From the NCBI RefSeq assembly GCF_014084045.1, contig NZ_CP043732.1, forward strand, positions 434,001 through 498,000: a DNA stretch of 64,000 bases. Reading direction: 5' to 3'. The DNA comes from Microbacterium esteraromaticum (GTDB taxonomy: Bacteria; Actinomycetota; Actinomycetes; Actinomycetales; Microbacteriaceae). The notes beneath the pieces are model-generated. The model did no database searches, was not told where the DNA came from, and worked only from the letters and a program-made list of their open reading frames with translations. Positions 1 through 64,000 of the stretch are shown here, one piece after another. Within the stretch, counting starts at the first letter, position 1. Every line of letters begins with the position of its first letter. The translations under genes and the position numbers were made by a program.

Positions 1-509
1 ACGATGATGAGGATCACCGCGAGCGGCGCGCACATGCCGACCACGTAGCCGGCGCCGGGCACGAGCGCGAGCTGTGCGCCGAGGCCCTCGCTCCACCAGT
101 AGTGGAACCCGTCGTTGGCCGCGGTGGCATCCGCGATCGTCTGCCGCACACCGGGAAAGGCAAGGGCGACCGCCTGCACGATCCCGACCGGGACGGCGAC
201 GAACAGCGGAGCGACGAAGCACGCGGTCATCAGCCGGAGCAGCACGGTGCCGACCTGCGACAGCGGCTTCCATGCCATCTCGAGCATGCACCAGCCCGCG
301 TACACGGCGGGAGCCGCGATCGACAGCGTGCCCCACGGGCGGTCGCCAGCGGCATCCGCCAGCGTGTCGAACACGCCCCACACGCCGCCGGCGACCGCGA
401 CGAGCAGCACGACGAGGTTCGCGCCGCGCCGCATCGCCCGCAGATCGGCGCGGAGAGGGTGCGGATCGTCGATCGGATCCTTCTCGGTCGAGTCGCTGCT
501 CACGCTCAT
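1..509 (-). CDS. Hypothetical integral membrane protein, C-terminus cut by window edge
   Basis: Reading the minus strand from the ATG at 509 gives an open frame that continues past position 1, so only about 169 N-terminal residues are visible. A G-rich ribosome binding site (AGGGGGG) lies about five bases upstream. A charged N-terminus of about 30 residues is followed by roughly four hydrophobic segments (near residues 32-48, 58-72, 80-110 and 140-168), as in a polytopic membrane protein. I do not recognise the family. A second ATG at 513 is in another frame and gives no hydrophobic pattern. It lies downstream of ramB on the same strand (56-bp gap) and could be co-transcribed with it. Confidence 0.6.
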   Translation of the reverse strand, partial: MSVSSDSTEKDPIDDPHPLRADLRAMRRGANLVVLLVAVAGGVWGVFDTLADAAGDRPWGTLSIAAPAVYAGWCMLEMAWKPLSQVGTVLLRLMTACFVAPLFVAVPVGIVQAVALAFPGVRQTIADATAANDGFHYWWSEGLGAQLALVPGAGYVVGMCAPLAVILII

Positions 510-564
510 GCATCCCCCCTGACGTGCCGCCGTCAGACTATCGGGGCGCCTGCGCGTCTCCGGC

Positions 565-2013
565 TCAGCGCGGCGCGTGCGCCTCGAGGAACTCGTACAC
601 GTCGGTCGTGTCGACGCCGGGGAACGATCCGGTCGGCAGGGTGGCGAGCAGGGTGCGAGGGGTGCGCACGTTCGGCCACGACTGATCGCGCCACCGCTGC
701 TCGAGCTCGGCAGGGGCGCGGCGGCAGCACGTCTCGACCGAGTGCTTCGAGACGGCGCGGTTCGGGGTGTCGCGCCCGACGAACCACTTCGTGTCATCGA
801 ATCGCACCCCGACGCTCACCGAGTGCAGCCCTTCGCTCGACGGCTCGACGCGCGCGGTGCACCAGTAGGTGCCGTTGCCGGTGTCGGTGTACTGGTAGTA
901 CGGGTTGAAGCGGTCGTCGACGTCGAACACCTCACGGCTCGTCCAGCGGCGGCAGCACATCTGCCCCTCGATCGACCCGAGCCGGTCGGTGGGGAAGTTC
1001 ACGTCGTCGTTCTCGTACGCCTTCGTGATGGTGCCCGACTCATGAACCTTGAGGAAATGCACCGGGATGCCCAGGTGCCGAGTCGCCAGATTCGTGAAGC
1101 GGTGAGCGGCGGTCTCATACGAGACGGAGTACGCGTCGCGGAGGTCTTCGATCGAGATCGCACGGCGCTGCTTGGCATCCTGCAGCACCGGCACGACATG
1201 CGATTCGGGCACGAGCAGAGCGCCGGTGAGGTAGTTCGTCTCGACCCGCTGGCGCAGGAACTCGGCGTAGCTGCGCGGTTCGGAGTGGCCGAGGATGCGG
1301 CTCGACAGCGCCTGCAGGACGGCGGTGCGCGCATCGCCCTTGGCGGGGATGCTGCTCGACAGGTAGAGCCGGCCGTGCGCGAGGTCTGCGACGCTGCGGG
1401 TCGACTGCGGCAGGTCCGGCGCGTAGTGCAGCGTGAAGCCGAGATGGGCCGCGATCTCAGACGCGGTGCGCTGGGTGAGCGGCCCGCCAGGGTGGCCGAC
1501 CGCATCGAGGATCTCGCGGGCCTGCGCCTCGAGGTCGGCGAAGTAGTTGTCCTGCGTGCGCATCAGATGGCGCAGCTCGAGGTTGGCGCGACGCGCCTCC
1601 TCCGGCGTCGCGGCGCGCTCGTCGCGCAGCCGCTCGATCTCGCCGTGCAGGGCGAGCATCGCGTCGATGGCGTCGTCTGAGAGCGACTTGCCGATGCGGA
1701 ACGACGGGATGCCCAGGGCGCGGAACGTCTGGCCCTTCATCGCGCGCTCGAGCGCGATCTCCTTCGTGGCGCGCTCGTCGAGCGGCTCGCCCTCGAGCAG
1801 GCCGTCGAGGGTGGTGCCGAGCACCTTCGCGATCGTCTGCAGCAGGGTGAGCTTGGGCTCTCGTTTGCCGGTCTCGAACATCGACACCTGGCTGGGCGCC
1901 CGGTCTATGCGAGCAGCCAGCTCTTCGAGCGTCATGCCCTGCGCGGTGCGCAGCTGGCGGATGCGCCGGCCGATGGTCAGCGCGTCGGAATCGGATTCCT
2001 CGAGCAGGGTCAT
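565..2013 (-). CDS. ramB: RamB-type XRE/IrrE transcriptional regulator of acetate metabolism
   Basis: This is a 482-residue regulator with an N-terminal helix-turn-helix of the XRE type (about residues 10-70), a central ImmA/IrrE-like region (about 190-310) in which the usual HEXXH zinc site is not evident, and a cysteine-containing C-terminal region (CCRR occurs twice) as in the short-chain fatty-acyl regulator family (DUF2083). In Corynebacterium glutamicum, RamB represses glyoxylate-cycle and acetate-activation genes; the same role is inferred because this gene is divergent from aceB. The ATG at 2013 is used; no good Shine-Dalgarno is visible ahead of it, so the start is less certain than the identity. 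Confidence 0.88.
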   Translation of the reverse strand: MTLLEESDSDALTIGRRIRQLRTAQGMTLEELAARIDRAPSQVSMFETGKREPKLTLLQTIAKVLGTTLDGLLEGEPLDERATKEIALERAMKGQTFRALGIPSFRIGKSLSDDAIDAMLALHGEIERLRDERAATPEEARRANLELRHLMRTQDNYFADLEAQAREILDAVGHPGGPLTQRTASEIAAHLGFTLHYAPDLPQSTRSVADLAHGRLYLSSSIPAKGDARTAVLQALSSRILGHSEPRSYAEFLRQRVETNYLTGALLVPESHVVPVLQDAKQRRAISIEDLRDAYSVSYETAAHRFTNLATRHLGIPVHFLKVHESGTITKAYENDDVNFPTDRLGSIEGQMCCRRWTSREVFDVDDRFNPYYQYTDTGNGTYWCTARVEPSSEGLHSVSVGVRFDDTKWFVGRDTPNRAVSKHSVETCCRRAPAELEQRWRDQSWPNVRTPRTLLATLPTGSFPGVDTTDVYEFLEAHAPR

Positions 2014-2156
2014 GCGGTGCAGTCTGTCACAGAAACAGAAATTCGATCAAACTTCTCTCCACATTTGGTCGGGCGAGGTGGGTTTCTTCACCCACAGTGG
2101 ATCTCAACCCACCCGGCCACCGAGGCCGACCGGACATCTCACGGAGGAGACAGATC
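2014..2156. promoter_or_regulatory. Divergent ramB/aceB control region
   Basis: This 143-bp region separates the two divergent starts. It contains a perfect inverted repeat GTGGGT-N6-ACCCAC at 2078-2095, another ACCCACC half-site near 2109, and CAAACTT at 2048-2054. The reverse complement of that last element, AAGTTTG, resembles the core of the RamB box known from corynebacteria. A strong ribosome binding site (GGAGGAG) precedes aceB. Binding by RamB or a second regulator is inferred. Confidence 0.5.
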
Positions 2157-3815
<1,659 letters not shown>

Positions 3816-3859
3816 CCGACTCCCCCACCCGACCATCCCCGACCGACGAAGGACACGCC

Positions 3860-5455
3860 ATGACCCGTTACCAGGACGACATCGCCGCCATCCAGCAGCT
3901 CAAGGACGCACAGGGCGCCGGCTGGAGCGCGATCGACCCCGAGTCGGCAGCGCGCATGCGCGCGCAGAACCGATTCCGCACCGGCCTCGAGATCGCGCAG
4001 TACACCGCCGACATCATGCGACGCGACATGCAGGAGTATGACGCCGACTCGTCGGTCTACACCCAGTCGCTCGGCGTCTGGCACGGCTTCATCGGCCAGC
4101 AGAAGATGATCTCGATCAAGAAGCACCTGAAGTCGACGAACAAGCGCTACCTGTACCTCTCGGGCTGGATGGTCGCGGCACTGCGCTCGGAGTTCGGCCC
4201 GCTGCCCGACCAGTCGATGCACGAGAAGACCGCTGTCCCCGCGCTGATCGAGGAGCTCTACACCTTCCTCCGGCAGGCGGATGCCCGTGAGCTCGACCTC
4301 CTGTTCACGCAGCTCGACGAGGCCAGGGCGGCGGGGGACGAGACGGCGGTCGAGTTCGTCCAGTCCCAGATCGACGGCTTCGAGACCCACGTCGTGCCGA
4401 TCATCGCCGACATCGACGCCGGCTTCGGAAACCCCGAGGCGACGTACCTCCTGGCCAAGAAGATGATCGAGGCCGGCGCGTGCGCCATCCAGATCGAGAA
4501 CCAGGTGTCTGACGAGAAGCAGTGCGGCCACCAGGACGGCAAGGTCACCGTGCCGCACGAGGACTTCCTCGCGAAGATCAACGCGGTGCGCTACGCCTTC
4601 CTCGAGCTCGGCATCGACAACGGCATCATCGTCGCGCGCACCGACTCGCTCGGCGCCGGCCTCACGCAGAAGATCGCCGTCTCGCACCAGCCCGGCGATC
4701 TGGGCGACCAGTACAACTCGTTCCTCGACGTCGAGGAGATCGCCGCAGACGACCTCGGCGACGGCGATGTGGTGATCAAGCGCGACGGAAGGCTGCTGCG
4801 CCCGAAGCGCCTGGCGAGCAACCTGTACCAGTTCCGCACCGGCACCGGCGTCGACCGCGTCGTTCTCGACTGCATCACCTCGCTGCAGCATGGTGCCGAC
4901 CTGCTCTGGATCGAGACCGAGAAGCCGCACGTCGAGCAGATCGCCGGCATGGTCGACCGCATCCGCGAGGTCATCCCCGACGCGAAGCTGGTCTACAACA
5001 ACAGCCCCTCGTTCAACTGGACGCTGAACTTCAGGCAGCAGGCGTACGACGCGATGCTCGAGCGCGGTGACGACGTGTCGGCATACGAGCGCGACAGGCT
5101 CATGAGCGTGGACTACGACGGCACAGAACTCGCCGAACTGGCCGACGAGAAGATCCGCACCTTCCAGCGCGACGGCTCCGCCCGCGCGGGCATCTTCCAC
5201 CACCTCATCACCCTGCCGACGTACCACACGGCAGCGCTGTCGACCGATGACCTGGCGAAGGGCTATTTCGGCGACGAGGGCATGCTGGCGTACGTCAGGG
5301 GCGTGCAGCGTCGCGAGATCCGCGGCGGCATCGCCACCGTCAAGCACCAGAACATGGCCGGCTCCGACCTGGGCGACAACCACAAGGAGTACTTCGCAGG
5401 CGAAGCGGCTCTCAAGGCCGGCGGCCAGCACAACACGATGAACCAGTTCAGCTGA
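3860..5455 (+). CDS. aceA: Isocitrate lyase, long 531-residue form
   Basis: The product cleaves isocitrate to glyoxylate and succinate, supplying the glyoxylate used by AceB. The catalytic cysteine (about C222) sits in KQCGH instead of the KKCGH of the 430-residue E. coli/Corynebacterium form, and the total length of 531 residues fits the long subgroup typified by the Pseudomonas enzyme. Metal and substrate regions such as DIDAGFGNPEATYLLAKKMI and VARTDS are intact. The start follows GAAGGA closely. A strong hairpin follows 15 bp after the stop. Confidence 0.96.
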   Translation: MTRYQDDIAAIQQLKDAQGAGWSAIDPESAARMRAQNRFRTGLEIAQYTADIMRRDMQEYDADSSVYTQSLGVWHGFIGQQKMISIKKHLKSTNKRYLYLSGWMVAALRSEFGPLPDQSMHEKTAVPALIEELYTFLRQADARELDLLFTQLDEARAAGDETAVEFVQSQIDGFETHVVPIIADIDAGFGNPEATYLLAKKMIEAGACAIQIENQVSDEKQCGHQDGKVTVPHEDFLAKINAVRYAFLELGIDNGIIVARTDSLGAGLTQKIAVSHQPGDLGDQYNSFLDVEEIAADDLGDGDVVIKRDGRLLRPKRLASNLYQFRTGTGVDRVVLDCITSLQHGADLLWIETEKPHVEQIAGMVDRIREVIPDAKLVYNNSPSFNWTLNFRQQAYDAMLERGDDVSAYERDRLMSVDYDGTELAELADEKIRTFQRDGSARAGIFHHLITLPTYHTAALSTDDLAKGYFGDEGMLAYVRGVQRREIRGGIATVKHQNMAGSDLGDNHKEYFAGEAALKAGGQHNTMNQFS

Positions 5456-5470
5456 TCCGACGCTCAGCCG

Positions 5471-5512
5471 GCGGGAGGGGTCGGGTGCCGCCGGGCATCC
5501 GGCCCCTCCCGC
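5471..5512. terminator. Hairpin after aceBA
   Basis: An inverted repeat with GCGGGAGGGG pairing to CCCCTCCCGC closes over an inner GC-rich loop. There is no U-tract, which is common for actinobacterial terminators. It separates aceA from rraA. Confidence 0.6.
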
Positions 5513-5556
5513 GTCGCCATGCGACCGATCATCCCGAGAACTGATAGGAGTGAGTC

Positions 5557-6021
5557 ATGACATCCACCGCTGACCTCTACGACGTGCACGGCGACGACCT
5601 GCAGTCCCTGCCGCTGCAGCTTCGCTCGTTCGGCGGCCGGGCCTCGTTCGAGGGGCCGATCCGCACGGTGCGCTGCTTTCAGGACAACGCGCTGCTGAAG
5701 TCGCTGCTCTCCTCCCCCGGCGACGGCGCGGTGCTGGTCGTCGACGGCGACGGCTCGTACGGCACCGCGCTCATGGGCGACATGATCGCCCAGCTCGCCG
5801 TCGACAACGGGTGGGCCGGCGTCGTCATCCACGGCTGCGTGCGCGACAGCGTCGCGATCGGCACCATGCCGCTGGGCGTGAAGGCGCTGGGCACCAACCC
5901 GCGCAAGAGCGGCAAGCAGGGCACCGGAGAGGCCGACGTGACGGTCGAGTTCGGTGGAGTGACCTTCCGTCCAGGGGCGCGCCTGTACGCCGACGACGAC
6001 GGAGTGCTCGTCGAGCGCTGA
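5557..6021 (+). CDS. rraA: RraA family protein (RNase E regulator-like / oxaloacetate decarboxylase-like)
   Basis: The 154-residue product has the compact RraA fold signature: [18 protein letters not shown], then [11 protein letters not shown] and a C-terminal [13 protein letters not shown]. In E. coli RraA binds and inhibits RNase E; related proteins are metal-dependent HMG/CHA aldolases that also decarboxylate oxaloacetate. The R-D pair in the GCVRDS motif, associated with aldolase-type activity, is present. Placement directly after the glyoxylate-shunt genes would fit either an RNA-turnover or a C4-acid role. The ATG follows GATAGGAGTGAGTC. Confidence 0.85.
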
Positions 6022-6059
6022 CCTCGCCCGCGCTCAGCGGGTCGCAGGGGCGACTCGGG

Positions 6060-6581
6060 TCACAGGAACGACGCGGCGACGGCGTTGCGGTGATAGTCGA
6101 AGACGACGCTGGTGCGCGTGGATGCCACGCTGCTCTGCGCCGACAGATGCTCGAGCACGAACTCGCGCAGCTGCGTCGAGTCGGCGACCGCGACATGCAG
6201 CAGGAAGTCGTCGTCGCCGCCCAGGAAGAACACCTGGATGACCTGAGGCAGCGCGCGCACACGCTTCTCGAACTCGACGATGCTCTCGCGACGGGCGCTG
6301 GGCCGCAGGCTCACGCCGATGACCGCCTGGAGCCCGGCACCCAGCATCCGCTCGTCCACACTCGCGTGGAATCCGGTGATCACCCCTCGGTCGACCAGTG
6401 AGCGCAGACGCGCATGCGCCGTCGAGGGAGCGACGCCCAGGCGCGCGGCGAGCTCGGCGTTCGTCATGCGGCCGTCGGCCATCAGCAGGCGCACGAGCGT
6501 GGTGTCCAGCGCATCCAGCGGCGCGGACTGGATGCTGTTCGGCGCGGAGGCCCCCGAGACCGGACTCATGCGAACGATCAT
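6060..6581 (-). CDS. Lrp/AsnC-family regulator (AldR-like)
   Basis: The product is about 170 residues, with an N-terminal winged helix-turn-helix (LDTTLVRLLMADGRMTNAEL and following recognition helix) and a C-terminal RAM ligand-binding/oligomerisation domain. It is divergent from ald with a 139-bp intergenic region, as in mycobacteria where the Lrp-type AldR controls alanine dehydrogenase in response to amino acids. Control of ald is therefore inferred. The first ATG (6581) has a poor ribosome binding site; an in-frame ATG at 6569 is an alternative. Confidence 0.85.
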   Translation of the reverse strand: MIVRMSPVSGASAPNSIQSAPLDALDTTLVRLLMADGRMTNAELAARLGVAPSTAHARLRSLVDRGVITGFHASVDERMLGAGLQAVIGVSLRPSARRESIVEFEKRVRALPQVIQVFFLGGDDDFLLHVAVADSTQLREFVLEHLSAQSSVASTRTSVVFDYHRNAVAASFL

Positions 6582-6720
6582 TCCAGATCGGCACCCAGAA
6601 CCGAATGTTCTTCGAAGTCCTACCTGGAATCCGCTCGTTCCTGCGATCCTTTTCTACGCGCTTCCGGCCGCACCCGCCGAAGAACGCGTGCCCCGTGCCT
6701 GCCCCCGTCTTGGAGGATCG
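6582..6720. promoter_or_regulatory. Divergent lrp/ald control region
   Basis: The region carries a 7-bp inverted repeat ATTCCAG (6580-6586) / CTGGAAT (6624-6630) separated by 37 bp, and a CTTCGAAG palindrome in between. Lrp-type regulators often use spaced imperfect repeats. The ribosome binding site TTGGAGGA precedes ald. The assignment as AldR-like sites is inferred. Confidence 0.4.
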
Positions 6721-7812
6721 ATGAAGATCGGCGTCCCGACCGAAGTCAAGAACAACGAGAACCGGGTCGCTCTGACCCCCGCCGGCGCCGACCGCCTCGT
6801 GCACGAGGGCCACCGCGTGCTCGTGCAGTCCGGAGCCGGTCTCGGCTCGCGCATCAGCGACGACGACTACCGCGCCGCGGGAGCCGAGATCGTGACATCC
6901 GCCGACGAGGCCTGGGGCGAAGCCGACCTGCTGCTGAAGGTCAAGGAGCCGATCGACCAGGAGTACGGCCACCTGCGCTCCGACCTCACCCTCTTCACCT
7001 ACCTGCACCTCGCCGCCGACCGCGCCCTCACCACCGCGCTCGTCGACGCCGGCACCACCGCCGTCGCCTACGAGACGGTGCAGCTGCCCGACCGCACCCT
7101 GCCCCTGCTCGTGCCGATGAGCGAGATCGCCGGCCGCCTCTCGGTGACCGTCGGGTCGTACTCGCTGATGCGCTCGAACGGCGGCCGCGGCACGCTGCTC
7201 GGCGGCATCGCAGGCACCCCGCGCGCCAAGACCGTCGTGATCGGCGGCGGCGTCGCCGGCGAGCACGCCGCGGCCAACGCCCTCGGCCTCGGCTCGAAGG
7301 TGACCGTGTTCGACATCTCGCTGCCGCGCCTGCGCGAACTCGAGCACCGCTACGGCGGCGCCCTCGAGACCCGCGCATCCAACCGCTACGACATCGCCGA
7401 GGAGCTGGCGACCGCCGACCTCGTCATCGGCTCGGTGCTGATCCCGGGAGCAGCGGCACCCAAGCTCGTCACCGACGAGATGGTCGCGGGCATGAAGCCA
7501 GGTGCGGTGCTCGTCGACATTGCGATCGACCAGGGCGGATGCTTCGAGGGCTCGCGCCCGACCACTCACGACGACCCGACCTTCGCCGTGCACGACTCGA
7601 TCTACTACTGCGTCGCGAACATGCCGGGGGCTGTGCCCGAGACGGCCACGCGCGCGCTCACCAACGCCACCCTCCCCTACGTGTCGGCGATCGCCGGCAA
7701 GGGCTGGGATGCCGCAGCTGCCGACGACGCCGCGCTGGCGAAGGGCCTGAACGTGCAGGGCGGACGCATCACGCTTCCCGCGGTCGCCGAGGCTCACGGG
7801 CTGGCCGGCTGA
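6721..7812 (+). CDS. ald: Alanine dehydrogenase
   Basis: The 363-residue product catalyses NAD-dependent interconversion of L-alanine with pyruvate and ammonium. The N-terminus [20 protein letters not shown] is the family signature, and the Rossmann motif [13 protein letters not shown] lies near residue 172. The length matches the family (about 370). The ATG at 6721 is preceded by GGAGGA at good spacing; upstream in-frame codons are not used. The divergent Lrp-type gene is the likely regulator. Confidence 0.96.
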
Positions 7813-7861
7813 CGGCATCCGCTCGACGGATGATCGTGCGTCCCGGCGATAGCCTGGGCGC

Positions 7862-9076
7862 ATGATCATCCGCAACGTCCGCCCATGGGGCGGAGCCGCC
7901 AGTGACGTCGAGGTCGCGGAGGCTCGCATCAGCCGGATCCGCCCGCACGACGCCGCTGCCGCGCTCGCGCCCGGAGACGTCGACGGGCGCGGAAGGCTGC
8001 TGCTGCCCTCGTTCAGCGACGTGCACGTGCACCTGGACTCGAGCCGGATCGGCCTGCCCTTCCGCCCGCACACCGGCGCCCCCGGCGTGTGGGGCATGAT
8101 GATGAACGACCGCCGCAACTGGCGCGACACCGACGTGCCGCACGCCGAGATCGTCGCGAACACGCTCGAGAAGATGATCGTGCACGGCACGACGCGAGTG
8201 CGCAGCTATGCGCAGGTCGACGTCGACTGCCGGCTCGAGAAGTTCGAGTCCGTCCTGGCCGCGAAGGAGCGCTTCGCCGACCGGGTCGACCTGCAGATCA
8301 TGACCTTCCCCCAGGCCGGCATCCTGCGCGAGGAGGGCACGGTCGAGTATCTCGAGGAGTCGCTGCGGCTCGGCGCCGACGTGATGGGCGGCATCGACCC
8401 GTGCCAGCTCGACCGCGACCCGGTGAAGCACCTCGACATCGTGTTCGCGCTGGCCGAGAAGTACCAGGTCGAGGTCGACATCCACCTGCATGAGCCGGCG
8501 GCGCTGGGTGTGTTCAGCACCGAGCTGGTGATCGAGCGCACCCGGGCGCTCGGCATGCAGGGCAAGGTCACCATGTCGCATGCGTACGATCTCGGCGGCG
8601 TCGATGCGGCGACCACCCGTCGCCTGATCGACGAGTTCGCCGAGCTCGATATCGCCATGGCATCCGTCGCGCCCGCTGCACCCCACCAGCTGCCGCTCGC
8701 CGACCTCGTCGCGGCAGGGGTGCGCTTCGGACTCGGAGAAGACGGCCAGCGCGACTACTGGAGCCCGTACGGCAACGGCGACATGCTCGACCGCACGTGG
8801 CAGCTCGCGTTCACCAACGGCTACCGACGCGACGAGCTGATCGAGATGAGCCTCGCGGTGGCGACGGTGGGCGGCGCATCGATCATGGACCACGCGGTGC
8901 CGCGCCTGGCCGGCATCGCCGATCGGCCCGGCACCGCGATCGGCGACCGCGCCGACCTGCTGATCGTCGACGGCGAGACGCCCACCAGCGCCGTGATGGA
9001 TCGCGGCGGCGACCGCACGGTTCTGCATGACGGCGTCGTCGTCGCGGATGCCCTGCAGCTGACACCCGCGAGCTGA
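7862..9076 (+). CDS. Amidohydrolase, cytosine-deaminase-like
   Basis: The 404-residue TIM-barrel metal hydrolase is similar in layout to the CodA group. The metal ligands are readable: DVHVHLD on strand 1, DIHLHE and MSHAYD in the middle, and [18 protein letters not shown] near the C-terminus, corresponding to the CodA GHDDVFDPW region. The substrate cannot be read from sequence; a heterocyclic amine or cyclic amide is likely. It follows ald by 49 bp on the same strand and may be co-transcribed. Confidence 0.75.
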
Positions 9077-9077
9077 C

Positions 9078-9111
9078 CGGCGCCCGGTACGGGTCGGCGC
9101 CCGGTACGGGT
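9078..9111 (+). repeat. 17-bp tandem duplication
   Basis: The unit CGGCGCCCGGTACGGGT occurs twice back to back just after the amidohydrolase stop, followed by a decayed third start (CGACGCCCG). The remaining gap to the aminotransferase shows no gene. Confidence 0.8.
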
Positions 9112-9237
9112 CGACGCCCGTCCCTCTCGCCCGCGTCGCGAGAAGATTCCTGGTTCCTGCGCGGCGCGGAGTTTCCGCGGTTCTCGGGGGTGTCCCGAGC
9201 CGGTTCCTCCCCGCCGGCGGCGAGTACGATCGGAGTC

Positions 9238-10473
9238 GTGACCGAACGCGCTCCTCTCTCCCGCAAACCCTCTGTCTCCAAGAAGCTCAGCGCCATCGCC
9301 GAGTCCGCCACCCTGAAGGTGGACGCCAAGGCCAAGGCACTGAAGGCCGAGGGCAAACCCGTCATCTCGTATGCCGCAGGCGAGCCCGACTTCGCGACTC
9401 CGCAGTTCATCGTCGATGCCGCCGCCGAGGCGCTCGCGAACCCGGCGAACTACCGCTACACGCCCGCCGCAGGCCTTCCCGAGCTGCGTGAGGCGATCGC
9501 CGCGAAGACGCTGCGCGATTCGGGCCTGGAGGTCTCGCCCAGCCAGGTCATCGTCACCAACGGCGGCAAGCAGTCGGTGTACCAGGCCTTCCAGGCCGTG
9601 GTGAACCCCGGCGACGAGGTGCTGCTGCCCGCGCCGTACTGGACCACCTACCCCGAGGCGATCCAGCTGGCCGACGGCGTGCCCGTCGAGGTCTTCGCCG
9701 GTGCCGACCAGGAGTACAAGGTCACCGTCGCGCAGCTGGAGGCAGCCCGCACCGAGCGCACCACCGTGCTCGTGTTCGTCTCGCCCTCGAACCCGACCGG
9801 CTCGGTCTACACGGCCGATGAGACCAGGGCGATCGCCGAATGGGCCCTCGAGCACGGCATCTGGGTGATCAGCGACGAGATCTACCAGAACCTCACGTAC
9901 GAGGGAGTCAAAGCGACCTCGATCGTCGAGGCGCTGCCCGCGATCGCGAACCAGACCATCCTGGTCAACGGCGTCGCGAAGACCTATGCCATGACCGGCT
10001 GGCGCGTCGGCTGGATGGTCGGCCCCGCCGACGCCATCAAGGTCGCCGCGAATCTGCAGTCGCACCTGTCGAGCAACGTCAACAACGTCGCGCAGCGCGG
10101 TGCCATCGCGGCGCTGAACGGCCCGCAGGACGAGGCCGAGCAGATGCGCGAGGCGTTCGACCGTCGTCGCCGCCTGATCGTCGACGAGCTGTCGAAGATC
10201 GACGGGATGGTCGTCCCGACTCCGAAGGGCGCGTTCTACGTGTACCCCGACGTGCAGGGTCTGCTGAACCGCACCTGGACCCGACGCGACGGCAGCACCG
10301 TCACGCCGACTACGTCGCTCGAACTCGCCGACTTCATCCTCGACGAGGCCGAGGTCGCGGTCGTCCCCGGTGAGGCCTTCGGCCCCTCCGGCTACCTGCG
10401 GCTGTCGTACGCGCTGGGAGACGACCAGCTGCTCGAGGGCGTGCAGCGCCTGCAGCGCCTGTTCTCGGCCTGA
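9238..10473 (+). CDS. Pyridoxal-phosphate aspartate-type aminotransferase
   Basis: The 411-residue class I aminotransferase carries [15 protein letters not shown], the NPTGSVY loop, [10 protein letters not shown], and the PLP-lysine context [14 protein letters not shown]. The arginine of the carboxylate-binding region (GYLRLSYAL) is present. It transfers the amino group between aspartate-like donors and 2-oxoglutarate. The GTG at 9238 is chosen because the frame upstream is atypical and the N-terminus [20 protein letters not shown] matches the usual start of this group. Confidence 0.85.
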
Positions 10474-10480
10474 CATTCGC

Positions 10481-10566
10481 TCGCCGACACCCCTACTTAC
10501 CGCCGACACCCCCAGGTATGCACGTGCATACCTGGGGGTGTCGGCACGAGATGGGGGTGTCGGCGA
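10481..10566. repeat. Nested perfect palindrome between convergent genes
   Basis: Positions 10502-10545 form a perfect 44-bp palindrome (22-bp arms meeting at GCAC/GTGC with no spacer). It is enclosed by a second pair of arms, TCGCCGACACCC at 10481-10492 and its complement at 10555-10566, so four copies of the CCGACACCC word are present in alternating orientation. It lies between the convergent aminotransferase and VOC genes and could end transcription from both sides, or be a dispersed REP-like element. Confidence 0.85.
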
Positions 10567-10579
10567 GGGGTGACGGGTG

Positions 10580-10978
10580 TCAGCCTTCGTGCCCGATCAG
10601 CCAGGGCACGCCGAAGCGGTCGACGAGCGTGCCGTCGTGATCGCCCCACGGGCGCTTCTGCAGCGGATCGATGACATGGCCGCCCTCGGCGAGCGCCTCG
10701 AACCACGCCGCGAGCGTCGCGGGATCGGTGGTGCCGAGCAGCGAGAAGAACATGCCGCTCATCTCGACGGTGCTCTCACCTGCGGCGGCATCGGCACCGG
10801 CGAGCTCGACGGGGCCGTCGACGAGCATCCCGTGCGCGATGGCCTCACCCGGCCCGTCGGTGCGGCCCGCCTGCTCATAGGTGAACAGACGCGGCTGGCC
10901 GCCGAAGGTCGCCGCGTAGAACGACAGTGCCTCGGCGGCGGTGCCGGGAAACAGGAGGTACGGGATCAGTCCGCTCAT
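10580..10978 (-). CDS. VOC-family (PhnB/glyoxalase-like) protein
   Basis: The 132-residue single-domain product starts SGLIPYLLFPGTAAEALSFY and ends WGDHDGTLVDRFGVPWLIG, the hallmarks of the PhnB-like branch of the vicinal-oxygen-chelate superfamily (often mis-named 3-demethylubiquinone methyltransferase). The reaction is unknown; such proteins often act on small electrophiles or bind antibiotics. The ATG at 10978 fits the family start. Confidence 0.8.
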   Translation of the reverse strand: MSGLIPYLLFPGTAAEALSFYAATFGGQPRLFTYEQAGRTDGPGEAIAHGMLVDGPVELAGADAAAGESTVEMSGMFFSLLGTTDPATLAAWFEALAEGGHVIDPLQKRPWGDHDGTLVDRFGVPWLIGHEG

Positions 10979-11010
10979 CCTGCGAGTGTATGCCGCCCGC
11001 CGCGATCGTC

Positions 11011-12162
11011 CTAGAGGTCGACGCCGACGAGCACCGGCTCGGGCTGAAGCAGCAGACCGAACTCGGAGTGCACGCGGCTCTGGATGAACCGTGCGAGCTC
11101 GCTGAGCTCGGCGGCGGTCGCGCCGCCTCGGTTGGTCAGCGCGAGCGCATGCTTCGTGGAGACCCCGGCACGCGACTGCGGCAGGCGGAAGCCCTTGCGG
11201 ATGCCCGAGTTCTCGATCAGCCATGCGGCGCTGACCTTCACCATTCCGACCGGCTTCTCCTCGCGAGGCGCGAGCCCGTAGTACGAGTCGAGGGGAATCA
11301 CGGTGACCGAGTCGAGGTCGGGTTCGACGGGCCAGCGAGGGCACTCGGGCGGAAGGCTGCGGGCCACCGGCTCGGGAACGATCGCGTTCTGGAAGAACGA
11401 GCCCGCGCTCCAGGTGTCGGGGTCGTCGGCATCGAGCAGCATGCCCTTCGCTGCGCGCGTCTCGAGGATCCGCGAACGCACCCACGCGAGGGGAACCGCC
11501 TCGTAGTCCTCGAGACCGAGCGCCCTGCGCAGCTGCTCACCGCGCACCACTCGTCCCGCATCGCCGGTCACGGCGAGATCGAGGGTCACCGAGAGGATGA
11601 CGGCACGGCGCCCCTGCGCCTCGCCGTAGTGGTGCTTGAGCACCGAGGTGCGGAATCCGAGACCGAGCTCGGCCGCGGGCAGCACGACCGGGGCATCGTC
11701 GTGCTCGTCGATCAGCTCGACCTCGACCAGCGTCTCCTGGATCTCCTGTCCGTAGGCGCCGACGTTCTGCACGGGGGCGGCACCCACTGTGCCGGGGATG
11801 CCGCTCATGGCCTCGATGCCGGCGTAGCCGCGCTCGACGGCGTACGCCACGAGGGCATCCCAGTTATGACCCGCCTGCACGCGCAGTCGGACGCGACCCT
11901 CGTGAGGCGACGGCAGCTCTTCGATGCCCTCGGTCAGCACCCTGATGACCGTGCCCTCGAAGGGGCCGTCGCCGACGAACAGGTTCGATCCGCCACCGAG
12001 CACGAACCAGTCGTCGCCCGTCGACCAGACGTCCTGCAGGGCGGCGAGCAGCTCGTCACGGGTGGATGCCTCGAGCATGCGCAGCGGGGCTGCGCCGGTG
12101 CGCAGCGTGGTGAGCTCGCGCAGGGCGATGGGGGTGGTCTCGGTCACGCCGGCGGACGCCAT
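11011..12162 (-). CDS. murB: UDP-N-acetylenolpyruvoylglucosamine reductase
   Basis: The 383-residue FAD/NADPH enzyme makes UDP-N-acetylmuramate for peptidoglycan. The FAD-binding motif VLGGGSNLFV, the GIPGTVGAAPVQNVGAYGQE segment, the catalytic serine in AGSFFQNA and the C-terminal glutamate region are present. It belongs to the long type I MurB form with the Tyr-containing loop. It follows the two hot-dog dehydratase genes with one base between, indicating one operon. Confidence 0.95.
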   Translation of the reverse strand: MASAGVTETTPIALRELTTLRTGAAPLRMLEASTRDELLAALQDVWSTGDDWFVLGGGSNLFVGDGPFEGTVIRVLTEGIEELPSPHEGRVRLRVQAGHNWDALVAYAVERGYAGIEAMSGIPGTVGAAPVQNVGAYGQEIQETLVEVELIDEHDDAPVVLPAAELGLGFRTSVLKHHYGEAQGRRAVILSVTLDLAVTGDAGRVVRGEQLRRALGLEDYEAVPLAWVRSRILETRAAKGMLLDADDPDTWSAGSFFQNAIVPEPVARSLPPECPRWPVEPDLDSVTVIPLDSYYGLAPREEKPVGMVKVSAAWLIENSGIRKGFRLPQSRAGVSTKHALALTNRGGATAAELSELARFIQSRVHSEFGLLLQPEPVLVGVDL

Positions 12163-12163
12163 G

Positions 12164-12565
12164 TCAGAGCGCGACCCGCAGCTGAGCCTTCACGAGCACG
12201 GTCGCCTCTGCCGCCTTGACGGTGAGATCGATGCGCGCGGCGGTCTCGTCGACAGCGCCGACCTTCGCCACGACGTGCACGTCGGCACCGGTCTCGGCGT
12301 CAACGATGACGGGCTTCGTGAAGCGCACGCCGTAGTCGACGACCCTGGTGTCTGCCGGAAGGGCGGAGAGCACGACCGACGAGGCGATGCCCATCGTGAG
12401 CATGCCGTGCGCGAGCACGCCGGGAAGGCCGACGGCGGCCGCGACGTCGTCGCGGTAGTGGATCGGGTTGAAGTCGCCCGATGCCCCGGCGTAGCGCACG
12501 AGCGATTCGCGGGTCAGGTGCAGGGTGCGCTCGGCGATGACGTCGCCGACGGTGAACTCGGCCAT
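12164..12565 (-). CDS. MaoC-like hot-dog dehydratase (HadB-like)
   Basis: The 133-residue product carries the hydratase motif SGDFNPIHYRDDVAAAVGLPGVLAHGM with the catalytic D and H. It resembles the HadB subunit of mycobacterial 3-hydroxyacyl dehydratases. The ATG at 12565 overlaps the TGA of the upstream HadA-like gene (TGATG), implying translational coupling and a heterodimer. Confidence 0.85.
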   Translation of the reverse strand: MAEFTVGDVIAERTLHLTRESLVRYAGASGDFNPIHYRDDVAAAVGLPGVLAHGMLTMGIASSVVLSALPADTRVVDYGVRFTKPVIVDAETGADVHVVAKVGAVDETAARIDLTVKAAEATVLVKAQLRVAL

Positions 12566-13026
12566 CACGCGGCCTCCCCTTCGCTGTCGGAGCCGACAAG
12601 CAGAACGCTGACGGCTGTGACCACGTGGTCGCCGGCGGCGTCGGCGATGGTCGCCTCGCTCGTGATCATCGCGTTGCCGCCGAGCGAGCGGATGCCGGTC
12701 ACCGCGAGCTGCGCGGTCAGCTCGTCGCCTGCGACGATCGGCCGGCTGTACTGGAAGCGCTGCTCGGCGTGGATCGTGCGCGCCAGGACGATGCCGGAGT
12801 CGGGCTCGGAGAGCAGCTGCTGCAGCGTGAGGTCCTGGATCACCATCGGGAAGGTCGGCGGAGCCACGAGGTCGGTGTAGCCGGCGGCGCGCGCCGCCTC
12901 GACGTCGAGATGCTGCGGTGCGTCGGCGAACACGGCGCGGGCGAACTCGCGCACCTTCTCTCGTCCGACCAGGTACGGGGCCGTCGGCGGGAACTCCCTG
13001 CCGACCAGTTCACTGTTCACGGGCAC
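12565..13026 (-). CDS. FAS1-like / MaoC N-terminal-type dehydratase subunit (HadA-like)
   Basis: The 153-residue hot-dog protein reads VNSELVGREFPPTAPYLVGR and contains LVAPPTFPMVIQ; it lacks the catalytic D/H motif of MaoC and so likely serves as the substrate-binding partner of the adjacent HadB-like protein, as HadA does in mycobacteria. The start is GTG at 13026; a second GTG at 13020 is possible. The pair plausibly dehydrates a 3-hydroxyacyl intermediate. Confidence 0.8.
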   Translation of the reverse strand: MPVNSELVGREFPPTAPYLVGREKVREFARAVFADAPQHLDVEAARAAGYTDLVAPPTFPMVIQDLTLQQLLSEPDSGIVLARTIHAEQRFQYSRPIVAGDELTAQLAVTGIRSLGGNAMITSEATIADAAGDHVVTAVSVLLVGSDSEGEAA

Positions 13027-13084
13027 CCCTCGATCCTAGCCGCGGCCGCTGCGCGGGCCGCCCAGCGCGCAACCGGAACACCCC

Positions 13085-13151
13085 TTGACCACGAGAACGC
13101 CATCTGCTTGCATGTGATTGATTCTGTTCCCCATGCGCAGAATCAATCACA
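13085..13151 (+). promoter_or_regulatory. Promoter and 14-bp-arm operator of the GH31 gene
   Basis: A TTGACC -35 box at 13085-13090 lies 17 bp from TTGCAT at 13108-13113. A perfect inverted repeat TGTGATTGATTCTG / CAGAATCAATCACA spans 13113-13151 with an 11-base spacer, ending directly at the AGAGGAG ribosome binding site. A repressor bound there would cover the -10 and start site; in RNA the same sequence folds next to the ribosome binding site. Confidence 0.6.
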
Positions 13152-13160
13152 GAGGAGACG

Positions 13161-16100
13161 ATGAAGTTGAACTCACCCACCTGCCGTCGGCGCTTCACCG
13201 CGCTGGGCCTGGCCGTCGCATTGGGGGTGACCGGCTTCGGGATGACCTCGGTCGGTGCCGCCGCCGCGGCGATCGCTCCCCAGACCGCTGCCGCGTCGAC
13301 CTTCACCCCGATCATCCCCGACCCCGCATCCCCCGAGGTGCCCGTCGACACCGCGGGCACCACCGTCGGCGCCATCACCGCGGTCACGAAGGACGGAGGG
13401 GCGGTCACGCTCTCCGCCGAGCACGGCGCCATGCGCGTGACGTTCCTCGAGAACGGCACGTTCCGCCTGGAAGCCGACCCCAGCGGCTCCTTCACCGACC
13501 CCGCGAACACCCCGCAGGGCGACCCCACCCGAACCGCCGACATCGTCGTCGGCGCCGGCACGTTCGACGGTGCCGACATCACCGTCACAGAGGGCGAGAC
13601 GATCCGCATCTCCTCCGCGGCCGTCACCGTCGAGGTCGACCGGGCCACCGGCGCGGTCTCCGCCATGCGCGCCGACGGCTCGTCGATCTTCACCGAATCC
13701 GCGCCGATCACCTTCGGCGCCAAGACCGCCACTCAGCACCTCAGCGATGTCGAGGGCGAGCAGATCCTCGGCGGAGGCATGCAGAACGGCCGATCCATCC
13801 ACACCGAATCCGTGATCAACGTCGCCCGCAGCTACGACTGGGATGACGACGGATACCCCAACGCCGTGCCGTACTACATGTCGTCCGAGGGCTACGGCGT
13901 GCTGCGGAACACCTTCGCCCGGGGCACCTACGACTTCACGAACAACACGACCACGCACGAGGAGCGCCGGTTCGACGCCTACTACTTCGTCGGCGACTAC
14001 AGCCAGTCGCTCGAGTCGTACACGCAGCTCACCGGGCGTCCGATGATGCCGCCGGTGTACGCGCTCGAATACGGCGACGCCGACTGCTACAACCGCTCGA
14101 GCCCGACCTACTCCGGCACGAAGACGCCGTCGAAGCTGCGCACGCCCCAGTCGCTCGAGGTCGCGAAGGACTTCGTCGAGCACGACATGCCGGCCGGCTG
14201 GATGCTGGTGAACGACGGCTATGGCTGCGAGTACCAGGAGCTGCCGGAGACCGTGCAGGCCATCGAAGACGAGACCGCACTGAAGACCGGTCTGTGGACG
14301 CAGCGCTCGCTGACGAACCAGGAGTACGAGGTGGGCGAGGCGGGCATCCGGCTGCGCAAGCTCGACGTCGCCTGGGTCGGCTCGGGCTACCGCATGGCGC
14401 TGACCGGATGCGAGGCCGCGCACAGCGGCATCGAGCAGTACTCCGACGCCCGCGGCACCTCGCTCATGGTCGAGGGCTGGGCCGGCTCCCAGCGATGCGG
14501 GATGCAGTGGACCGGCGACCACAACGGCAACCTCGACGCGGTGCGCTGGCAGGTCTCGGCGCTCACCGGAGCCGGCAACTCGGGCCTCCCGTTCACGACC
14601 GGAGACGTCGACGGCATCTTCGGCGGCTCGGCCGAGAGCTACGTGCGTGACCTGCAGTGGAAGGCGTTCGCCCCCGCGCTCTACTCGATGAGCGGCTGGG
14701 CGTCGGTCGACAAGCGCCCGTGGCTGTACGGTGACGAGGCGACGGCGATCAACCGCAGCTATCTGCAGCTGCGCCAGCAGCTCATGCCGTACATCTACAC
14801 GCTCGCCGCGGAATCGCACCGGAGCGGCCTGCCGATGATGCGCTCGCTCGCCCTCGAGTACCCCGACGACCCGGGCTCCTACAGCGCCGAGGCCAACAAC
14901 GAGTTCCTCCTGGGCAGCGACTACCTCGTCGCCCCGGTGTTCACCAAGAGCAACGTGCGCAACGGCATCTACCTGCCGAAGGGCGCGCAGTGGGTCGACT
15001 ACTGGACGGGCACGGTGCACGAAGGCGGACAGGTGCTCAACGGGCATCCTGCTCCGCTCGACAAGCTGCCGATCTTCGTTCGCGCCGGCGCCGTGGTGCC
15101 GCAGGGCGTCGTCGCCCGCAACGCGTCACTCGTAGAAGAAGACTCCCCCATCACCCTCTCGCTCTTCCCGCAGGGCACGAGCACGTTCTCGCTGTACGAG
15201 GACGACGAGGTCACCCGGGCGTACAAGGACGGCGAGTCGAGCACCCAGAAGTTCACCGTCGCCGCTCCCGAGGCGGGTAAGAAGGGCACCGTCACCATCG
15301 GGATCGGCACGCGCTCGGGCGCCTACGACGGCATGGCCGACGCGCGCCCGTACCTGATCGAGGCGCACACCGGATCGGCACCGAAGAACGTCTCGGTCGA
15401 CGGCAAGGGACTGAAGCAGGCGGCATCGCTCGACGCACTGTCGGCGCAGGCCACCGGCTGGTTCTTCGACGCCTCCGACGCGGGCGGGGTCATCCACGTG
15501 AAGACCGGGCCCCTGGCATCCGGCAGCAGCGCCGAGGTCGTGCTCTCCGCGACCAGTGCGGTCGGCGGCCGCGACGCCGACCTGACCGCGGCATCGGTCT
15601 CGGTCGACCTGGAGGACCGCGTCTTCCAGGGCGACAGCACGAGCGTCACCGCCACCTTCCGCAACACGGGCACCAAGAAGAAGGAGGACGTGACCCTCAC
15701 CCCGGCCCTGCCCGAGGGCTGGAGCGTCACATCGGCGAACGGCGACCGCGCGGCAGTGGTCGAACCGGGCGCATCGTTTACCGCCACCTTCGAGGTGAAG
15801 GTAACCGAGGCGGCGAAAGCCGACCTGCAGACGGTCACGGTCGTCGCCGCGTACACCGCTCAGAAGACCGCGCAGCAGGTGAGCGGAGCGAACCAGATCT
15901 ACGTCGCATACGGATCGCTCGCCGGCGCCTACAACGCCGACGCGATCACCACGATCGAGACGGCTGAGGCCGGGGACTTCGACGGCGGCGGGGCCAGCTT
16001 CTCGGCCGAGTCCCTCGAGCGCGCCGGAGTCACGCCAGGGTCGACCGTGACCGTCGGCACAGGCGACGCCGCGATCGAGTACACCTGGCCGGCACCGTCG

Positions 16101-16958
16101 GGCGCCGCCGATTCGGTCTCTCCTGCAGGGCAGACGATCGCCCTCGCGGGCAAGGGCACGCACCTCGCGATCCTCGCCTCGGCGGCGTCCGGCGGCGGGG
16201 TGAACCCGGCCATCGAGCTGCACTACGCCGACGGCACGGTGTCGAAGCAGAACGTCTTCTTCCCGAACTGGCTGCCCCAGGCATCCGGCCTCGGTGGAGC
16301 GAGCGTCGCGATCGCGTCGATGGGCCGCAACAGCGCGACCAACCCGGCCGTCTACGAGTACCCGACGTACACGTACCAGGTGTACTCGAACCTCGTTCGG
16401 CTGAACCCGTCGAAGGAGCTGGCGTACGTGGTGCTTCCCACCGAGAGCCGGCTGAAGATGTTCGACTGGAAGGTGGTCGACCAGCCGCTGCCGCCTGCTC
16501 CGGCCGGATCGGCCTACGCATCCGACCTGCAGTGGATCAGCGCGACCAACGGCTGGGGCGTCATCGGCAAGGACGTCGCCAACAAGGACTCGGCGTCGTC
16601 GCCCGATCTGCCTCTGGCGATCAACTACGTCGACCCGGCCACGGGTGAGAACCCGACCTATGAGAAGGGGCTCGGCGTGCACGCCCTGTCGAAGATCACC
16701 TACTACGTCGGCGGCGAGTGCAGCGCCTTCACCGCCGATGTCGGCCTCGAGGCGGGCTTCTCGGGCAATGTGATCTTCAAGGTCGACGTCGACGGCGAAG
16801 GCGCGTACCAGTCGCGTACGTTCACGCCGGGGTTCGCGCCCGAGAGCGTGAACGTCGATCTGAAGGGCGGCCAGTACGTCGACCTCATCGTCGAGGCGCC
16901 AGGCAGCATCAACGGAGCCCACGGCATCTGGGGCGACGCGAGGTTCAGCTGCGACTGA
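13161..16958 (+). CDS. Secreted GH31 glycosidase with NEW3 and NPCBM domains
   Basis: This 1265-residue protein has an N-terminal signal peptide (RRR, hydrophobic stretch 12-38). Domains in order: GH31 N-terminal beta-sandwich (about 60-280), catalytic barrel with the likely nucleophile D402 in KLDVAWVG and acid/base D453 in QWTGDHNGN (about 285-640), C-terminal beta domain, a NEW3-type domain (about 810-920), a further beta region, and a C-terminal NPCBM carbohydrate-binding module (about 1115-1265). It probably hydrolyses alpha-glucosidic or alpha-galactosidic bonds outside the cell. No sorting signal was seen. It is monocistronic, closed by a strong terminator. Confidence 0.9.
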   Translation: MKLNSPTCRRRFTALGLAVALGVTGFGMTSVGAAAAAIAPQTAAASTFTPIIPDPASPEVPVDTAGTTVGAITAVTKDGGAVTLSAEHGAMRVTFLENGTFRLEADPSGSFTDPANTPQGDPTRTADIVVGAGTFDGADITVTEGETIRISSAAVTVEVDRATGAVSAMRADGSSIFTESAPITFGAKTATQHLSDVEGEQILGGGMQNGRSIHTESVINVARSYDWDDDGYPNAVPYYMSSEGYGVLRNTFARGTYDFTNNTTTHEERRFDAYYFVGDYSQSLESYTQLTGRPMMPPVYALEYGDADCYNRSSPTYSGTKTPSKLRTPQSLEVAKDFVEHDMPAGWMLVNDGYGCEYQELPETVQAIEDETALKTGLWTQRSLTNQEYEVGEAGIRLRKLDVAWVGSGYRMALTGCEAAHSGIEQYSDARGTSLMVEGWAGSQRCGMQWTGDHNGNLDAVRWQVSALTGAGNSGLPFTTGDVDGIFGGSAESYVRDLQWKAFAPALYSMSGWASVDKRPWLYGDEATAINRSYLQLRQQLMPYIYTLAAESHRSGLPMMRSLALEYPDDPGSYSAEANNEFLLGSDYLVAPVFTKSNVRNGIYLPKGAQWVDYWTGTVHEGGQVLNGHPAPLDKLPIFVRAGAVVPQGVVARNASLVEEDSPITLSLFPQGTSTFSLYEDDEVTRAYKDGESSTQKFTVAAPEAGKKGTVTIGIGTRSGAYDGMADARPYLIEAHTGSAPKNVSVDGKGLKQAASLDALSAQATGWFFDASDAGGVIHVKTGPLASGSSAEVVLSATSAVGGRDADLTAASVSVDLEDRVFQGDSTSVTATFRNTGTKKKEDVTLTPALPEGWSVTSANGDRAAVVEPGASFTATFEVKVTEAAKADLQTVTVVAAYTAQKTAQQVSGANQIYVAYGSLAGAYNADAITTIETAEAGDFDGGGASFSAESLERAGVTPGSTVTVGTGDAAIEYTWPAPSGAADSVSPAGQTIALAGKGTHLAILASAASGGGVNPAIELHYADGTVSKQNVFFPNWLPQASGLGGASVAIASMGRNSATNPAVYEYPTYTYQVYSNLVRLNPSKELAYVVLPTESRLKMFDWKVVDQPLPPAPAGSAYASDLQWISATNGWGVIGKDVANKDSASSPDLPLAINYVDPATGENPTYEKGLGVHALSKITYYVGGECSAFTADVGLEAGFSGNVIFKVDVDGEGAYQSRTFTPGFAPESVNVDLKGGQYVDLIVEAPGSINGAHGIWGDARFSCD

Positions 16959-16986
16959 TCCGGATGCCCTGAGTCCGGCCACGAGC

Positions 16987-17020
16987 ATGGTGCCCCTCGG
17001 AGAGATCCGAGGGGCACCAT
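16987..17020. terminator. Terminator of GH31 gene
   Basis: A perfect 14-bp-arm hairpin, ATGGTGCCCCTCGG / CCGAGGGGCACCAT with loop AGAGAT, lies 28 bp after the GH31 stop. It can also serve the convergent glycerate kinase transcript. Confidence 0.8.
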
Positions 17021-17061
17021 CGCGTCTGCACCGGCGAGCGCGGGCTCGCTCGCGGCAGCGC

Positions 17062-18264
17062 TCAGGCGCCGCGCGCCGCCATGGCGGAGCCGAGCAGCAT
17101 CATCCGCATGCTGCGCTCGGCCGCATCTCGCAGCAGCTCCTCCCCCTGCTCGACGGCCTGCTCGAGGTCCATCGGCACGGTGAGGATCGAGGTGATCGCG
17201 CCGATGCCGATGTCATGCACGGCCGGCGCCCCGTGCCCGAGGGAACCGGCGATGCCGAGCACGGGGACCCCGGCGATCCGGGCGCGCATCGCGACCTCGG
17301 CCGGGACCTTGCCGCGCGGCGTCTGGAAATCGATCGCCCCCTCGGCCGTGATCACCAGATCCGCAGCGGCGAGCAGGTCGTCGATCGACTCGGGCAGGAT
17401 GCCGCTGTCGAGCAGCACCTCGAACCGAGGTGCGAGCCGCGCGCCGAGCACAGCGGCGAGCCCGGCGCCGAGACCTCCGGAGGCACCGGTCCCACCGCCG
17501 GTGCGCACATCCATCGCAGGGCCGTGCGGCGTCTGCGTCTCGAGCAGAGCAGCCCAGTGGTCGAGCGCCTCGGCGAGCTGCTCGACCTGCTGAGGGTCGG
17601 CCCCCTTCTGCGGCCCGAAGACACGGGCGACGCCGCGCGGGCCACAGAGCACATTGTGGATGTTGCAGGCGAGCACGATCTCGACCTCGGAGGCCCGGGG
17701 GTGTACGCCATCGAGATCGAGTGCGCGCGCATCGCCGAGTCGCGCACCGCCGGGCGCGACCTGCGCCCCGTGGCGGTCGAGGATGCGGACGCCCAGGGCC
17801 GCCAGCGCGCCGGCCCCGCCGTCGCTCGTGCCCGAGTCCCCGCAGCCGACGACGATGCGGGTCGCTCCGTCGTCGAGCGCCGCCGCGATCAGCTGGCCGA
17901 CGCCGTAGGTGGTGGTCGCCCCGGGGTCTCGGCGATCCCGCGGCACGAGACGCAGCCCCGCGGCGGAGGCCATCTCGACGACCGCCGTGCCGGAGGCCGC
18001 CCCGCCCAGGCGTGCCCAGTGGGCCCGCACGAGCTCGCCGACCGGGCCGGTGACAGTCATCGGCACCAGCTCGCCGCCGGTCGCCGCGGCGAGCGCGGCC
18101 GCGGTGCCCTCGCCGCCGTCGGGGACCGGGTACTCGTCGACGTGCACACCGGGGATCACCCGGCGCAGCCCGGAGGCGATGGCGTGGGCGACCGCCTCGG
18201 CGCTGAGGCTCTCTTTGAACCCGCTGGGGGCGACGAGGATTCGCTGGGGGATGCGGATGGACAT
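17062..18264 (-). CDS. glxK: Glycerate kinase (GarK/GlxK family)
   Basis: The 400-residue product phosphorylates D-glycerate (2-phosphoglycerate-forming in this family). The family start RILVAPSGFKESLSA, PVPDGGEGTAAAL, CGDSGTSDGGAG and TAEGAIDFQTPRGKVP are all intact. It lies 102 bp downstream of the SLC13 permease on the same strand, suggesting uptake and phosphorylation of glycerate or a related acid as one pathway. Confidence 0.93.
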   Translation of the reverse strand: MSIRIPQRILVAPSGFKESLSAEAVAHAIASGLRRVIPGVHVDEYPVPDGGEGTAAALAAATGGELVPMTVTGPVGELVRAHWARLGGAASGTAVVEMASAAGLRLVPRDRRDPGATTTYGVGQLIAAALDDGATRIVVGCGDSGTSDGGAGALAALGVRILDRHGAQVAPGGARLGDARALDLDGVHPRASEVEIVLACNIHNVLCGPRGVARVFGPQKGADPQQVEQLAEALDHWAALLETQTPHGPAMDVRTGGGTGASGGLGAGLAAVLGARLAPRFEVLLDSGILPESIDDLLAAADLVITAEGAIDFQTPRGKVPAEVAMRARIAGVPVLGIAGSLGHGAPAVHDIGIGAITSILTVPMDLEQAVEQGEELLRDAAERSMRMMLLGSAMAARGA

Positions 18265-18366
18265 GCTGTCTCCTTCTTCCCGTGCCCGATCCGGGCACGA
18301 CGATCACCGCTGTGCGCGACGCGCCTGCGGTTCGGTTGACGGTGGTTGGCGGGTGAGGTGGCGGTG

Positions 18367-19920
18367 TCAGCGCAGCATGGGCATTCTCATCGCAGGCCAT
18401 ACCGCGAACGAGAAGAGCGCGACCAGTGCCACCATCACCGGGGCGAGCACGGTCGAGAGTCGCCGCAGGTCTGCGGCGGTGAAGCCGCCGTGCACGACCT
18501 CGGGGTCGGCGAACATCGCCACCGGCTTCGCCGAGCTCGGCAGCGTATGACAGAACCCGGCCGCGGCGGTGGACGCGAACGCCGCCGCCATCGGCTCGAC
18601 GCCGACGGCCGGCGCGATCGCGATCACGACGGGGATGAGCGCGGCCGAGCGCGCCGAGCGCGAGGGGATGAGCAGGTGCGCGGCGGTCGATGACACGATG
18701 ACGACGAGCACGAACCCGATCGCCCCGCCATGGCCGAGCCCGCTCAACGGGGCGAGCGCGGCGCCGCCGAGCCATTCGGCGGCGCCGCTGCCGGTGAGGG
18801 CGGATGCCAGCGCCAGCGTCGCCGCGAGGAAGAGCAGCAGCCCCCACGGCACTGTCTTCACCGCGGCGGGCAGCGTCGTGCATCCGATGCCGGGGGTGAC
18901 CACCGCGACCGCGCCGAGCAGGGCGACGAGTGCGGGTGGGAGCTGATGGACGGACGTCGTGCTCCACAGCAGCACGACCGAGATCAGCACGAGTCCGGCC
19001 CGACGCTCGGCGGGCCGCAGCGGACCGCTGATCCGGCCGCCCGTGTCGCGGAACGCCGCAGCGTCGACCCGCAGCGGCACCGTGCGCTCCGCACGGTCGG
19101 CGAAGCGAAGCAGGATGATCTCGCATGCGACGTGCGACGAGACGACGGCGAGGGGCAGGCCGAGCCACAGCCAGCCGACGAACCCGAATCCCGGTTCTCC
19201 CGCCGCCCGCAGCAGCTGATCGGTGATGACGTGCGCGCCGGCGCCGAGCAGCGATGCCACGGCGCTCAGCAGCACCACCGTCGGCACCAGCAGCGCGTAA
19301 GCGCGCAGGAGGCGTGCCCTTCCCGGGAGCGCCGTCTGCACCGCGGTGAACACGGGCACGGCGAGCGCGGCACGACCCGACGTGGCGGGGATCGCGAAGG
19401 CGGTGAGCGTGAGAGCCACGGTGGTGAGGTGGAAGAGGCTGCGCGGACCGCGCGCATGTTGCAGCATCATCGCCGCCCCGCGCAGCGCGAGCCCCGACGC
19501 CGAGACTCCGGCGGCGATGACGAAGGCGCCGACGAGCAGCCAGATCGTCTCGTCTCCCAGCGAGGCGAAGAACTGCGATGCGGGCAGGACGCCGAGCAGG
19601 ATGAGGGCTATCGAGGCGAACAGGGCGACGAGGGTGTCGTCGAGCCGCGTCGCCGACCATGCCCACACCGCCACGAGGAACACTCCGATGGTGAGTGCGA
19701 CAGCCGGAGTCGGCGCCCCGCCGGCTCCTTCGACCGGCTGCACGGCCGAGTGGATGAGCAGCGCGGCCGCGGCGGTCAGGACCGCCGTGAGGCCGATCAG
19801 CCTCCAGGGGACGCGCCGGGACTCGGGGCCGGCTGCGTGGGGAACCGGATGCCGCCGCGGCGCCTCCGTGGCGAATCGCACCCGTTCGCGTGCGGCGGGA
19901 GGAGTGGTCTGCACGCTCAT
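18367..19920 (-). CDS. SLC13/DASS-type anion permease
   Basis: The 517-residue polytopic membrane protein has about 12 hydrophobic segments and family segments such as IPATSGRAALAVPVF and FASTAAAGFCHTLPSSAKPVAMF. Transporters of this family import dicarboxylates, sulfate or related anions with sodium. Its ATG overlaps the response-regulator stop by four bases (ATGA), which ties it to the two-component system. The substrate is unknown; glycerate kinase downstream makes a small hydroxy-acid plausible. Confidence 0.8.
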   Translation of the reverse strand: MSVQTTPPAARERVRFATEAPRRHPVPHAAGPESRRVPWRLIGLTAVLTAAAALLIHSAVQPVEGAGGAPTPAVALTIGVFLVAVWAWSATRLDDTLVALFASIALILLGVLPASQFFASLGDETIWLLVGAFVIAAGVSASGLALRGAAMMLQHARGPRSLFHLTTVALTLTAFAIPATSGRAALAVPVFTAVQTALPGRARLLRAYALLVPTVVLLSAVASLLGAGAHVITDQLLRAAGEPGFGFVGWLWLGLPLAVVSSHVACEIILLRFADRAERTVPLRVDAAAFRDTGGRISGPLRPAERRAGLVLISVVLLWSTTSVHQLPPALVALLGAVAVVTPGIGCTTLPAAVKTVPWGLLLFLAATLALASALTGSGAAEWLGGAALAPLSGLGHGGAIGFVLVVIVSSTAAHLLIPSRSARSAALIPVVIAIAPAVGVEPMAAAFASTAAAGFCHTLPSSAKPVAMFADPEVVHGGFTAADLRRLSTVLAPVMVALVALFSFAVWPAMRMPMLR

Positions 19921-20576
19921 CGGAACCGGTACCCCGCTCCGCGCACGGTCTCGATGCGCTCGGCGCCGATCTTGCCGCGAAGCGCCCGCACGTAGACGTC
20001 GACGACGTTCGACGCCGGATCGAAGTCCATCCCCCAGACGTGCCCGATCAGCTGATCGCGGGAGAGCACCTGACCACGATTCTCCAGCAGCACCTCGAGC
20101 AGCGAGAACTCGCGCGAGGTGAGCTCGCGCACCTCCCCCGCCACGGTCACCGTGCGTGCGCGGATGTCGACGCGCACGTCGTCGTGCACGAGCATCGGAC
20201 CGCTCGGCCTGCCTTCGCCGTCGCCGATGCGCAGCCGCACCCTGGCGAGCACCTCGGCGAACTGGAACGGCTTCGTGACGTAGTCGTTCGCGCCGCCCTC
20301 CAATCCGCGAACCGTGTCGATCACGGAGTCCCTCGCCGTGAGGATGATCACCGGGGTGGCGACCCCCTCGCCTCGCAGCCTGGCGAGCACGTCGAACCCG
20401 TCGATCCCGCCGAGCCCGATGTCGAGCAGGACGAGATCGAACATCCCGCTGCGGGCCATCAGCAGGGCGGTGTGCCCGTCGGCGGCGTCAGCGGTGTCGT
20501 ACCCGGCGGCCCGCAGGCCGCGCCGCACGAATGATGTGATGTGCGGGTCGTCTTCGGCGATGAGGATGCGGCGCAT
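19917..20576 (-). CDS. OmpR/PhoB-type response regulator
   Basis: The 219-residue product has a receiver domain (acidic pocket EDD near residue 8, phospho-acceptor D in LVLLDIGLGGIDGF, TARDS threonine, K in VTKPF) and a C-terminal winged helix (LTSREFSLLEVLLENRGQVL ... VDVYVRALRGKIG). It starts one base after the kinase stop and overlaps the permease start, so kinase, regulator and permease are one transcript. Confidence 0.95.
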   Translation of the reverse strand: MRRILIAEDDPHITSFVRRGLRAAGYDTADAADGHTALLMARSGMFDLVLLDIGLGGIDGFDVLARLRGEGVATPVIILTARDSVIDTVRGLEGGANDYVTKPFQFAEVLARVRLRIGDGEGRPSGPMLVHDDVRVDIRARTVTVAGEVRELTSREFSLLEVLLENRGQVLSRDQLIGHVWGMDFDPASNVVDVYVRALRGKIGAERIETVRGAGYRFR

Positions 20577-20577
20577 C

Positions 20578-22146
20578 TCACGACCTCCTCTCTGCTGCGG
20601 GGTGGACGGGGGCGGGGATGTCGATCCCGAAGGTGGCGCCTTCGCCGGGAACGCTGTCGAGCCACGCCGATCCGTCGTGGCCGTCGGCGATGGCGCGCAC
20701 GATCGCCAGCCCGAGCCCCGATCCGGCTCTGCGTCCCGCGGTGTCGGCCGGCGCCGCACCCCGCACGAACCGCTCGAAGATGCGCTCGGCGTCGGCGGCC
20801 GCGACGCCTGGCCCCGTGTCCTGAACCCAGAGCCGCAGTCTGCGGGCATCCCCCTCGCCGATGAAGGTCGAGCCGATGCGGATCCTGTCGCCGTCCTCCG
20901 TGACCTGCACGGCGTTGGCCGCGAGCTGCAGCACCGCCTGCGTCACGCGCTGCGGGTCGAGCTCAGCACTCCCCTCGGCCACCTCCATCAGCTGCCAGCG
21001 ACGGTCGCCGAGTGCCTGCGCCTTGGCCTCGATGTCGAGGGTGAGCGTGGCGATGTCGCAGCCGGAGCGGCGCACGAAGTCGGGCTGCTGGGCACGGGCG
21101 AGCACGAGCAGGTCCGTCACGATGCGGCTCATCCGGTCGAGCTCTCCGCGCACGAGGCGCAGCGTCTCGGCCCGCTCCACCGGGTCCTCGCTGAGCAGTT
21201 CGAGATGGCCGCGGACGATGGTGATCGGAGTGCGCAGCTCGTGCCCGGCGTCGTCGACGAAGCGCTGCTGCGTCGCATGGACCTCTTGCAGGCGATCGAG
21301 CATCTGGTTGAAGGTCGCCGCGACCGCGGCCACATCGTCTGTGCCGTCGACCGGGACTCGTGCGGTGAGGTCGTGCTCCCCGATGTCGCGGGCGACCCGG
21401 TACACCTCCCGCACCGGGGCGAGGATCTGGCCGGCCACGAGCCAGGCGACACCGGACGACAGCACGATGCCGATGAGCGCGACCCACGCGATGGCGGCGA
21501 AGCTCTCGTCGATCCGGTCACGGGCGTCCTGCGTGTACTGCACGACGACGACCGATCCGCGCTCTCCGGCGGCCTCGAAGTCGACCCGTCCCCAGCGCAT
21601 CGGCCCGGTCTCGGGACTGTTCTGCGCGCCCGAGACCTCGTCGGATGCGAGAAGACGATCGAGCATCGACCGGCCCCCTGGCAGCGCCTCGACGCTGTCG
21701 GTTCTGGACGCCTCGACGAGACCGTTCGCCACGCCGACGATGCGTCCGTCGACGGCGACGGCGATCGCCTCGTCCTCGTGCACGGACTGCCTGTCGAGGT
21801 ATTCGGTGAGCAGATCGTCGGCCGAGGTGAGCTCGGCCGCAGCGATGTCCTCGGCGAACCGGGCGAACTCCGCGGCCTCCTGCTCGATCTCGCCGTTGGC
21901 GGCCTGCTCGACTCCGGCGAGGAGGATGCTGCGCCCGATCAGTCCGACGGCGAGCAGGGTCACTGCGGTGCTGAGGATGATCCAGAGCGTGATCCGCCAG
22001 CGCGCCGGCAGGGTGCGGGCGCGCAGGGTGCGCAGCGGCTGCGGGGCCGGCTCAGGCGCGCGGTCCGCCGCGACGGGTCGCGATCCGGCGGCTTGCGCGC
22101 GTGCGACTTCGTCGAGGTCGAGGGGAAGCGTCGTGGCGTCAGTCAT
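20578..22146 (-). CDS. Membrane sensor histidine kinase
   Basis: The 522-residue kinase has a cytoplasmic N-tail, TM1 (WRITLWIILSTAVTLLAVGL), an extracytoplasmic sensor of about 150 residues, TM2, HAMP, DHp with H in DDAGHELRTPITIVRGHLE, and HATPase motifs N (LAANAVQ), G1 (DTGPGVA) and G2 (GSGLGLAI). The ATG at 22146 is chosen because it overlaps the stop of the upstream small gene by eight bases; an upstream ATG at 22176 would overlap more. The signal is unknown. Confidence 0.92.
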   Translation of the reverse strand: MTDATTLPLDLDEVARAQAAGSRPVAADRAPEPAPQPLRTLRARTLPARWRITLWIILSTAVTLLAVGLIGRSILLAGVEQAANGEIEQEAAEFARFAEDIAAAELTSADDLLTEYLDRQSVHEDEAIAVAVDGRIVGVANGLVEASRTDSVEALPGGRSMLDRLLASDEVSGAQNSPETGPMRWGRVDFEAAGERGSVVVVQYTQDARDRIDESFAAIAWVALIGIVLSSGVAWLVAGQILAPVREVYRVARDIGEHDLTARVPVDGTDDVAAVAATFNQMLDRLQEVHATQQRFVDDAGHELRTPITIVRGHLELLSEDPVERAETLRLVRGELDRMSRIVTDLLVLARAQQPDFVRRSGCDIATLTLDIEAKAQALGDRRWQLMEVAEGSAELDPQRVTQAVLQLAANAVQVTEDGDRIRIGSTFIGEGDARRLRLWVQDTGPGVAAADAERIFERFVRGAAPADTAGRRAGSGLGLAIVRAIADGHDGSAWLDSVPGEGATFGIDIPAPVHPAAERRS

Positions 22147-22450
22147 CGTCGCCCTCGTCATCAGCATCGTCGTCATCGTCGTCGCCGGCGGGAGGTGCGG
22201 GCGGGGCGGGTGCGGGAGCCGGCGCGGGAGGTGGCGGCGCGGGGATGCTGGATGGCTCGGGGGCGGGCTCGGGAACCGGCTCGGGAGCCGGCTCTGGAAC
22301 CGGTGCGGGGGTGGACAGCTTCACCGTGAGCGGCTTCTCGGGCAGTCGCGGCGAGGGCGGCATCTGAGCCAGCGCGACGCTGCCGACGGCGAAGAGCACC
22401 GGTACGGCGATGAGCGCGCCCGGGATCAGGATGCGACGTGCGGTGGTCAT
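22139..22450 (-). CDS. Small Pro-rich, Asp-tailed membrane or secreted protein
   Basis: The 103-residue product has an N-terminal hydrophobic segment (ILIPGALIAVPVLFAVGSVA, signal anchor or peptide), a middle region of Pro/Ala/Glu repeats (PAPEPVPEP-like) and an acidic C-terminus of almost only Asp (DDDDDDADDEGDDD). I recognise no family. It is the first gene of the kinase-regulator-permease operon and overlaps the kinase start, so it may be an accessory of the sensor; the Asp tail could bind divalent cations. An upstream ATG at 22510 lies in a hairpin and is less likely. Confidence 0.65.
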   Translation of the reverse strand: MTTARRILIPGALIAVPVLFAVGSVALAQMPPSPRLPEKPLTVKLSTPAPVPEPAPEPVPEPAPEPSSIPAPPPPAPAPAPAPPAPPAGDDDDDDADDEGDDD

Positions 22451-22490
22451 ACGACCATCGTGGCGGGTGTTGATGATGACGAGATGAGAT

Positions 22491-22514
22491 GGGGATGAAG
22501 ACTTCTTCATCCCC
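22491..22514. terminator. Hairpin between TauE gene and kinase operon
   Basis: Perfect 11-bp arms (GGGGATGAAGA / TCTTCATCCCC) around a 2-base centre lie 17 bp after the TauE-type stop. On the minus strand further TCATC words follow in direct orientation, so it could also serve as a regulator site for the downstream operon. Confidence 0.55.
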
Positions 22515-22530
22515 CTCTCACGATGCCGCG

Positions 22531-23328
22531 TCAGCGTCCGCGGGAGCGCAGCGCCTTCAGTGACATCTGCACGGCGATGACGACGAGGTATGCGGCGAAC
22601 AGGATGTTGCCCGTCAGCGGGTCGATCAGAGTCGCCAGCCACGCGCCGAGCGCCGTGGTGGTGCACGCGGCCACGCCGATGAAGGCGGCGGCGACCAGGT
22701 CGACGTTGCGGTGACGCAGATTGCCGATCGTGCCCGACACGGCGGTGGGGATCATCATCAGCAGCGATGTGCCCTTGGCGACGAGGTCGCTGGTGCCGAA
22801 CGCGAGCATGAGCACGGGGACGATGACCACTCCCCCTCCGACGCCGATGAGGCCTGCCACGACGCCGGTGACGACGCCGACGCCGACCAGGGCGATGCCC
22901 GTGAGCCAGCTGAGCTCGAACTCGGCCCCGCGCGAGGGGATGACGAGGAAGAGGCTGACGATCACGACGAGCAGGAAGGCGACGAAGCCCCAGCGCAGCG
23001 CCGTCTGGGAGACCTTCGGCAGCAGTCGCGAGCCGATCTGCGCGCCCACCACGGCGCCTGCTGCGAGGATCAGGGCGGGAATCCATGCCACCGCGCCCGA
23101 CATGGCGTACGAGATCACGCCGACGCTCGCGGTCGGCACGATGGCGGCGAGCGAGGTGCCGGCGGAGATGCGCTGATCGAACGCGAGCAGCAGCACCAGC
23201 AGGGGCACGATCACCGTGCCGCCGCCGACGCCGAACAGTCCCGAGAGCAGCCCGGCCGTGAGCCCGATGACGATGAAGAAGACGTAGGCGCGAGGCCCCC
23301 GGGTGATGGCCTGCTGCTCTGCGTTCAC
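22531..23328 (-). CDS. TauE/SafE (TSUP) family permease
   Basis: The 265-residue product has eight hydrophobic segments and the duplicated TSUP signature: GLLSGLFGVGGGTVIVPLL in the N-half and GLIGVGGGVVIVPVL in the C-half. Family members export or import sulfite, sulfoacetate or other organosulfur or organic anions. It is separated by hairpins from both neighbours and has 50 bp to tctA upstream, so read-through from the tct operon is possible. Confidence 0.88.
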   Translation of the reverse strand: MNAEQQAITRGPRAYVFFIVIGLTAGLLSGLFGVGGGTVIVPLLVLLLAFDQRISAGTSLAAIVPTASVGVISYAMSGAVAWIPALILAAGAVVGAQIGSRLLPKVSQTALRWGFVAFLLVVIVSLFLVIPSRGAEFELSWLTGIALVGVGVVTGVVAGLIGVGGGVVIVPVLMLAFGTSDLVAKGTSLLMMIPTAVSGTIGNLRHRNVDLVAAAFIGVAACTTTALGAWLATLIDPLTGNILFAAYLVVIAVQMSLKALRSRGR

Positions 23329-23378
23329 ACGATTCAGACTATCCCCGGGGGCTCACCTCTCTTTGCGCCCGCTGTGCG

Positions 23379-24926
23379 TCAGACCTCCCGGTCGGCCGAG
23401 ATCGGCACCGCGATCGACTCGGTCAGCGCCTGCTCGTAGCGGTGCTGGCGGCGACGCAGCCAGAGTCCGCCTGCCACGAGCAGTGCCAGCACGATGTAGG
23501 CCGTCGCGGCGAACGGCTGCAGCACGAGCGTCGACAGGTCTCCCTGACTCAGCTGCAGCGCCTTGCGGAGCTGCTCCTCTCCCATCGGCCCCAGGATCAT
23601 GCCGACGACGAGCGGTGCCACCGGGTACCCGAAGCGCCGCATGAAGTAGCCCAGCACGCCGATGATCACGAGGATCAGGATGTCGACCACGGCGAAGTTG
23701 AGCGCGTAGGCGCCGAAGGCGGCGAACAGCAGGATGCCTGCGTACAGATAGGGCCTCGGGATCTGCAGCAGCTTCACCCACATGCCCACGAGCGGCAGGT
23801 TGAGCACGATGAGGATGACGTTGCCCAGGTAGAGACTGGCGACCAGCGCCCACACGAGCGCCGGCTGGTTCTGGAACAGCTGCGGCCCCGGCTGGAGGCC
23901 GTATGCCTGGAACGCGACGAGGATGATGGCCGCGGTCGCCGTCGTCGGGAGGCCGAGCGTCAGCAGCGGCACGAGAACGCCGGCCGCAGCCGCGTTGTTC
24001 GCCGACTCGGGGCCTGCGACCCCCTCGATGGCGCCGCGGCCGAACTCCTGCTTGTGCCTGGACAGCTTGCGCTCGGTCGCGTACGAGAGGAAGGTCGCGA
24101 CATCGGCGCCTCCCGCGGGGATCGTGCCGATCGGGAAGCCGATCGCCGTGCCGCGCAGCCATGGCTTCCACGAGCGCTTCCAGTCGTCCCTGGTCATCCA
24201 GCTGCGCCATCCACGGGTGACTGGGATCACATCGATCCCGCCGTGCCGCAGGCGTGCGGCGATGTACAGGGTCTCGCCCACCGCGAACAGTCCGACCGCG
24301 ACGAGCACGATGTCGATGCCGTCCGACAGCGGAAGCAGCCCCAGCGTGTAGCGCTGCTGCGCGGTGAGGGTGTCGGTGCCGACGAGGCCGAGGAACAGGC
24401 CGACGCCGAGAGACGTCATTCCTCGCGGCACCGAGCTGCCGATCAGGGCGCCGACGGTGACGAACGCGATGACGATGAGCGCGACGTAGTCGGCCGGGCC
24501 GAGGTTCACCGCGAACTCCGCCAGCACGGGCGCAAGCAGCGTGAGGCCGACCGTCGCGATGGTGCCGGCGACGAACGAGCCGATCGCCGCTGTCGCGAGT
24601 GCTGCGGCTCCTCGGCCGAGCTTGGCCATCTTGTTGCCCTCGATGGCTGTCACGATGGACGCCGATTCACCCGGCGTGTTCAGCAGGATGCTCGTCGTCG
24701 ATCCGCCGTACATGCCGCCGTAGTAGATGCCGGCGAAGGTGATCAGCGCCGCCGTCGGATCGAGCGTGTACGTCAGCGGCAGCAGCAGCGCCACCGTCAT
24801 CGCCGGGCCGATCCCCGGCAGCACCCCGACCGCGGTGCCGATCAGCACGCCGACGAACGCGAAGACCAGGTACTGGGGCTGCAGCGCTGTCGCGAAGCCC
24901 TCGAGCAGAAGAGTCCAGCTGTCCAT
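23379..24926 (-). CDS. tctA: Tripartite tricarboxylate transporter, large membrane subunit TctA
   Basis: The 515-residue product has about 12 transmembrane segments. The TctA signatures [40 protein letters not shown] and [15 protein letters not shown] are visible. It is the channel component of a binding-protein-dependent citrate/carboxylate importer. Its ATG overlaps the tctB stop by one base (TGATG). Confidence 0.93.
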
Positions 24927-25470
24927 CAGAAGATCCCTCCCAGCCATCCGAGCGCGGGGCCCCACGGCAGCGACAGCCCCATGAGCCCGCCGAACACGAT
25001 CTGCACGGCCAGCGCGACGGCCAGGCCGATGACGAAGGCGAGCCACCAGCGCTTCGCGCCCAGCGACCACGCGACCACTCCGAACAGCAGAGCCGCTGCC
25101 GGGGCCCAGCCGATGACATCGACGAGCAGCAGGTGCGCGACGACCGCTCCCACGATCTTGGCGAGGGTGAGCCAGTCGGTCCTGGCGTCGGGGTCGATGT
25201 CCTCCCCCTCCTCCAGTGCTGCGCGGTTTCCGCGCAGCACCGAGACGAGCACGGCCGCGGCCGAGCCGAGCAGGACGATCGAGACGAAGATCGGGAAGAT
25301 CGTCGGCCCGACCTTGACGCCCACCGGGACGTGGATCGTGAAGGCGCCCACGAGCGCGAACACGCCGAGTGCGAGCATGAGCAGGGCGAAGACGAGCTCA
25401 CCGAGGGGAACCCGCTGGGCGAGCCGAGTCTCCTCGGCCCGCCCGCTCGCCCGAGGATCGGGGCATTCAT
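24926..25470 (-). CDS. tctB: TctB small membrane subunit, apparent N-terminal frameshift
   Basis: The uninterrupted frame from ATG 25378 gives 150 residues with four transmembrane segments, but starts inside the first helix. Upstream in the same frame the codons read as a natural hydrophilic N-terminus ([18 protein letters not shown]), without a start codon. The ATG at 25470, directly after the tctC stop, is one base out of frame. Adding one base to the four-G run at 25460-25463 (plus strand) would join them into a normal 181-residue TctB. A sequencing error or a recent mutation are both possible. Confidence 0.75.
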
Positions 25471-25471
25471 G

Positions 25472-26488
25472 TCAGATCAGTCCGATGTTCTTCAGGGTTC
25501 CGGTCACGTCGGAGATGTTCTCCTCGAGGAACGCGTCGAACTCGTCTCCGACGAGGAACGCGTCGGCCCAGCCCTTGCTCTCGAGCTCCGCCGTCCAGCC
25601 GTCCGAGTCGTGCATCTCGGTGACGATGCGCTCGAGCTCGTCGCGATCGGCACCGGAGATGCCGCCGGGGGCGACCACGCCGCGCCAGTTGGTCAGCACG
25701 ACGTCGTAACCGGCGTCGGTGATCGTCGGCACATCGGCGAGGGATTCGACCGGCTCCTCCGAGGAGACGGCCAAGGCGCGCATCGAGCCGTCCTCGATGT
25801 ACTGCAGGAACTCTCCCACGCCCGAGATACCTGCGGAGACCTTGTCGCCGACCAGCAGCGAGACCGCCTCGCCGCCACCCGAGTTGGGCGTGTAGTTCAG
25901 CTTCGACGGGATGTCAGCTCCCTCGACGCCGGCAGCCTCGAGCAGCAGGCCGGCGAGGATGTGGTCGGCGCCACCCGCCGAGCCGCCGGTGACGGTGACC
26001 TCCTGCCCCTTGTCGACGATGTCCTCGACCAGGTCCTCCAGCGTGTCGTACTCCGAGTCCTCCGGCACGACGACGACGAGCGGCTCCTCGGTGAGGCGCG
26101 CGATAGGAGTGGTGTCCTCGAGCCGCACAGCGGATGAGTTGGTCTCGATCGCGCCGACCATCACCAGGCCCATGACCATGAGCGTCGCCGGGTCCTTCTG
26201 ATTGGCGAGCTGCGCGAGACCGACCGTGCCGCCGGCGCCGTCGACGTTGGTGACGGCTGCCGAGCCGAGGATGTCGTCGTCGGTGAGAACCTTCGACATC
26301 GCGCGGCCGGTCTGGTCCCATCCACCGCCGGGTCCGGCGGGGACGATGACGGAGACGTCGGTGAAGACCGAGGCCTCGCCCTCTCCGTCGGAAGCCGGCG
26401 AGGGCGTCGCGTTCTGCGACGAGCATCCGGCGAGTGCGAGTGCCACCGTCGCCGCGACGGCGACGAGGGCGGTGCGTGATTTCTTCAT
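25472..26488 (-). CDS. tctC: TctC-type substrate-binding lipoprotein
   Basis: The 338-residue extracytoplasmic binding protein of the Bug/TctC family starts with a lipoprotein signal (lipobox LALAGC). Typical segments are [16 protein letters not shown] and [17 protein letters not shown]. It delivers a carboxylate to TctAB. It is the first gene of tctCBA, preceded by a good AAGGAGGAG ribosome binding site and divergent from the fused sensor regulator. Confidence 0.92.
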
Positions 26489-26563
26489 GCGCTCCTCCTT
26501 GAGCGGTGTGGGGATGCTGGCAACCGTAGGCACTGCCGGTGCGGCGGATCTGCTTCCGATATC

Positions 26564-26591
26564 ATTGGTCGCGCTTTCGAAAGTATTGGTC
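26564..26591. promoter_or_regulatory. Direct-repeat operator in the tct/regulator intergenic region
   Basis: ATTGGTC occurs at 26564-26570 and again at 26585-26591, exactly 21 bp (two helical turns) apart and in the same orientation, with the 10-bp palindrome CTTTCGAAAG at 26574-26583 between them. It lies between tctC and the divergent regulator, the expected place for the regulator to act. Binding is inferred. Confidence 0.5.
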
Positions 26592-26647
26592 TCGGATGCC
26601 TCGCATCCGGCGTTCCCTCCGCTCGCGCACGCGGGGAGAATGGCTGT

Positions 26648-27916
26648 GTGGCCTCGAAGATGACGCACGCGTCGCAGACGACGCACGGCGGGATGCCGCT
26701 GCGTGTGCAGCTGATCTTGCTGCAGGCGCTGATCGTCGCCGTCGTGACCCTCATCGCCGGCGCCACCGCCGGGGTGATCCAGGCGGTCACGGTGCGCGAC
26801 GCCTACGAGGACCGGATGCTGGCGGTGGCGCAGTCGATCGCCTCGATGCCCGCCATCCGCTCAGCGTTCCACGACCCCGACCCCGCGGCGACGATCCAGC
26901 CGCTCGCCGAGACCGTACGCAAGGCGTCGGACCTCACGTACATCGTGGTGGCGAACGCCGACGGCATCCGCTACTCGCATCCGAACCCCGAGCGCATCGG
27001 CCAGAGGGTCTCGACCGACGCCTCCGTCCCGCTCTCCGGCGAGATCTACATGGGGACGCAGACCGGCACGCTCGGTCCGTCCTGGCGGGTCAAGGTGCCC
27101 GTCTTCGAGGGCTCCGAGGTGATCGGCACCGTGTCGGTCGGCATCCTCGAGTCCCAGGGCACCGGCGAGTTCGCGACGAACCTCGGCTGGATCATCGGCG
27201 CGATGCTGATCGCGGTCGTGCTGGGCGTGTTCGGATCGGCGTGGGTGACGGCTGTCATCCGACGTCGCATCCATCTGCTCGAGCCGCACGAGATCACGGC
27301 GCTGGTGCGCAATCAGGAGACCACTCTGCACGGCCTCAGCGAGGGTGTGATCACGGTCGACGCGTCGGGCACCATCACGCTCGCGAACGATGCGGCTGCA
27401 CGGCTGCTGGGGGCTGACGCCGCCGACCTGACCGGCGCGAGAGTGGCCGATGTGCTCGACGACGAGCTGCTCGCCGTGCTGCGCGACGGCGAGGACGCCG
27501 GTCGTCCTGTGATCGTCGGCAGCCATGTGCTCGTCGCGCGAGGCACCGGTGCACGCGTCGACGGGGAGGCGGTGGATGCCACTCTGCTGCTGCGCGATCA
27601 CACCGAGCTGCACGACGTGGTGCGCCGGGTCGAAGCGGCCGACGCCATCATCGCGTTCCGCCGCCGTGCAGGCCTGCCCAAGGGGCTCAGCGCCGAGACG
27701 CTCGGCCGCGTCGCCGTCGCACTGGGCGAGAACCCCGAGTCGTCGGCCGCCGAGCTCGGCGACGTGCTCGGGATGTCGAGGGTGAGCGCGCGGCGCTATC
27801 TCGAGCACCTCGCGAGCACGGGGCGAGCGGTGCGCTCACTCGACTACTCCACCAAGGGACGGCCGGGTACCCGCTACCGAACTATTGAGACCGTGTCTCA
27901 GGGCATGCGAGACTGA
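26648..27916 (+). CDS. CitA-like membrane sensor fused to CitB-like DNA-binding domain, no kinase
   Basis: The 422-residue protein has TM1 (18-46), an extracytoplasmic CitA/DcuS-type sensor (47-178, with [13 protein letters not shown] at 106-118), TM2 (179-203), a cytoplasmic PAS domain (about 224-322), then directly [12 protein letters not shown] (344-355) and [17 protein letters not shown] (377-393). The last two are the helix-turn-helix hallmarks of CitB/DpiA-type response regulators. No DHp histidine, no HATPase motif and no receiver are present. It should therefore be a one-component, membrane-bound citrate/carboxylate-responsive transcription factor acting on the divergent tctCBA. Start GTG 26648; ATG 26660 is an alternative. 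Confidence 0.85.
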
Positions 27917-27953
27917 CTCCCACGACCCGCCTGCTCTGATCGAAGGAGATCAC

Positions 27954-29531
27954 ATGCTTCGCAGCCCTCTGCCCGACGTCGAGATCCCTGCCGTCTCGAT
28001 CTACGAGTACCTGTTCTCCGACCTCGACGATGCGGCCCTCGACTCGGTCGCGATCGTCGACGGCATGACAGGCGCCGAGACCACCTACCGTCAGCTCGTA
28101 GGCCAGATCGGACTGTTCGCCGGTGCCCTCGCAGCACGCGGGATCGGCATCGGCGATCGGGTGGGCGTGCTCTGCCCGAATGTGCCGGCGTTCGCGACGG
28201 TGTTCCACGGCATCCTTCGCGCCGGAGCCACCGCCACGACCATCAACTCCCTCTACACCGCCGAAGAGATCGCCAGTCAGCTCGAGGACGCCGACGCCTC
28301 GTGGCTGGTGACCGTCTCTCCCCTGCTCGCCGGCGCCAAGGCCGCCGCCGCGCAGCGCGGCATCGCCGACGACCACGTCATCGTGCTCGACGGCGCCGAC
28401 GGGCACCCGAGCCTGCGCGACCTGCTCTCCGAGGGGCACGAGGCGCCCGACGTGAGCGTCGACCCGGCCACCCACCTCGCCGTGCTTCCGTACTCCTCCG
28501 GCACGACAGGTCGCCCCAAGGGCGTGATGCTCACGCACCGCAACCTCATCGCCAACGTCGCGCAGTGCACCGGCCTGCTCAGCGTCGACTCCGACGACCG
28601 CGTGCTCGCCGTGCTGCCGTTCTTCCACATCTACGGCATGACCGTGCTGCTCAACTTCGCGCTGCGCAAGCGCGCATCGCTGGTCACCATGCCGAAGTTC
28701 GACCTGCTCGAATTCCTGCGCATCATCGCCGAGCACCGCACGACCTGGGTGTTCATCGCCCCGCCGATCGCCGTGGCGCTGGCGAAGCATCCGATCATCG
28801 ACCAGTACGACCTGTCTGCAGTGCGCGTCATCTTCTCAGGTGCTGCTCCCCTGGACGGCGAGCTCGCCGCCGCCGTCGCGCAGCGCCTGGGCTGCGAGGT
28901 CGTTCAGGGCTACGGGATGACCGAGACGAGCCCTGCGGTCAACCTCATCCCCGCCGAGTGGACGCACGTCGACAAGTCGTCGATCGGCCCGCTCGTTCCC
29001 AGCACCGAGGCCCGCCTCGTCGACCCCCAGACCGGTCAGGACGTCGAGCTGTCGCAGAGCGGCGAGAGCGCGCCAGGCGAGCTCTGGGTGCGGGGTCCGC
29101 AGGTGATGGTCGGGTACCTCAACCGCCCGGATGCCACGGCCGAGATGCTCGACGATGACGGCTGGCTGCACACCGGCGACATCGCCACGGTCACACCCGA
29201 CGGCATCTTCCGCATCGTCGACCGCCTGAAGGAGCTCATCAAGTACAAGGGCTACCAGGTCGCGCCGGCCGTGCTCGAGGCGGTGCTGCTCGGGCATCCG
29301 GGAATCGCCGACGCCGCCGTGATCGGCGCGAAGGACGAGGACGGACAGGAGGTGCCCAAGGCGTTCGTGGTGGTGCAGCAGGGAGTCGAGCTCAGCGCCG
29401 ACGACGTGATGTCCTTCGTCGCCGAGCGCGTCGCACCGCACGAGAAGGTGCGGCAGGTGGAGTTCATCGAGGGCATCCCGAAGTCGGCGTCGGGCAAGAT
29501 CCTGCGCAAGGATCTGCGGGCGGCCTCATAG
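27954..29531 (+). CDS. AMP-forming CoA ligase (4-coumarate/medium-chain acyl-CoA ligase-like)
   Basis: The 525-residue adenylate-forming enzyme carries the phosphate loop YSSGTTGRPKGVMLTH (near residue 180), QGYGMTETSP, the hinge GWLHTGDIA and RLKELIKYKGYQVAP, and the catalytic lysine in PKSASGKILRK. It activates a carboxylic acid to its CoA thioester. The ATG at 27954 follows GAAGGAGATC. It starts 38 bp after the fused regulator on the same strand, so the substrate may relate to what that regulator senses or TctABC imports; this is inference. Confidence 0.88.
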   Translation: MLRSPLPDVEIPAVSIYEYLFSDLDDAALDSVAIVDGMTGAETTYRQLVGQIGLFAGALAARGIGIGDRVGVLCPNVPAFATVFHGILRAGATATTINSLYTAEEIASQLEDADASWLVTVSPLLAGAKAAAAQRGIADDHVIVLDGADGHPSLRDLLSEGHEAPDVSVDPATHLAVLPYSSGTTGRPKGVMLTHRNLIANVAQCTGLLSVDSDDRVLAVLPFFHIYGMTVLLNFALRKRASLVTMPKFDLLEFLRIIAEHRTTWVFIAPPIAVALAKHPIIDQYDLSAVRVIFSGAAPLDGELAAAVAQRLGCEVVQGYGMTETSPAVNLIPAEWTHVDKSSIGPLVPSTEARLVDPQTGQDVELSQSGESAPGELWVRGPQVMVGYLNRPDATAEMLDDDGWLHTGDIATVTPDGIFRIVDRLKELIKYKGYQVAPAVLEAVLLGHPGIADAAVIGAKDEDGQEVPKAFVVVQQGVELSADDVMSFVAERVAPHEKVRQVEFIEGIPKSASGKILRKDLRAAS

Positions 29532-29558
29532 CGGCCGAGCTGCGCGAAGGCGCGACCC

Positions 29559-29599
29559 GGTCGTTGAGCGAGTTCGGCGGAGCCGATCGAGTCGAACGC
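29559..29599 (+). repeat. Dispersed GGTCGTTGAGCGAG...GAGTCGAACGC element
   Basis: The segment begins GGTCGTTGAGCGAG and ends CGAGTCGAACGC, a layout I recognise from intergenic repeats in Microbacteriaceae. A diverged second copy is at 32407-32443 in this window. Confidence 0.5.
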
Positions 29600-29608
29600 G
29601 CGAGACGC

Positions 29609-29647
29609 GAAGAAGCCCGTCACCCCGGAAGGGTGACGGGCTTCTTC
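29609..29647. terminator. Bidirectional terminator, CoA ligase / rplQ
   Basis: Perfect 17-bp arms (GAAGAAGCCCGTCACCC and complement) with loop CGGAA lie between the convergent CoA-ligase and rplQ genes, 24 bp after the rplQ stop. Confidence 0.85.
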
Positions 29648-29671
29648 GTCAGTGCGCGTCGGCGCTGAGGC

Positions 29672-30340
29672 TTACTTGCCTGCCTCGACGAAGCCTGCGG
29701 CCTCTGCGGCCTCAGCGGTGCGGAACCACACCTCTGCGACGGTCGCGTCGTACCACTGGCCGTCGGGACGGTGGTACTTCATCGAGTCCTTGTTGCCCTT
29801 GATGTCGAAGCCCTCGGGAGCCGAGCCATCCTCCAGCGGAGCGGCCGAGTCCTCGCCGAAGCCGCCGTCGACGAGAGCGGCGGGAGCGGCGGTCTCCTCG
29901 ACCGGAGCCTCCTCCACCTTCTCGGCCTTGGGCGCCTCAGCCTTGGCTGCGGGCTTGGCGGACTTCTTCTTGGGGGTGACGGGCTCGAGGACGAGCTCGA
30001 TCACGGCCATGGGCGCGTTGTCGCCCTTGCGGTTGCCGACCTTCGTGATGCGGGTGTAGCCGCCCTGACGGTCGGCGACCAGCGGTGCGATCTCGTTGAA
30101 CAGCACGTGCGCGGCGTCCTTGTTGGAACGCAGCACGGTGAGCGCACGACGACGGGCGTGCAGGTCGCCGCGCTTGCCGAGCGTGATCAGGCGCTCGGCG
30201 AGCGGACGCAGGCGCTTCGCCTTGGTCTCGGTCGTCTTGATCGACTTGTGGGTGAACAGCGCTGCCGCGAGGTTCGCGAGAAGAAGGCGCTCGTGTGCGG
30301 GGCCGCCTCCGAGGCGGGGACCCTTGGTGGGCTTGGGCAT
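29672..30340 (-). CDS. rplQ: Ribosomal protein L17 with C-terminal sunset-like extension
   Basis: Residues 1-118 are normal bL17 ([35 protein letters not shown]). An Ala/Lys/Glu/Pro linker follows, then a compact C-terminal segment (about 175-222) containing [20 protein letters not shown] and [16 protein letters not shown], which is the sunset-type domain seen on some actinobacterial proteins. At 222 residues it is almost twice the usual length. Last gene of the alpha cluster. Confidence 0.95.
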
Positions 30341-30375
30341 AATCGTCTAGCTCCTGGTCAGAAAGATGTCGGGAT

Positions 30376-31365
30376 TCAGAAGGACTCGTCTTCGCCTGCG
30401 CTGTAGAAGTGGGCGCCGTCGAAACCGGGCACCGAATCCTTCAGCGACAGACCGAGCGAGACGAGCTTGTCGCGCACCTCGTCGACCGACTTCTGTCCGA
30501 AATTGCGGATGTTCATCAGCTGCGTCTCGGAAAGGGCGACCAGCTCCGAGACGGTGTTGATGCCCTCGCGCTTGAGGCAGTTGTACGAGCGCACCGACAG
30601 ATCGAGGTCCTCGATCGGCATGGAGAGCTCGCTGGAGAGCACAGCCTCGACCGGCGCAGGGCCGATCTCGATGCCCTCGGCCTCGACGTTCAGCTCGCGG
30701 GCGAGGCCGAACAGCTCGGTGAGGGTCTTGGCTGCGGAGGCGACGGCGTCGCGCGGGAGGATCGACGACTTGGTCTCGACGTCCAGCACGAGCTTGTCGA
30801 AGTCGGTGCGCTCACCAGCACGGGTGGCGTCGACGCGGTAGCTGACCTTGAGCACCGGCGAGTAGATCGAGTCGACCGGGATCTGGCCGGCCTCTGCGTA
30901 CTCGTTGCGGTTCTGGGCTGCCGAGACGTAGCCGCGGCCGCGCTCGATGGTCAGCTCGAGCTCGAAGCGAGCGGTGTCGTTGAGCGTCGCGATGACCAGG
31001 TCGGGGTTGTGCACCTCGACTCCCGCCGGAGCGGAGATGTCGGCTGCGGTGACCTCGCCGGAGCCCGTCTTGCGCAGGTACGCGGTGATGGGCTCGTCGC
31101 GCTCGCTGGAGACGACCAGCTGCTTGATGTTGAGGATGATCTCGGTGACGTCCTCCTTCACACCGGGGATCGTGCTGAACTCGTGCAGCACGCCGTCGAT
31201 GCGAATGGTGGTGACCGATGCGCCGGGGATCGACGAGAGCAGGCTGCGACGCAGCGCGTTGCCGATCGTGTATCCGAAACCGGGCTCCAGCGGCTCGATG
31301 ACGAACCGGCTGCGGTTCTCGGAGATCTTCTCCTCGGTGAGAGTGGGACGCTGTGCGATGAGCAC
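30376..31365 (-). CDS. rpoA: RNA polymerase alpha subunit
   Basis: The 329-residue product starts at GTG (31365). The N-terminal assembly domain includes [20 protein letters not shown]; the C-terminal domain has [19 protein letters not shown] and [11 protein letters not shown]. It nucleates RNA polymerase assembly and contacts UP elements and activators. GAAAGGAACAC precedes the start. It is separated from rpsK by 128 bp containing a hairpin and a possible own promoter (TTCAGA-17-CATATA on the minus strand). Confidence 0.98.
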
Positions 31366-31444
31366 TATGTGTTCCTTTCGATCACATGCCCGCTATATGA
31401 CATGTGTGGGGTGAGGTCTGAAGTTGTGGAAAATCTGGGGGCGA

Positions 31445-31486
31445 GTCTGCCCCTCCTGGGCCCGCAGGGGCTCAGGAAGGGCAGAC
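31445..31486 (-). terminator. Intra-operon hairpin between rpsK and rpoA
   Basis: GTCTGCCCCTCCTGGGCCC pairs with GGGGCTCAGGAAGGGCAGAC with about two mismatches, directly after rpsK. It probably lowers read-through so that rpoA-rplQ depend partly on the downstream promoter-like TTCAGA-17-CATATA. Confidence 0.55.
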
Positions 31487-31493
31487 GGCCGGA

Positions 31494-31892
31494 TCAGACG
31501 CGGCGGCGCTTCGGCGGGCGGCAGCCGTTGTGCGCCTGAGGCGTGACGTCCTGGATGGACCCCACCTCGAGGCCGGCGGCCTGCAGCGAGCGGATCGCGG
31601 TCTCGCGGCCCGAACCGGGGCCCTTCACGAAGACGTCGACCTTCTTGACGCCGTGCTCTGCGGCCTGGCGTGCAGCGGACTCCGCTGCCATGCCGGCGGC
31701 GTACGGCGTCGACTTGCGCGAGCCCTTGAAACCAACGCCACCCGACGAGGCCCAGCTGATGACAGCGCCGGACGGGTCGGTGATCGAGACGATGGTGTTG
31801 TTGAACGTCGACTTGATGTGGGCCTGGCCCAGCGCGATGTTCTTCTTCTCCTTGCGGCGCGGCTTGCGCGCGGCGGCCTTGGGTGCAGCCAT
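31494..31892 (-). CDS. rpsK: Ribosomal protein S11
   Basis: The 132-residue product shows uS11 signatures [18 protein letters not shown] and the basic C-terminus [15 protein letters not shown]. It forms part of the small-subunit platform next to the E site. Gene order rpsM-rpsK is usual; rpsD, which follows rpsK in many bacteria, is missing here. Confidence 0.98.
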
Positions 31893-31919
31893 GAAAGTGT
31901 TCTCCTATTCCCTGGCCGC

Positions 31920-32294
31920 TTAGCGGGCCTTCTTCTTGCCGGCGACGGTGCGCTTCGGGCCCTTGCGGGTACGCGCGTTGGTCTTGGTGCGCTGACCGCG
32001 GACCGGAAGGCCACGACGGTGACGAAGGCCCTCGTAGGAGCCGATCTCGACCTTGCGGCGGATGTCGGCGGCGACCTCGCGGCGCAGGTCACCCTCCACC
32101 TTGTAGTTGCCTTCGATGTGGTCGCGGAGTGCGACGAGCTGCTCGTCGCTGAGGTCCTTGACGCGGATCGACTCGTCGATCTCGGTCGCCTTGAGGATCT
32201 CGACGGAGCGGGTACGGCCGATGCCGTAGATGTAGGTGAGGGCGATCACCACGCGCTTGTCGCGCGGGATGTCAACGCCGGCAAGACGTGCCAT
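31920..32294 (-). CDS. rpsM: Ribosomal protein S13
   Basis: The 124-residue product begins [14 protein letters not shown] and ends in the basic tail [13 protein letters not shown]. It bridges to the large subunit and contacts P-site tRNA. The ATG at 32294 is used; the frame is open for 13 further codons upstream, which are not family-like. Confidence 0.98.
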
Positions 32295-32406
32295 GCGGTT
32301 CTCCTGGAGTGTTGTGGAGGTGTGGAGCAGCATCCGGTCCCGGGCCTCCGCCCCGAGGTGTCCCCCGCTCGCGCGGGTTCCGATGCTGCCTTGTTTGATC
32401 TCACCC

Positions 32407-32443
32407 GGTCGAAGAGCGAAGAGCGAAGCGACGAGTCGAAACG
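32407..32443 (+). repeat. Second copy of dispersed repeat in the rpsM-rpmJ spacer
   Basis: GGTCGAAGAGCGAAG...CGAGTCGAAACGC resembles the 29559 element. It sits in a 203-bp gene-free spacer (32295-32497), unusually long for this cluster, which also has the spaced inverted repeat GCAGCATC / GATGCTGC (about 32326-32390) around GC-rich inner stems. Confidence 0.5.
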
Positions 32444-32497
32444 CCTCGCATACGACGGTGAGTGTTCAGTTGTGGTTCTCGCGGGGTGTGACCCTGC

Positions 32498-32614
32498 TCA
32501 GCCCTGGCGCTGCTTGTGACGCGGGTTCGACTTGCAGATGACCATGACGCGGCCGTGACGACGGATCACGCGGCAGTGGTCGCAGATGGGCTTGACGCTG
32601 GGGTTGACCTTCAT
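32498..32614 (-). CDS. rpmJ: Ribosomal protein L36
   Basis: The 38-residue product reads [20 protein letters not shown] and ends [13 protein letters not shown]. The zinc-ribbon ligands C11, C14, C27 and H32 are all present, so this is the zinc-binding (C+) form. Confidence 0.96.
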
Positions 32615-32679
32615 GATGTTTCCTGTTCGCTGTCTTCACCGGGCAGGCGAGATCGCCTGGGGTGTTACTTCTCGACCGA

Positions 32680-32901
32680 TCAGCGGTAGCGGTAGACGAT
32701 GCGGCCGCGGGTCAGGTCGTAGGGCGAGAGCTCCACGACCACGCGGTCCTCGGGGATGATGCGGATGTAGTTCTGCCGCATCTTGCCGGAAATCGTTGCA
32801 AGAACCTTGTGTCCGTTGCTGAGCTCAACGCGGAACATCGCGTTGGGCAGAGCCTCGGACACGACGCCCTCGATCTCGATGACACCGTCTTTCTTAGCCA
32901 T
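32680..32901 (-). CDS. infA: Translation initiation factor IF-1
   Basis: The 73-residue OB-fold protein runs [14 protein letters not shown] to RGRIVYRYR. It occupies the A site of the 30S subunit during initiation. The ATG at 32901 is chosen over the longer open frame because it gives the exact family length. First gene of the infA-rpmJ-rpsM-rpsK cluster. Confidence 0.97.
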
Positions 32902-33008
32902 AGCCTCGCTGACGCTTCTGCAGACCGGTCGATCTGCGGTGGATGGGTGATGAGTGTGATGCCGCCCGTTCGGACACGCCAGAACAAGGCGCAAGGCACC
33001 AAAGATCT

Positions 33009-33037
33009 ATGATAGACCCTCGGTGCCCGCGCGGCAA
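33009..33037 (-). promoter_or_regulatory. Promoter of infA cluster
   Basis: On the minus strand TTGCCG (33032-33037) and TATCAT (33009-33014) are separated by 17 bp, about 110 bp upstream of infA and inside the short gap after the DsbA-like gene. Confidence 0.65.
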
Positions 33038-33044
33038 ATGGAGC

Positions 33045-33710
33045 TCAGCCGATCAGGTCGGTGAACTTCTGGAAGTCTGCGTTGTTGCTCATGTCGAGCC
33101 GCTTGCCGTTGATCTCGACGGTCGGGGTGCCCTTGATCTCGTGCTGCTGCGCCTGGGCAGTGCCCCACTTCTTGTAGGTACCGTCTTCGATGCACGACGC
33201 GGCAGCTTCAGCACCCGCACCCTTGGCGATCTCCGAGATCTGGTCGTCCGTGAGTCCAGCGGTGCCCTCATCAGGCTGGTTCTGGAACATCGCGTTCATG
33301 AAGTCGATGGCCTTCTCGGGAGCCTCCTCGGCCACGCAGAACATCGCGCCTGCTGCGCGCGATGAGTAGGCGGAACCCTGCGAACGGAAGTCCAGGATCT
33401 CGATCGGGTGGTACTCGAGAGTGATCTTGCCGTCGGCAGCCGCCTTCTGCATGGCCTCGCCGTACTGCTGCTCGAACTGGTTGCAGATGGGGCACATGAA
33501 GTCGATGTAGACGGCAAGCGTGTCTTCGCCCTCGCCGAAGCTGATCGCGCCGGTCTCGGAGTTGATGATCTCGCCCTTGGGCGCCGGACCCGCGTCGGTG
33601 GCCTGGTTGTTCAGCCAGACGACGACCGCGCCGAGCGCGACGAGCACGACGACGACGGCGATGGAGATTCCGATGGCGAACCAGTTGGGCTTGCTCTGGG
33701 CGTGGGCCAT
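33045..33710 (-). CDS. Membrane-anchored DsbA-like thiol oxidoreductase
   Basis: The 221-residue product has an N-terminal anchor (WFAIGISIAVVVVLVALGAVVVW), then a thioredoxin-fold domain with the active-site CPIC in IDFMCPICNQFEQQY and the cis-proline loop KGTPTVEING. It probably forms or isomerises disulfides in secreted proteins. One further Cys pair (FCVAEE, SCIEDG) is present. The ATG at 33710 is used; upstream codons are not protein-like. Confidence 0.88.
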   Translation of the reverse strand: MAHAQSKPNWFAIGISIAVVVVLVALGAVVVWLNNQATDAGPAPKGEIINSETGAISFGEGEDTLAVYIDFMCPICNQFEQQYGEAMQKAAADGKITLEYHPIEILDFRSQGSAYSSRAAGAMFCVAEEAPEKAIDFMNAMFQNQPDEGTAGLTDDQISEIAKGAGAEAAASCIEDGTYKKWGTAQAQQHEIKGTPTVEINGKRLDMSNNADFQKFTDLIG

Positions 33711-33848
33711 GACAGTCCGATCTTCAGCACTAAATTGTCGCAACCATTCTGCCCCGCGCACGCTATGCCTGCCATGTGAACCCCGCCGCCCGGCATCCGC
33801 CCCCTCTCTCTCCTCACCCTCACCGAGGCCGTCACACCCCCAGCCCGT

Positions 33849-33913
33849 GAGACTTCCGTTCCCGCACGAGGCCGAGCTCCCGAGTCTCGGTCTCGTGCCG
33901 GAACCCGCGTCTC
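33849..33913. repeat. 65-bp palindromic element, copy 1
   Basis: 22-bp arms (GAGACTTCCGTTCCCGCACGAG against CTCGTGCCGGAACCCGCGTCTC, 17 of 22 paired) flank a 21-base centre that itself has CCGAG/CTCGG. It lies about 95 bp before the AbiEi-like gene within the gap 33711-34007, where no other gene is seen. The same element recurs right after that gene. Confidence 0.75.
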
Positions 33914-34007
33914 GCGGTCTCTGCACAGCTCACGGACGTGCACGACTTGTGCACAGCGGCCGGGTCGCGGTCCGCGGTCGGGTCTCGGCTCGGGTCAGGA
34001 TGAGCGG

Positions 34008-35042
34008 ATGCTGCTCACCGACCGCGCCGTGCTGGCGCCGCCCGCTCCCCTGATCACCCGCGAGGAGGCGCGGATGCTCGGCGTGCCGATCAGCGCGACG
34101 AGCCATCTGATCGTGCGTCGAGGCCTGTACGTGCCGCGTCAGGCGTACCTGAGCCTGAGGCCGTGGGAGCAGTACGCCCTGCGGGTCCACGGCTACATCC
34201 GTCGCCATCCTGATGCAGTGCTGTGCCTCGAGTCAGCCGCCGTTCTGCATGGTCTGCCGCTGTTCCGGCATCCTCGTGACATCCATGTGCTCGACCCGGA
34301 CGCCGAGCGGTCGCAGCGGATCGGCGACGTGTGCATCCACACCAGCGCGGATGCCCGCGACATCATCCGCATCGCAGGGATGCGCGTCACCGGGCTGCTC
34401 GACACCGTCGTCGATCTTGCGCGCGCGGTCGCGCCTGCGCGTGCGCTGGCGATCGCCGACAGCGCCCTGTCGCCTGTGCAGGACGGCGGTGTCCGGCTCG
34501 CCGACCTGCGGGCGAAAGCCGAGGAGCAGCAGAACCGACGCGGCCGCGCGCGTCTGCGCTGGGTCTGTGCGCGGGCCGACGGACGCGCCGAGTCGCCGGC
34601 GGAGAGCGTGAGCCGCGCTGTCATCGAGTGGAGCGGGTTCGAGCATCCGGAGCTGCAGCGCGAGTTCGGGTACGAAGGGCGTCGCGACCGCGCCGACTTT
34701 CACTTCCCGTCGAACGGCACCATCGGCGAGGCCGACGGCTGGGGCAAGTACGAGCTGAACGCCCCGGAAAGGGCGGCCGTGCACCTTCGCGACGAGAAGC
34801 GGCGTGAGGACCGGCTGCGCAGGAACGGGCATCCGGTCGCCCGCTGGGATCTCGCAGACGCCTGGCGCGTCGCACCTCTCGTCACCGCACTGCGCGGCGC
34901 GGGCCTGACACCGCAGCATCCACCCCAGCCCGCGATGCTCGCGACCCTCGCACAGAGCCCGCGTGATCGCCCCACTGCGCGCGAGACGTACGTTCCCGCA
35001 CGAGACCGACGTCGGCGAGCACTGTCTCGTGCCGGAACGTAA
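34008..35042 (+). CDS. AbiEi-like protein with PD-(D/E)XK nuclease-like C-terminus
   Basis: The 344-residue product has an N-terminal winged-helix-like part (LITREEARMLGVPISATSHL) and LCLESAAVLHGLPLF, as in AbiEi-type antitoxin/regulator proteins of actinobacteria. The C-terminal part resembles a Vsr/DUF559 nuclease core: D230 in RADFHF, E241 and D243 in GEADGWGK with K247, then DEKRREDRLRRNGHPVARW. No AbiEii toxin is adjacent. The last 20 codons overlap repeat copy 2, so the natural end may once have been elsewhere. Function unknown; defence-related is a guess. Confidence 0.6.
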   Translation: MLLTDRAVLAPPAPLITREEARMLGVPISATSHLIVRRGLYVPRQAYLSLRPWEQYALRVHGYIRRHPDAVLCLESAAVLHGLPLFRHPRDIHVLDPDAERSQRIGDVCIHTSADARDIIRIAGMRVTGLLDTVVDLARAVAPARALAIADSALSPVQDGGVRLADLRAKAEEQQNRRGRARLRWVCARADGRAESPAESVSRAVIEWSGFEHPELQREFGYEGRRDRADFHFPSNGTIGEADGWGKYELNAPERAAVHLRDEKRREDRLRRNGHPVARWDLADAWRVAPLVTALRGAGLTPQHPPQPAMLATLAQSPRDRPTARETYVPARDRRRRALSRAGT

Positions 35043-35047
35043 GTCTC
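34983..35047. repeat. 65-bp palindromic element, copy 2
   Basis: 22-bp arms at 34983-35004 and 35026-35047 pair at 20 of 22 positions around a 21-base centre containing CCGACGTCGG. It has the same length, orientation and arm sequence as copy 1. It spans the stop codon of the AbiEi-like gene. Confidence 0.8.
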
Positions 35048-35083
35048 GCCGAGGTGCGCGGTGCGCAGCGTGCGGCGCGCGGG

Positions 35084-35932
35084 TTACGGGAGGGGGACGG
35101 GCGTCACGCCGAAGGGGGCCAGGCCGGCGGCGCCGCCGTCGGGCGCGGTGAGCACCCAGATGCCGCCCTCGTGGCGGGCGACGCTGTGCTCCCAGTGCGA
35201 GCCGTCGGACCCGTCGGTGGTCGACACCGTCCAGTCGTCGTCCTCGATGAAGGTCGCCTCTCCCCCGGCGGTGACCATCGGCTCGATGGCGAGCACGAGG
35301 CCAGGCCGGATCTCGGCACCGGGGTCTGGCGTGCGGTAGTTGAAGACGCTCGGCGCCTCGTGCATCTTGCGTCCGATGCCGTGGCCGACGTACTCGCGCA
35401 GGATGCCGTAGGTCTCGCCCGAGACCTCGGACGGACCCTGCGCCTCGATGTACTCCTGGATGGCGGTTCCGAGGTCGCCGATGTGCGAGGCGGATGCCAT
35501 CGCGGCGATGCCGGCCCACATCGAGCCCTCGGTCACCCGGGAGAGCTCCTCGCGCCGAGCCACCAGCTCAGGGCGCGAGTCGTCCGGAACCACGAAGGTG
35601 ACCGCGCTGTCGCCGTTCCAGCCCTTGAACTGCGCTCCGCAGTCGATCGAGACGATGTCGCCGGGCTCGAGAACCCGCTCACCCGGGATACCGTGCACGA
35701 CCTGCTCGTTCACCGAGATGCAGGTCGTGTGGCGGTAGCCGCGCACGAGCTGGAAGTTCGACTCGGCGCCGCGAGCGACGATCGTGCGCTCGGCCACGGC
35801 ATCCAGCTCCGCCGTCGTGACTCCGGGGCGCACCAGCGGGCGCACCGCCTCGAGAGCCGCGGCGGTGATCAGCCCCGGCTCGAGCATCGAACGGAGCTGA
35901 GCCGGGGTCTTGTAGATCGACTTGCGGAACAT
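35084..35932 (-). CDS. map: Methionine aminopeptidase, type I
   Basis: The 282-residue product removes initiator methionine. Metal ligands are readable: D in VSIDCGA, D in WNGDSAVTF, H in YVGHGIGRKMHE, E in LAIEPM and E in HWEHSVA. It follows adk by seven bases and closes the secY-adk-map unit, the usual actinobacterial order. Only about 25 residues follow the last ligand, so the length is at the upper end for type I. Confidence 0.96.
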   Translation of the reverse strand: MFRKSIYKTPAQLRSMLEPGLITAAALEAVRPLVRPGVTTAELDAVAERTIVARGAESNFQLVRGYRHTTCISVNEQVVHGIPGERVLEPGDIVSIDCGAQFKGWNGDSAVTFVVPDDSRPELVARREELSRVTEGSMWAGIAAMASASHIGDLGTAIQEYIEAQGPSEVSGETYGILREYVGHGIGRKMHEAPSVFNYRTPDPGAEIRPGLVLAIEPMVTAGGEATFIEDDDWTVSTTDGSDGSHWEHSVARHEGGIWVLTAPDGGAAGLAPFGVTPVPLP

Positions 35933-35939
35933 CGAGGGG

Positions 35940-36536
35940 TCAGACCAGCTGCCCGATGCCGCGTGCGGCCAGGGCGGACGAGATGCGCTCGGTGATCTCG
36001 TCGAGCGAGCCGACGCCGTCGATGCGGTCGACGATGCCTCGCTCGTCGTACACCGAGATGATCGGAGCGGTCTCGTGCTCGTAGATGTCGAGGCGGTGCG
36101 CGATCGCCTCGTCGGTGTCGTCGGAGCGGCCCTGCTCCACTGCGCGCAGGCTGAGGCGGGCGATGCTCTCCTCGCGCGGCACGTCGAGCAGGATGACGGC
36201 GTCGAGCGATGCGTCGTGCTCGCCGAGGAAGGCGTCGAGGTGGTGCACCTGCGTGGTGTTGCGCGGGTATCCGTCGAGCAGGAACCCGACCTGCGCGTCG
36301 TCCTGGGAGAGACGGTCGCGCACGATCTCGCTCGTCAGCTCGTCGGGCACGAGGTCGCCGGCGTCGAGGATCGCGGTGACCTTCTGGCCGAGCTCGGTGC
36401 CCTCCTTGATGTTGGCGCGGAACATGTCGCCGGTGGAGACGACGGGGATGTTCAGCGCCTCGGCGATGCGGATGCCCTGGGTGCCCTTGCCCGAGCCCTG
36501 CGGGCCGACGATCAGAAGACGTGCGGAAGCGGTCAT
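35940..36536 (-). CDS. adk: Adenylate kinase, short-lid form
   Basis: The 198-residue product has the P-loop GPQGSGKGTQ, STGDMFRANI and LLDGYPRNTTQ. The lid is short and lacks the zinc-type Cys residues, as in actinobacteria. It interconverts ATP, ADP and AMP. Its ATG overlaps the secY stop by four bases. Confidence 0.97.
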   Translation of the reverse strand: MTASARLLIVGPQGSGKGTQGIRIAEALNIPVVSTGDMFRANIKEGTELGQKVTAILDAGDLVPDELTSEIVRDRLSQDDAQVGFLLDGYPRNTTQVHHLDAFLGEHDASLDAVILLDVPREESIARLSLRAVEQGRSDDTDEAIAHRLDIYEHETAPIISVYDERGIVDRIDGVGSLDEITERISSALAARGIGQLV

Positions 36537-37855
36537 CGGAGAAGCCCTTCGTAGTGGCGCTGCTGCAGCTGCGCGTCGATCTGCTTCACCGTCTCGAGGC
36601 CGACACCCACGATGATCAGGATCGAGGCGCCGCCGAACGGGAAGTTCTGGTTGGCCTGCACCGTCGCCAGCGCGACCAGCGGGATCAGCGCGACGAAGCC
36701 CAGGTACAGCGAACCGGGGAACGTGATCCGGGTGATCACGTAATCCAGGTACTCGGCCGTCGGACGCCCGGCGCGGATGCCGGGGATGAACCCGCCGTAC
36801 TTCTTCATGTTGTCGGCGACCTCGACGGGGTTGAACGTGATCGCGACGTAGAAGTACGTGAAGCCGATGATCAGCAGGAAGTACACCAGCATGTACAGCG
36901 GCTGGTCGCCCGTGGCGAGGTTCGCGAGGATCCATGCCACCCACGCGGGCGGCTCGCTGGCGTCGGCGGGAGTGTTGAACTGCGCCAGGAGCATCGGGAG
37001 GTACAGCAGCGACGAGGCGAAGATGATCGGGATCACGCCCGCCATGTTGACCTTGATCGGGATGTACGTGTTGGTTCCGCCATAGGTGCGGCGACCGACC
37101 ATGCGCTTGGCATACTGCACGGGGACCCGGCGCTGCGACTGCTCGACGTAGACGATGAGCGACATCACCACGATGCCGATGAGCATCACCAGCAGGAAGA
37201 CCTCGAAGCCCTTGGCCTCCCAGATCGCCCACATCGAAGCGGGGAAGGTCGCGGCGATCGACGTGAAGATCAGCAGCGACATGCCGTTGCCGATGCCTCG
37301 CTCGGTGACGAGCTCCGCCATCCACATGATCAGGCCGGTGCCCGCGGTCATCGCGATGATGATGAGCGCCTGTGCCCACCACACGTCGTTCGTCAGCAGG
37401 CTGTTGCACGCGGCGATGTCGGTCTGGCCGAACAGCTGACCGCTGCGCGCGACCGTCACCACTGTCGCGGACTGCAGCAGTGCGAGTGCGATCGTGAGGT
37501 AGCGCGTGTACTGGGTGAGCTTGCTCTGCCCAGCCTGGCCCTCCTTGTGGAGGGTCTCGAAGTGCGGGATGACGACGCGCAGGAGCTGCGTGATGATCGT
37601 CGCGGTGATGTACGGCATCACACCGAGCGCGAAGATGGACAGCTGCAGCAGCGCACCGCCGGAGAAGAGGTTGAGCATGCCGAGCAGTCCGTCGGTGCCG
37701 GCGTTGGCAGCGAGGCACTGCTCGACGTTCGGGAAGTTCACGAACGGAGCCGGCACGTTCGAGCCCAGACGGTACAGAGCGATGATGCCGATGGTGAAAA
37801 GGATCTTCTGCCGCAGGTCAGGCGTGCGGAAGATTCGCGCGATGGCGCTAAACAA
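36533..37855 (-). CDS. secY: Preprotein translocase channel SecY
   Basis: The 440-residue, ten-helix membrane protein forms the Sec channel (LFSAIARIFRTPDLRQKILF, NMAGVIPIIFASSLL, and the C5 loop with PRAGRPTAEY-like residues). TTG at 37855 is taken as start because AGGAGGAAC lies seven bases before it and FSAIARIFRTPDLR is the standard N-terminus; the frame is open further upstream but without family similarity. Confidence 0.95.
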   Translation of the reverse strand: MFSAIARIFRTPDLRQKILFTIGIIALYRLGSNVPAPFVNFPNVEQCLAANAGTDGLLGMLNLFSGGALLQLSIFALGVMPYITATIITQLLRVVIPHFETLHKEGQAGQSKLTQYTRYLTIALALLQSATVVTVARSGQLFGQTDIAACNSLLTNDVWWAQALIIIAMTAGTGLIMWMAELVTERGIGNGMSLLIFTSIAATFPASMWAIWEAKGFEVFLLVMLIGIVVMSLIVYVEQSQRRVPVQYAKRMVGRRTYGGTNTYIPIKVNMAGVIPIIFASSLLYLPMLLAQFNTPADASEPPAWVAWILANLATGDQPLYMLVYFLLIIGFTYFYVAITFNPVEVADNMKKYGGFIPGIRAGRPTAEYLDYVITRITFPGSLYLGFVALIPLVALATVQANQNFPFGGASILIIVGVGLETVKQIDAQLQQRHYEGLLR

Positions 37856-37919
37856 GGGCGTTCCTCCTGAAGGGATTGCCGAACGTGGAAGGACGGCCGA
37901 AAGTCCAGGGTAACGCACA

Positions 37920-37948
37920 GGAGGGGTCGGAGAATCTCCGACCCCTCC
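37920..37948 (-). terminator. Hairpin between rplO and secY
   Basis: Perfect 13-bp arms (GGAGGGGTCGGAG / CTCCGACCCCTCC) with a 3-base loop lie 20 bp after the rplO stop. It separates the spc ribosomal genes from secY-adk-map. Confidence 0.75.
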
Positions 37949-37968
37949 CAGCGTTCACAGCGGCTGGC

Positions 37969-38553
37969 TCAGTTGACCGAACCGCCGGCAGCGACGATCT
38001 TCTGCTCGGCGCTGCCCGAGACCTTGTCGACCGACACGGTCAGCTTGACCGAGATGTCGCCGTCACCGAGGACCTTGACCTTCTCGTTCTTGCGCACGGC
38101 ACCCTTGGCGACCAGGTCGCTGACGGTGACCTCTCCACCCTTGGGGTAGAGCTCCGCGAGCTTGGCCAGGTTCACGACCTGGTACTCGACGCGGAACGGG
38201 TTCTTGAACCCGCGCAGCTTCGGGGTGCGCATGTGCAGCGGCATCTGCCCACCCTCGAAGCCGGCGCGCACGGTGTTGCGCGCCTTTGTGCCCTTGGTTC
38301 CACGACCGGCCGTCTTGCCCTTCGAGCCCTCACCGCGACCGACACGGGTCTTCGCGGTGTGAGCGCCGGGGACGGGACGCAGGTGGTGCACCTTCAGGAC
38401 GGACGGGCGGGCTGCAGGAGCCTCGGCGTCCTTCTTGGCCGGAGCCTTCTTCTCGGCGGCCTTGGCCGGAGCGGCCTTCGCAGCAGCCGGCTTCTTGGCA
38501 GCGGTCTTCTTCGGGGCCTTCTCGGCCTCGACGGCTTCGTTCTTCTCAGCCAT
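37969..38553 (-). CDS. rplO: Ribosomal protein L15 with Lys/Ala-rich N-terminal extension
   Basis: Residues about 50-194 are normal uL15 ([41 protein letters not shown]). They are preceded by some 48 residues of Ala, Lys, Pro and Glu resembling a histone H1 tail. The ATG at 38553 overlaps the rpmD stop, which supports the long form. Confidence 0.96.
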
Positions 38554-38738
38554 TAGTCGATCTCCTCAACCTTGACGAGGTGCGCGACGGCGCGGACGTA
38601 GCCGCGGGTCTGAGCGTCGTCGGGACGGACGACCGAGTCGCCGATCCGCTTGAGACCGAGCGAACGCAGCGTGTCACGCTGGTTCTGCTTCTCGCTCACC
38701 TTGGACTTGATCTGCGTGACCTTGAGGCGCTCAGCCAT
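38553..38738 (-). CDS. rpmD: Ribosomal protein L30
   Basis: The 61-residue product reads [20 protein letters not shown] with the family core [20 protein letters not shown]. Start and stop overlap rpsE and rplO by one base each, giving coupled translation. Confidence 0.97.
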
Positions 38739-39421
38739 CAGGCACCTACCTTCTGCGCGGCGGCGGCAGCAGCGGCCTTCGCCTCGTTGCGGATGATGAT
38801 CTCCGGCACGACGGCGTCGTAGTCGAGACCACGACGAGCGGCGACGGCGCGCGGCTCCTCGAGCCCCTGCAGGGCCTCGACCGTGGCGTGCACGATGTTG
38901 ATCGTGTTCGACGAGCCGAGCGACTTCGACAGGACGTCGTGGATGCCGGCGCACTCGAGCACGGCGCGCACCGGACCACCGGCGATGACACCGGTACCGG
39001 CAGCGGCCGGGCGGAGCAGCACGACGCCTGCGGCGGCCTCACCCTGCACGGGGTGCGGGATGGTCGAGCCGACGCGGGGGACGCGGAAGAAGTTGCGCTT
39101 GGCCTCTTCGACACCCTTCGAGATCGCCAGGGGCACCTCGCGGGCCTTGCCGTAGCCGACACCGACCAGACCGTTGCCGTCGCCGACGACCACGAGAGCG
39201 GTGAAGCTGAAGCGACGACCACCCTTCACGACCTTCGACACGCGGTTGATGGTGACCACGCGCTCCAGGAACTGGTTGTCGCCACGGTCGCGCGAGTTGC
39301 GGTCGCGGCTCTGGCCGCGGTCGCGGCCGCCACGGCGGCCATCGCGCTGCTCGCGCTGCGGCTCAGCCTGAGCCTCGGCAGGAGCGGTTTCGGTCACTTC
39401 GTTCTCCTTGATGTCACTCAC
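38738..39421 (-). CDS. rpsE: Ribosomal protein S5
   Basis: The 227-residue product has a long charged N-terminus rich in Arg, Asp and Gly (about 1-50), then the uS5 core with [19 protein letters not shown] and [20 protein letters not shown]. It helps decoding fidelity at the mRNA entry side. Confidence 0.98.
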
Positions 39422-39777
39422 AGTGCCAGCCCCCCTTCACGGGCGCCATCGGCGATGGCTGCGACACGACCTGCGTAGCGGTTGCCGCCACGGTCGAACA
39501 CTGCCTCGGAAACGCCGGCGGCCTTCGCGCGCTCGGCGACGAGCTCGCCGACCTTGCGGGCCTTGGCGGTCTTGTCACCGTCGAAGGAGCGCAGTTCGGT
39601 CTCGAGCGTGGAAGCGGATGCCACCGTGTGGCCCTTGGCGTCGTCGACGAGCTGCACGAACACGTGGCGCGCGGAGCGGTTGACGACGAGACGCGGACGG
39701 GCGTCGGTGCCGACGATCTTCTTGCGAAGACGTGCGTGGCGACGCGCGCGGGCGGCGGACTTGGACTTGACAGCCAT
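39418..39777 (-). CDS. rplR: Ribosomal protein L18
   Basis: The 119-residue product contains [20 protein letters not shown] and ends [20 protein letters not shown]. It binds 5S rRNA. Stop overlaps the rpsE start by four bases. Confidence 0.98.
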
Positions 39778-39779
39778 GG

Positions 39780-40316
39780 TTACTTACCAGCCTTTCCGGC
39801 CTTGCGACGCACGACCTCGCCGGCGTAGCGCACACCCTTGCCCTTGTACGGCTCGGGCTTGCGGATCTTGCGGATGTTGGCAGCGGCCTCGCCGACAGCC
39901 TGCTTGTCGATGCCACTCACGGTCACCTTGTTGGTGCCCTCGACCGTCAGGGTGATGCCTGCGGGCGGGTCGACCAGGACCGGGTGCGAGAAGCCGAGCG
40001 CGAACTCGATCGAGCTGCCCTTCTGCTGCACGCGGTAACCGGTGCCGACGACCTCGAGGCCCTTGGTGTAGCCCTGGGTGACGCCGATGATGTTGTTGTT
40101 GATGAGGGTGCGGGTCAGACCGTGCAGCGAGCGCGACTCGCGCTCGTCGTCCGGGCGGGTGACGAGAACCTGGTTCTCCTCGACCGTGACCTCGATGGGG
40201 CTGGCCAGGGTGAGCGACAGCTCGCCCTTGGGGCCCTTGACTGCGACCTCACGGCCGTCGACCGAGACGGTCACGCCCGCGGGGATGTCGATGGGAAGTC
40301 GTCCGATACGCGACAT
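39780..40316 (-). CDS. rplF: Ribosomal protein L6
   Basis: The 178-residue product starts [16 protein letters not shown] and ends [20 protein letters not shown]. It is located near the factor-binding site. Two bases separate it from rplR. Confidence 0.98.
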
Positions 40317-40322
40317 GTCAGA

Positions 40323-40721
40323 TCACCACACGTAGGCGAGAACTTCTCCGCCCACGCCCTTCTGCTCAGCCTGACGGTCGGTGAGGAGACCGGAGGAGGT
40401 GGACAGGATGGCAACGCCGAGGCCACCGAGGACCTTGGGCAGCTCGGTCGACTTCGCGTAGACGCGGAGACCGGGCTTCGACACGCGCTTGATGCCGGCG
40501 ATGGAGCGCTCGCGGTTGGGACCGTACTTGAGCGAGAGGGTGAGGTTGCTGCCGACGCGGGCGTCGGTGACCTCGAAGCCGGCGATGTAGCCCTCCTGCT
40601 GGAGGATCTCGGCGATGTTCGTCTTGAGCTTGCTCGACGGCATGGTCACGGAGTCGTGGTGCGCCGAGTTCGCGTTGCGCAGACGGGTCAGCATGTCTGC
40701 GACCGGGTCTGTCATCGTCAT
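40323..40721 (-). CDS. rpsH: Ribosomal protein S8
   Basis: The 132-residue product has [15 protein letters not shown] and [20 protein letters not shown]. It binds 16S rRNA and in E. coli represses the spc operon. It starts after a 160-bp gap from rplE, where rpsN is found in many bacteria. Confidence 0.98.
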
Positions 40722-40802
40722 AATTGGTTTCCTTCGATCATGAGGTTCCGGCTGCCGTTACACGACAGACGGCCTTCGATGAGAATCGCGTCCGAGCGGA
40801 CG

Positions 40803-40819
40803 CACAATCTTCAATTGTA
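40803..40819 (-). promoter_or_regulatory. Possible internal promoter ahead of rpsH
   Basis: On the minus strand TACAAT (40814-40819) lies just after the terminator-like hairpin and within a small inverted repeat ACAAT-N5-ATTGT. No good -35 is visible because the hairpin fills that position. Confidence 0.35.
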
Positions 40820-40827
40820 CGGGATGC

Positions 40828-40857
40828 GGGGAGGGATGCTGTGCAGCATCCCTCCCC
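40828..40857 (-). terminator. Strong hairpin between rplE and rpsH
   Basis: 14-bp perfect arms (GGGGAGGGATGCTG / CAGCATCCCTCCCC) around a 2-base centre lie 24 bp after rplE. It would interrupt the spc transcript at the place where rpsN is missing. Confidence 0.75.
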
Positions 40858-40881
40858 ACTCCCCGCTTGCGCAGGTTCGAC

Positions 40882-41472
40882 TTACGCCGGGGCGTCAGCG
40901 GCCTTGAACGGGAAGCCGAGCGCACGCAGGAGCGCGCGACCCTCTTCGTCCGTCTTGGCCGTGGTGACCACGGTGATGTCGAAGCCGCGGACGCGGTCGA
41001 TCTTGTCCTGGTCGATCTCGTGGAACACGCTCTGCTCCTGGAGACCGAAGGTGTAGTTGCCGTTGCCGTCGAACTGGTCGGCCGACAGGCCGCGGAAGTC
41101 GCGGATGCGCGGCAGCGACAGGTTGACGAGGCGGTCGACGAACTCCCACGCACGGTCACCGCGGAGGGTGACGTGGGCACCGATGGCCTGGCCCTCGCGC
41201 AGCTTGAACTGCGCGATGGACTTGCGGGCCTTGGTGACGACCGGCTTCTGACCGGTGATCTTGGTGAGGTCGTCGATGGCGCCCTCGATCACCTTGGAGT
41301 CACGAGCCGCCTCACCGACACCGGTGTTGACGACGACCTTGACCAGGCCGGGGATCTGCATGACGTTCGCGTAGCCGAACTCCTCCTGCAGAGCCTTCTT
41401 GATCTCGGTGTTGTACTTCTGCTTCAGGCGAGGCTGGGTCTTGCCAGTCTCAGCAGCAGTTGCCGTTGCCAT
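40882..41472 (-). CDS. rplE: Ribosomal protein L5
   Basis: The 196-residue product has [34 protein letters not shown] residues and [20 protein letters not shown]. It binds 5S rRNA and contacts P-site tRNA. Start overlaps rplX by one base. Confidence 0.98.
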
Positions 41473-41831
41473 CAGAGGTCCTTACCTGACTTCTTCGCGT
41501 AGCGCACGCGGACCGTGCGCTTCACGCCGTCCTTGACCTGCTCCTCGACGCGGTGGCCGACGCGGGTCGGCTTCTTGCTCGAGGGGTCGACGAGAGCGAC
41601 GTTGGAGATGTGGATCGGGGCCTCGACGGTCTCGATGCCACCGGTCTTGGTGCCGCGCTGGGTCTGGCCGACACGGGTGTGGCGGGTGACGTAGTTGACG
41701 CCCTCCACGACGACGCGGTTCTGCTCGACGAGGACCTCGAGGACCTTGCCCTGCTTGCCGCGGTCGCCGCCCTTGTCCTGCTTGCGGCCGCTGATGACCT
41801 GAACCAGGTCACCCTTCTTGATTTTCGCCAT
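41472..41831 (-). CDS. rplX: Ribosomal protein L24
   Basis: The 119-residue product begins [20 protein letters not shown] (KOW motif) and is an assembly initiator of the 50S subunit. Two bases separate it from rplN. Confidence 0.98.
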
Positions 41832-41833
41832 GA

Positions 41834-42202
41834 TCAGATGACCTCCGGGGCGAGCGAGACGATCTTCATGAACTTCTTGTCGCGAAGCTCACGGCCGACC
41901 GGTCCGAAGATGCGGGTGCCGCGGGGCTCCCCGTCGTTCTTCAGGATGACGGCGGCGTTCTCGTCGAACTTGATGTACGAGCCGTCTGCACGACGGGTCG
42001 ACTTGACGGTGCGGACGATGACGGCCTTGACCACGTCGCCCTTCTTGACGTTGCCACCGGGGATCGCGTCCTTGACGGTCGCGACGATGGTGTCGCCCAG
42101 GCCGGCGTAACGGCGGCTCGAGCCACCGAGGACGCGGATCGTGAGCAGCTCCTTGGCGCCGGTGTTGTCGGCGACCTTGACGCGGGACTCGGTCTGGATC
42201 AC
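41834..42202 (-). CDS. rplN: Ribosomal protein L14
   Basis: The 122-residue product reads [20 protein letters not shown] and ends [19 protein letters not shown]. It takes part in an intersubunit bridge. Start overlaps rpsQ by four bases. Confidence 0.98.
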
Positions 42203-42513
42203 TTTGCCTTCTCCAGGATCTCCACCAGACGCCAGCGCTTGGTGGCGCTCAGCGGGCGGGTCTCGTTGATGAGAACGAGGTCGCCGATGCCGGCGGTGTT
42301 GTTCTCGTCGTGCGCCTTGACCTTCGAGGTCACGCGGATGACCTTGCCGTAAAGCGGGTGCTTCACGCGGTCCTCGACCTCGACGACGATGGTCTTGTCC
42401 ATCTTGTCGCTGACGACGTAGCCGCGGCGGGCCTTGCGGTAACCGCGGGCGCCTGCGTCGCGGACGTCGTGCTCGCCGTGCTCGACGGCGGCAGCAGCCT
42501 TCTTCTCAGCCAT
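42199..42513 (-). CDS. rpsQ: Ribosomal protein S17 with N-terminal extension
   Basis: The 104-residue product has the uS17 core [20 protein letters not shown] and [16 protein letters not shown], preceded by about 25 extra residues ([20 protein letters not shown]). The start overlaps the rpmC stop by one base. Confidence 0.97.
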
Positions 42514-42827
42514 TACTCGGCCTCCTCCTTCGGCGCCTCAGCCTCATCGGCCTTCTTCGCCTTCGCCTTGGACGCCTTCTTGGCCGGAGCCTCGACCGGA
42601 GCGGGCGTCGCACGGATGCCCAGCTCGCGCTCGCGGATCACGGTGTAAAGGCGCGCGATGTCGCGCTTGACGGCGCGGATGCGGCCGTGGCTCTCCAGCT
42701 GACCGGTGGCCGACTGGAAACGGAGGTTGAACAGCTCCTCCTTGGCCTTGCGCAGCTCCTCGACGAGGCGCTGGTCTTCGAACGTGTCGAGCTCGGTCGA
42801 TGCGAGCTCCTTGGTGCCGATCGCCAT
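42513..42827 (-). CDS. rpmC: Ribosomal protein L29 with long charged C-terminal tail
   Basis: The core (about 1-75) holds [20 protein letters not shown] and [21 protein letters not shown] roughly 30-residue tail of Ala, Lys and Glu follows, making 104 residues against the usual 65-80. The tail would lie near the peptide exit site. Confidence 0.97.
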
Positions 42828-43246
42828 TACGCGTCGCCCTCCTCGCGCTTGATGATGCGTGCCTTGAGCGGCAGCTTGTGAATGGCCCGGGTGAGCGCCT
42901 CGCGTGCGAGCTGCTCGTTCACGCCCGCGACCTCGAAGAGGACACGGCCCGGCTTGACGTTGGCGACCCACCACTCGGGCGAGCCCTTACCCGAACCCAT
43001 GCGGGTCTCAGCGGGCTTCTTGGTGAGCGGACGGTCGGGGTAGATGTTGATCCACACCTTTCCACCGCGCTTGATGTGACGGGTCATCGCGATACGAGCC
43101 GACTCGATCTGACGGTTGGTCACGTAGGCGGGGGTCAGCGCCTGGATGCCGAACTCGCCGAACGACACCTTGGTGCCGCCGGTGGCCTGGCCCGAACGCT
43201 TCGGGTGGTGCTGCTTGCGGTACTTGACCTTGCGAGGGATAAGCAT
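42827..43246 (-). CDS. rplP: Ribosomal protein L16
   Basis: The 139-residue product starts [20 protein letters not shown] and contains [20 protein letters not shown]. It supports A-site tRNA positioning. Stop and start overlap both neighbours by one base. Confidence 0.98.
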
Positions 43247-44010
43247 CAGGCAGACGCTCCTTCTGCGACGGGAGCCTCGTTGCGACGGTCACCGCGGTCG
43301 CCACGGGGGCCACGACGGTCGCCACGCTCGCGCGAAGGCTTCTGGTTGGCCTGCTCGCGAGCAAGCTCCTTGTTGGTGAGGTCGCCCTTGTAGATCCAGA
43401 CCTTCACGCCGATGCGGCCGAAGGTGGTCTTGGCCTCGTAGAAGCCGTAGTCGATGTTCGCGCGCAGCGTGTGCAGCGGCACACGACCCTCGCGGTAGAA
43501 CTCCGAGCGGCTCATCTCCGCGCCGCCGAGGCGGCCGGAGACCTGGATGCGGATGCCCTTGGCGCCGGCGCGCTGAGCGCCCTGCAGGCCCTTGCGCATC
43601 GCACGACGGAACGCCACGCGAGCGGAGAGCTGCTCGGCGATGCCCTGGGCGACGAGCTGAGCATCGGCCTCGGGGTTCTTGACCTCGAGGATGTTCAGCT
43701 GAATCTGCTTGCCGGTGAGCTTCTCGAGGTCGCCGCGGATGCGCTCGGCCTCGGCGCCGCGGCGGCCGATGACGATGCCGGGACGTGCGGTGTGGATGTC
43801 CACACGCACGCGGTCGCGGGTGCGCTCGATCTCGATGTTCGAGACGCCGGCGCGGTCGAGCTGCGTCTGCAGCAGACGACGGATCTTGATGTCCTCGGCG
43901 ACGTAGTCGGCGTAACGCTGGCCCGGCTTCGTCGAGTCCGAGAACCAACGCGACACGTGGTCCGTGGTGATGCCGAGGCGGAAGCCGTACGGGTTGACCT
44001 TCTGGCCCAT
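43246..44010 (-). CDS. rpsC: Ribosomal protein S3
   Basis: The 254-residue product reads [20 protein letters not shown]; the KH motif [20 protein letters not shown] is intact, and a basic Arg/Gly-rich C-terminal tail is present. It forms the mRNA entry with S4 and S5. Confidence 0.98.
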
Positions 44011-44411
44011 TACTTGCTCGCCTTCTTCGTCTTGGCCGCCGGTGCGGCCGCCTCAGCGACCTCCGGGGTGGCCAGCACGACCGTGATGTGGCTCGTGCGC
44101 TTCTTGATCTGCGATGCACGACCCTGAGCACGGGGGCGGAAACGCTTGAGCGTCGTGCCCTCGTCGACGTACGCGTTCTTCACGTACAGGTCCTGCTCGT
44201 CCAGGAACTCGCCGTCACGGTCGGCCTTGACCGACGCGTTGGCGATGGCAGAGTGCACGAGCTTGTAGATCGGCTCGCTGGCACCCTGCGGTGCGAACTT
44301 CAGAATGGCCAGTGCTTCCTGCGCCTGCTTGCCCTTGATGAGCGCGACGACACGACGAGCCTTCTGAGGGGTCACGCGGATGTGCTTGACGCGTGCGATG
44401 GATTCCACCAT
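44010..44411 (-). CDS. rplV: Ribosomal protein L22
   Basis: The 133-residue product has [20 protein letters not shown] and the exit-tunnel hairpin [20 protein letters not shown], with an Ala/Lys tail. Confidence 0.98.
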
Positions 44412-44449
44412 TGTTCTCCTCCTCTGTTTCTGTCCAGAGCGTCACCGCG

Positions 44450-44731
44450 TCAGCGGCGACGGCCCTTCTTGTCGTCCTTCTCGTGGCCGCGGAAGGTGCG
44501 GGTGGGCGCGAACTCGCCCAGCTTGTGGCCGACCATGGTCTCGGTCACGAACACGGGGATGTGCTTGCGACCGTCGTGCACGGCGATGGTGTGTCCCAGC
44601 ATTGCGGGGATGATCATCGAGCGACGCGACCAGGTCTTGATGACGTTCTTCGTACCGGACTCGTTCTGTCCGACCACCTTGCGAAGCAGGTGCTCGTCGA
44701 CGAAGGGGCCCTTCTTGAGACTGCGTGGCAT
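44450..44731 (-). CDS. rpsS: Ribosomal protein S19
   Basis: The 93-residue product begins [20 protein letters not shown] and ends [20 protein letters not shown]. It lies in the head of the 30S subunit. Confidence 0.98.
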
Positions 44732-44743
44732 CTTCCTCTACTC

Positions 44744-45583
44744 CTACTTGCGCTTCTTGCCAGCGTTGCGGCGGCGGACGATGTACTTGTCACTTTCCTT
44801 GTTGGCGTGACGGGTACGACCCTCAGCCTGACCCCACGGGGAAACGGGGTGACGACCACCGGAGGTCTTGCCCTCACCACCACCGTGCGGGTGGTCGACC
44901 GGGTTCATGGCGACACCGCGGACGGTCGGGCGGACGCCCTTCCAGCGCTTGCGGCCTGCCTTGCCCCAGTTGATGTTCGACTGCTCGGCGTTGCCGACCT
45001 CGCCGATGGTCGCGCGGCAGCGCGCATCGACGTTGCGGATCTCGCCCGAGGGCAGACGCAGCTGTGCGTAGGGGCCGTCCTTGGCGACCAGGCGCACCGA
45101 GGCGCCGGCCGAACGGGCCATCTTCGCTCCGCCGCCGGGACGCAGCTCGATCGCGTGGATCACGGTACCGGTGGGGATGTTCTTCAGCGGCAGGTTGTTG
45201 CCGGGCTTGATGTCAGCGCCGGCACCCGACTCGACCACGTCGCCCTGCTTCAGTTTGTTCGGGGCGAGGATGTAGCGCTTCTCGCCGTCGAAGTAGTGCA
45301 GCAGCGCGATGCGCGCGGTGCGGTTGGGGTCGTACTCGATGTGAGCGACCTTGGCGTTGATGCCGTCCTTGTCATTGCGACGGAAGTCGATGACGCGGTA
45401 CTGGCGCTTGTGGCCACCACCGATGTGACGGGTCGTGATGCGGCCCTGGTTGTTGCGACCACCGGTCTTCGAGAGCGGGCGCAGCAGCGACTTCTCAGGC
45501 GTCGATCGGGTGATCTCAGCGAAGTCTGCCACCGACGAACCGCGGCGGCCCGGGGTCGTGGGCTTGTACTTGCGAATAGCCAT
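44744..45583 (-). CDS. rplB: Ribosomal protein L2
   Basis: The 279-residue product has [20 protein letters not shown] and the histidine-bearing segment [20 protein letters not shown] near the peptidyl-transferase centre. Confidence 0.98.
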
Positions 45584-45603
45584 TATGTGTCCTTATCCCC
45601 CGG

Positions 45604-45924
45604 TCAGCCGACTGCCGTGAAGATGTCGATGGAACCCGACTTCAGAGCCACGATCGCGCGCTTGGTGTCCTTGCGCTTGCCCGTGCCGAAGCGGGTGCGG
45701 CGGGCCTTGCCGACGCGGTTGATCGTGTTGACCGAAGCCACCTTGACGCCGAAGATCTTCTCGATGGCGAGCTTGATCTCGGTCTTCGAGGCGCGCGGGT
45801 CGACGAGGAAGGTGTACTTGCCCTCATCGATCAGGCCGTAGCTCTTCTCGGACACGACCGGTCCGAGGATGATGTCGCGCGGGTCCTTGTTCAGGGCCGT
45901 GGCGAGAACGTTCTGCTCGGTCAT
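45604..45924 (-). CDS. rplW: Ribosomal protein L23
   Basis: The 106-residue product contains [20 protein letters not shown] and [20 protein letters not shown]. It docks trigger factor and SRP at the tunnel exit. Start overlaps rplD by four bases. Confidence 0.97.
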
Positions 45925-46586
45925 GCCGAGACCTCCTCTGCGGTCGCACCCGTCTTCGAGGCGATGAAGCCCTCGAGTGCAGCCTTGGTGAAGACGATGT
46001 CGTCGGAGACGACGACGTCGTAGGCGTTCAGCTGGTCGAAGCTGATCAGGTGAACGTTCGCGAGGTTGCGGACGCTCTTGGTGGTCAGCTCGTCGGAGCG
46101 CTCGATGACGACCAGCACGTTCTTCGACGGAGCGACGGAGGCCAGGAGGCCGGCCGCAGCCTTGGTCGAGGGGGTGCTGTCGGCGACGAAGGCCTCGACT
46201 GCGTGCAGACGCTCGCCGCGCAGACGGTCGCTCAGCGCGCCACGGAGGGCGGCGGCGATCATCTTCTTGGGGGTGCGCTGCGAGTAGTCGCGCGGCTGCG
46301 GGCCGTGGACCGTGCCACCGCCGCGGTGCTGCGGCATGCGGATCGAGCCCTGACGGGCGTTGCCCGTGCCCTTCTGCTTGAAGGGCTTGCTGCCGGAGCC
46401 GGACACGTCGCCGCGAGTCTTCGTGGCGTGGGTGCCCTGACGCGCGGCTGCGAGCTGCGCGACGACGACCTGGTGGATCAGCGGGACGTTGGTCTCGACG
46501 TCGAAGATCGAGGCGGGCAGCTCGACAGAGCCGGCCTTCTTGCCGTCGACCGAGAGGACGTCGATTGCCAGAGTGGAGTCAGCCAT
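45921..46586 (-). CDS. rplD: Ribosomal protein L4
   Basis: The 221-residue product has [20 protein letters not shown] and [20 protein letters not shown], which line the exit tunnel. The ATG at 46586 ([10 protein letters not shown]) is preferred to a GTG at 46598, which would overlap rplC and lacks a ribosome binding site. Confidence 0.96.
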
Positions 46587-46590
46587 GAGA

Positions 46591-47250
46591 TCAGGCACCC
46601 TTCACTGCGTTGCGGACGTACACGATACGACCACGAGCACCGGGGACGGCGCCCTTGACGAGCATGAGTCCCTTCTCGGCGTCGATGGCGTGCACCGTGA
46701 GGTTGAGGACGGTCACGCGCTCGCCACCCATGCGGCCGGCCATGCGCATGCCCTTGAACACGCGGCTCGGGGTCGACGATGCGCCGATGGAGCCGGGCTT
46801 GCGGTGGTTGCGGTGCGCACCGTGGGAGGCCGAGACGCCGGCGAAGTTGTGGCGCTTCATGACACCGGCGGTGCCCTTGCCCTTGCTGGTGCCGACGACG
46901 TCGACCAGCTGGCCTGCCTCGAACACGCCGTCGAGCGTGAGCTCCTGGCCGAGCGAGTAGTCAGCGGCGTCCGCGGTGCGGATCTCGGTGACGTGGCGAC
47001 GCGGCGTGACGCCGGCAGCCTCGAAGTGAGCGGTCAGCGGCTTGTTCACCTTGCGGGGGTCGATCTGGCCGTAGGCGATCTGAACGGCGTTGTAGCCGTC
47101 CTTCTCGGGGGTGCGAACCTGGGTGACCACGTTCGGAGCCAGCTCGATGACGGTCACGGGGATGAGCTTCCCGTTCTCGTTCCAGACCTGGGTCATGCCG
47201 AGCTTCGTGCCGAGCATGCCCTTGGAAATCTTTGCGTTGATGTCAACCAT
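46591..47250 (-). CDS. rplC: Ribosomal protein L3
   Basis: The 219-residue product runs [20 protein letters not shown] with [20 protein letters not shown] near the peptidyl-transferase centre. The ATG at 47250 follows rpsJ by eight bases; the longer open frame upstream lies inside rpsJ. Confidence 0.97.
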
Positions 47251-47258
47251 GGCGGACC

Positions 47259-47567
47259 TCAGAGCTTGATCTCGATGTTGACATCGGCGGGCAGGTCGAG
47301 ACGCATCAGCGAGTCGACTGCCTTGGGCGTCGGGTCGACGATGTCGATCAGACGCTTGTGGGTGCGCATCTCGAAGTGCTCGCGGCTGTCCTTGTACTTG
47401 TGGGGCGACCGGATGACGCACACGACGTTCTTCTCGGTCGGAAGCGGCACGGGGCCGACGACGGTCGCGCCCGCACGGGTCACGGTGTCGACGATCTTTC
47501 GTGCCGACGTGTCGATGACCTCGTGGTCATACGACTTCAGGCGAATGCGGATCTTCTGTCCCGCCAT
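47259..47567 (-). CDS. rpsJ: Ribosomal protein S10
   Basis: The 102-residue product begins [18 protein letters not shown] and contains [20 protein letters not shown]. It binds NusB in antitermination. First gene of the S10 operon; the ribosome binding site AGAGAGAG-type purine tract precedes it. Confidence 0.98.
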
Positions 47568-47962
47568 TGTCTGCTCTCTCTCTATAGGCGTCGTACCATC
47601 CGGAGCCGGGTGACCCTGGGGCATTGGACGCACGATGGCGCTGTTCGCGCCTTCGGCACTTGCGCACCGCTGTTCTCTTTTCACCATGAAGACGCCAGCA
47701 TCGTATGCTCGCGTCTTCGAGTGGGGCTTGTTCTGCTGCCCGCGGCCTAGAACCCTGCAGCGCCCTTCGGGAGGGCCCGCCGTCTATGCACATTCGTGAC
47801 AGTGATTCCGCGCATCATGATGAGCGCAGAAATGTGGAACCTGACTATTCTGCCACGCCGATCCTGGCACTGCAAACCCGGGCGTGTCGCGCATGATTCC
47901 AGGCATCCGGACCGGCATCCGTACCGGCATCCGGACCGGGCTGCTCCCCCTCCAGGAACGCG
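47568..47962. other. Gene-free S10 operon leader region
   Basis: About 395 bp upstream of rpsJ without a convincing gene. On the minus strand TACGAT (about 47705-47710) is a possible -10. Between 47902 and 47937 lies a 12-bp tandem repeat (GGCATCCGGACC-like, three units). The length leaves room for a long 5-prime leader. Confidence 0.4.
47902..47937 (+). repeat. 12-bp tandem repeat, three units
   Basis: Units GGCATCCGGACC, GGCATCCGTACC and GGCATCCGGACC follow without gaps, next to the terminator of the antitoxin-like gene. Confidence 0.8.
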
Positions 47963-47996
47963 GAAGGGTGCTGCGCCCGAAGGCGCAGCACCCTTC
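47963..47996 (-). terminator. Terminator of antitoxin-like gene
   Basis: 15-bp perfect arms (GAAGGGTGCTGCGCC and complement) with the stable tetraloop CGAA lie 30 bp after the stop at 48026. Confidence 0.85.
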
Positions 47997-48025
47997 TGCT
48001 GATGCGGGATGCGTCCCGCGGACGA

Positions 48026-48238
48026 TCACTCGTTGCCGACGGCTCCGTCGACGTTGTTGCGGATGTCGTCGATCTGATCGGCGGCGCCCGGCGCGATCTT
48101 CTTGGCGAAGTCGGCGATGCCGTCGAGGACCTTGTCGCTGACGTCCTCGGCCTGCTCGCTCTTGACCGCCTCGGCGATCTTCTCCTTGTTCTGCTCGAAC
48201 ACGTCCTTGCCCTGGTTGACGAGATCGTCGATGCCCAT
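48026..48238 (-). CDS. Small helical antitoxin-like protein (MT0933/Rv0909-like)
   Basis: The 70-residue product is acidic and helical (MGIDDLVNQGKDVFEQNKEK then VSDKVLDGIADFAKKI). The start and composition resemble the MT0933 antitoxin family of actinobacteria, but no toxin gene is adjacent. A GGGAGGAG ribosome binding site and its own terminator indicate a real gene, placed between tuf and rpsJ. Confidence 0.7.
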   Translation of the reverse strand: MGIDDLVNQGKDVFEQNKEKIAEAVKSEQAEDVSDKVLDGIADFAKKIAPGAADQIDDIRNNVDGAVGNE

Positions 48239-48336
48239 GGGTCTCCTCCCCTGTGGTGGTGTGGGCGCGGCGTCCCCGCGCCCACTCCTTTCTACGCGAT
48301 CAGGGCGACCCGTGTCGAGAGTCGCCCCGATACACG

Positions 48337-48374
48337 GAGAGAGGGGCCGGACCCGAAGGTCCGACCCCTCTCTC
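48337..48374 (-). terminator. Terminator of tuf
   Basis: A 17-bp stem (GAGAGAGGGGCCGGACC against GGTCCGACCCCTCTCTC, one G-U pair) with loop CGAA lies 14 bp after the tuf stop. Confidence 0.85.
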
Positions 48375-48387
48375 GAGAAGCAGGTGC

Positions 48388-49581
<1,194 letters not shown>

Positions 49582-49695
49582 TGGGTCCTCCTCAGGACGT
49601 TCGTGTAGAGATCGCCGGGCACTGGATTGTGACCGGCTCCCTACGGATTTCGGTTTCTCAGTTTAGTAGAGAGTGAATGTGAAGTTGTGGGGTGC

Positions 49696-49724
49696 GGGGA
49701 TGCCGTGCACGGCACGGCATCCCC
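49696..49724 (-). terminator. Hairpin between fusA and tuf
   Basis: 13-bp perfect arms (GGGGATGCCGTGC / GCACGGCATCCCC) around a 3-base loop lie 10 bp after the fusA stop. Confidence 0.75.
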
Positions 49725-49733
49725 AGGAAGGGC

Positions 49734-51848
49734 TTACTCGCCCTTGGCCTTCTGGACGATCTCGTCGGCCACGGCACGCGGAACCTCAGAGTAGCTGTCG
49801 AACTCCATCGAGTACACAGCACGGCCCGAGGTCTTCGAGCGCAGGTCGCCGATGTAGCCGAACATCTCGGACAGCGGCACCGAAGCGCGCACCACCTTGA
49901 CGCCCTGCGCGTCCTCCATCGACTGGATCTGTCCGCGACGCGAGTTCAGGTCGCCGATGACGTCGCCCATGTACTCCTCGGGAGTACGGACCTCGACGGC
50001 CATCAGCGGCTCGAGCAGCACGGGGTTGGCGCGACGAGCGGCCTCCTTGAAGCCCATGGAGCCCGCGATCTTGAACGCCATCTCCGAGGAGTCGACATCG
50101 TGCGACGCGCCGTCCACGAGGGTGGCCTTGACGCCCACCATCGGGTAGCCGGCGAGCACGCCGACGTTCATCGCGTCCTGGAAGCCTGCGTCCACCGAGG
50201 GGATGTACTCGCGCGGGATGCGTCCACCGGTGACGGCGTTGACGAACTCGTACGTCTTGTCGCCCTCGACCTCGAGCGGCTCGATGTTGAACTGGATCTT
50301 CGCGAACTGACCCGAACCACCGGTCTGCTTCTTGTGCGTGTAGTCGTGCTTCTCGACGGCCTTGCGGATCGTCTCGCGGTACGCGACCTGCGGCTTTCCG
50401 ACGTTGGCCTCGACGCGGAACTCGCGCTTCATGCGGTCCACGAGGATGTCGAGGTGCAGCTCGCCCATGCCCTTGATGGTCGTCTGACCGGTCTCGGGGT
50501 TGAGCTCGGTGCGGAAGGTCGGGTCCTCTTCGGCGAGCTTCTGGATCGCGAGACCCAGCTTCTCCTGGTCGGCCTTCGTCTTCGGCTCGATGGCGACCTC
50601 GATCACCGGCTCCGGGAAGGTCATCGACTCGAGCACGACGGGAGCGGCCGGGTCGGCGAGGGTGTCACCGGTGGTGGTGTCCTTCAGGCCGATGACGGCG
50701 TAGATGTTGCCGGCCGTCAGCTTCTCGACCGGGTTCTCCTTGTTGGCGTGCATCTGGAAGATCTTTCCGATGCGCTCCTTCTTGCCCTTGGTCGAGTTGA
50801 TGACCTGGGCGCCGGACTCGAGCTCGCCCGAGTAGACGCGGACGTAGGTCAGACGACCGAAGAAGGGGTGCACGGCGACCTTGAACGCCAGCGCCGCGAA
50901 GGGGTCCTTCGCGTCGGGGTGACGCTCGATGATCTTCTCCTCGTCCTTCGGGTCGTGCGCCTCGATGGCGGGCACGTCCAGCGGGGACGGAAGGAAGTCG
51001 ATGACGGCGTCGAGCATGGGCTGCACGCCGCGGTTCTTGAACGCCGAGCCGCAGAGCACGGGGTAGATCTCGCTGGCGACGACCATCTTGCGGATGGCGC
51101 CCTTGATCTCGGCGACGGTGAGCTCCTCGCCGCCGAAGAACTTCTCGAGCAGGGCGTCGTCGGTCTCGGCGACGGTCTCGAGCAGCTGCTGACGGTACTC
51201 CTCGGCCTTCTCCTGAAGGTCGGCGGGGATGTCCTGCACCTCGTACGACGCGCCCATGGTCACGTCACCCTTGGCGTCGCCCGGCCAGACCAGCGCGCGC
51301 ATCTCGATGAGGTCGATGACGCCGACGAAGTCGTTCTCGGCGCCGATCGGCAGCTGCAGCACGAGCGGCTTGGCACCGAGGCGGTTCACGATGGTGTCGA
51401 CGGTGTAGTAGAAGTCGGCGCCCAGCTTGTCCATCTTGTTGACGAAGCAGATGCGGGGCACGTTGTACTTGTCGGCCTGACGCCACACGGTCTCGGACTG
51501 GGGCTCGACGCCCTCCTTGCCGTCGAAGACGGCGACCGCGCCGTCGAGGACGCGCAGCGAGCGCTCGACCTCGACCGTGAAGTCGACGTGACCGGGGGTG
51601 TCGATGATGTTGATCTGGTTCTTGTTCCAGAAGCAGGTCACGGCGGCCGACGTGATCGTGATGCCGCGCTCCTTCTCCTGCTCCATCCAGTCCGTCGTCG
51701 ACGCGCCGTCGTGGGTCTCGCCGAGCTTGTGGTTGACACCCGTGTAGAACAGGATGCGCTCGGTGGTGGTGGTCTTGCCGGCATCGATGTGGGCCATGAT
51801 GCCGATGTTGCGGACCTTGCTCAGGTCGGTGAGCACTTCTTGTGCCAC
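49734..51848 (-). CDS. fusA: Elongation factor G
   Basis: The 704-residue translocase GTPase has [31 protein letters not shown] and [10 protein letters not shown]. Start is GTG at 51848 with GGAGGAACC upstream. All five domains are represented and length is normal. Confidence 0.99.
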
Positions 51849-51889
51849 GGGGGTTCCTCCGGGATGGTTCAGGAACGAACAGAGAGTGG

Positions 51890-51919
51890 GAGCGGATGCC
51901 GATCGCTCGGCATCCGCTC
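51890..51919 (-). terminator. Intra-operon hairpin between rpsG and fusA
   Basis: 13-bp perfect arms (GAGCGGATGCCGA / TCGGCATCCGCTC) around TCGC lie six bases after rpsG. It may act as an attenuator or mRNA-processing site. Confidence 0.6.
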
Positions 51920-51925
51920 AGCCCT

Positions 51926-52396
51926 TTACCAGCGGTAGTGGGCGAAGGCGCGGTTCGACTCGGCCATCTTGTGGGTGTCCTCGCGGCGCTTGACCGCGGC
52001 ACCCAGACCGTTCGATGCGTCGAGGATCTCGTTCTGCAGACGCTCGGTCATCGTCTTCTCACGACGGCCCTTCGCGTAGCTGACCAGCCAGCGCAGCGCG
52101 AGGGTGTTCGCGCGGTGCGGCTTGACCTCGACGGGAACCTGGTAGGTCGAGCCGCCGACGCGGCGGCTGCGGACCTCGAGGGTCGGGCGCACGTTGTCGA
52201 GCGCCTTCTTGAGGGTGGCGACGGCGTCCTGGCCGTTCTTCGCCTCGACACCGCGGAGGGCGCCGTAGACGATGGACTCGGCGAGCGACTTCTTGCCGTC
52301 GACGAGGATCTTGTTCACCAGCGAGGTGACGATCGGGGCGCCGTAGACCGGGTCGTTGACGACGGGGCGCTTGGGTGCGGGTCCCTTACGAGGCAT
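51926..52396 (-). CDS. rpsG: Ribosomal protein S7
   Basis: The 156-residue product has [20 protein letters not shown] and [20 protein letters not shown]. It organises the 30S head and E site. Confidence 0.98.
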
Positions 52397-52401
52397 CTGA
52401 C

Positions 52402-52770
52402 TCAGCCCTTCTTCGCGCCGTAGCGGGAACGAGCCTGCTTACGGTTCTTCACTGCCTGGGTGTCGAGCGCACCACGGACGATCTTGTAGCGGACACCGGG
52501 GAGGTCCTTCACACGACCACCGCGGACGAGCACGAGCGAGTGCTCCTGCAGGTTGTGGCCCTCGCCGGGGATGTAGGCGGTCACCTCGGTGCCGTTGCGG
52601 AGCTTCACACGAGCGACCTTGCGCATCGCCGAGTTCGGCTTCTTCGGGGTGGTGGTGTACACACGGGTGCACACGCCGGCCTGCTGCGGGTTCGCCTTAA
52701 GGGCGGGCGCCTTGGTCTTCGAGACCTTGGGCGAGCGTCCCTTGCGAACCAACTGCTGAATAGTTGGCAC
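52402..52770 (-). CDS. rpsL: Ribosomal protein S12
   Basis: The 122-residue product has [20 protein letters not shown], the decoding segment [18 protein letters not shown] (lysine at the usual streptomycin position) and [15 protein letters not shown]. First gene of the str operon. Confidence 0.98.
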
Positions 52771-52830
52771 GTTCTCTCCTCATAGTGCTGCACGGTGACA
52801 GCGTGATGGGTTTCACATCATGACCCACCG

Positions 52831-52850
52831 GCTCGACAGAGGAGTCGAGC
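52831..52850 (-). promoter_or_regulatory. Hairpin in the rpsL leader
   Basis: GCTCGAC-N6-GTCGAGC lies in the roughly 155-base untranslated leader of rpsL. It is bordered by four T residues on the plus strand, which would be A residues in the leader transcript, so it is not a terminator for rpsL. Confidence 0.4.
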
Positions 52851-52934
52851 TTTTGGTGTGATGGGTATGCCGTGGGGGCGAACCGACGGTGCCGGCGCCC
52901 TGCGTGCGCGCACAGTCGTGCACACACCCGATCA

Positions 52935-52964
52935 AGTGTAAGGGCGGCGGGCCGTGGCGGTCAA
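52935..52964 (-). promoter_or_regulatory. Promoter of str operon (rpsL)
   Basis: On the minus strand TTGACC (52959-52964) and TACACT (52935-52940) are 18 bp apart, the best -35/-10 pair upstream of rpsL. Confidence 0.7.
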
Positions 52965-52985
52965 ATGAGCAGGACGGATGCTGTG

Positions 52986-53675
52986 CTACGGGGTGTCCGG
53001 GTCGAACGGGGAGTCCAGAGCCTCGCTCAGCTCCGCGAGCATCGCCTCGATCTGCGGCTCGACGTACTGCGAGATCGCGGACTGCACGGCGAGCCTGTGG
53101 CGCAGCAGCAGACCGCATATCTCGCGCCCGATCATGTTCGCGTACTCGTCGGCGAGCGCGACCTCCTGTCGCAGCGCCGTCTTCGCGTCGTCGGACAGCG
53201 GCGGCAGGGGCGGCAGCTCGGCCGCGGCCTCGTCTGCCATTCCCGCGACGGTGAACAGGAAGGGCGCTCCCGGCACCGGATCGGGGTCGAGCGGCATCCC
53301 CTCGTACTCGGGATCGAGCCCCTCCCCCGGCCGGTACGCGCGCGACCGGTTCCTGGCGGCCTGGTGGTCGAGCTCAGCCTGCAGCATCGGCAGGTTCCGC
53401 GCGGTGTACTCCGCGACCGCCTGGTCGACGATCGCCTTGATGCGGGTCGAGAGCCCGTGCTGCACGCCGTGCGGCACGTTGCCGCCGATGCCGGCCGCCG
53501 AGAGGACCGGCGAGCCGAGGCAGCGCCGGCACGGAGCGACGCGGCCCCGGTGGGTGGCCGGAGCCCAGCGCGGCACCCAGCGCAGCCAGGCCTCTACGGC
53601 CTGGCTCACCTGGGATTCCAGCGACCTCTCCACGAATACAGAGTAGAGCGGTCGGGTCGCCGAGCGGCGCTTCAT
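52986..53675 (-). CDS. Hypothetical protein
   Basis: The 229-residue product reads ESQVSQAVEAWLRWVPRWAP, then a CRRCLG motif and a long, probably helical C-terminal half ending EAMLAELSEALDSPFDPDTP. No membrane segment and no known family recognised. The two close Cys residues could bind a metal but lack a second pair. The ATG at 53675 is the first in frame; a shorter start (GTG about 53628) is possible. Its stop is just 22 bases before the str operon -35 box. Confidence 0.6.
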   Translation of the reverse strand: MKRRSATRPLYSVFVERSLESQVSQAVEAWLRWVPRWAPATHRGRVAPCRRCLGSPVLSAAGIGGNVPHGVQHGLSTRIKAIVDQAVAEYTARNLPMLQAELDHQAARNRSRAYRPGEGLDPEYEGMPLDPDPVPGAPFLFTVAGMADEAAAELPPLPPLSDDAKTALRQEVALADEYANMIGREICGLLLRHRLAVQSAISQYVEPQIEAMLAELSEALDSPFDPDTP

Positions 53676-53694
53676 CCCGACGGCGGCGCGTCCG

Positions 53695-54186
53695 TCACTC
53701 GGAGTCGTCGCGCTCCCATGGCCACCGCGGGGTGCCGGAACGTGCGTGGCGGAGTCCGACCGCGATCCACCCGGCGATCAGGGCGGCGACCACGACGACG
53801 ACGCTGGATCCGCGCACGACGATCTGCGATGCCGCCGCGGCCGCGTGCGCGATGCCCGAGCCCCCGACGAGCGCAGAGAGCCAGACGGCGGCGAGGTGGG
53901 CGAGGGCGGTGCCCACCGCAATCAGCACGACCGCGCCGAACGACGGACGCCGCCTTCTCAGCAGCGGCGCGATCATCAGGGCGAAGGCCCCGATGGCGAC
54001 GGCCATGCCGACGATCCCCGGCCACAGGGTCAGGCCCTCGACGGAGATGATCGCGATATCGGCGAAGAACGACAGCATCCCCAGCCCGAGGATTCCGAGA
54101 GCACCGAAGCAGACGGTGCCGACCACGCCGGCGAGAAGCGCGGAGACCCCCACCGGCGCGGGGCCGTGGGGGTCTCCTGTGGTCAT
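53695..54186 (-). CDS. Hypothetical membrane protein, four helices
   Basis: The 163-residue product has four hydrophobic segments and short basic loops (LLRRRRPSF) with a polar C-terminus. Family unknown. It lies 15 bp after the next membrane gene and probably shares its transcript. Confidence 0.65.
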   Translation of the reverse strand: MTTGDPHGPAPVGVSALLAGVVGTVCFGALGILGLGMLSFFADIAIISVEGLTLWPGIVGMAVAIGAFALMIAPLLRRRRPSFGAVVLIAVGTALAHLAAVWLSALVGGSGIAHAAAAASQIVVRGSSVVVVVAALIAGWIAVGLRHARSGTPRWPWERDDSE

Positions 54187-54201
54187 GACGTCACCCTACG
54201 C

Positions 54202-55302
54202 TCATCGCAGGGCGGCGGGACCCGCTTCCAGCGTGCGCTCGTACTCCGCCTGCGCCTCGGCGTTGAGCCTCTTCTTCTTGGCGCCGCTGCGCGCGACCCA
54301 CGCGCCGAACCAGATGGTGAGCTCGCGGGCGAAGATGAACGATGCGATGGCGAGCGGTGCGAGCAGCTGCTCGTTCACCAGTTCGACCGAGTCGGCCGCG
54401 TTGATCCGCCAGAACGGCGCCTGGAACAGCTGACCGAGGATGTAGCCGCCGTACGTGGCGATCGCCACCAGCAGGCCGAGGGTGACCCACTTGCCCCAGC
54501 GAGCGCGGTTGATGAACGCGCCGAGCAGCCAGAACGAGAGGAAGAACACGGCCACCGGAACCCAGAACGACCAGGTGGTCAGCGGGGCGAGCGCCGCCGT
54601 GCCGACGTTCTCGCCCGTGACCTCGCCGCGCAGTGCTCCGAAGCCCAGGATCGCGCCGAGGTAGAGGATGGCGAAGGCGACGGACGCCACGAGGCCGATC
54701 GCGCCGGCAGCACCGCGGTTGCCCAGCTCTCGCGGCGGCTCAGGCGCCTGCACGAAGATCGGCTGCGGAGCCGGATGCGGTGCGATGGGCTCGGCCGGAA
54801 CCACCTGCGTCGCGGCGCTGGAGGCCGCGGCTGCGTATGCGGTGTCCGCGACCGTGGGGTGGTGGTGCTCGCGGTCGGTGTCGATGACCCTGGTCGCGTC
54901 GGCGTCGTCGGTGTCGGACGCCGTGCGGGTCTCGTCGACGGCGCCGGCTGCATGGTCCCCCGCGACGGCGTCGCGGTGCGAGTCCACCCGATCGGCGTCG
55001 ACCGCGGCGGCATCAGGCTCGGCGAGGCCGACGTCCTCGCGATCCGCGTCGGTTCGGGACGTATCGGCGGGCGACGCGACATCGCTCGCCTCGACGGGCT
55101 CGGAGGCGCCGAAGGTGCCGGGATAGTCGCGCTCAGCAGCCTCGAACGCCTCCATGTCGGGGTCGGAGGGGTTCGCCTCGGCATCCGGACCCGAAACGTC
55201 GCCGCGGGCAGCGGCAGCAGCGTCGAGACCCTCGTTGGCACGGCCGACGACGTCGTCCACGTCGTGGTGCTTCTCGTTCTTGGGAACCTCGGGGTCGCTC
55301 AT
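54202..55302 (-). CDS. Hypothetical membrane protein with long acidic disordered N-terminus
   Basis: Of 366 residues the first 195 or so are rich in Asp, Ala, Glu, Thr and His and look disordered. A Pro-rich stretch (APHPAPQPIF) leads into four transmembrane segments and a basic tail (RSGAKKKRLNAEAQAEYERT). No family recognised. The ATG follows AGGAGAGGCG. Confidence 0.7.
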   Translation of the reverse strand: MSDPEVPKNEKHHDVDDVVGRANEGLDAAAAARGDVSGPDAEANPSDPDMEAFEAAERDYPGTFGASEPVEASDVASPADTSRTDADREDVGLAEPDAAAVDADRVDSHRDAVAGDHAAGAVDETRTASDTDDADATRVIDTDREHHHPTVADTAYAAAASSAATQVVPAEPIAPHPAPQPIFVQAPEPPRELGNRGAAGAIGLVASVAFAILYLGAILGFGALRGEVTGENVGTAALAPLTTWSFWVPVAVFFLSFWLLGAFINRARWGKWVTLGLLVAIATYGGYILGQLFQAPFWRINAADSVELVNEQLLAPLAIASFIFARELTIWFGAWVARSGAKKKRLNAEAQAEYERTLEAGPAALR

Positions 55303-55410
55303 GTGATCGCCTCTCCTGATAGATGCACACCGAGGCTAGCGCCGCGCGCGATCCGCGCCGCGCAGGCGTGCCGATGTGTCCGGGATATCGGCGTCAGGAC
55401 GCGGGCAGCG

Positions 55411-55569
55411 TCACCGGGGAACCGTGCCGTCGAGGAGGTGGCCGACCATGAAGAGCAGCCCTGGTCCTGCCGGGAGGGAGATCCAGAGGAGGGCTCCGAC
55501 GACGGCGGCGCACAGCAGTCCGACGATCCAGCTGATCGCCAGGTTGCGCCCTCCCACCCGTGCCGCCAT
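55411..55569 (-). CDS. Small 52-residue membrane protein
   Basis: The frame from ATG 55569 reads MAARVGGRNLAISWIVGLLC followed by a second hydrophobic run (GALLWISLPAGPGLLFMVGH) and stops at 55411. The hydrophobic pattern and typical codon use suggest a real gene although it is below 60 codons. Role unknown. The rest of the 55303-55658 gap shows nothing else. Confidence 0.5.
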   Translation of the reverse strand: MAARVGGRNLAISWIVGLLCAAVVGALLWISLPAGPGLLFMVGHLLDGTVPR

Positions 55570-55650
55570 GTGCACACGGTACGCCTCGGAGCGACCGGAG
55601 CCCGGTATCCGGCCATCGTGTCTTCCGCTGTCTTGTGTCGCATGCTAGCT

Positions 55651-55664
55651 TGTCACGCATGACA
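55651..55664 (+). promoter_or_regulatory. Palindrome over the PadR start codon
   Basis: TGTCA-CGCA-TGACA overlaps the ATG at 55659. TAGCTT lies seven bases ahead of the ATG and TTCCGC 17 bp before that, with no ribosome binding site, so the message may be leaderless. Self-repression by PadR is inferred. Confidence 0.45.
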
Positions 55665-55994
55665 GTGGACGTCGGGGCGCAGATGCGCAAGGGGGTGGTC
55701 GAGTACTGCGTGCTCGGGCTGCTCTCCCGCGAGCCCATGTACGGCTGGCGGCTCGCCGAGTCGCTCACCGACGCCGGGCTGATCGCGAGCATCGGCACCC
55801 TGTACCCGCTGCTCGCCCGCCTGCGCGAGAACGGATGGGTGTCGACCTTCGACCAGCCGTCCGAATCGGGCCCTGTGCGCCGCTACTACCGTCTGACCGA
55901 GACGGGCATCGCCCAGCTCGCACTGTTCCGCGAGCAGTGGGCGCCCTTCGCCCTCACCGTCTCGTCGCTCGTGAGAGAGGACCGACCATCATGA
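55659..55994 (+). CDS. PadR-family transcriptional regulator
   Basis: The 111-residue winged helix-turn-helix protein has VVEYCVLGLLSREPMYGWRL, GTLYPLLARLRENGWV and RRYYRLTETG, the PadR hallmarks. Its stop overlaps the next ATG by four bases (ATGA), the usual PadR plus HAAS-domain pairing. Confidence 0.92.
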   Translation: MTVDVGAQMRKGVVEYCVLGLLSREPMYGWRLAESLTDAGLIASIGTLYPLLARLRENGWVSTFDQPSESGPVRRYYRLTETGIAQLALFREQWAPFALTVSSLVREDRPS

Positions 55995-56599
55995 CGATCG
56001 CAGCCGACTACCTCGCCCGCCTCGATGCGGCGCTGAGCGAGGTGCCGCACGGGATCGCCTCCGAGATCCGCGACGGCATCGCGGAAGAGCTCTCGGGCCT
56101 CGACGCGGACGCCGCTGTCAGACGGATCGCCCAGCTCGGCGATCCCGCCGACATCGCCCGCGAGGCGATGGATGCGTCGGCGCACAGCCCCGCTGCACCG
56201 CCCGTGGCCGCACCGTCCGTCGGCCCGCCCGCCCCGCGTCCGCCGCTCACACGCTCGAGGGGGTACGCGATCGCCGCGGCGATAGTGCTGGGAGTGGGCG
56301 GGTTCGTCGTGCCGTTCGCCGGATGGTTCGCCGGGGTCGCGATGGTGCTCACCTGCGGACTGTGGCGAACGGCCGAGAAGCTCATCGCCGTGCTGCTGCC
56401 CTTCGCCACGATCGCTCTGATCGCGGTGATATCGGCATTGGCATCCTGGCTCGGCGGTCCGCCCGATCAGGTGGACGTCGCGAACCCTCTCATGGCGGGC
56501 CTCAACGGATGGCACTCGATCGTGCTGCTCAGCTTCATCCTGTTCCCGGTGTGCGGGCTGTGGCTGCTCTGGCGACTGCGCGGACGCTCCGCCGGGTGA
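55991..56599 (+). CDS. HAAS-domain membrane protein, PadR partner
   Basis: The 202-residue product has an N-terminal HAAS-type domain (LARLDAALSEVPHGIASEI to GDPADIAREAM), a Pro/Ala linker, and four transmembrane helices. Such proteins accompany PadR regulators and may sense envelope state or hold the regulator at the membrane. Confidence 0.8.
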   Translation: MTIAADYLARLDAALSEVPHGIASEIRDGIAEELSGLDADAAVRRIAQLGDPADIAREAMDASAHSPAAPPVAAPSVGPPAPRPPLTRSRGYAIAAAIVLGVGGFVVPFAGWFAGVAMVLTCGLWRTAEKLIAVLLPFATIALIAVISALASWLGGPPDQVDVANPLMAGLNGWHSIVLLSFILFPVCGLWLLWRLRGRSAG

Positions 56600-56619
56600 G
56601 CCGCCACAGCCCAGCGGAG

Positions 56620-58501
56620 TCAGGGCGCGACCACCCCTGGCAGCGACCATGCGGCGAAGGCCGGGCCGTCGGCGGCGAGCGCGACGGCTCCGTCCGATGC
56701 CACGGCCAGCGTCGCATCGCCGTGGAGCAGATCGGCCTCGGTCGCACCGGACAGGGCTGACGGGGCGAGCGCGACATCCGCTCCCCGCGAGTGGCCAGGA
56801 CGAGCACACTCTCCTCGGCGCTCTCGCGCACGAACACGACCGTCTCGTCGTCGACATGCAGCCACCGCATGCCGCCGGTGCCGAGCACCGGATGCGCTCG
56901 TCGCAATCCGACCAGCGACCGGTACACGGCCAGGGCGGACGCCGGCGCCGACTCGTGCTGCCGCGACCACGGCATCGGCGTGCGGCTGACCTCGCCGTCG
57001 GCGCCGGTGAGCCCGAACTCGTCGCCGGCGTACACGACGGGCAGGCCCGGCAGCGTCATCGACAGACCAACGGCCAGCGGCACCGTTCCCGGCGCCGCGT
57101 TCGTGGCGAAACGACCCGTGTCGTGGGTGTCGAGCGGCTGCATGTTCGCAAGCCGCACGCGCCACGGCACTCCGGCGGTGAACCGGGTCACCGCCGCGGC
57201 GAATTCCGCGGCCGTGTACGACGGGATGCCGCCGATCGGCTGCCCGAAGAACCAGGGCTCCGTGCGCTGCTCTCCCTCGGCCGTGAGATACGGCTCGCCG
57301 GTCGGCTCGCTCAGCCATGCCCACAGCGGCCGCGTGAACGACGGGTAGGTCATGGCGCCGTGCCAGCCGTCGCCCTGGAGGTCGCTGGCGGCGTCGTTGG
57401 TGGATTCTCCGAGGAGGACGGCATCCGGGTTGATGCGCAGCATCGTCTCGCGGAACAGCTGGCGTACCTCTGCGTTCAGGTCGACGTCGCCGAGTCGGCC
57501 GGTCATGTTCGCCACGTCGATGCGCCATCCGTCGATCGAGTAGGGCGGCTTCAGCCACTTCGCGACGACCGAGTCCTCAGCGGTGACGAACCGCTCGCGC
57601 AGCGCCTCCGACGCCCAATTGAACTTCGGCAGCGTCGGCACCCCCAGCCAGGACTCGTATGTCGTGTTGCCCTCGTCGGTGAAGTAGTAGAAGGTCTCGG
57701 TCGCGGCACCCGGGTTGCCGAGCGCACGCTGGAACCACTCGTGGCGGTCGCCCGAATGGTTGCTGGTCAGGTCGCCGATGACCCGGATGCCGCGGGCGTG
57801 GCATTCCTCGATGAGACGGATGTACGCCTCGTCGCCGCCGAGCAGCGGGTCGATCGAGTCGAAGCTCGCGGCGTCGTAGCGGTGGTTGGACGCCGCCGGG
57901 AAGACGGGGGTCAGGTACAGCAGGTCGACGCCGAGCGAGACGAGGTGATCGAGATGCTCGACGATGCCAGGAAGGTCGCCGCCGTAGAACTGCTGCGACC
58001 GCCCCGGCATGACCGGGTCGACCGGATCATCCCACGAGGCGGCGATGGCCCACTCGGGTGTCGGGTGCTCATCCGCCTGGGGCGAGCGCGCGAACCGGTC
58101 GGGGAACACCTGGTACATCACCGATCCGCTCAGCCACGCCGGAGGGGCGGGGTGGGCGACGAGAGCGAAGTCCTCGGCGTCCAGCACCTCGAGCGTGTGG
58201 ACCCCCGTCTGGTTCAGCCACTCGACCCGCCCGCTCTCGTGCACCAGCACGAAGCGGTAGCCGTGGCGCCTGTTGCCCACGGTCACGGGCGCCTCCCACC
58301 AGTCCCACCCGTCGGCGGTGCCGATGCGCACGGCGTCGGTCCACGCCGGCTCGTGGTCGGGGTTCGATCGAGTGCGGACAGCGGCCAGGGGGCCGTAGCC
58401 GACGGGAACACGCAGCCTCACGTGCACGGTCTCCCCCAGTTCGGGGCATCGTTGGACACGTACAGGGGCGAGCCGTCGTGGTGTGGGAGCAGAGCGGACA
58501 T
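56620..58501 (-). CDS. GH13 amylase/maltogenic-type enzyme with two apparent frameshifts
   Basis: The main frame (58427 to about 56786) carries the GH13 regions DLTSNHSGDRHEW, GWRIDVANM (nucleophile D), LLGESTND (acid/base E) and DTHDTGRF. The natural N-terminus (MSALLPHHDGSPLYVSNDAP from ATG 58501) joins it only if one base is added in the four-base run 58443-58446. The natural C-terminus (ADVALAPSALSGATEADLLH, stop 56620) joins only if one base is added in 56783-56786. With both, a 627-residue protein results. Probably intracellular maltodextrin hydrolysis; last gene of the ABC operon. Confidence 0.85.
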
Positions 58502-58634
58502 GGTGGGCCTTTCATGGATGACGACGGTGCTACCCGTCTGAAGCGACGTGGTTGCACAGCCGTGGCCATGACAGAGCCCTTGAGTTGTCTGTTCTCGAGC
58601 GATTCTCGCACGGGCGCCTGGCCCGCGGACGTCG

Positions 58635-59573
58635 CTACTTCACGCTGCCGGCGGTGAGCCCGCCGACGATGTACTTCTGCAGTGCGAGGAACAGCGCCAC
58701 CGGCAGGATCGCGGCGAGCACCGCGCCGGCGGCGAACACGCTCCAGTTCTTCGAGAACTCGTCCGCGACGAACCGGTACAGCCCGACCGCGAGGGTCTGC
58801 TTGTCGGGGTCGATGAGGATGACGCTCGCGAGGACGAACTCGCTCGAGGTGCCGATGAAGCTGAGCAGGCCGACGACGGCGAGGATGGGGGCGACCAGCC
58901 GCAGGATGATCGTGAAGAAGATCCGGGCGTGACCGGCCCCGTCGATCTTCGCCGCTTCGTCGATCGAGGCCGGAACGGTGTTGAAGAAGCCGTACATGAG
59001 ATAGGTGTTCGCGCCCAGCGCGCCACCGAGGTACACCATGATCAGGCCGATCTGGGTGTTCAGGCCGATCGCCGGGAAGATGTCGCTGATCGTCACCATG
59101 ATCAGGAAGATGGCGACCATCGCGAGCATCTGCGGGAACATCTGCACGACGAGCAGCGATGTGAGCGTGAAGCGCCGCCCCCTGAAGCGCATGCGCGAGA
59201 AGCTGTAGGCGGCCAGCGCCCCGAGCAGCACCGTGAACACCGACGTCGTGAGACCGATGACGAGGGTGTTGAGGAACCACGCGCCGTACGGCTGCGAGGG
59301 GTTCTGGAACAGTTCGGCGTAGCTGCCGAAGTCCCAGCTGCTGAACAGCGAGTTGGCGGTCAGCAGCGTGCCGCCCGGGTTCAACGATGCGCTGAAGACG
59401 TACAGGAGCGGGAACAGCGCGAACACGGTCGCGACGATTCCGACGAGGTGCCGCCAGCCCGTCTCACGGAAGTACTTGCGGAAGGGGCGGCGCGGCTCCT
59501 GGCCCTCGCCGCGCACTCCGGCCTGAGCGGTGGTCGCGCGCGTGGCCGGCGCGGTGGTCTGCGAGGTGCTCAT
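58635..59573 (-). CDS. malG: Sugar ABC transporter permease, MalG type
   Basis: The 312-residue product has six transmembrane segments and the ATPase-contact EAA loop DEAAKIDGAGHARIFFTIIL. It ends with the MalG-like KYIVGGLTAGSVK. It partners the MalF-type gene one base upstream. No ATPase gene lies in the operon, so a shared MsiK-type ATPase elsewhere is likely. Confidence 0.92.
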   Translation of the reverse strand: MSTSQTTAPATRATTAQAGVRGEGQEPRRPFRKYFRETGWRHLVGIVATVFALFPLLYVFSASLNPGGTLLTANSLFSSWDFGSYAELFQNPSQPYGAWFLNTLVIGLTTSVFTVLLGALAAYSFSRMRFRGRRFTLTSLLVVQMFPQMLAMVAIFLIMVTISDIFPAIGLNTQIGLIMVYLGGALGANTYLMYGFFNTVPASIDEAAKIDGAGHARIFFTIILRLVAPILAVVGLLSFIGTSSEFVLASVILIDPDKQTLAVGLYRFVADEFSKNWSVFAAGAVLAAILPVALFLALQKYIVGGLTAGSVK

Positions 59574-59574
59574 G

Positions 59575-61191
59575 TCAGTTCAGGTCCTCCAGTGCCTTGG
59601 TGCGTCGGAATGCGAGGACCGAGATGGTCGCGACGAGGATGAAGATGATGATCGAGAAGGCGCTCGCCAGGCCGTAGTCGGATGTCGAGCCGACGAACGC
59701 CACCTTGTACACCATCGTGATGAGGATGTCGGTGGCACCCACGTTGACTCCTGCTGTGATGTCGCGAGGACCGCCGCCGGTGAGCATGTAGATCAGGCTG
59801 AAGTTGTTGAAGTTGAACGCGAACGACGAGATCAGCAGCGGCGCGACCGCGACGAGCAGCAGAGGCAGCTTGATCGACCGGAACACCTGCCACGCGCTCG
59901 CGCCGTCGACGCGCGCCGCCTCCTGCACGTCTTCGGGGATGGACTGCAGCGCCCCGGTGCAGATGAGGAACATGTACGGGAAGCCGAGCCACAGGTTGAC
60001 CATGATGATGCTGAACTTCGCCAGCCATTCGTTGGTCAGCCAGGGGATGTCGGCGCCGCCGAACAGCGCGACGTTGAGGAAGCCGAACTCCTGGTTCATC
60101 ATGCCGGCCCACACGAGCGCCGAGAGGAAGCCGGGGAACGCGTAGGGCAGGATCATCAGCACGCGGTAGTACTTCTTGGACTTCATCCGGGGATCGTTGA
60201 ACACGATCGCCAGGAACAGCCCGAGCGCGAAGCAGGTGAGAACGGAGAGGATCGCGAAGACGAAGGTCCATACCAGCACCTGGAGGAACGGGCCGCGTAT
60301 CGACTCCTCGGTGAAGGCGCGCGTGAAGTTGTCGAACCCGACATTGATCTGCCAGCCGGGTGTGAGCTCGGTGCCGTCGTCGGCGGTGAACGATCCGGTT
60401 CCGACATCCCTGTATACGACCCCGGACCGCGTGTCGGTCATGGTGCCGGCGGCCTCGTCGTAGACGAGCGTGGAGGTGTAGACGTAGGCGGTCGAGCCGT
60501 CCGGAGTGCGCAGCGCGCCGTCGTTGGGGTCATCGCTCAGCGGCACGGTCAGGTCGGCGATCTGCTCCTGCTTCGCGACGATGTCGCCGAACTTCAGTGT
60601 CGTGTAGCCGGCGAGGCCGACGGCCTTGCCGCCGTCGGTCTCGGCGTCCGAGACCTCCTCGAGCGGGCGGTCCTGCCCGCCGATCAGCACGTCGCCGTCG
60701 GGGTCGGTGACGAGGAACGAGAGCTCGCCGAGCTGATCGACGATGGTGAGGTCATAGGCGGGCGAGTCCGGCACGCGCTCCTGAGCCGAGAGCATGAGCG
60801 CGTTGACGGCGCTCGCCTTTCCGGCATTGTGCCCCGTGCCGTAGTTGGTGAAGGCCACGTACCCCGTGTACAGCGCCGCGAAGACCTGGAAGACGAAGAG
60901 GAAGATCAGACCGGGCATCAGGTACTTGCCCGGCAGTCGCCCTCGGCCCATGTAGACCCAGACGGCCAGCACCGCGACCGCGATCACGATGATCGCCGGC
61001 ACCCACTGGTCGGTGCGGACGAGCACGATGGCGGCGAACACGGCCAGCGCGAGGATCAGCCCGAGCAGCACGATCTTCATCAGCACGAGGGCCCAGCCTC
61101 CGCCTGCCGCCTCGGCGATGCGGGCGGCGCGCCGCTCGCGCGGCGTCGGCGGCGAGACCGTCTCGTGCACGGGGTCCTGGGTGGTCGTCAT
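59575..61191 (-). CDS. malF: Sugar ABC transporter permease, MalF type with large periplasmic loop
   Basis: The 538-residue product has two to three N-terminal helices, an extracytoplasmic loop of about 170 residues (about 130-310), six further helices and the EAA loop QEAARVDGASAWQVFRSIKL. The size and loop agree with maltose/maltodextrin MalF. Confidence 0.92.
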   Translation of the reverse strand: MTTTQDPVHETVSPPTPRERRAARIAEAAGGGWALVLMKIVLLGLILALAVFAAIVLVRTDQWVPAIIVIAVAVLAVWVYMGRGRLPGKYLMPGLIFLFVFQVFAALYTGYVAFTNYGTGHNAGKASAVNALMLSAQERVPDSPAYDLTIVDQLGELSFLVTDPDGDVLIGGQDRPLEEVSDAETDGGKAVGLAGYTTLKFGDIVAKQEQIADLTVPLSDDPNDGALRTPDGSTAYVYTSTLVYDEAAGTMTDTRSGVVYRDVGTGSFTADDGTELTPGWQINVGFDNFTRAFTEESIRGPFLQVLVWTFVFAILSVLTCFALGLFLAIVFNDPRMKSKKYYRVLMILPYAFPGFLSALVWAGMMNQEFGFLNVALFGGADIPWLTNEWLAKFSIIMVNLWLGFPYMFLICTGALQSIPEDVQEAARVDGASAWQVFRSIKLPLLLVAVAPLLISSFAFNFNNFSLIYMLTGGGPRDITAGVNVGATDILITMVYKVAFVGSTSDYGLASAFSIIIFILVATISVLAFRRTKALEDLN

Positions 61192-61267
61192 GGCTCTCCA
61201 CGTCGAGAATCGCGGGTGGCAGGGACGGGGACGGCGTCCGCTGCGGGATGCCGTCCCCGTCGACTGC

Positions 61268-62518
61268 TCACTTGGTGATGGCGCCCTGGATGTCGGCGGT
61301 CATCTTCTCCCACAGCGCGGCCGGGTCGCCGCCCTTGCCGTTGATCAGGGCCGTCTCGGTGACGCCCCAGAACTGCCACACCGCTCCCATCTCGGAGATG
61401 CTGGGCATCGGAACCGCGTTCGCGCCGACCTCACCGAAGCCCGCGGTGATCGGGTCGTTCTCGACGGCGGCGTCGAAAGCCGCGGTGAGCGCCGGGGCGC
61501 GGCCGCCGACCTCGTAGAGAGCGGTCTGGACCTTCTCGGAGCCGACGTAGTTGAGCAGGAACTCGTTCGCCGCGAGCTTGTTCTTGCTCTCCGCGCTGAG
61601 GAAGAAGCCCTGCACGCCTGCGAACGGCTGGGCGTCCTGGCCACCGGCCGAAGGGATCGGATCGATCGCGATGTTCAGGCCCTTCTCGGTGGCGGCCGGA
61701 GCGTTCCACGGACCGGTCAGGAAGAACGGCGCCTTCCCGGCGAGGAAGTTCTCCTTGGCCAGGTCGCCGGTGATGTTGGTGTTCAGCACGCCGGCCGCGC
61801 CCTGCTCGCCGAGCCAGGCGGCGAAGGCCTTGCCGCCGTCGTTGCCGATCTGCAGGTCTTCGGCGTCGTAGCTGCCGTCGTCGTTCTGCCCGAACACGGG
61901 AGCGCCGAACGAGGTCTGGAACGGGTAGAGGTGGTACGGGTCGGCCTGCTCGGGATCGAGACCGACCAGGAAGGCGTACTCGGTGCCCGCCGCCTTGCCC
62001 TTGGCGACCATGTCGTCGAAATCGGTCGGCGCCTCGGCGACGAGGTCGGTGTTGCGCATGAGCCCGATGTTCTCGATCGCGTACGGCACGCCGTACAGCT
62101 GACCGTCGTAGCTGAACGCGTCGAGCGCGATCTGCTGGAACTCGTCCGAGCGGTCGCCGAGCTCGACAGGGGCGACGACACCGTTGGTGACGAGGACTCC
62201 GAGCCAGTCGTGGGCTCCGACGACGACGTCCGGACCCTTCCCCGTGGGTGCCTGCTGCACGAACTGGTCTCGGATCTCGCCGAACTCCTTCTGGACGAGC
62301 TTGACCTTCACGCCGGTGTCGTCGGTGAACTCGCCGGCGGCGTCCTTCATGACGTCTGCGCGGTCGGCGTCGACCCAGACGGTGATCTGGCCCGAGAAAT
62401 CGGCGTTGTCGCCGGAGTCGCCATCACCGGACGGGGACGATGCGCAGCCGCTCAGGGCGATTGCGGACGTGGCGGCGATGGCGCCGAACGCGAGGATGCT
62501 CCTCTTGGTCACCTTCAT
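61268..62518 (-). CDS. malE: Maltose/maltodextrin-binding lipoprotein
   Basis: The 416-residue product has a lipoprotein signal with lipobox ALSGC, a Ser/Gly/Asp linker, then a family 1 binding-protein fold (GKGPDVVVGAHDWLGVLVTN, AWLGEQGAAGVLNTNITGD, FFLTGPWNAPA). First gene of the malE-malF-malG-GH13 operon, under two LacI-type operators. Confidence 0.93.
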   Translation of the reverse strand: MKVTKRSILAFGAIAATSAIALSGCASSPSGDGDSGDNADFSGQITVWVDADRADVMKDAAGEFTDDTGVKVKLVQKEFGEIRDQFVQQAPTGKGPDVVVGAHDWLGVLVTNGVVAPVELGDRSDEFQQIALDAFSYDGQLYGVPYAIENIGLMRNTDLVAEAPTDFDDMVAKGKAAGTEYAFLVGLDPEQADPYHLYPFQTSFGAPVFGQNDDGSYDAEDLQIGNDGGKAFAAWLGEQGAAGVLNTNITGDLAKENFLAGKAPFFLTGPWNAPAATEKGLNIAIDPIPSAGGQDAQPFAGVQGFFLSAESKNKLAANEFLLNYVGSEKVQTALYEVGGRAPALTAAFDAAVENDPITAGFGEVGANAVPMPSISEMGAVWQFWGVTETALINGKGGDPAALWEKMTADIQGAITK

Positions 62519-62554
62519 TGGTGCGTGCCTCTCTGGATGCGGGTGGCCTGCGGA

Positions 62555-62574
62555 TACTGCAAGCGCTTACAGTA
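62555..62574. promoter_or_regulatory. LacI-family operator 1 of mal operon
   Basis: TACTGCAAGCGCTTACAGTA is an 18 of 20 palindrome with the AAGCGCTT core used by LacI/MalR-type regulators, 37 bp upstream of malE. On the minus strand it includes a TACTGT -10 candidate. Confidence 0.8.
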
Positions 62575-62655
62575 TGCACGGCAGGGGCAGCTCAATGCAA
62601 TGGTCAGCCGCACTGATATCAAGCTGTAACCCCTCCTCCAGCAGCATTCACGCGT

Positions 62656-62669
62656 GGAAGCGCTTTCAG
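62656..62669. promoter_or_regulatory. LacI-family operator 2
   Basis: TGGAAGCGCTTTCA, 12 of 14 palindromic with the same AAGCGCTT core, lies about 98 bp from operator 1 (centre to centre) and before the divergent kinase gene. Looping between the two is plausible. The remaining 62519-62785 sequence shows no gene. Confidence 0.65.
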
Positions 62670-62785
62670 AATCACGTCGTATTGCACGTCGGCGACGCTC
62701 AGTCAAGGCAGAAGACGACCATCGGTGGCGCGCATAGCGTGAACAGGGTCACGGCGCCCGAGCCGTGCAGGATTCCGGAGCTGCG

Positions 62786-64000
62786 ATGGACACGATCGAC
62801 GACGAGATCACCGCTCCCCTGCTCGACGGGCGCTATCGCCTGGACGGCTGCGTCGGCCGCGGCGCGACGTCCATGGTCTACCGCGCGCACGACACCCTGC
62901 TGCGCCGCACCGTCGCCATCAAGCTGTTGCGCGCAGACGACGAGACGCCCCTGGAGTCTGCGCGTATCCACAGCGAGACGGCGCTGCTGGCATCCGTCTC
63001 CCACCCGTCGCTCGTGGCGCTGTACGACGCCAGCCTCGACCTGCCTCACCCGCGGTACCTCGTGATGGAGTTCGTCGACGGGCCGACCCTCGCCGCCCAT
63101 CTCACGCACGGGCCGCTCAGCCGGCGCGAGGCAGCGGCGATCGGCCGCGACCTCGCCGACGCCCTTCGCGTCGTCCACGAGCGCGGCATCGTGCACCGCG
63201 ACGTGAAGCCGTCGAACGTGCTGCTCGCGCGGGCCGGCGCAGATGCGGGCTGGAATGCGAAGCTCACCGACTTCGGCATCGCCTTCCACCCCGACGAGGC
63301 TCGCCGCACATCGCCGGGGATCGCGATCGGCACGGCGGCGTACATGGCTCCCGAGCAGGTGAAGGCGGATCCCATCACGTCGGCCGCCGACATCTACTCG
63401 CTCGGCCTCGTGCTGCTCGAATCGCTCACCGGCGAGCCCGCCTTCCCGCGCACCCGCGATGTGCAGACAGCGCTCGCGCGGCTGGTCAGCGAGCCGAGCA
63501 TCCCCGATGAGCTCGGCGCCGAGTGGGTGCGGCTGCTGCGTCGAATGACCAGCACCGACCCGCAGCTGCGGCCGATCGCAGCCGAGGTCGTCGCGGAGGT
63601 CGGTGCACTGCCGACGCACGCCCGCGATGACACCACAGGGGTGACCAAGCCCCTCCCCGCCGTGCGGATCGCGACTCCGGTCGCCCCGCAGATCCCGGCT
63701 GCGACCACCCCTCATGTGGAGAGGCGACGATCGGGGCGGCGTAGAGCGGTCGGCGTCTTCGCGGCCACGGCGGCGGCCGTCACCGTGCTCGCCGGAGCAT
63801 GGATGGCGCAGCCGGCGGGCAACTCACCCGCGCCGAGCGAGAGTCCGGCGGTCGTCGCCGAGACGCCGGAAGAACCGGATGCCGTGCCGACGGCCCCCAC
63901 GGCGGGCGTCGAGCAGCCCGCCGATCACGAGGCGCAGACGACTGGCCCGTCGGGGCAGGACCAGCCGGAGACGGCGAAGAACGAGAACGCCGGACCCGGC
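62786..64000 (+). CDS. Serine/threonine protein kinase, C-terminus beyond window
   Basis: 405 codons are open to the window edge. The kinase domain (about 14-275) has the glycine loop VGRGATSMVYRA, K in TVAIKLLR, HRDVKPSN, TDFGIAF and GTAAYMAPEQ. It is followed by a basic juxtamembrane part (ERRRSGRRR), one transmembrane helix (VGVFAATAAAVTVLAGAWMA) and a Pro/Glu/Thr-rich tail that continues. No PASTA repeat is visible within the window. Confidence 0.92.
   Translation, partial: MDTIDDEITAPLLDGRYRLDGCVGRGATSMVYRAHDTLLRRTVAIKLLRADDETPLESARIHSETALLASVSHPSLVALYDASLDLPHPRYLVMEFVDGPTLAAHLTHGPLSRREAAAIGRDLADALRVVHERGIVHRDVKPSNVLLARAGADAGWNAKLTDFGIAFHPDEARRTSPGIAIGTAAYMAPEQVKADPITSAADIYSLGLVLLESLTGEPAFPRTRDVQTALARLVSEPSIPDELGAEWVRLLRRMTSTDPQLRPIAAEVVAEVGALPTHARDDTTGVTKPLPAVRIATPVAPQIPAATTPHVERRRSGRRRAVGVFAATAAAVTVLAGAWMAQPAGNSPAPSESPAVVAETPEEPDAVPTAPTAGVEQPADHEAQTTGPSGQDQPETAKNENAGPG

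Follow-up and report, generated by a model that had tools for sequence, protein, structure and literature searches.

A two-protein nutrient relay of soil bacteria that has probably collapsed into one membrane regulator beside tctCBA

Can the two ends of a CitA-CitB relay work as a single protein? The question is posed by one gene in a 64,000-nucleotide stretch of Microbacterium esteraromaticum DNA (positions 434,001 to 498,000 of contig NZ_CP043732.1; hereafter the window, in whose numbering coordinates are given). The first-pass annotation, made from the sequence alone, had read its product as a CitA/DcuS-type sensor with two transmembrane segments and a PAS domain, joined within about 20 residues to a CitB/DpiA-type DNA-binding end, with the DHp histidine, the ATPase and the receiver missing. 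The analysis below bears out this anatomy, and we argue that a two-protein nutrient relay of soil bacteria has probably collapsed into one membrane protein, which would sense a citrate-like acid outside the cell and grip the DNA itself. The gene is built as follows.

26648..27916, + strand: fused regulator gene, CitA-type sensor plus CitB-type winged helix, an open reading frame of 422 amino acids with a GTG start (profile matches; aligned with 30 full-length relatives)
26699..26788, + strand: first transmembrane helix, residues 18-47 (hydrophobic stretch; helix 18-65 in the predicted model)
26798..27163, + strand: extracytoplasmic sCache/PASp ligand domain, residues 51-172 (Pfam sCache_3_2 at 51-172, E 5e-34; alignment; 8bgb fold match)
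27164..27265, + strand: second transmembrane helix, about residues 173-206 (hydrophobic stretch; helix 168-209 in the predicted model)
27266..27586, + strand: cytoplasmic PAS domain, residues 207-313 (Pfam PAS at 225-296, E 3e-8; alignment)
27587..27676, + strand: join or linker, residues 314-343, mostly invariant (fusion-specific at 323-342; alignments; model helix 319-341)
27677..27880, + strand: CitB/DcuR-type winged-helix DNA-binding domain, residues 344-411, beginning PKGLS (sub-threshold Pfam match, NCBIfam, alignment, tree)

Profile searches returned the expected series of an sCache-like domain, a PAS domain and a CitB-type HTH with neither HisKA nor HATPase, the HTH lying below the Pfam cut-off. 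NCBIfam models matched the ends of two different proteins, DcuS/MalK over residues 16-330 (E 4e-54) and DcuR (NF007750) over residues 338-414 (E 8e-9), with scores far under the whole-protein cut-offs, as expected because the matches are partial. Since the DpiA-like HTH_64 match (residues 370-410, E 0.004) is sub-threshold, the CitB-type assignment rests on NCBIfam, the alignment and the tree described below. Against the 422-residue protein, the HisKA, HATPase and receiver profiles of Pfam and NCBIfam produced no match at E <= 10. The product consequently combines a Cit/Dcu-type extracytoplasmic sCache domain, with its conserved R/H and R/K positions, and a C-terminal CitB-type winged helix; the DHp histidine and ATPase core that define a CitA/DcuS kinase, and the receiver with acceptor aspartate that defines a CitB/DcuR regulator, are not found in it.

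The sensor, whose 13-residue CitA/DcuS-type motif occupies residues 107-119, can be aligned with the solved domains of CitA and DcuS. Among single-domain matches in the fold search, citrate-bound CitA came out best (8bgb, TM-score by target 0.86-0.91), while first rank by E-value went to a whole-chain match with a modelled WalK complex. Residues R108, H111, R147, K149 and S163, which align with ligand-binding positions of CitA/DcuS, are invariant in the 37 fusions counted (37/37), across which eight of the nine pocket positions inspected are identical.

The join itself was located against 19 pairs of intact kinases and regulators from the same clade. Clear CitA homology stops at residue 322 (RDHTELH), with traces to about 329, and clear CitB homology begins at about residue 343, identity resuming at 343-348 (LPKGLS). 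The intervening residues 323-342 are specific to the fusion and bear a poor likeness to both CitA and CitB, residues 331-333 fitting the VDA/IDA of some CitB linkers. This segment is mostly constant: among 39 fusions, 14 of its 20 positions never vary and a further 4 are conserved at 82-92%, positions 339 and 341 being variable. In the predicted model (a monomer, pTM 0.38) a single helix at 319-341 links the PAS domain with the winged helix, the pLDDT being below 50 at 321-332. Lastly, dN/dS, estimated from the 28 of 666 pairs that are 85-97% identical (L062 and L063 excluded), is lowest at the join (0.024 for residues 314-348, as against 0.052-0.096 in the other regions). The join is the most constrained region of the fused protein.

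Such a protein could perceivably be a product of assembly, a real citA-citB pair having been shortened by collapse or frameshift in the source genome alone, and it is true that relatives have intact pairs adjoining tctCBA. The distribution of the fusion speaks strongly against this. A contig scan yielded 32 loci, made up of one broken remnant (L033), one intact Agromyces kinase accompanied by its regulator (L030) and 30 further full-length fusions with 66-90% identity, 29 of them from Microbacterium and one from an 'Actinomycetales bacterium'. Among 295 Microbacterium genomes, one per species, a full-length fusion is present in 40, the source genome included, and a split or partial one in three (G184, G181 and G042), both counts being among the matches listed, which extend down to an E-value of about 3e-36, with the best 6 candidates per genome scored. 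Because the same join recurs in independently sequenced genomes, a collapsed assembly can be dismissed, and because 40 of the 295 genomes (among the matches listed) carry the full-length form, so can a one-off deletion; the intact kinase and regulator genes of relatives turn out to be the parent system, in other species. With the fusions forming one clade in addition, and dN/dS at its minimum precisely at the join, we regard an artefact as having practically no chance of being the explanation. Decay into a broken two-component system without a regulatory role deserves slightly more credit, but is still very improbable. In its favour are the three split or partial copies (among the matches listed), of which G181 and G042 (L062, L064) are without the sensor N-terminus, tctC, tctB and part of tctA. 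In G184, however, the reading frame is also broken in rpoA, in tctA and in the gene downstream, which makes sequencing error likely there, and against decay in general stand purifying selection on every region (dN/dS 0.024-0.096) and the conservation of both the pocket residues and the operator. Function rather than decay, as had been proposed at first reading, is thus the better account of this gene. In L033/L064 and L062 it is the PAS/winged-helix end that remains, tctC, tctB, part of tctA and the sensor N-terminus having gone together; transporter and sensor seem to have been lost as a unit, as one would expect of a dedicated pair rather than of general decay.

A search for homologues of the same architecture across Microbacteriaceae had been suggested; in the family sample full-length matches were confined to Microbacterium. 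No full-length fusion outside this genus appeared among samples of the family (398 genomes, E <= 1e-40), order (396, 1e-50), class (394, 1e-45) or phylum (396, 1e-50), which overlap and in which the best 4 candidates per genome were considered at strict thresholds, such that remote or second copies could escape. Independent fusions in other genera were rejected on the grounds that, in these samples and at these thresholds, searches with the fusion alignment matched full-length proteins in Microbacterium only. G091, with a match over 13-356, was likewise rejected as a second fusion, its locus (L061) having a kinase in two pieces, a receiver and an HTH in line.

Where, then, did the two halves come from? 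In 33 other genomes of the 295 (among the matches listed) it is the sensor part alone that is strongly matched, with E-values from 1e-94 to 1e-138 and the match ending at profile position 320-325; none of these genomes also carries the fusion (0/33). Sixteen of these 33 loci were fetched. With G118 and G044 (partial) the genomes with a related sensor kinase number 35, and their overlap with the 43 genomes that have a fusion or remnant is nil among the 295, for which the chance is 0.003, ignoring kinship and among the matches listed. In all 38 kinase loci compared (16 from Microbacterium, G091 and 21 from other genera, with L065-L071 left out), kinase, receiver and HTH lie in line, and 33 of the 38 are divergent from tctA. 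Among the loci left out, L065, L066 and L071 have shorter CitA-like kinases that match the sensor/transmembrane part only and adjoin tctBA-like genes; they show kinase and receiver matches and no HTH match.

Trees of the two halves, each built with 22-23 of the 39 fusion proteins picked for spread (L073 is in the HTH tree and absent from the sensor tree), agree with one another. In the sensor tree (62 rows) 22 fusions form one clade (SH-aLRT 100) inside a larger clade of CitA kinases (41 rows, support 100), their sister being the kinases L079/L080 from other genera, with a support of 94 that falls below the mark of 95. The tree of the winged helix has 64 rows, few columns and long branches; in it 23 fusions group together as one clade (99/98), nested among the CitB partners of these kinases (97/95). 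Since sensor and winged helix both nest in the matching CitA and CitB clades, the two halves most likely derive from one citA-citB pair in a single fusion event.

The first-pass annotation had also named tctCBA, divergent from the fused gene, as the expected target, and the surroundings of the gene lend this proposal further substance. The relevant features are the following.

25472..26488, - strand: tctC, solute-binding protein, the expected target (locus comparison)
24926..25378, - strand: tctB (locus comparison)
23379..24926, - strand: tctA (locus comparison; start codon by eye)
26558..26591, + strand: candidate operator, direct half-sites GATATCATTGGTC (26558-26570) and GAAAGTATTGGTC (26579-26591), 21 bp apart (motif search)
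26523..26528, - strand: possible tctC -10 element, TACGGT (by eye; putative)
26636..26643, + strand: conserved GAGAATGG, 4 nt before the GTG (alignment of 38 upstream regions)

The three transporter genes lie upstream of the fused gene and run divergently from it, and all 38 fusion loci have tctC, tctB and tctA, with tctC divergent in every one (38/38); a kinase or receiver match occurs in none of the 38. On the other side, a gene at 27954-29531, presumably acyl-CoA-synthetase-like, follows the 3' end of the fusion and is present in 27 of the 38 loci. Between the fused gene and tctC lies a direct repeat with the half-site consensus GAAAC(C/T)ATTGGTCG. Two half-sites were found in 37 of 38 fusion upstreams, spaced by 21 bp in 28 and by 20 bp in 9, one half-site being left in L005. 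A matrix made from fusions only detects the half-site in the upstreams of all 19 same-clade intact pairs (14.5-26.0 bits), compared with 1 of 950 shuffles at >=14.5 bits, a best reverse-strand score of 0.1 among these 19 upstreams, and a best score of 10.3 bits in 26 other kinase loci (the L068 upstream being a contig end). The 21-bp-spaced pattern with <=3 mismatches has one match in the 3.37-Mb genome, at 26558-26591, and none in the backward control, so that tctCBA as the probable target gains a shared candidate operator that occurs nowhere else in the genome at this spacing. Both half-sites are situated upstream of the presumed tctC -10, for which inspection by eye reveals no obvious -35 hexamer. 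At the other end of the intergenic region (26636-26662), GAGAATGG, four bases and then GTGGCCTCGAAGATG are strongly conserved across fusion loci, and GAGAATGG may serve as the -10 box for a leaderless transcript that begins at the GTG. By eye, the eight intact Microbacterium pairs L045-L052 combine a full half-site with an incomplete GNAACTAA-like one that lies 19-20 bp farther upstream; in place of the incomplete one, fusions carry a full copy, a possible sign that operator and protein have co-evolved.

Could the missing phosphorelay parts be supplied by another protein of the same genome? With the fusion profile, no second match was obtained there at E <= 0.01, and the fused gene alone gave a DcuR-family match covering the DNA-binding end and a DcuS-family match covering the sensor end. 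Below the cut-off, the DcuR-family search gave six further matches, all to receiver parts, and the DcuS-family search six, comprising five to ATPase parts and one PAS-to-ATPase match. The last is a kinase outside the window (G000:C1:2467717-2468637), matching DcuS-family positions 222-525 with an E-value of 4e-7. No partner CitA or CitB was recognised in the genome. The kinase with the PAS-to-ATPase match may cross-talk to the fused protein, but the latter is without a receiver to take the phosphate.

On balance we think it quite likely that the product is a deletion-born, membrane-tethered, ligand-controlled activator of tctCBA, with the switching of its PAS dimer directly shifting the DNA-binding domains. 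A deletion in an ancestral citA-citB operon would have removed the CitA kinase core together with the CitB receiver, leaving one gene for a dimeric membrane protein. Its extracytoplasmic sCache domain would bind a citrate-like tri- or dicarboxylate, although transporter and ligand could also correspond to another carboxylate. The second transmembrane helix and the cytoplasmic PAS dimer would respond as in CitA, where citrate reportedly pulls TM2 and turns the PAS dimer from antiparallel to parallel, the PAS C-termini being 45 versus 11 angstrom apart in two crystal forms (PMC11754779, available part). The C-terminal helix of the PAS domain, running towards the winged helix, would then reposition the two DNA-binding domains, and these would occupy the pair of half-sites that separates the divergent genes, switching on tctCBA, all without phosphate transfer. 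Given that the fusion keeps the parts of CitA up to the PAS C-terminus, the pocket, the DNA-binding end and the operator, we infer that the PAS switch acts directly on the winged helices. We further entertain, as a tentative idea that we would sooner bet against than for, that a CitA-type, nanometre-scale PAS switch is wired to DNA in such a way that the ligand sets the distance between the winged helices to fit half-sites 20-21 bp apart, and that the operator co-evolved with the fusion, the partial upstream half-site turning into a complete copy after the loss of the receivers. If this is true, the fused protein would amount to a naturally occurring minimal device in which the PAS output is separated from kinase chemistry.

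Other ways of controlling tctC are conceivable. The ligand might trigger cleavage near the linker, the freed, soluble winged helix then going to the DNA; the largely unvarying sequence of the linker would be compatible with a cleavage site, and cleavage was once proposed for CadC. That proposal was, however, later rejected (PMC5936718, available part, for both statements), and the PAS C-terminal helix runs into the linker in our model (at low confidence), an arrangement that suits coupling, which leaves regulated proteolysis unlikely. Nor do we give better prospects to a repressor whose tethered dimer would keep tctC off until the acid binds. Repeats between divergent promoters are compatible with it, repression of pilA has been reported for Rsp, a fusion protein of Neisseria (PMC10269533, available part), and conservation would by itself fit an activator and a repressor alike. 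Yet CitAB of Corynebacterium glutamicum is a citrate-responsive activator of tctCBA (PMC3353115, available part), and the putative position of the half-sites relative to the tctC promoter also points away from repression. Direct activation of tctCBA by the tethered dimer is thus the reading we prefer.

If correct, this reading makes the locus a clean example from nature of the change from a two-component to a one-component system, for which the type of parent, the approximate breakpoints, the operator and the descendants are all to hand. Since only a short linker precedes the DNA-binding domain, the fusion allows one to test whether the PAS switch of CitA/DcuS carries the signal alone. It also suggests which motif a CitB-type domain may bind at tctCBA, that of CitB in Corynebacterium glutamicum being unidentified according to a 2012 review (PMC3353115, available part), and citrate-type membrane sensors free of a kinase could serve as simple biosensor parts.

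How does the fused protein compare with known systems? Like CitA-CitB and DcuS-DcuR, it has a sensor, transmembrane segments and a PAS domain of the CitA/DcuS kind and a winged helix of the DcuR/CitB kind, it has the same placement beside tctCBA, and its half-site is common to the same-clade pairs; unlike them, it is one protein, in which no DHp histidine, ATPase or receiver was found, with a specific linker of its own of about 20 residues. Having a DNA-binding domain and at least one transmembrane region in one chain, it counts as a transmembrane transcription regulator (TTR) by the definition given in the available part of PMC10269533, which reports 50,302 such membrane-bound one-component regulators in one survey and raises a two-component origin as a possibility only. 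With the ToxR-CadC group it shares sensing outside and DNA binding inside in one membrane protein. ToxR-like proteins, however, have an N-terminal winged helix, a single transmembrane segment and a C-terminal outside domain (PMC5936718, available part), whereas the order here is TM-sensor-TM-PAS-winged helix, with two transmembrane segments, an internal PAS domain and the winged helix at the C-terminus. Hybrid TTRs such as the Bacteroides hybrid kinases also place a sensor and a DNA-binding part in one chain, but keep at least one of receiver, HATPase and HisKA (PMC10269533, available part), none of which was found in the Cit/Dcu fusion.

The closest likeness is with Rsp of Neisseria gonorrhoeae, cited as a chimera of the PilS receptor and the PilR DNA-binding domain (PMC10269533, available part), in which the membrane receptor of a kinase is likewise joined to the DNA-binding end of the partner regulator. 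Whether such fusions are described elsewhere had been left open in the first-pass annotation; with Rsp a comparable one is in print, and the kind is therefore already known. Commensal Neisseria keep the intact pair behind Rsp (PMC6528607, available part), and the available accounts differ on its role, one having it repress pilA (PMC10269533) and the other seeing no apparent role in pilE transcription (PMC6528607). Rsp differs in that its sensor is of the PilS/Nps and its DNA-binding part of the RpoN-dependent PilR/Npa type, not Cit/Dcu. For a Cit/Dcu-type sensor-winged helix fusion we found no report in the open-access literature searched. Within that literature, what is new here is the Cit/Dcu version with its traceable parent and shared operator and, in comparison with Rsp, its spread over some 40 species, in which a conserved operator and an adjoining transporter accompany it.
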